Part shown: piece after piece, positions 1-12,274 of the stretch
How the letters are laid out: each line of letters opens with the position of its first letter
Numbering within the stretch: the first letter of the stretch is position 1
NCBI GenBank assembly: GCA_001247695.2
Contig: LGRX02029190.1
Location: 1 to 12,274, forward strand
Direction of reading: 5' to 3'
DNA from: Cymbomonas tetramitiformis
Lineage: Eukaryota; Chlorophyta; Pyramimonadophyceae; Pyramimonadales; Pyramimonadaceae
Length of the DNA: 12,274 bases
Notes under the pieces: model-generated
Database searches by the model: none
The model's input: the letters and a program-made list of their open reading frames with translations, nothing else
Told to the model about the DNA's origin: nothing
Made by a program: the position numbers and the translations under genes

Positions 1-123
1 GGCTGCCCAACGCGCACTACGTGTGGCCACTGCCCCGGCTGCCCAACGCGCACTATGTGCGACTGCTGCCCCGGCAGCCCAACGCGCACTACGTGCGGCC
101 GCAGCCCCGGCAGCGGCTGCCCC
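1..123 (+). pseudogene. Left part of interrupted Ala-rich host reading frame (36-bp repeats)
   Basis: Three full copies and part of a fourth of a 36-bp unit (starts near 1, 37, 73, 109), each giving a 12-residue repeat of the type A-P-A-A-Q-R-A-L-x-A-x-A. The frame is open from the window edge to 123 with no start codon visible, so this is an internal piece. It ends in the target-site CCC of element A. The last two bases (122-123) complete a CCG codon with base 6848 if the element and one CCC copy are removed, after which the A-A-Q pattern resumes. That continuity is the main reason to treat it as coding. Product and function are not recognised. Confidence 0.5.
121..123. other. Target-site duplication of element A, left copy (CCC)
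   Basis: CCC precedes the TIR start and matches 6845-6847. The left copy lies in a run of seven C (120-126), so the exact boundary could slide. The choice is supported because it restores the host reading frame. Confidence 0.7.
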
Positions 124-166
124 CCCTACAGATCTGCAACCCTTGGGAAAGCTTTCCATAGGCATG
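124..166 (+). repeat. Left terminal inverted repeat of element A
   Basis: 43 bp beginning CCCTACAGATCTGC, exactly matching the reverse complement of 6802-6844. It contains two perfect palindromes, CAGATCTG (129-136) and GGAAAGCTTTCC (146-157), and its inner part already contains the subterminal motif TTTCCATAGG. The match stops at 167. Confidence 0.95.
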
Positions 167-1350
167 GAAACGGGTGAAAACCCTATGGAAAAGCCCTATG
201 GAAAAGGGAAAATGAATACTGGAGGTTATCTCGAAAACAAAAAATTTGAGTTTCCATCCCTATACTCACCCTTGGGAAGGTTTTCATTATTTTCCAGGGC
301 ATTCCATAGGGTGATTGTGCTTTCCATAGGGTTTTCCAAGGCATTCCATAGGGATGATTGTGGCGTCCATACCTATGGAACGTTTTCCATAGGGATGGAA
401 GGAATCGTATGGAAAATATCGTATGGAAAACCCTATGGAAACCCAATGGAAAGTCCTGGAATATCAAGCGTTTTCCGTACCTATGTCATCCCTATAGCAT
501 TCCTATGGAAAGCCGTATGGAAAACCCTGTGGAAAAACACACGGATATGTTCCATCCCTATGATCACCCTATGTTGGCCCTATGGAACCTAATAGGTCAT
601 ACCTATGGAAATCTTTTCCCCAGGCATGGTACCCCTTGGGAAACCTGTTTCCATACGGACGGTGTACCTATGGAAGCGAATTCCATAGGCATGGTATCCC
701 TTGGGAAGCAATCTTCCATACGGTCGATATACCTATGGAACATTTTCCACAGGTATGGTATCCCCTGGGAAAGATCTTTCCATACGGACATTATGCCTAC
801 GGAAGACGGGCCCATACACTTAGCGTCCCTTGGGAAATAGGTTTCCATACGGCCGACATACTTATGGAAAGGTTTTCCACTAGGTGGCTCACCTTTGGGA
901 AAGATTATTCCATAGGATGGCTATACCTATGGAAACACAATTCCATACGTGCTGTATACTTATGGAAAGGTATTCCATACGGTTATTATACGTATGATTC
1001 CGTTAACAGCATCAGGAGTATACCTATGGAAACGCTTTCCGTAGGGTGACCCGCCCTATGGAATTCATATTCCATACGGTTATTATACTTATGGAGAGCA
1101 TTTTCCGCAGGTGTACTATACCTACGGAAAGCTTTTTCCCCAGGGATACCATGCGTATGAAAACCGTATATTATAGGTATGGAAAACATCTTTCCCTACG
1201 TATGTTATCCGTATGGAAACTATTTACTATAGGCATAGTATAGGTATGGAACCGGTAGATATATATGGTTTCCATAGGCACGATATAGGGATAATATCGG
1301 GATGCTATACGTATGGAACTTAATTAATATTTACTTTCCATAGGCACAAT
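150..1350. repeat. Left subterminal motif array of element A
   Basis: Dense, irregularly spaced copies of CCTATGGAAA and its complement TTTCCATAGG, in both orientations, with variants such as CCTACGGAAG and TTCCATACGG. From about 600 to 850 they form roughly 61-64-bp units combining CCTATGGAA, CATGGTATCCCTTGGGAA and TTTCCATACGG. Subterminal direct and inverted short motifs are standard in CACTA elements, where En/Spm TNPA binds; a binding role here is inference. Open frames across this array are by-products of repetition. Confidence 0.85.
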
Positions 1351-1650
1351 AGTGGGGCAAGTATAGGGATACTGTACGTGTAGCACTGACTGTGTAGCAT
1401 ACATATTGCACATTAGCAACATGCGGTGTGTTCACTATGTTTCCACTATGCGAGATAAACAAAATACTCGAGCATCTTTACTACGATTAACATGTATCTA
1501 GCTAGGCAGAAAGGAATACGAATGGGACTATCAAATTTTATCATACCAACGAATACACAAAATTATGTTCTACTCGTGCACTTTCTATTTACAATACGCA
1601 AAATAATGTTCTTCTCGTGCTCTTTCTATTTACAAGATGCCAACCTAAAC

Positions 1651-1801
1651 GTTGACGTTGTACTCGAGGCCGTCGATTTTCTCCATCTCGCTTCGCTCCA
1701 AAACAACCGATCTAAAATGGAAAGTAAAGAGCCAGCACTTAGTAAAAAAGCGGAAACGCACAAAAGAATATTCTATTGAAAACATAAAGGACTTATCAAC
1801 C
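1651..1801 (+). repeat. 150-bp direct duplication, copy 1
   Basis: Begins GTTGACGTTGTACTCGAGGC and runs to ATCAACC. Copy 2 at 1828-1971 aligns end to end with scattered substitutions and small indels. On the plus strand both read V-D-V-V-L-E-A-V-D-F-L-H, but one extra A in the A-run near 1742 makes copy 1 diverge from the basic tail of copy 2. Substitutions between copies show no third-position excess by my count, so coding is unproven. Confidence 0.7.
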
Positions 1802-1827
1802 TAGAATGTTTGAAGGGATGCTTGAAG

Positions 1828-1971
1828 TTGACGTTGTACTCGAGGCGGTCGATTTCCTCCATTTCGCCCTCCTCGAAAACAGCCAATCTGATAAGGAAAG
1901 TAAAGAGCCAACACTTAGTAAAAAGCGGAAACGCACAAAATAAACCTTTATTGAAAACATAATTAACAACC
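1828..1971 (+). repeat. 150-bp direct duplication, copy 2, with a 45-codon frame
   Basis: Second copy of the 1651-1801 sequence. It holds a small plus-strand frame, ATG 1806 to TAA 1941-1943, of 45 residues, ending in a basic tail K-K-R-K-R-T-K that resembles a nuclear localisation signal. Nothing shows that it is expressed. The minus strand is also open across it, preceded by splice-acceptor-like TTATCAG. I list it as a repeat, not a gene. Confidence 0.6.
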
Positions 1972-2132
1972 GAGCAACCTCAAATAAATGCGAATATGAA
2001 CGCGAGATGAAAACCTAATATGACTTCGCCACGCGAACGTTTTCAGCGGATCTGAAAAACGAAACCAACCAACTAACGTTTAGTAAAGAAGAAAGAAAAT
2101 AGCAGTCGTCAACGAAAGAAGCAAAGGAAAGT

Positions 2133-2136
2133 AAAA
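2133..2136 (-). terminator. Possible Pol III terminator after cloverleaf A
   Basis: TTTT on the minus strand, 8 bases downstream of the discriminator base. Short T runs are common in AT-rich DNA, so this is supportive only. Confidence 0.3.
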
Positions 2137-2144
2137 GGGGGATG

Positions 2145-2206
2145 TGGAGTGAGTTGGATTTGAACCAACTATTTCGAGTGCAAAGGACTCGCGGGAATTT
2201 CACTCC
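2145..2206 (-). ncRNA. tRNA-like cloverleaf A (no D arm)
   Basis: Read on the minus strand: acceptor GGAGTGA (2206-2200) pairs perfectly with TCACTCC (2152-2146), followed by an A as discriminator (2145). An 8-base linker replaces the D arm. The anticodon-type arm is CGAGT-CCTTTGC-ACTCG (2191-2175), the variable loop AAATA, and the T arm GTTGG-TTCAAAT-CCAAC (2169-2153). All 17 pairs are Watson-Crick. GGTTCAAATCC fits the Pol III B box, and a TTTT lies 8 bases past the discriminator. The triplet in anticodon position is UUU (Lys), but the base before it is C rather than the nearly invariant U33, no A box is seen and no CCA is encoded. Not an ordinary cytosolic tRNA; a tRNA-like RNA gene or a tRNA-derived relic is more likely. 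A related copy sits in element B at 10016-10090. Confidence 0.6.
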
Positions 2207-2835
2207 TAGTCAAAGTTTCACGCATGCCAAGTATGAGCGCGCGAAGCACACACAAAATAATACACACGCATAACCAAAACATGCACTGCAAACCAGTGCC
2301 ATATTGCAACCTGTGAGAATTAAAAATATCACAGCACGCAACTCACTGGCGAGGCTGCTGCAACATTGCTGACGGCGAGCTGTGAAGAGTGCAATAACGT
2401 GAGTTTGAACTTGACCGTTCAGAAAAATCGAAGTGCTCAAAAACTTTGCCGTTCAGAAGTCACATCGGATCGACTCGTCATCGTCATGCGAGCACGATCG
2501 ACGATGACGACGATGATGACGATGCGATGCGATGTCTCAGACTCTCAGTGACATTGCATCGGAGATAATCGACTTATAAAATTTAAACTGGGATTAAATG
2601 TAATCGACCCTTCGTAATGGTCTAGAGGTGGCCGTCGTTCTCAGTCTCAATCGAACCTATGAGATCCCGATTTTTTTTGAAGTTCCAGAAATAAAATCTC
2701 GACTAGCCAAAACGGCGCATACAGGCCGCAATTTTGTTTTTTTGCCCCCCTCGTCAGTGAACAAATGGTTTGTTTTCTTGGGGGTGATCGAACAAGCTCA
2801 TTTTATTTGGGGGGGTTTTGGCGGCGGTAGGGGGT
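2207..2835. other. Internal stretch between cloverleaf A and second motif array
   Basis: No recognised gene. It contains an acgatgacga-rich run near 2495-2530, a T8 run at about 2671-2678, further T runs near 2734-2743 and a G7 run near 2810. The reverse strand is open for 76 codons at 2210-2440, but the translation is Cys/Leu/Val-rich without a recognisable motif. Confidence 0.35.
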
Positions 2836-3680
2836 CTTCCATAGGGGTTTCCATAGGGATAGGCTCTGGATTTCCCATAGGGCACACCACTTTTCCCACA
2901 GGCTCCGGATTTTCCATAGGGTACATTGGTGATGTTTTTTAACCTGTTTCCAGGCCATTCCACAGGTATGGACGCCACAATCATAGGGATGATCTCTGTG
3001 GCATTCCTTAACAGTGCAATTCTGCATTTTCCATAGGCATTTTCCAAGTGCGGCGTGTTGCTGTTGTAGGGTCCAAAAAGGGCCTGTTTTAATCTGCCCT
3101 ATTTTTCATTTTTTTGATTCCATCCCTATAAATTACCTATGGAATCCCGAAAATGGGGTGAGCCAACCTATGATCACCCGGTGGAAACGATTTCCATTGG
3201 GGCCTGTGGAAAACTTTCCAGAGTCATTCCATACGATTTTCAGATAGGGGATTTAAAAGTGCCCTATGGAAAGGTTTTTGCCCTATGGAAAGGTTTTTGC
3301 CCTATGGAAAGCCAATGGAAATGCGTTCCCATAGGTTTTACATAGGGTTTTTCCATCCCTGTGTAATTATTTCCAGCCCTACGGACGCCACTATTATAGG
3401 GTTAACACCTCGACCGTTCATAGAATATCAACCCAATATCCCTATGGAAAGTTCAAGTTATTTTCCCATAGGTTGTATAGGGTGGGCATCCCTATGGAAC
3501 CAGAATACAGCATTCCTAACGTATGTCCACCCTATGTCCACCCTACGTTCATGGTATGGAAGGTATTGAACACCTTCCATAGGGATGTCATTGGGCGGAC
3601 CGCCCTATGGAACACATCGTATTGTTTCCATGCCTATGCCCACCCTACGCCCACCCTATGACCACCTCATGATCACCCTA
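2836..3680. repeat. Second (internal) motif array of element A
   Basis: Copies of TTTCCATAGG, CCCTATGGAAA and CACCCTATG reappear 2.7 kb inside the element and continue almost to the first transposase exon. A small exact tandem repeat of CCCTATGGAAAGGTTTTTG occurs around 3261-3300. TATAAAT at 3127-3133 is a TATA-like sequence that could serve the transposase gene, but it is 650 bases from its ATG and there is no further support. Confidence 0.75.
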
Positions 3681-3787
3681 TGCCTAGCAAAATGAAAAGT
3701 TAAAAAGGAAGCAACGGTTCCAAGTAGTCTTGCGTGCTGGTATGGATGGTGTGTTGTGGGCCAGTATTAAACAACCACGGGGTCGAC

Positions 3788-4105
3788 ATGCCACCATGTC
3801 CTTGCACCGTGTGCCGACTACAAGTTGAAAAACCTCTTCGAACGATACAACGACATACGAAGCTATACAAGAGATGGCAAGGAGCGGTATACATGGGGGA
3901 AAGTAGTAGTGAAGACGATACTTCAAGTGATGACGGGGGTGACCGTAATGGTGGTGATGGTGGTTCCCTTGGAGGTGATGATGACATGGAAGATGCCAAT
4001 GCAGAAGCGGACGAAATTCTCCAGGATCATTTGAGAAAGCTCGAAGAACATTGTGCCCGTCTCCTAAGTCCTGCTGCCAACGATGAGGATATGGATAACC
4101 AAGAG
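3788..4105 (+). CDS. Transposase exon 1 (Cys/His motif plus acidic region)
   Basis: 106 codons from ATG 3788 to the donor GAG|GTACCC. Residues 4-9 are C-P-C-T-V-C, followed at about residues 19-27 by T-I-Q-R-H-T-K-L-Y. The same C-P-C-x-x-C and I-x-R-H-x-K-x-Y pattern occurs in the element B exon. Residues about 37-75 are rich in Asp, Glu, Ser and Gly. The ATG at 3788 was chosen over the in-frame ATG at 3734 because it sits just before the Cys motif, as in related N-termini, but the upstream start cannot be excluded. The exon ends in phase 0, like the element B exon. Confidence 0.65.
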
Positions 4106-4535
4106 GTACCCCTCTTTCTGTATTTCCCAAGGGTGGGCGTACGTATGCCAACAGGTGGGCATAGGTTGGGAAATCGTTGAACGTTTCCATAGGGTGGGAA
4201 CAGGCATTCCCAGAGGCGGGTATAGGTACGTAGGGCGCTGGGTAAGTATGCCTATGGAAAGCATTGGACGTTTCCAGTGGGTGGGCATAGGGCGAGCATT
4301 GGGCGGGCATAGGTTGGGAAAACATGGAATGTTTCCATAGGGTGGGCCTGAGCATTCCCAAGGGCGGGTATAGGTGGTTCACGGGGTAGGCATGCCTATG
4401 GAAAGCATTGGATGTTTCCATAGGGTCGGCATAGGGTGGGCATAGGACGGGCATAGGGTGGACATGCGGAGGGAAATGCCTTTTTTTTATTTTGCAGTTC
4501 CTGTAAAGTTGGGGATGCCTCTCGTGATTTCACAG
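4106..4535 (+). other. Predicted intron 1 of the transposase, filled with motif repeats
   Basis: Donor GAG|GTACCC and acceptor TTTCACAG|GT give a phase-0 intron that joins exon 1 in frame to V-V-D-H-V-Y-A-E-K. A stronger-looking acceptor, T8-ATTTTGCAG ending at 4497, would lead straight into a stop codon (TTC CTG TAA). About 4126-4470 is made of GGGTGGGCATAGG and TTTCCATAGGGTGGG repeats related to the subterminal motif. Confidence 0.55.
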
Positions 4536-5052
4536 GTCGTTGATCACGTCTATGCCGAGAAGGTTTCAACAATGCATCGTCTTGTCATTGATCTGCTGGA
4601 AACGAAATCCGAGCACAATGCTACCCAATCCATGTTTGATCAAATCTTCAATCTCATGCGGCAAACGGTGATTGGCAACGTTGACATCATCGGCAATTAG
4701 AGACGAAATGGTTTCCCGACCTCCTTCAAACAAGCTTTGTCTATGTGGAAGGATTTTGCCCTGCCGTACCATACCGCCGACGTTTGCAGGAATGAATGCA
4801 TGATCTTCACTCCGGGCCGGCATGACGACCTTACCCAGTGCCTCCATTGCCACAAACTTCGGTGTCACCCCAGCTCTCGACGTAACGGACGGCTTATTCC
4901 GGGAAAGCCGTACAAGGTATTTAGGTTTTGGCGCTTGGACGAACTCCTGCCGATGCTATATTTGATACCAGAGATGGCCGAGCTCTTGGTATCATGGAAG
5001 ATAACTACACCCGCGGAGAACGACGATCTGCCGGTTGTGACTACGTTTCATC
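4536..5052 (+). CDS. Transposase exon 2 (Tnp2 zinc-like segment) with in-frame stop
   Basis: 172 codons plus one base. The first part (M-H-R-L-V-I-D-L-L ... M-F-D-Q-I-F-N-L-M) resembles the helical region ahead of the Tnp2 domain, where relatives have a DLL...FDxLLxLL pattern. A TAG at 4698-4700 then interrupts an otherwise continuous frame that resumes with F-P-T-S-F-K-Q-A-L, Y-H-T-A-D-V-C-R-N-E-C-M-I-F and T-Q-C-L-H-C. This matches the family's cysteine pairs (C-x3-C, C-x2-C) in spacing and surroundings. The context around the TAG does not match the CAR-YYA type of leaky readthrough site, so it is probably a nonsense mutation. The exon ends at a strong donor, C|GTAAGT. Confidence 0.7.
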
Positions 5053-5285
5053 GTAAGTGTATCCCTCCCACATGCTCACCCTATGCCCACCCTATAACAT
5101 CCCTATGATCACCCTATGTCCACGCTATAACATCCCTATGATCACCCTATGTCCACCCTATGCTCACCCTATGCCCAATTCACAATTGCCTTGCATCCTA
5201 TGTTGACCCTATGCCCACCCTATAGCCGCCCTATGTCCACCCTGTGCCCACCCTATGCTCACCCTTTGGAAAGTATGTGTTGCAG
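5053..5285 (+). other. Spacer between transposase blocks 2 and 3, CACCCTATG repeats
   Basis: Begins GTAAGT and ends TGTGTTGCAG, so it looks like an intron, but splicing these ends shifts the frame by one. It is almost wholly made of CACCCTATGYYC and ATCACCCTATG repeats (about 5064-5270), the complement of the intron 1 motif. It sits where several hundred residues of the transposase would be expected, so it may mark a deletion. Confidence 0.55.
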
Positions 5286-5682
5286 GTACGGCGAGCTTCT
5301 GAAAATTTATAGCATCCCGATTGGCAGGAAACAATTGGTTTTCCTCAAAGTAAGATGGTTTCCATTGAAGGCAGCATTTCAAGATACCGTGGCGAACAAT
5401 ATGATGTTGAGGTCGGACTTGCCATGGGACCTTTCCGAGGTTTTCATCCAAGCATTTGAGATTGAGTGCTTGGTGTGCATTGTACCCATTCCATGGAACT
5501 TTGACCGGTTCATCACGACCAAGAGAATTCCAGCTGGACGACCCGATGCAAATAGGTTGGTATATTATCTCGGCGAGCACAAACTCGGTTTCAATGATCC
5601 ACCATGGAGATATGATAAAGACAAGATGATGCTCATACTAGATAGGCATGTAGATTTTGTGGGCGACTTACATGACGAATAA
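5286..5682 (+). CDS. Transposase block 3 (C-terminal, DUF4216-like)
   Basis: The frame from TAC 5287 to TAA 5680-5682 gives about 131 residues beginning Y-G-E-L-L-K-I-Y-S-I-P and continuing Q-L-V-F-L-K-V-R-W-F. It resembles the Y-G-x-I...V-V-L-F-K-C-D-W opening of the domain found near the C-terminus of plant CACTA transposases. The later part (F-I-Q-A-F-E-I-E-C-L-V-C-I-V-P) could match that domain's F-x-x-A-x-x-x-x-x-V-x-Y-V strand. The resemblance is by eye and moderate. The sequence after the stop turns AT-rich (TATATTAATATGTATATATG), consistent with a 3' untranslated region, before the right array starts near 5741. Confidence 0.55.
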
Positions 5683-5740
5683 CTTGTTCATTTCATAGAT
5701 GGAATTATTCTGTATATTAATATGTATATATGTAGTAAAA

Positions 5741-6801
5741 GCCCTATGGAAAGCCTGGATATATCATGAATCATCACCCTATGCTCACCCTATGAAACCT
5801 GAATGGTTATACCTATGGAAACCCTTTCACAGGTACGGTATCCCTTGGGAAACATGTTTCCATACGGATGATATACCTACGGAAGACCTTTCCACTGGGT
5901 GGCTCACCCCTGGGAAAGCTCATTCCATAGGCTGGCTATACCTATGGAACTCGGTTCCATACGTACGGTATACGTGTGGAAACGTATTCCATATGGATAC
6001 TATAGGTATCGACTTTGCCACCTGTATCAGGAGTATACCTACGGCATGCTCACCCTGTGTTATCCCTATAGCTAACCCTATGGAAACCCCTATGGAATTA
6101 CGTCTTTATTGACCGAGAAAACGCAGAATGAATTGTATATTTCCATAGGTATACTATCCCTATGGGGGCCCTATGGAAAGCCCTATGGAATTACGTTGAT
6201 ATTCCCGAGAATACGCAGAGTGAATTATACGTTTCCATAGGCCTACCATACCTATGGCATCCCTATGGAAGGCCCTATGGAATTACGACTTTATTCCCGA
6301 GAATACGCAGGGCGAATTGTACATTTCCATAGGTGTACTATCGCTATGCCCGCCCTATGGAAAACGTTGTGGAAAACTCATAGTATACGCTAAGTTTCCA
6401 TAGGTGCGCTATCCGTACGCCCGCCCTACGCCCGCCCTTGGACATGCCTATGGAAAGCGTATGGGAAAGTTATATTTTCCATAGGGCTTTCCATCGGCCC
6501 CCTATGCCTATAGCCGCCCTATGGAAGGGTTTACATTTTCCATAGGGTTTTCCATAGTCCTGGTTATGCCTATAGTCGTCCTATGGAAATGTTTACTTTT
6601 CCATAGGGTGATTATACGGCCTTCCATGCCTATGGAACGTCCTTTTCCATAGGCATACAGCCCTATAGAAACCCTATGGAAACTCCAAAAGGGGGTATCC
6701 CTATGGAAATACCCTATGGAAAACTTTCCAAGCCTTTGGAAAATATTTCCGGATTTTCCCGAGCGTTCCCAAGGGCGGGCATAGGGAGGGCACAGGGATG
6801 A
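5741..6801. repeat. Right subterminal motif array of element A
   Basis: CCCTATGGAAA and TTTCCATAGG copies in both orientations from just after the transposase to the right TIR. The block 5889-6044 matches 880-1030 of the left array in the same orientation (shared GGTGGCTCACC, TTCCATACGT and ATCAGGAGTATACCTA). Confidence 0.85.
6094..6370. repeat. 92-bp tandem repeat, three copies
   Basis: Units start with GGAATTACG at 6094, 6187 and 6279, each followed by a CCGAGAA-ACGCAG segment, GAATTGTA or GAATTATA and TTTCCATAGG. Spacing is 93 and 92 bp. Confidence 0.8.
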
Positions 6802-6844
6802 CATGCCTATGGAAAGCTTTCCCAAGGGTTGCAGATCTGTAGGG
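6802..6844 (-). repeat. Right terminal inverted repeat of element A
   Basis: Perfect 43-bp reverse complement of 124-166, ending GCAGATCTGTAGGG at the CCC duplication. Confidence 0.95.
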
Positions 6845-6847
6845 CCC
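6845..6847. other. Target-site duplication of element A, right copy (CCC)
   Basis: CCC follows the right TIR (ending GTAGGG) and precedes GGCAGCCCAAC, which resembles the host 36-bp unit start seen at 73. Confidence 0.7.
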
Positions 6848-6859
6848 GGCAGCCCAACT

Positions 6860-7320
6860 ACGCGCACTACGTGCGGCAGCTCTAGCGCAGGCGGGCAGTT
6901 GCGGCGAGCGGGCGGGGCGCGCACCATGTGCGGCAGCACTAGCGCAGGCGGGTAGTTGCGGCGAGCGGGCGGGGCGCGCGCTATGTGCGGCAGCACCAGC
7001 GCAGGCGGGCAATTGCCGCGAGCTGGCTGGAGGTGCACTATGTGCGGCAGCACTAGCGCAGGCGGGTAGTTGCGGCGAGCGGGCGGGGCGCGCACCATGT
7101 GCGGCAGCACCAGCGCAGGTGGGCGGCAGTTGCTGCGAGCGGGCAGGGAGCGCGCTATGTGCGGCAGCACCAGCGCAGGCGGGCAATTGCTGCGAGATGG
7201 TGGGGAGCGTACTACGTGCAGCAGTATCGGCGCGGGCAGACAGCTGTTGTGAGCTGGCAGGGTGCACACTATGTGCCACAATACCGGAGCAGGCGGACAG
7301 CTGTTGCAAGCGGGCGGAGT
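6860..7320. repeat. 57-bp minisatellite in the host frame
   Basis: Unit around GCGCACTATGTGCGGCAGCA then CAGGCGGGCAGTTGC; the ATGTGCGGCAGC mark recurs at 57-bp spacing (near 6917, 6974, 7031, 7088) and then, after a 3-base insertion, near 7148 and more divergently to 7270. Because 57 is a multiple of 3, several frames on both strands stay open. Confidence 0.85.
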
Positions 7321-7654
7321 GTGCACGAGTGGCGCAAGGTAACAACGAGCTGGTGGAGTACGCATGCACGGCGTGCGAACCGGTAGACCTGGTTGGGTGC
7401 GCATGCGCGAAGCACAGCAGGTGCAAGGACCTTCGACTCCAAGTTCAACTCTTATGGCAGCAAGATCGTGACCATCAGATCCGAGAAGCCGAACGAGCTG
7501 AGCGTCAGAAGCAACAGCCTGTTCCGGCTCGGATAATAATAGCTGCTGCGACTAAGTTGCGTACTGCTGAGGCTGCCCGCGGACTTGCTGCCCCAGCAAC
7601 CCAACAGGTCAGTGCTGACTCAGCAGCCTGCAAAAGGGGGGGGAAATGGGCAAC

Positions 7655-8338
7655 GCCGGCGCTGCCCCCGCGGTCGACGCTGCCGACGCAGGCGCTACCT
7701 CAGCAGCTAGCACCCGCGCTGCCCCATGAGCGGGCCCCGGCAGGCGCTGCCCCCACAGTCGACGCAGCCGCTGCCCGCGCTGCCGACGCTGCCGACGCAG
7801 GCGCTGCCGACGCAGCTAGCACCGGCGTTGTCCCACGAGCGGCCCCGGCAGGCGCTGCTCCCGCGGTCGACGCAGCCGCTGCCCCCGCTGCCGACGCTGC
7901 CGATGCAGGCGCTACCTCAGCAGCTAGCACCGGCGCTGCCCTACGAGCGGCCCACGCTGACGCTGCCCCCGCTGCCGACGCAGGCGCTGCCTCAGCAGCT
8001 AGCATCCGTGCTGCCCCAGCTGCAGCAGCCCACAGCAGCAAGCTGCCTCAGCAGCAGCACAGAGCCCCAGCCATCACCGGAGCTGCCACAGCAGCCCACT
8101 TCGGAGCTGACCCAGCAGCCAGCGCAGGTGCTGCCCCGTCAGCCCACACCGGTGCTGCCCCACGAGCAGCCCACGCCGGCGCTGTCGCACAATCAGCCCA
8201 CTTCGGAGCTGACCCAGCAGCCAGCGCTGGTGCTGCCCCGTCAGCCCACACCGGTGCTGCCCCACGAGCAGCCCACACCGGTGCTGCCCAACGAGATGCC
8301 TACGCCGGAGCTGCTGCCGGAGCTACAGCAGCCCACTT
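7655..8338. repeat. 108-bp and 102-bp Pro/Leu/Gln-coding tandem repeats
   Basis: GCAGGCGCTGC-type units spaced 108 bp (for example 7741 and 7849) give L-P-T-Q-A-L-P-x-Q-L-A-P-A-L. A second family with CGGAGCTGACCCAGCAGCC recurs 102 bp apart (about 8103 and 8205) and gives Q-P-T-P-V-L-P repeats. Confidence 0.75.
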
Positions 8339-8358
8339 CCCTACCAAATAGGGACGGG
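8339..8358 (+). repeat. Predicted left terminus (TIR) of element B
   Basis: CCCTACCAAATAGGGACGGG. It contains the inverted pair CCCTA/TAGGG and runs into the 14-bp hairpin. It cannot be verified without the other end. Confidence 0.5.
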
Positions 8359-8387
8359 TCCATGTGATTCACAAATCACATGGACCC
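8356..8387. repeat. Perfect 14-bp stem hairpin near the element B terminus
   Basis: GGGTCCATGTGATT (8356-8369), loop CACA, then AATCACATGGACCC (8374-8387). It is made of two facing copies of the element B motif. Confidence 0.9.
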
Positions 8388-8895
8388 CGCATGGACCTCA
8401 CGTGGACCCCCGTGGACTTGGAATGGACCTCGCATGCCCCAAATGGTCAGACATTTCTCCCTAGGGGTCCATATGGGTCCACTGAAGGTCCATGTGGGGT
8501 CCATACGGTTTTCAGTCACATGGACCTCACATGGACCCTCCCTACGGGTCCATGTGGGGTCCATGTGATACCTCTTAGTGTGTACGTAGCATGTGGACCC
8601 GACATGGACCGGTGAGGGCCGCATGGGTCCGATGGTCAGACATTCCTACGGGTCCATGCGACGCATGGACCCCACATGGACCCCGCATGGACCAGTAGTA
8701 GGTACAATCACATGGACTTCACGGGGACCACTCAGTTATCATCACATGGACCCCACATGGACCGGTGAGGGCCACATGGGTCCGATGGTCAGACATTCCT
8801 ACGGGTCCATGCGACGCATGGACCTCGCATGGACCCGTAGGGAATGCATCACATGGACCCAGCATGGACCCCGCCCGTTTGGGCGCTCGCTCGAT
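8388..8895. repeat. Left subterminal CATGGACC array of element B
   Basis: Many copies of CACATGGACC, GGGTCCATG and variants in both orientations. A 69-bp segment is duplicated with one difference (8603-8671 and 8756-8824, offset 153). Three of the five exact ATGGTCAGACATT boxes of element B are here (8443, 8632, 8785). Confidence 0.85.
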
Positions 8896-9343
8896 GGGTC
8901 CATATGATTACTCAGCAGGTCCATGTGATTATTAAGCGGGTCCATATGATTGTCTTGCGGGTCCATGTGATTATTTAGCGGGTCCATGTGGGCATTAAGC
9001 GGGTCCGCGTGATTCTTCAGCGGGTCCATGTGGGCATTAAGCAGGTCCGTGTGATTATTTAGCGGGTGCGTGTGATTATTAAGCGGGTCCAAGTGAGTAC
9101 TCCGTTGGTCCATGTGATTATCAAGCGGGTCCATATGATTGTCTTGCGGGTCCATTTGATTATTTAGCGGATCCATTTCATTATTTAGCGGGTCCATGTG
9201 GGTATTAAGTGGGTCCGCGTGATTCTTTAGCGGGTCCATGTGACTATTAAACGGGTCCACATGATTATTATTCCATGGGTCCATGTGACTATTCCACGGG
9301 TCCATTTGATAATCATGCAGGTCCACGCACGTGATTATTTAGC
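8896..9343. repeat. 21-bp minisatellite, about 21 copies
   Basis: Units GGGTCCATGTGATTATTTAGC and variants at strict 21-bp spacing from 8896 to 9253, then 24, 21, 21 and 25 bp. Neighbouring unit types recur as a block: 8938, 8959, 8980 and 9001 match 9127, 9148, 9190 and 9211, giving a higher-order period of nine to ten units. The minus strand reads as M-D-P-L-N-N-H heptads because 21 is a multiple of 3. Confidence 0.95.
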
Positions 9344-10015
9344 AGGTCTATGTACTCTCTTGTGAGTCCGAAAATGCTGCCGTTCGTGCTATCGCTGGGC
9401 ATGAGATTCTCGCATGGCGGAGGAAGGCAAAGCATTGTTACAAAGATTGTGCATGCTAACAAAGCAAGCAAGGGCACATCATCTTTCAACAAACGATAAC
9501 GACGGAACTGTTAAACATACATGAACGTATTACATTCACGTATTATTTTCAGCCTATCCACCCTATCGTTATAAAATTCACTACAAACCAGGTTGGCACG
9601 AAACCTTAACATCGACGAAAGCATACATAAAATACTTGATGAACACATAATACTTAAAGGTTAAATATAACTAGTTACTCGCACAAAACTCCTAACATCC
9701 TACAAACTATTTTCCTATACCGTGAACGCGGAGATGCAACAGGCGGTAAGCAGACCTGCAGTCGGACAACGAGACACAGAAATTAGTAAACGCATAATAA
9801 GAAAGAGACCGAATGCAACACAACTGCGAATAATAAAGAAATGGAAACCAAACAGCGAACAAGACAACCGACGATTTGAGTGTCGCGCACCAAACATCCG
9901 ACTGTGCTGATATTCGTGAGGGAGCTCAACTGGATACATCGTTCAACAGATTTCTGCGGGCACAAGGACAATCCGGTCAGAATATTTCCAATAAAACAAA
10001 ATACGTATCGTCCGG
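9344..10015. other. AT-richer internal stretch of element B, no convincing gene
   Basis: Counterpart of 1351-2144 in element A. There is no motif array and no recognised protein. A 190-codon minus-strand frame (9783-10355) crosses this region and the cloverleaf; it is Leu/Cys/Val/Ser-rich with no family resemblance I can name. Confidence 0.4.
9998..10001 (-). terminator. Possible Pol III terminator after cloverleaf B
   Basis: TTTT on the minus strand 14 bases beyond the discriminator, with a second TTTT a few bases further (9993-9996). Weak evidence in AT-rich DNA. Confidence 0.3.
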
Positions 10016-10090
10016 TGGGGTGGGTTGGAATCAAACCAACGAACTTGCTCCAGTCCGAAGAACTGGGGAGACGCATGTCTCTTCCACCCC
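10016..10090 (-). ncRNA. tRNA-like cloverleaf B (complete four-arm fold)
   Basis: Read on the minus strand: acceptor GGGGTGG (10090-10084) pairs with CCACCCC (10023-10017), discriminator A (10016). A D-type arm GAGAC-ATGC-GTCTC (10081-10068) has only a 4-base loop without GG. The anticodon-type arm is CCAGT-TCTTCGG-ACTGG (10066-10050), the variable loop has 9 bases, and the T arm is GTTGG-TTTGATT-CCAAC (10040-10024). All 22 pairs are Watson-Crick; length is 75, normal for a tRNA. The anticodon position reads UUC (Glu), but position 33 is C and the T loop has T where C56 is expected. Minus-strand TTTT lies about 14 bases past the 3' end. Acceptor, anticodon and T stems align with cloverleaf A, with changes that keep pairing. 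Confidence 0.65.
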
Positions 10091-10310
10091 CAATGGCACA
10101 AACAAGTAGAGAAAGATTGCGCAAAAAATACGCGTGAGCAAACCATAATAAAAATTCAACAAGAAGGTCTACGTATGCATGAATATCACAGTATACAGAA
10201 AGCACACAGAGCAAGACTGCACGAGGGCTCTCTGAGACCGCCGACAAAACTGAGTGGAGGACTTTTGGGCTCCATCCTCCAAATGCTGAAAAGTCAATAC
10301 AGTACCGACG

Positions 10311-10392
10311 CAAGTCCATGCGAGGTCCATGCATGGTCAGACATTTTTGCACCACATGGACCCGGACCCACGCCTAGACCCGGCGTTTTTTT
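10311..10392 (+). repeat. 80-bp dispersed duplication in element B, copy 1
   Basis: CAAGTCCATGCGAGGTCCAT through the ATGGTCAGACATT box to CCCGGCG and a T9 run. It is nearly identical to 10605-10687. Confidence 0.85.
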
Positions 10393-10787
10393 TTGTAAAA
10401 TCTCGGGGACCCGCTGGTCCTCATGGGGGCAGTGTGAGAGCGAGCCTTTAACACTGGTCGGTCCAAGTGAGGTCCATGTGTAACGCGTAACCCCAAAATG
10501 CACTTTTTTAAGCAAAAAAAGGCAAAAACACCTGTGCGTCGGTCCCATAGGCTTCATTACGGGTCCATGCCGTCGGTCCCACAGTGGTTCAACGGGTTAT
10601 TTGGCAAGTCCATGCGAGGTCCATGCATGGTCAGACATTTTTGGACCACATGGACCCGGACCCACGCCCTAGACCCGGCGTTTTTTTACTTTACCCCATA
10701 GGGGCGGGCTGTGTTCCACCTATGGGACCATAGGGTTTATTAGGGTTGCGGCGTCTTGCTGCGGTGGATTCCGAACGGGTCCGTGTG
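10393..10787. repeat. Second (internal) motif region of element B
   Basis: Scattered GGTCCATG, GGTCCCATAGG and TGGTCGGTCC motifs around duplication copy 2. No gene seen. GTTGCGGCGTCTTGCTG at 10744-10760 echoes GTGCGGCGTGTTGCTG at 3047-3062 of element A, at a comparable distance upstream of the transposase exon. Confidence 0.5.
10605..10687 (+). repeat. 80-bp dispersed duplication in element B, copy 2
   Basis: Same order of parts as copy 1, with one substitution (TTGGACC for TTGCACC) and one extra C in CGCCCTAGACC, again ending in CCCGGCG plus a T7 run. Confidence 0.85.
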
Positions 10788-10960
10788 GGGTCCGTGTGGG
10801 GTCCAAGGCATGGTACCGACGGGTCCATGTGGGGTCCCAGGCATGGTACCGACGGGTCCGTATGGAGTCCAAGGCATGGTACCGACGGGTCCGTATGGAG
10901 TCCAAGGCATGGTACCGACGGGTCCGTGTGGGGTCCAAGGCATGGTTCCTACGGGTCCGG
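10788..10960. repeat. 33-bp minisatellite upstream of the element B transposase
   Basis: GGGTCCGTATGGAGTCCAAG plus GCATGGTACCGAC units start at 10821, 10854, 10887, 10920 and 10953. The 33-bp period makes an 11-residue G-M-V-P-T-G-P-x-G-V-Q open frame, a by-product of the repeat. Confidence 0.9.
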
Positions 10961-11126
10961 GGTTCGGGACCGGTTATGGACTGAGTGATTCCTATCGGTC
11001 CGAGACCCCGCCCCCGTATAGTACTGCTCGCTTTAAACACTTACTCACCCGTGTACGACCTTTTGCAGGCGTTCTACCTGCAACATGCTGGATAAAATGG
11101 TTTGGCACTTGTCTATGTGACGATAG

Positions 11127-11573
11127 ATGGCGACTCCACAGGGCATACAAGGAAGCCGCCCTGGACGCTACGTTTCAGAGTATGGCATTTGTCCGTGTAA
11201 TCAATGCCACCACCGAGGGCTTACGACACGTGAACTTGGCCGCCGTCAAATTCTCCGACATGTCAAACAATATGGTGTATACATTCCGCAACAGGAGTTC
11301 GAAGAAGAGAATGAGCGATCATCTCCCGGAGATGATGAGATGGGCGGTGCGGATCGTGACCATACCCCTCGGGAAGCCGAGGTGATATCCAACTTTGAAG
11401 CGTTGGCGAAACACATCGAGGACTTGGGGTTTGGGAAACAACTACGTGATGATGATGGCGAATCGTCATCCGGAGACGATAGCGGCGAAGGGGAAGGCGG
11501 TGGCGAGGAGGATGAAGATGCCGAAGAGCTTACCGACGACTCTGCGGATGATTCCGATGGCGAAGGCGATGTG
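11127..11573 (+). CDS. Element B transposase N-terminal exon (Cys/His motif plus acidic region)
   Basis: 149 codons from ATG 11127 to the donor GTG|GTGAGT, ending in phase 0. In-frame TGA and TAG codons lie directly upstream of the ATG. A good acceptor, CCTTTTGCAG ending at 11068, suggests a spliced 5' leader. Residues 22-27 are C-P-C-N-Q-C and about 39-49 are R-R-Q-I-L-R-H-V-K-Q-Y, matching C-P-C-T-V-C and T-I-Q-R-H-T-K-L-Y of the element A exon. A Glu/Asp-rich tail fills residues about 57-149. This is the N-terminal part typical of plant CACTA transposases; the catalytic part should lie past the window. No damage is visible in this exon. The Cys/His motif may bind zinc and DNA (inference). 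Confidence 0.7.
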
Positions 11574-12274
11574 GTGAGTGCGGTGTTCAGGATGTGGTAC
11601 CCATTGGGAACATGTGGGGGGCCTATCGGTACGGGACGTGGTACCGGTCTAGGACCAGTACATACCGCCTCGTACGGTTACAGTAGTGAGTGATGCTTGC
11701 AAGTTAAGGTACCCACATGGGACCGATATGGGACCTGTGTGAACGGCCCGGTCCCATGTTTGGTACCGGATGGGGACCCATATTGCCCCATGACTTTACA
11801 CATGCATCCTTCTAGTAAAATCTGAAACCAAGCATTCCAAAAACTGAAATCTAAATGCTCTAACGTAGAGCAAAAATAGCCCAAAACTGAAATATGGAAA
11901 TCTAACGTAGACCAAATTGACCGAGGTAGAAAATCTGAAACCAAGCATTCCAAAAACTGAAATCTAAATGCTCTAACGTAGAGCCAAAATAGCCCAAAAC
12001 TGAAATATGGAAATCTAACGTAGAGCAAATTGACCGATGTAGAAAATCTGAAACCAAGCATTTCAAAACCGAAATCTAAATGCTCTAACGTAGAGCTAAA
12101 ATAGCCCGAAACTGAAATATGGAAATCTAACGTAGAGCAAATTGACCGAGGTAGAAAATCTGAAACCAAGCATTCTAAAAACTGAAATCTGGAAATCTAC
12201 CGTAGAGCAAAAATAGCCCAAAACTGAAATATGGAAATCTAACGTAGACCAAATTGCCCGATGTAGAAAATCTG
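11574..12274 (+). other. Predicted intron 1 of the element B transposase, 5' part
   Basis: Starts GTGAGT in the same place and phase as intron 1 of element A and is likewise filled with repeats: GGTACC and CATGGGACC motifs (about 11596-11800), then a 113-bp satellite. No acceptor can be assigned before the window ends. Confidence 0.5.
11817..12274. repeat. 113-bp satellite, four units to the window end
   Basis: TCTGAAACCAAGCATT recurs at 11821, 11934, 12047 and 12159, and TCTG starts again at 12271. Each unit contains two related halves around CTAACGTAGA, and in several copies the hairpin GCTCTA-ACG-TAGAGC. The unit carries no gene; the minus strand happens to stay open. Confidence 0.95.

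Follow-up and report, generated by a model that had tools for sequence, protein, structure and literature searches.

Two families of a CACTA-like transposon, represented by elements A and B in the stretch of Cymbomonas tetramitiformis DNA analyzed here (hereafter the window, 12,274 nucleotides), carry a conserved tRNA-shaped element in a constant position. The element is best read as a tRNA-like RNA structure that is under selection and forms part of a minus-strand transcript, and we assign a probability of roughly 0.4 to the fuller proposal that this conserved cloverleaf, likely transcribed from the minus strand, would be excised in the same way as mascRNA, by RNase P and RNase Z. A preliminary description had placed one minus-strand cloverleaf in each transposon; both are found there, 2.02 kb from the left end of element A and 1.68 kb from that of element B (Table 1).

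Table 1. Features of elements A and B in the window
Feature	Positions	Strand	Remarks
Element A, whole	124..6844		43-nt perfect terminal inverted repeats, 124-166 and 6802-6844
Third predicted intron acceptor, element A	1712..1744	minus	TACTAA ... TAG
Second predicted intron acceptor, element A	1888..1920	minus	TACTAA ... CAG
Predicted intron acceptor, element A	2052..2085	minus	TACTAA ... CAG; downstream of the A cloverleaf
TTTT tract	2133..2136	minus	starts 9 nt past the discriminator base of A; possible Pol III terminator or trailer
tRNA-like cloverleaf, element A	2145..2206	minus	62 nt; RF00005 34.4 bits, R1 74.9 bits
Last exon, transposase-like gene of element A	5284..5682	plus	exon limits read by eye
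Element B	8338..12274		left end 8338, right end beyond the window
Predicted intron acceptor, element B	9756..9788	minus	TACTAA ... CAG; in the predicted B minus-strand transcript
Two TTTT tracts	9993..10001	minus	downstream of the B cloverleaf
tRNA-like cloverleaf, element B	10016..10090	minus	75 nt, four arms; R1 43.2 bits
First transposase-like exon, element B	11127..11576	plus	limits read by eye

The host transposons

Element A is flanked by a 3-bp CCC target duplication, and 3-bp duplications are likewise seen in all three of the other A copies examined. At the left end of element B, four copies align from 8336-8339 and one from 8326, and the end reads CCCTACCAAATAGGG in 5 copies. The CACTA label used in the preliminary description stands in part. 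The elements share with CACTA (En/Spm) transposons the 3-bp target duplications (four of four A copies), a richness in inverted repeats and a multi-exon transposase-like gene; they differ in that their ends, CCCTACAG in A and CCCTACCAAATAGGG in B, read CCCTAC rather than CACTA, in that no Pfam transposase matched in six window and three locus stretches, and in the antisense tRNA-like element itself.

The last exon of element A has a relative at 38% identity in a further family, C, and a search of the genome with it gave 1260 first-look candidates, of which 150 were scored; the 11127-11450 portion of the B exon returned 262 candidates, of which the 150 scored show 94-100% identity. The matches listed by genome protein searches were all near-identical copies of the family of the query (98-100%, or 94-100% for the element B exon). 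Searches of 5.8 billion proteins gave two and one relatives, on short contigs, and no relative was found in viral contigs searched by protein or in genome contigs elsewhere. A terminal-inverted-repeat pattern used for further families gave 5 sites. A T-arm pattern gave 28 loci in viral contigs, which we guess to be phage tRNAs.

Structure and conservation of the cloverleaf

RNAfold recovers the acceptor, anticodon and T arms of the A cloverleaf (minus 2206-2145) and all four arms of the B cloverleaf (minus 10090-10016), the anticodon loop of the latter being closed by two extra pairs. The window copy of A carries a 6-nt deletion in the D arm; the complete A form is a four-armed structure of 68 nt, present in 7 of the 11 A copies read, with a 67-nt version in 2 more. 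When the letters of the two window copies are read, the pairing originally reported for them is confirmed: the 17 common pairs, seven in the acceptor and five each in the anticodon and T arms, comprise 14 identical pairs and three changed on both sides, namely the third and seventh of the acceptor and the second of the anticodon stem, with none broken, and the anticodon and T loops each differ at 3 of 7 bases. The complete A form and B have 21 pairs in common, and a fourth two-sided change becomes visible in the D stem, again with no broken pair. Conservation is greatest in the T arm, whose stem is identical in A and B, and 2 of the 7 acceptor pairs are changed with pairing retained.

In a scan of the window, a covariance model built from the complete A form alone (R1) recovers B with 43.2 bits and E 7.1e-10; the next-best match has 12.5 bits. 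In direct alignment A and B are identical at 50 of 68 places, with a score of 21.0 against a shuffle maximum of 9.5 (n=500). Additionally, a strict cloverleaf-plus-T-loop scan of the window and loci L067-L100, with rules set after A and B were seen, gave 14 matches in 168,695 bases, every one of them this cloverleaf element, as against one match in 2,342,720 dinucleotide-shuffled bases.

Two further subfamilies, A2 and B3, were also found. Covariation was judged by pair counting: a table of A, two A2 copies, B and B3 holds 21 pairs, four of them two-sided, with 104 of 105 cells paired, compared with 26-53% in slid controls; one T-stem pair is broken in A2 copy L101. Taken alone, the two-sided pair count was matched by 134 of 500 shuffles and the count of further pair types by 493 of 500, and related rows can exceed such shuffles even without structure. 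Further, the top-conserved windows fall on the cloverleaf both between B and B3 (97%, versus 84% over 904 bp) and between A and A2 copy L101 (94%). The earlier claim that this lineage carries a conserved, structured element in a constant position is supported, with pairing retained between families and conservation above that of the flanks.

It might be supposed that an ancestor once captured a tRNA gene or tRNA-derived repeat, which is now a functionless passenger. The tRNA-like T loop and acceptor, the pair-breaking changes accumulating in single copies and the existence of cloverleaf-free elements would all be in keeping with this. We consider it unlikely, as conservation peaks at the cloverleaf in each of two separate comparisons, as the A and B forms are separated by four two-sided changes and no broken pair, and as a 22-place T-arm pattern shows B-type or A2-type letters at 97 of 97 genomic sites, of which a part was read, with no outside copy among the copies read.

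The B cloverleaf is identical to the letter in 30 of 30 fetched loci (window included; 40 scored, 103 candidates). Single B copies elsewhere show pair-breaking changes (L078, L104, L105 and L108 with a shared change, L110, L116) more commonly than pairing-preserving ones (L103, L117). Near B-type exons, 18 of 20 fetched left regions are without a cloverleaf, and the one family C copy examined shows none over the 12 kb to the left of its last exon, where the best score is 14.6 bits (left end not located). A match of 18.8 bits at L067:1603-1678 was dropped, being differently folded and situated in the terminal array of family C. The cloverleaf-free relatives and the pair-breaking decay of single B copies speak against an essential role. 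The test proposed in the preliminary description, which called for further copies in related elements and for stem-breaking changes to be less frequent than pairing-preserving ones, is passed in part: such copies were found, but there are also relatives lacking the structure and a preponderance of broken pairs in single B copies.

Relationship to tRNAs and tRNA-derived repeats

With the general (RF00005) and selenocysteine (RF01852) tRNA families of Rfam the cloverleaf shares a 7-bp acceptor, a T arm with a UUNRA loop and a discriminator A, and the window copy of A exceeds the RF00005 gathering score of 29 (E 3.8e-4). It is nevertheless very improbable that the cloverleaf is a functional tRNA whose D arm is aberrant. 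RF00005 at gathering gives no match for the 67-68-nt A forms at L031, L032 and L033, leaving the D-deleted window copy as the only one above gathering, and B has only a sub-threshold RF01852 match (23.6 bits against a gathering score of 47). ARAGORN, which finds 15 of 15 host tRNAs, reports none in the window nor in four of four loci. Canonical tRNAs have a D loop with GG, U8 and U33; here the D loop is 3-6 nt without GG, position 8 is A, U33 is lacking, and the anticodon loops differ between families. A working tRNA was therefore rejected on the basis of the short D loop, the missing U33 and the ARAGORN result. So was a copy of a present-day host tRNA: none of the 15 read (of 63 scored, from 30,467 first-look candidates) aligns, the best score being 4.0 as against 21.0 for A and B. 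tRNA-derived SINEs have in common with the cloverleaf a tRNA-like fold and, in A and A2, a B-box match; unlike them, it is fixed inside a terminal-inverted-repeat element, and this origin was rejected since the copies read have common transposon flanks and show no independent insertions.

A possible DNA site or Pol III gene

An abundance of inverted repeats in these elements, and the fact that pairing could be maintained in DNA also, might suggest a DNA site, either a B-box-like TFIIIC boundary or else a cruciform to which the transposase binds. In B and B3, however, position 56 of the T loop is T (GGTTTGATTCC), which spoils the B-box consensus while the T-loop pattern is kept, so that the boundary element entertained previously, taken as a TFIIIC site, becomes less likely. 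The fold is also specific to the minus-strand reading (R1 scores the opposite strand of the two cloverleaves at 9.9 and 8.0 bits), and the cloverleaf lies 1.6-2.0 kb inside, away from the ends, where transposases bind. A DNA site is accordingly rather improbable.

An independent Pol III gene is a competing possibility that we rate as doubtful; it would have a promoter of its own upstream and yield a small tRNA-like RNA ending at the T run. TTTT starts 8-15 nt past the cloverleaf in A, both A2 copies (at +8), B and B3; A and one of two A2 copies have a TATT-rich box 56 nt upstream, and B has one at 40 nt; conservation between A and A2 is 75-82% over the 154 nt upstream; and a match to the B-box consensus is retained in A and A2 (GGTTCAAATCC, GGTTCGAATCC). 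However, the letters of A, A2, B and B3 hold no A box, the D loop being just 3-6 nt, and T replaces the key B-box C (C56) in B and B3. Moreover, TTTT is frequent in the AT-rich flanks, and the TATA-like box was not found in A2 copy L101, B3 likewise showing none around the same position.

A probable minus-strand transcript and its predicted processing

The reading of the cloverleaf as part of a longer minus-strand RNA draws on predicted splicing signals. TACTAA occurs four times on the minus strand of the window and not once on the plus strand, each time with a YAG within 34 nt (Table 1), and from this restriction of TACTAA-YAG acceptors to one strand we infer a spliced minus-strand transcript. 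Of the two A2 copies, L101 retains the acceptor nearest the A cloverleaf; L102 has no such acceptor behind its cloverleaf. The plus-strand transposase introns are without TACTAA, so that it may not be the general branch site of the host.

RNase P and RNase Z read the acceptor and T arms of their substrates. The cloverleaf, likely transcribed from the minus strand of the transposon, is predicted to be excised by these host enzymes, as is mascRNA from MALAT1; its most likely use would be to provide a defined end for the antisense transcript or to release a small stable RNA.

Comparison with known systems and significance

According to a 2025 paper (PMC12941219), RNase P and Z cleave the MALAT1 and NEAT1 structures, hairpin III of these structures is under the strongest selection, and MALAT1 and NEAT1 are the only lncRNAs that mature via the tRNA machinery. 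By position, hairpin III would correspond to the T arm. Hence mascRNA and menRNA resemble the transposon cloverleaf in their tRNA-like fold, in a T arm (third hairpin) that is best conserved and in a tie to a longer transcript, predicted in the transposon case. They differ in belonging to vertebrate host genes, where the structure lies at the 3' end beside a triple helix (PMC12941219); the transposon element instead occupies well over a hundred sites in another eukaryote (40 A matches among 942 candidates, and 97 B and A2 sites), and intron acceptors are predicted downstream of it. For mascRNA and menRNA cleavage is reported, for the transposon cloverleaf it is predicted.

Literature searches, covering titles and the starts of abstracts, brought up no tRNA-like element in CACTA or any other DNA transposon, in agreement with the preliminary description, which knew of no such CACTA family. 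To our knowledge, this class of DNA transposon is noted for its proteins and terminal repeats, not for structured RNAs. It is a tentative idea, more doubtful than the processing proposal, that this lineage encodes an antisense tRNA-mimic RNA and borrows tRNA-processing enzymes for a defined RNA that helps the element, which would make it the first structured non-coding RNA gene of the class. If these transposons do hold a selected tRNA mimic at well over a hundred sites, RNA may be a tool of such elements as well, and an unrelated case would be added to MALAT1 and NEAT1.

Two CACTA-like families and their relatives

The genome searched comprises 852 Mb in 25,745 contigs, one of which the window represents in its entirety, and elements A and B stand for two transposon families. 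The presence of introns and the genome size point to a eukaryotic host. Both carry a multi-exon transposase-like gene on the plus strand, whose exons match no Pfam transposase profile; relatives of two A exons number just 2 and 1 among 5.8 billion proteins. One transposase-like exon, listed in the table, has 1260 candidates in the genome, and all 150 copies scored match. A and B are CACTA-like, with membership unproven, because of their CCCTAC ends and 3-bp target duplications, the latter seen in all four A copies inspected. In a third family, C, which adjoins an A copy, the last exon is 38% identical to that of A. Family C (L067:130-1700, L079 and L080) is numerous: a first look with its last exon listed 1384 candidates, of which 150 were scored. 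It has CCAAAGGCTTGG-type arrays, a right end that reads CCCTACAAAATAGGG inward and a homologous transposase. The GC-rich sequence around element A contains an open frame of 502 aa.

Features of the window discussed in the text
Feature	Position	Strand	Remark
Element A	124-6844		perfect 43-nt terminal inverted repeats
Element B	left end 8338		continues beyond the window
Cloverleaf of A	2145-2206	minus	
Cloverleaf of B	10016-10090	minus	
Two exon-like stretches	1640-1930	minus	in element A
Transposase-like exon	5284-5682		
Sequence flanking element A	1-123 and 6845-8337		69-75% GC

The cloverleaf is shared and more conserved than its flanks

The preliminary description reported two minus-strand cloverleaves with compensatory changes, and a reading of the letters bears out every count it gave for the window. 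The window A cloverleaf is a shortened copy: among 11 distinct A copies read, seven have a 68-nt form with the D arm GGGA-AAT-TCCC, two a 67-nt form, and two, the window and a copy on contig C13148, a 62-nt form. Its position is fixed in each family: the distance to the left end is about 2.02 kb in 7/7 A copies and 1.63-1.68 kb in 6/6 B copies with that end in view.

R1, a covariance model built on the complete A form only, scores B at 43.2 bits (E 7.1e-10), the next-best place reaching 12.5 bits. A strict cloverleaf scan, with rules fixed after A and B had been seen, returned 14 matches in 168,695 bases (the window and loci L067-L100), all of them the element itself, as against one match in 2.34 million bases of a shuffled control. 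Further, the A and B cloverleaves are identical at 50 of 68 places, scoring 21.0 against a shuffle maximum of 9.5 (n=500). Nine of ten flank windows score at most 5.5; the tenth scores 16.5, and a CATCGTC-type repeat is present there in both elements.

A T-arm and acceptor-end pattern with G57 occurs at 97 genome sites (95 B-type and two of a new type, A2) and at none in either of two controls; 20 sites were fetched, namely 18 B-type, some chosen for odd letters, and both A2. Another subfamily, B3, was found in 2 of 20 left regions fetched near B-type exons. It is 84% identical to B across 904 bp, while its cloverleaf differs at 2/75 places, one a private change of the B copy compared, L078. 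The best 75-column windows between B and B3 (97%) start at L078 2264-2267 and 2277-2284, all overlapping the cloverleaf (2267-2341). Likewise, the cloverleaf is the top window in the alignment of A with the A2 copy L101, at 94% identity; the adjacent 154 nt upstream show 75-82%, sequence farther out 12-51% with one stretch at 68%, and downstream sequence 64-90%. Comparison of L033, L101, L102, L073 and L097 shows that A, B and B3 share a short motif resembling TGTGATATT, which precedes the cloverleaf by about 100-130 nt and is altered in both A2 copies; it is possibly a promoter element.

Behavior of the base pairs

Across A, two A2 copies, B and B3, 16 of 21 pairs are invariant, four changed on both sides and one is broken in a single copy (L101). 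Pairing holds in 104 of 105 cells, as compared with 26-53% in slid-partner controls, and both this count and the covariation score lie above all 500 shuffles. The numbers of two-sided pairs and of further pair types were reached by 134 and 493 of 500 shuffles, respectively, because all four changes divide the A side from the B side. Among individual B copies, breaking changes (L078, L104, L105 with L108, L110, L116) exceed pairing-preserving ones (L103, L117), and this part of the refutation test set in the preliminary description goes against the conserved-RNA reading. Decay of dead copies would give the same excess in single B copies.

Elements lacking the cloverleaf

The cloverleaf is absent from 18 of the 20 left regions near B-type exons. 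Fifteen of these have the right part of B from L078:2733 or 2774 onward, joined to left sequence without a match to B; therefore, left parts have been exchanged between elements. Among B-type transposons (L081-L100), at least two unrelated left parts meet this junction, as if whole modules were swapped. In one family C copy, whose left end was not located, nothing exceeds 14.6 bits in the 12 kb left of the last exon. The B-type regions without it indicate that the cloverleaf is not required for an element's presence in the genome.

Identity of the cloverleaf and its possible processing as RNA

The cloverleaf is no decoding tRNA: its D loop has 3-6 nt and lacks GG, position 8 is A, position 33 is not U, and the anticodon loop differs from family to family. 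Sixty-three host tRNAs scored 59-75 bits, from 30,467 first-look candidates; ARAGORN detects all 15 of those read, and none of the 15 aligns to either cloverleaf, so that neither is a copy of any of these 15. A SINE looks unlikely, as the copies read have transposon flanks in common. The host tRNA genes include tandem ones of equal or near-equal score with 233-bp spacing on contigs C21113, C4825 and C23810; an equally scoring gene on C2061 is a tRNA-Lys(CUU) by its letters.

All four TACTAA motifs in the window lie on the minus strand and none on the plus strand, and a YAG comes no more than 34 nt after each; hence, a spliced minus-strand transcript is likely. An acceptor about 60 nt downstream of the A cloverleaf is retained in the A2 copy L101 and missing in L102. 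The exon-like stretches of element A are similar to each other, short and each preceded by a TACTAA-YAG acceptor, and perhaps represent a duplicated exon of a minus-strand gene.

A separate Pol III gene producing the cloverleaf RNA ranks second among the explanations: TTTT lies 8-15 nt past the cloverleaf in all five forms compared, but an A box was not seen, and B and B3 have a damaged B box. The same state of the boxes makes a TFIIIC boundary unlikely.

The acceptor and T arms are the parts that RNase P and RNase Z recognize. Among the arms of the cloverleaf, T is the best kept, and the acceptor varies at 2/7 pairs with pairing intact. For MALAT1 and NEAT1, it is reported that RNase P and RNase Z cleave a tRNA-like structure at its two ends and that hairpin III is under the strongest selection (PMC12941219). 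By analogy, the two enzymes would excise the cloverleaf from the predicted minus-strand transcript; we tentatively regard this as the most likely mechanism, with a probability of about 0.4. Titles and abstract openings, in a coverage that mostly excludes subscription papers, yielded no DNA transposon, CACTA or other, with a tRNA-like element. The tRNA-like structure is of a known kind, and its location inside such a transposon is apparently new, at least to us.
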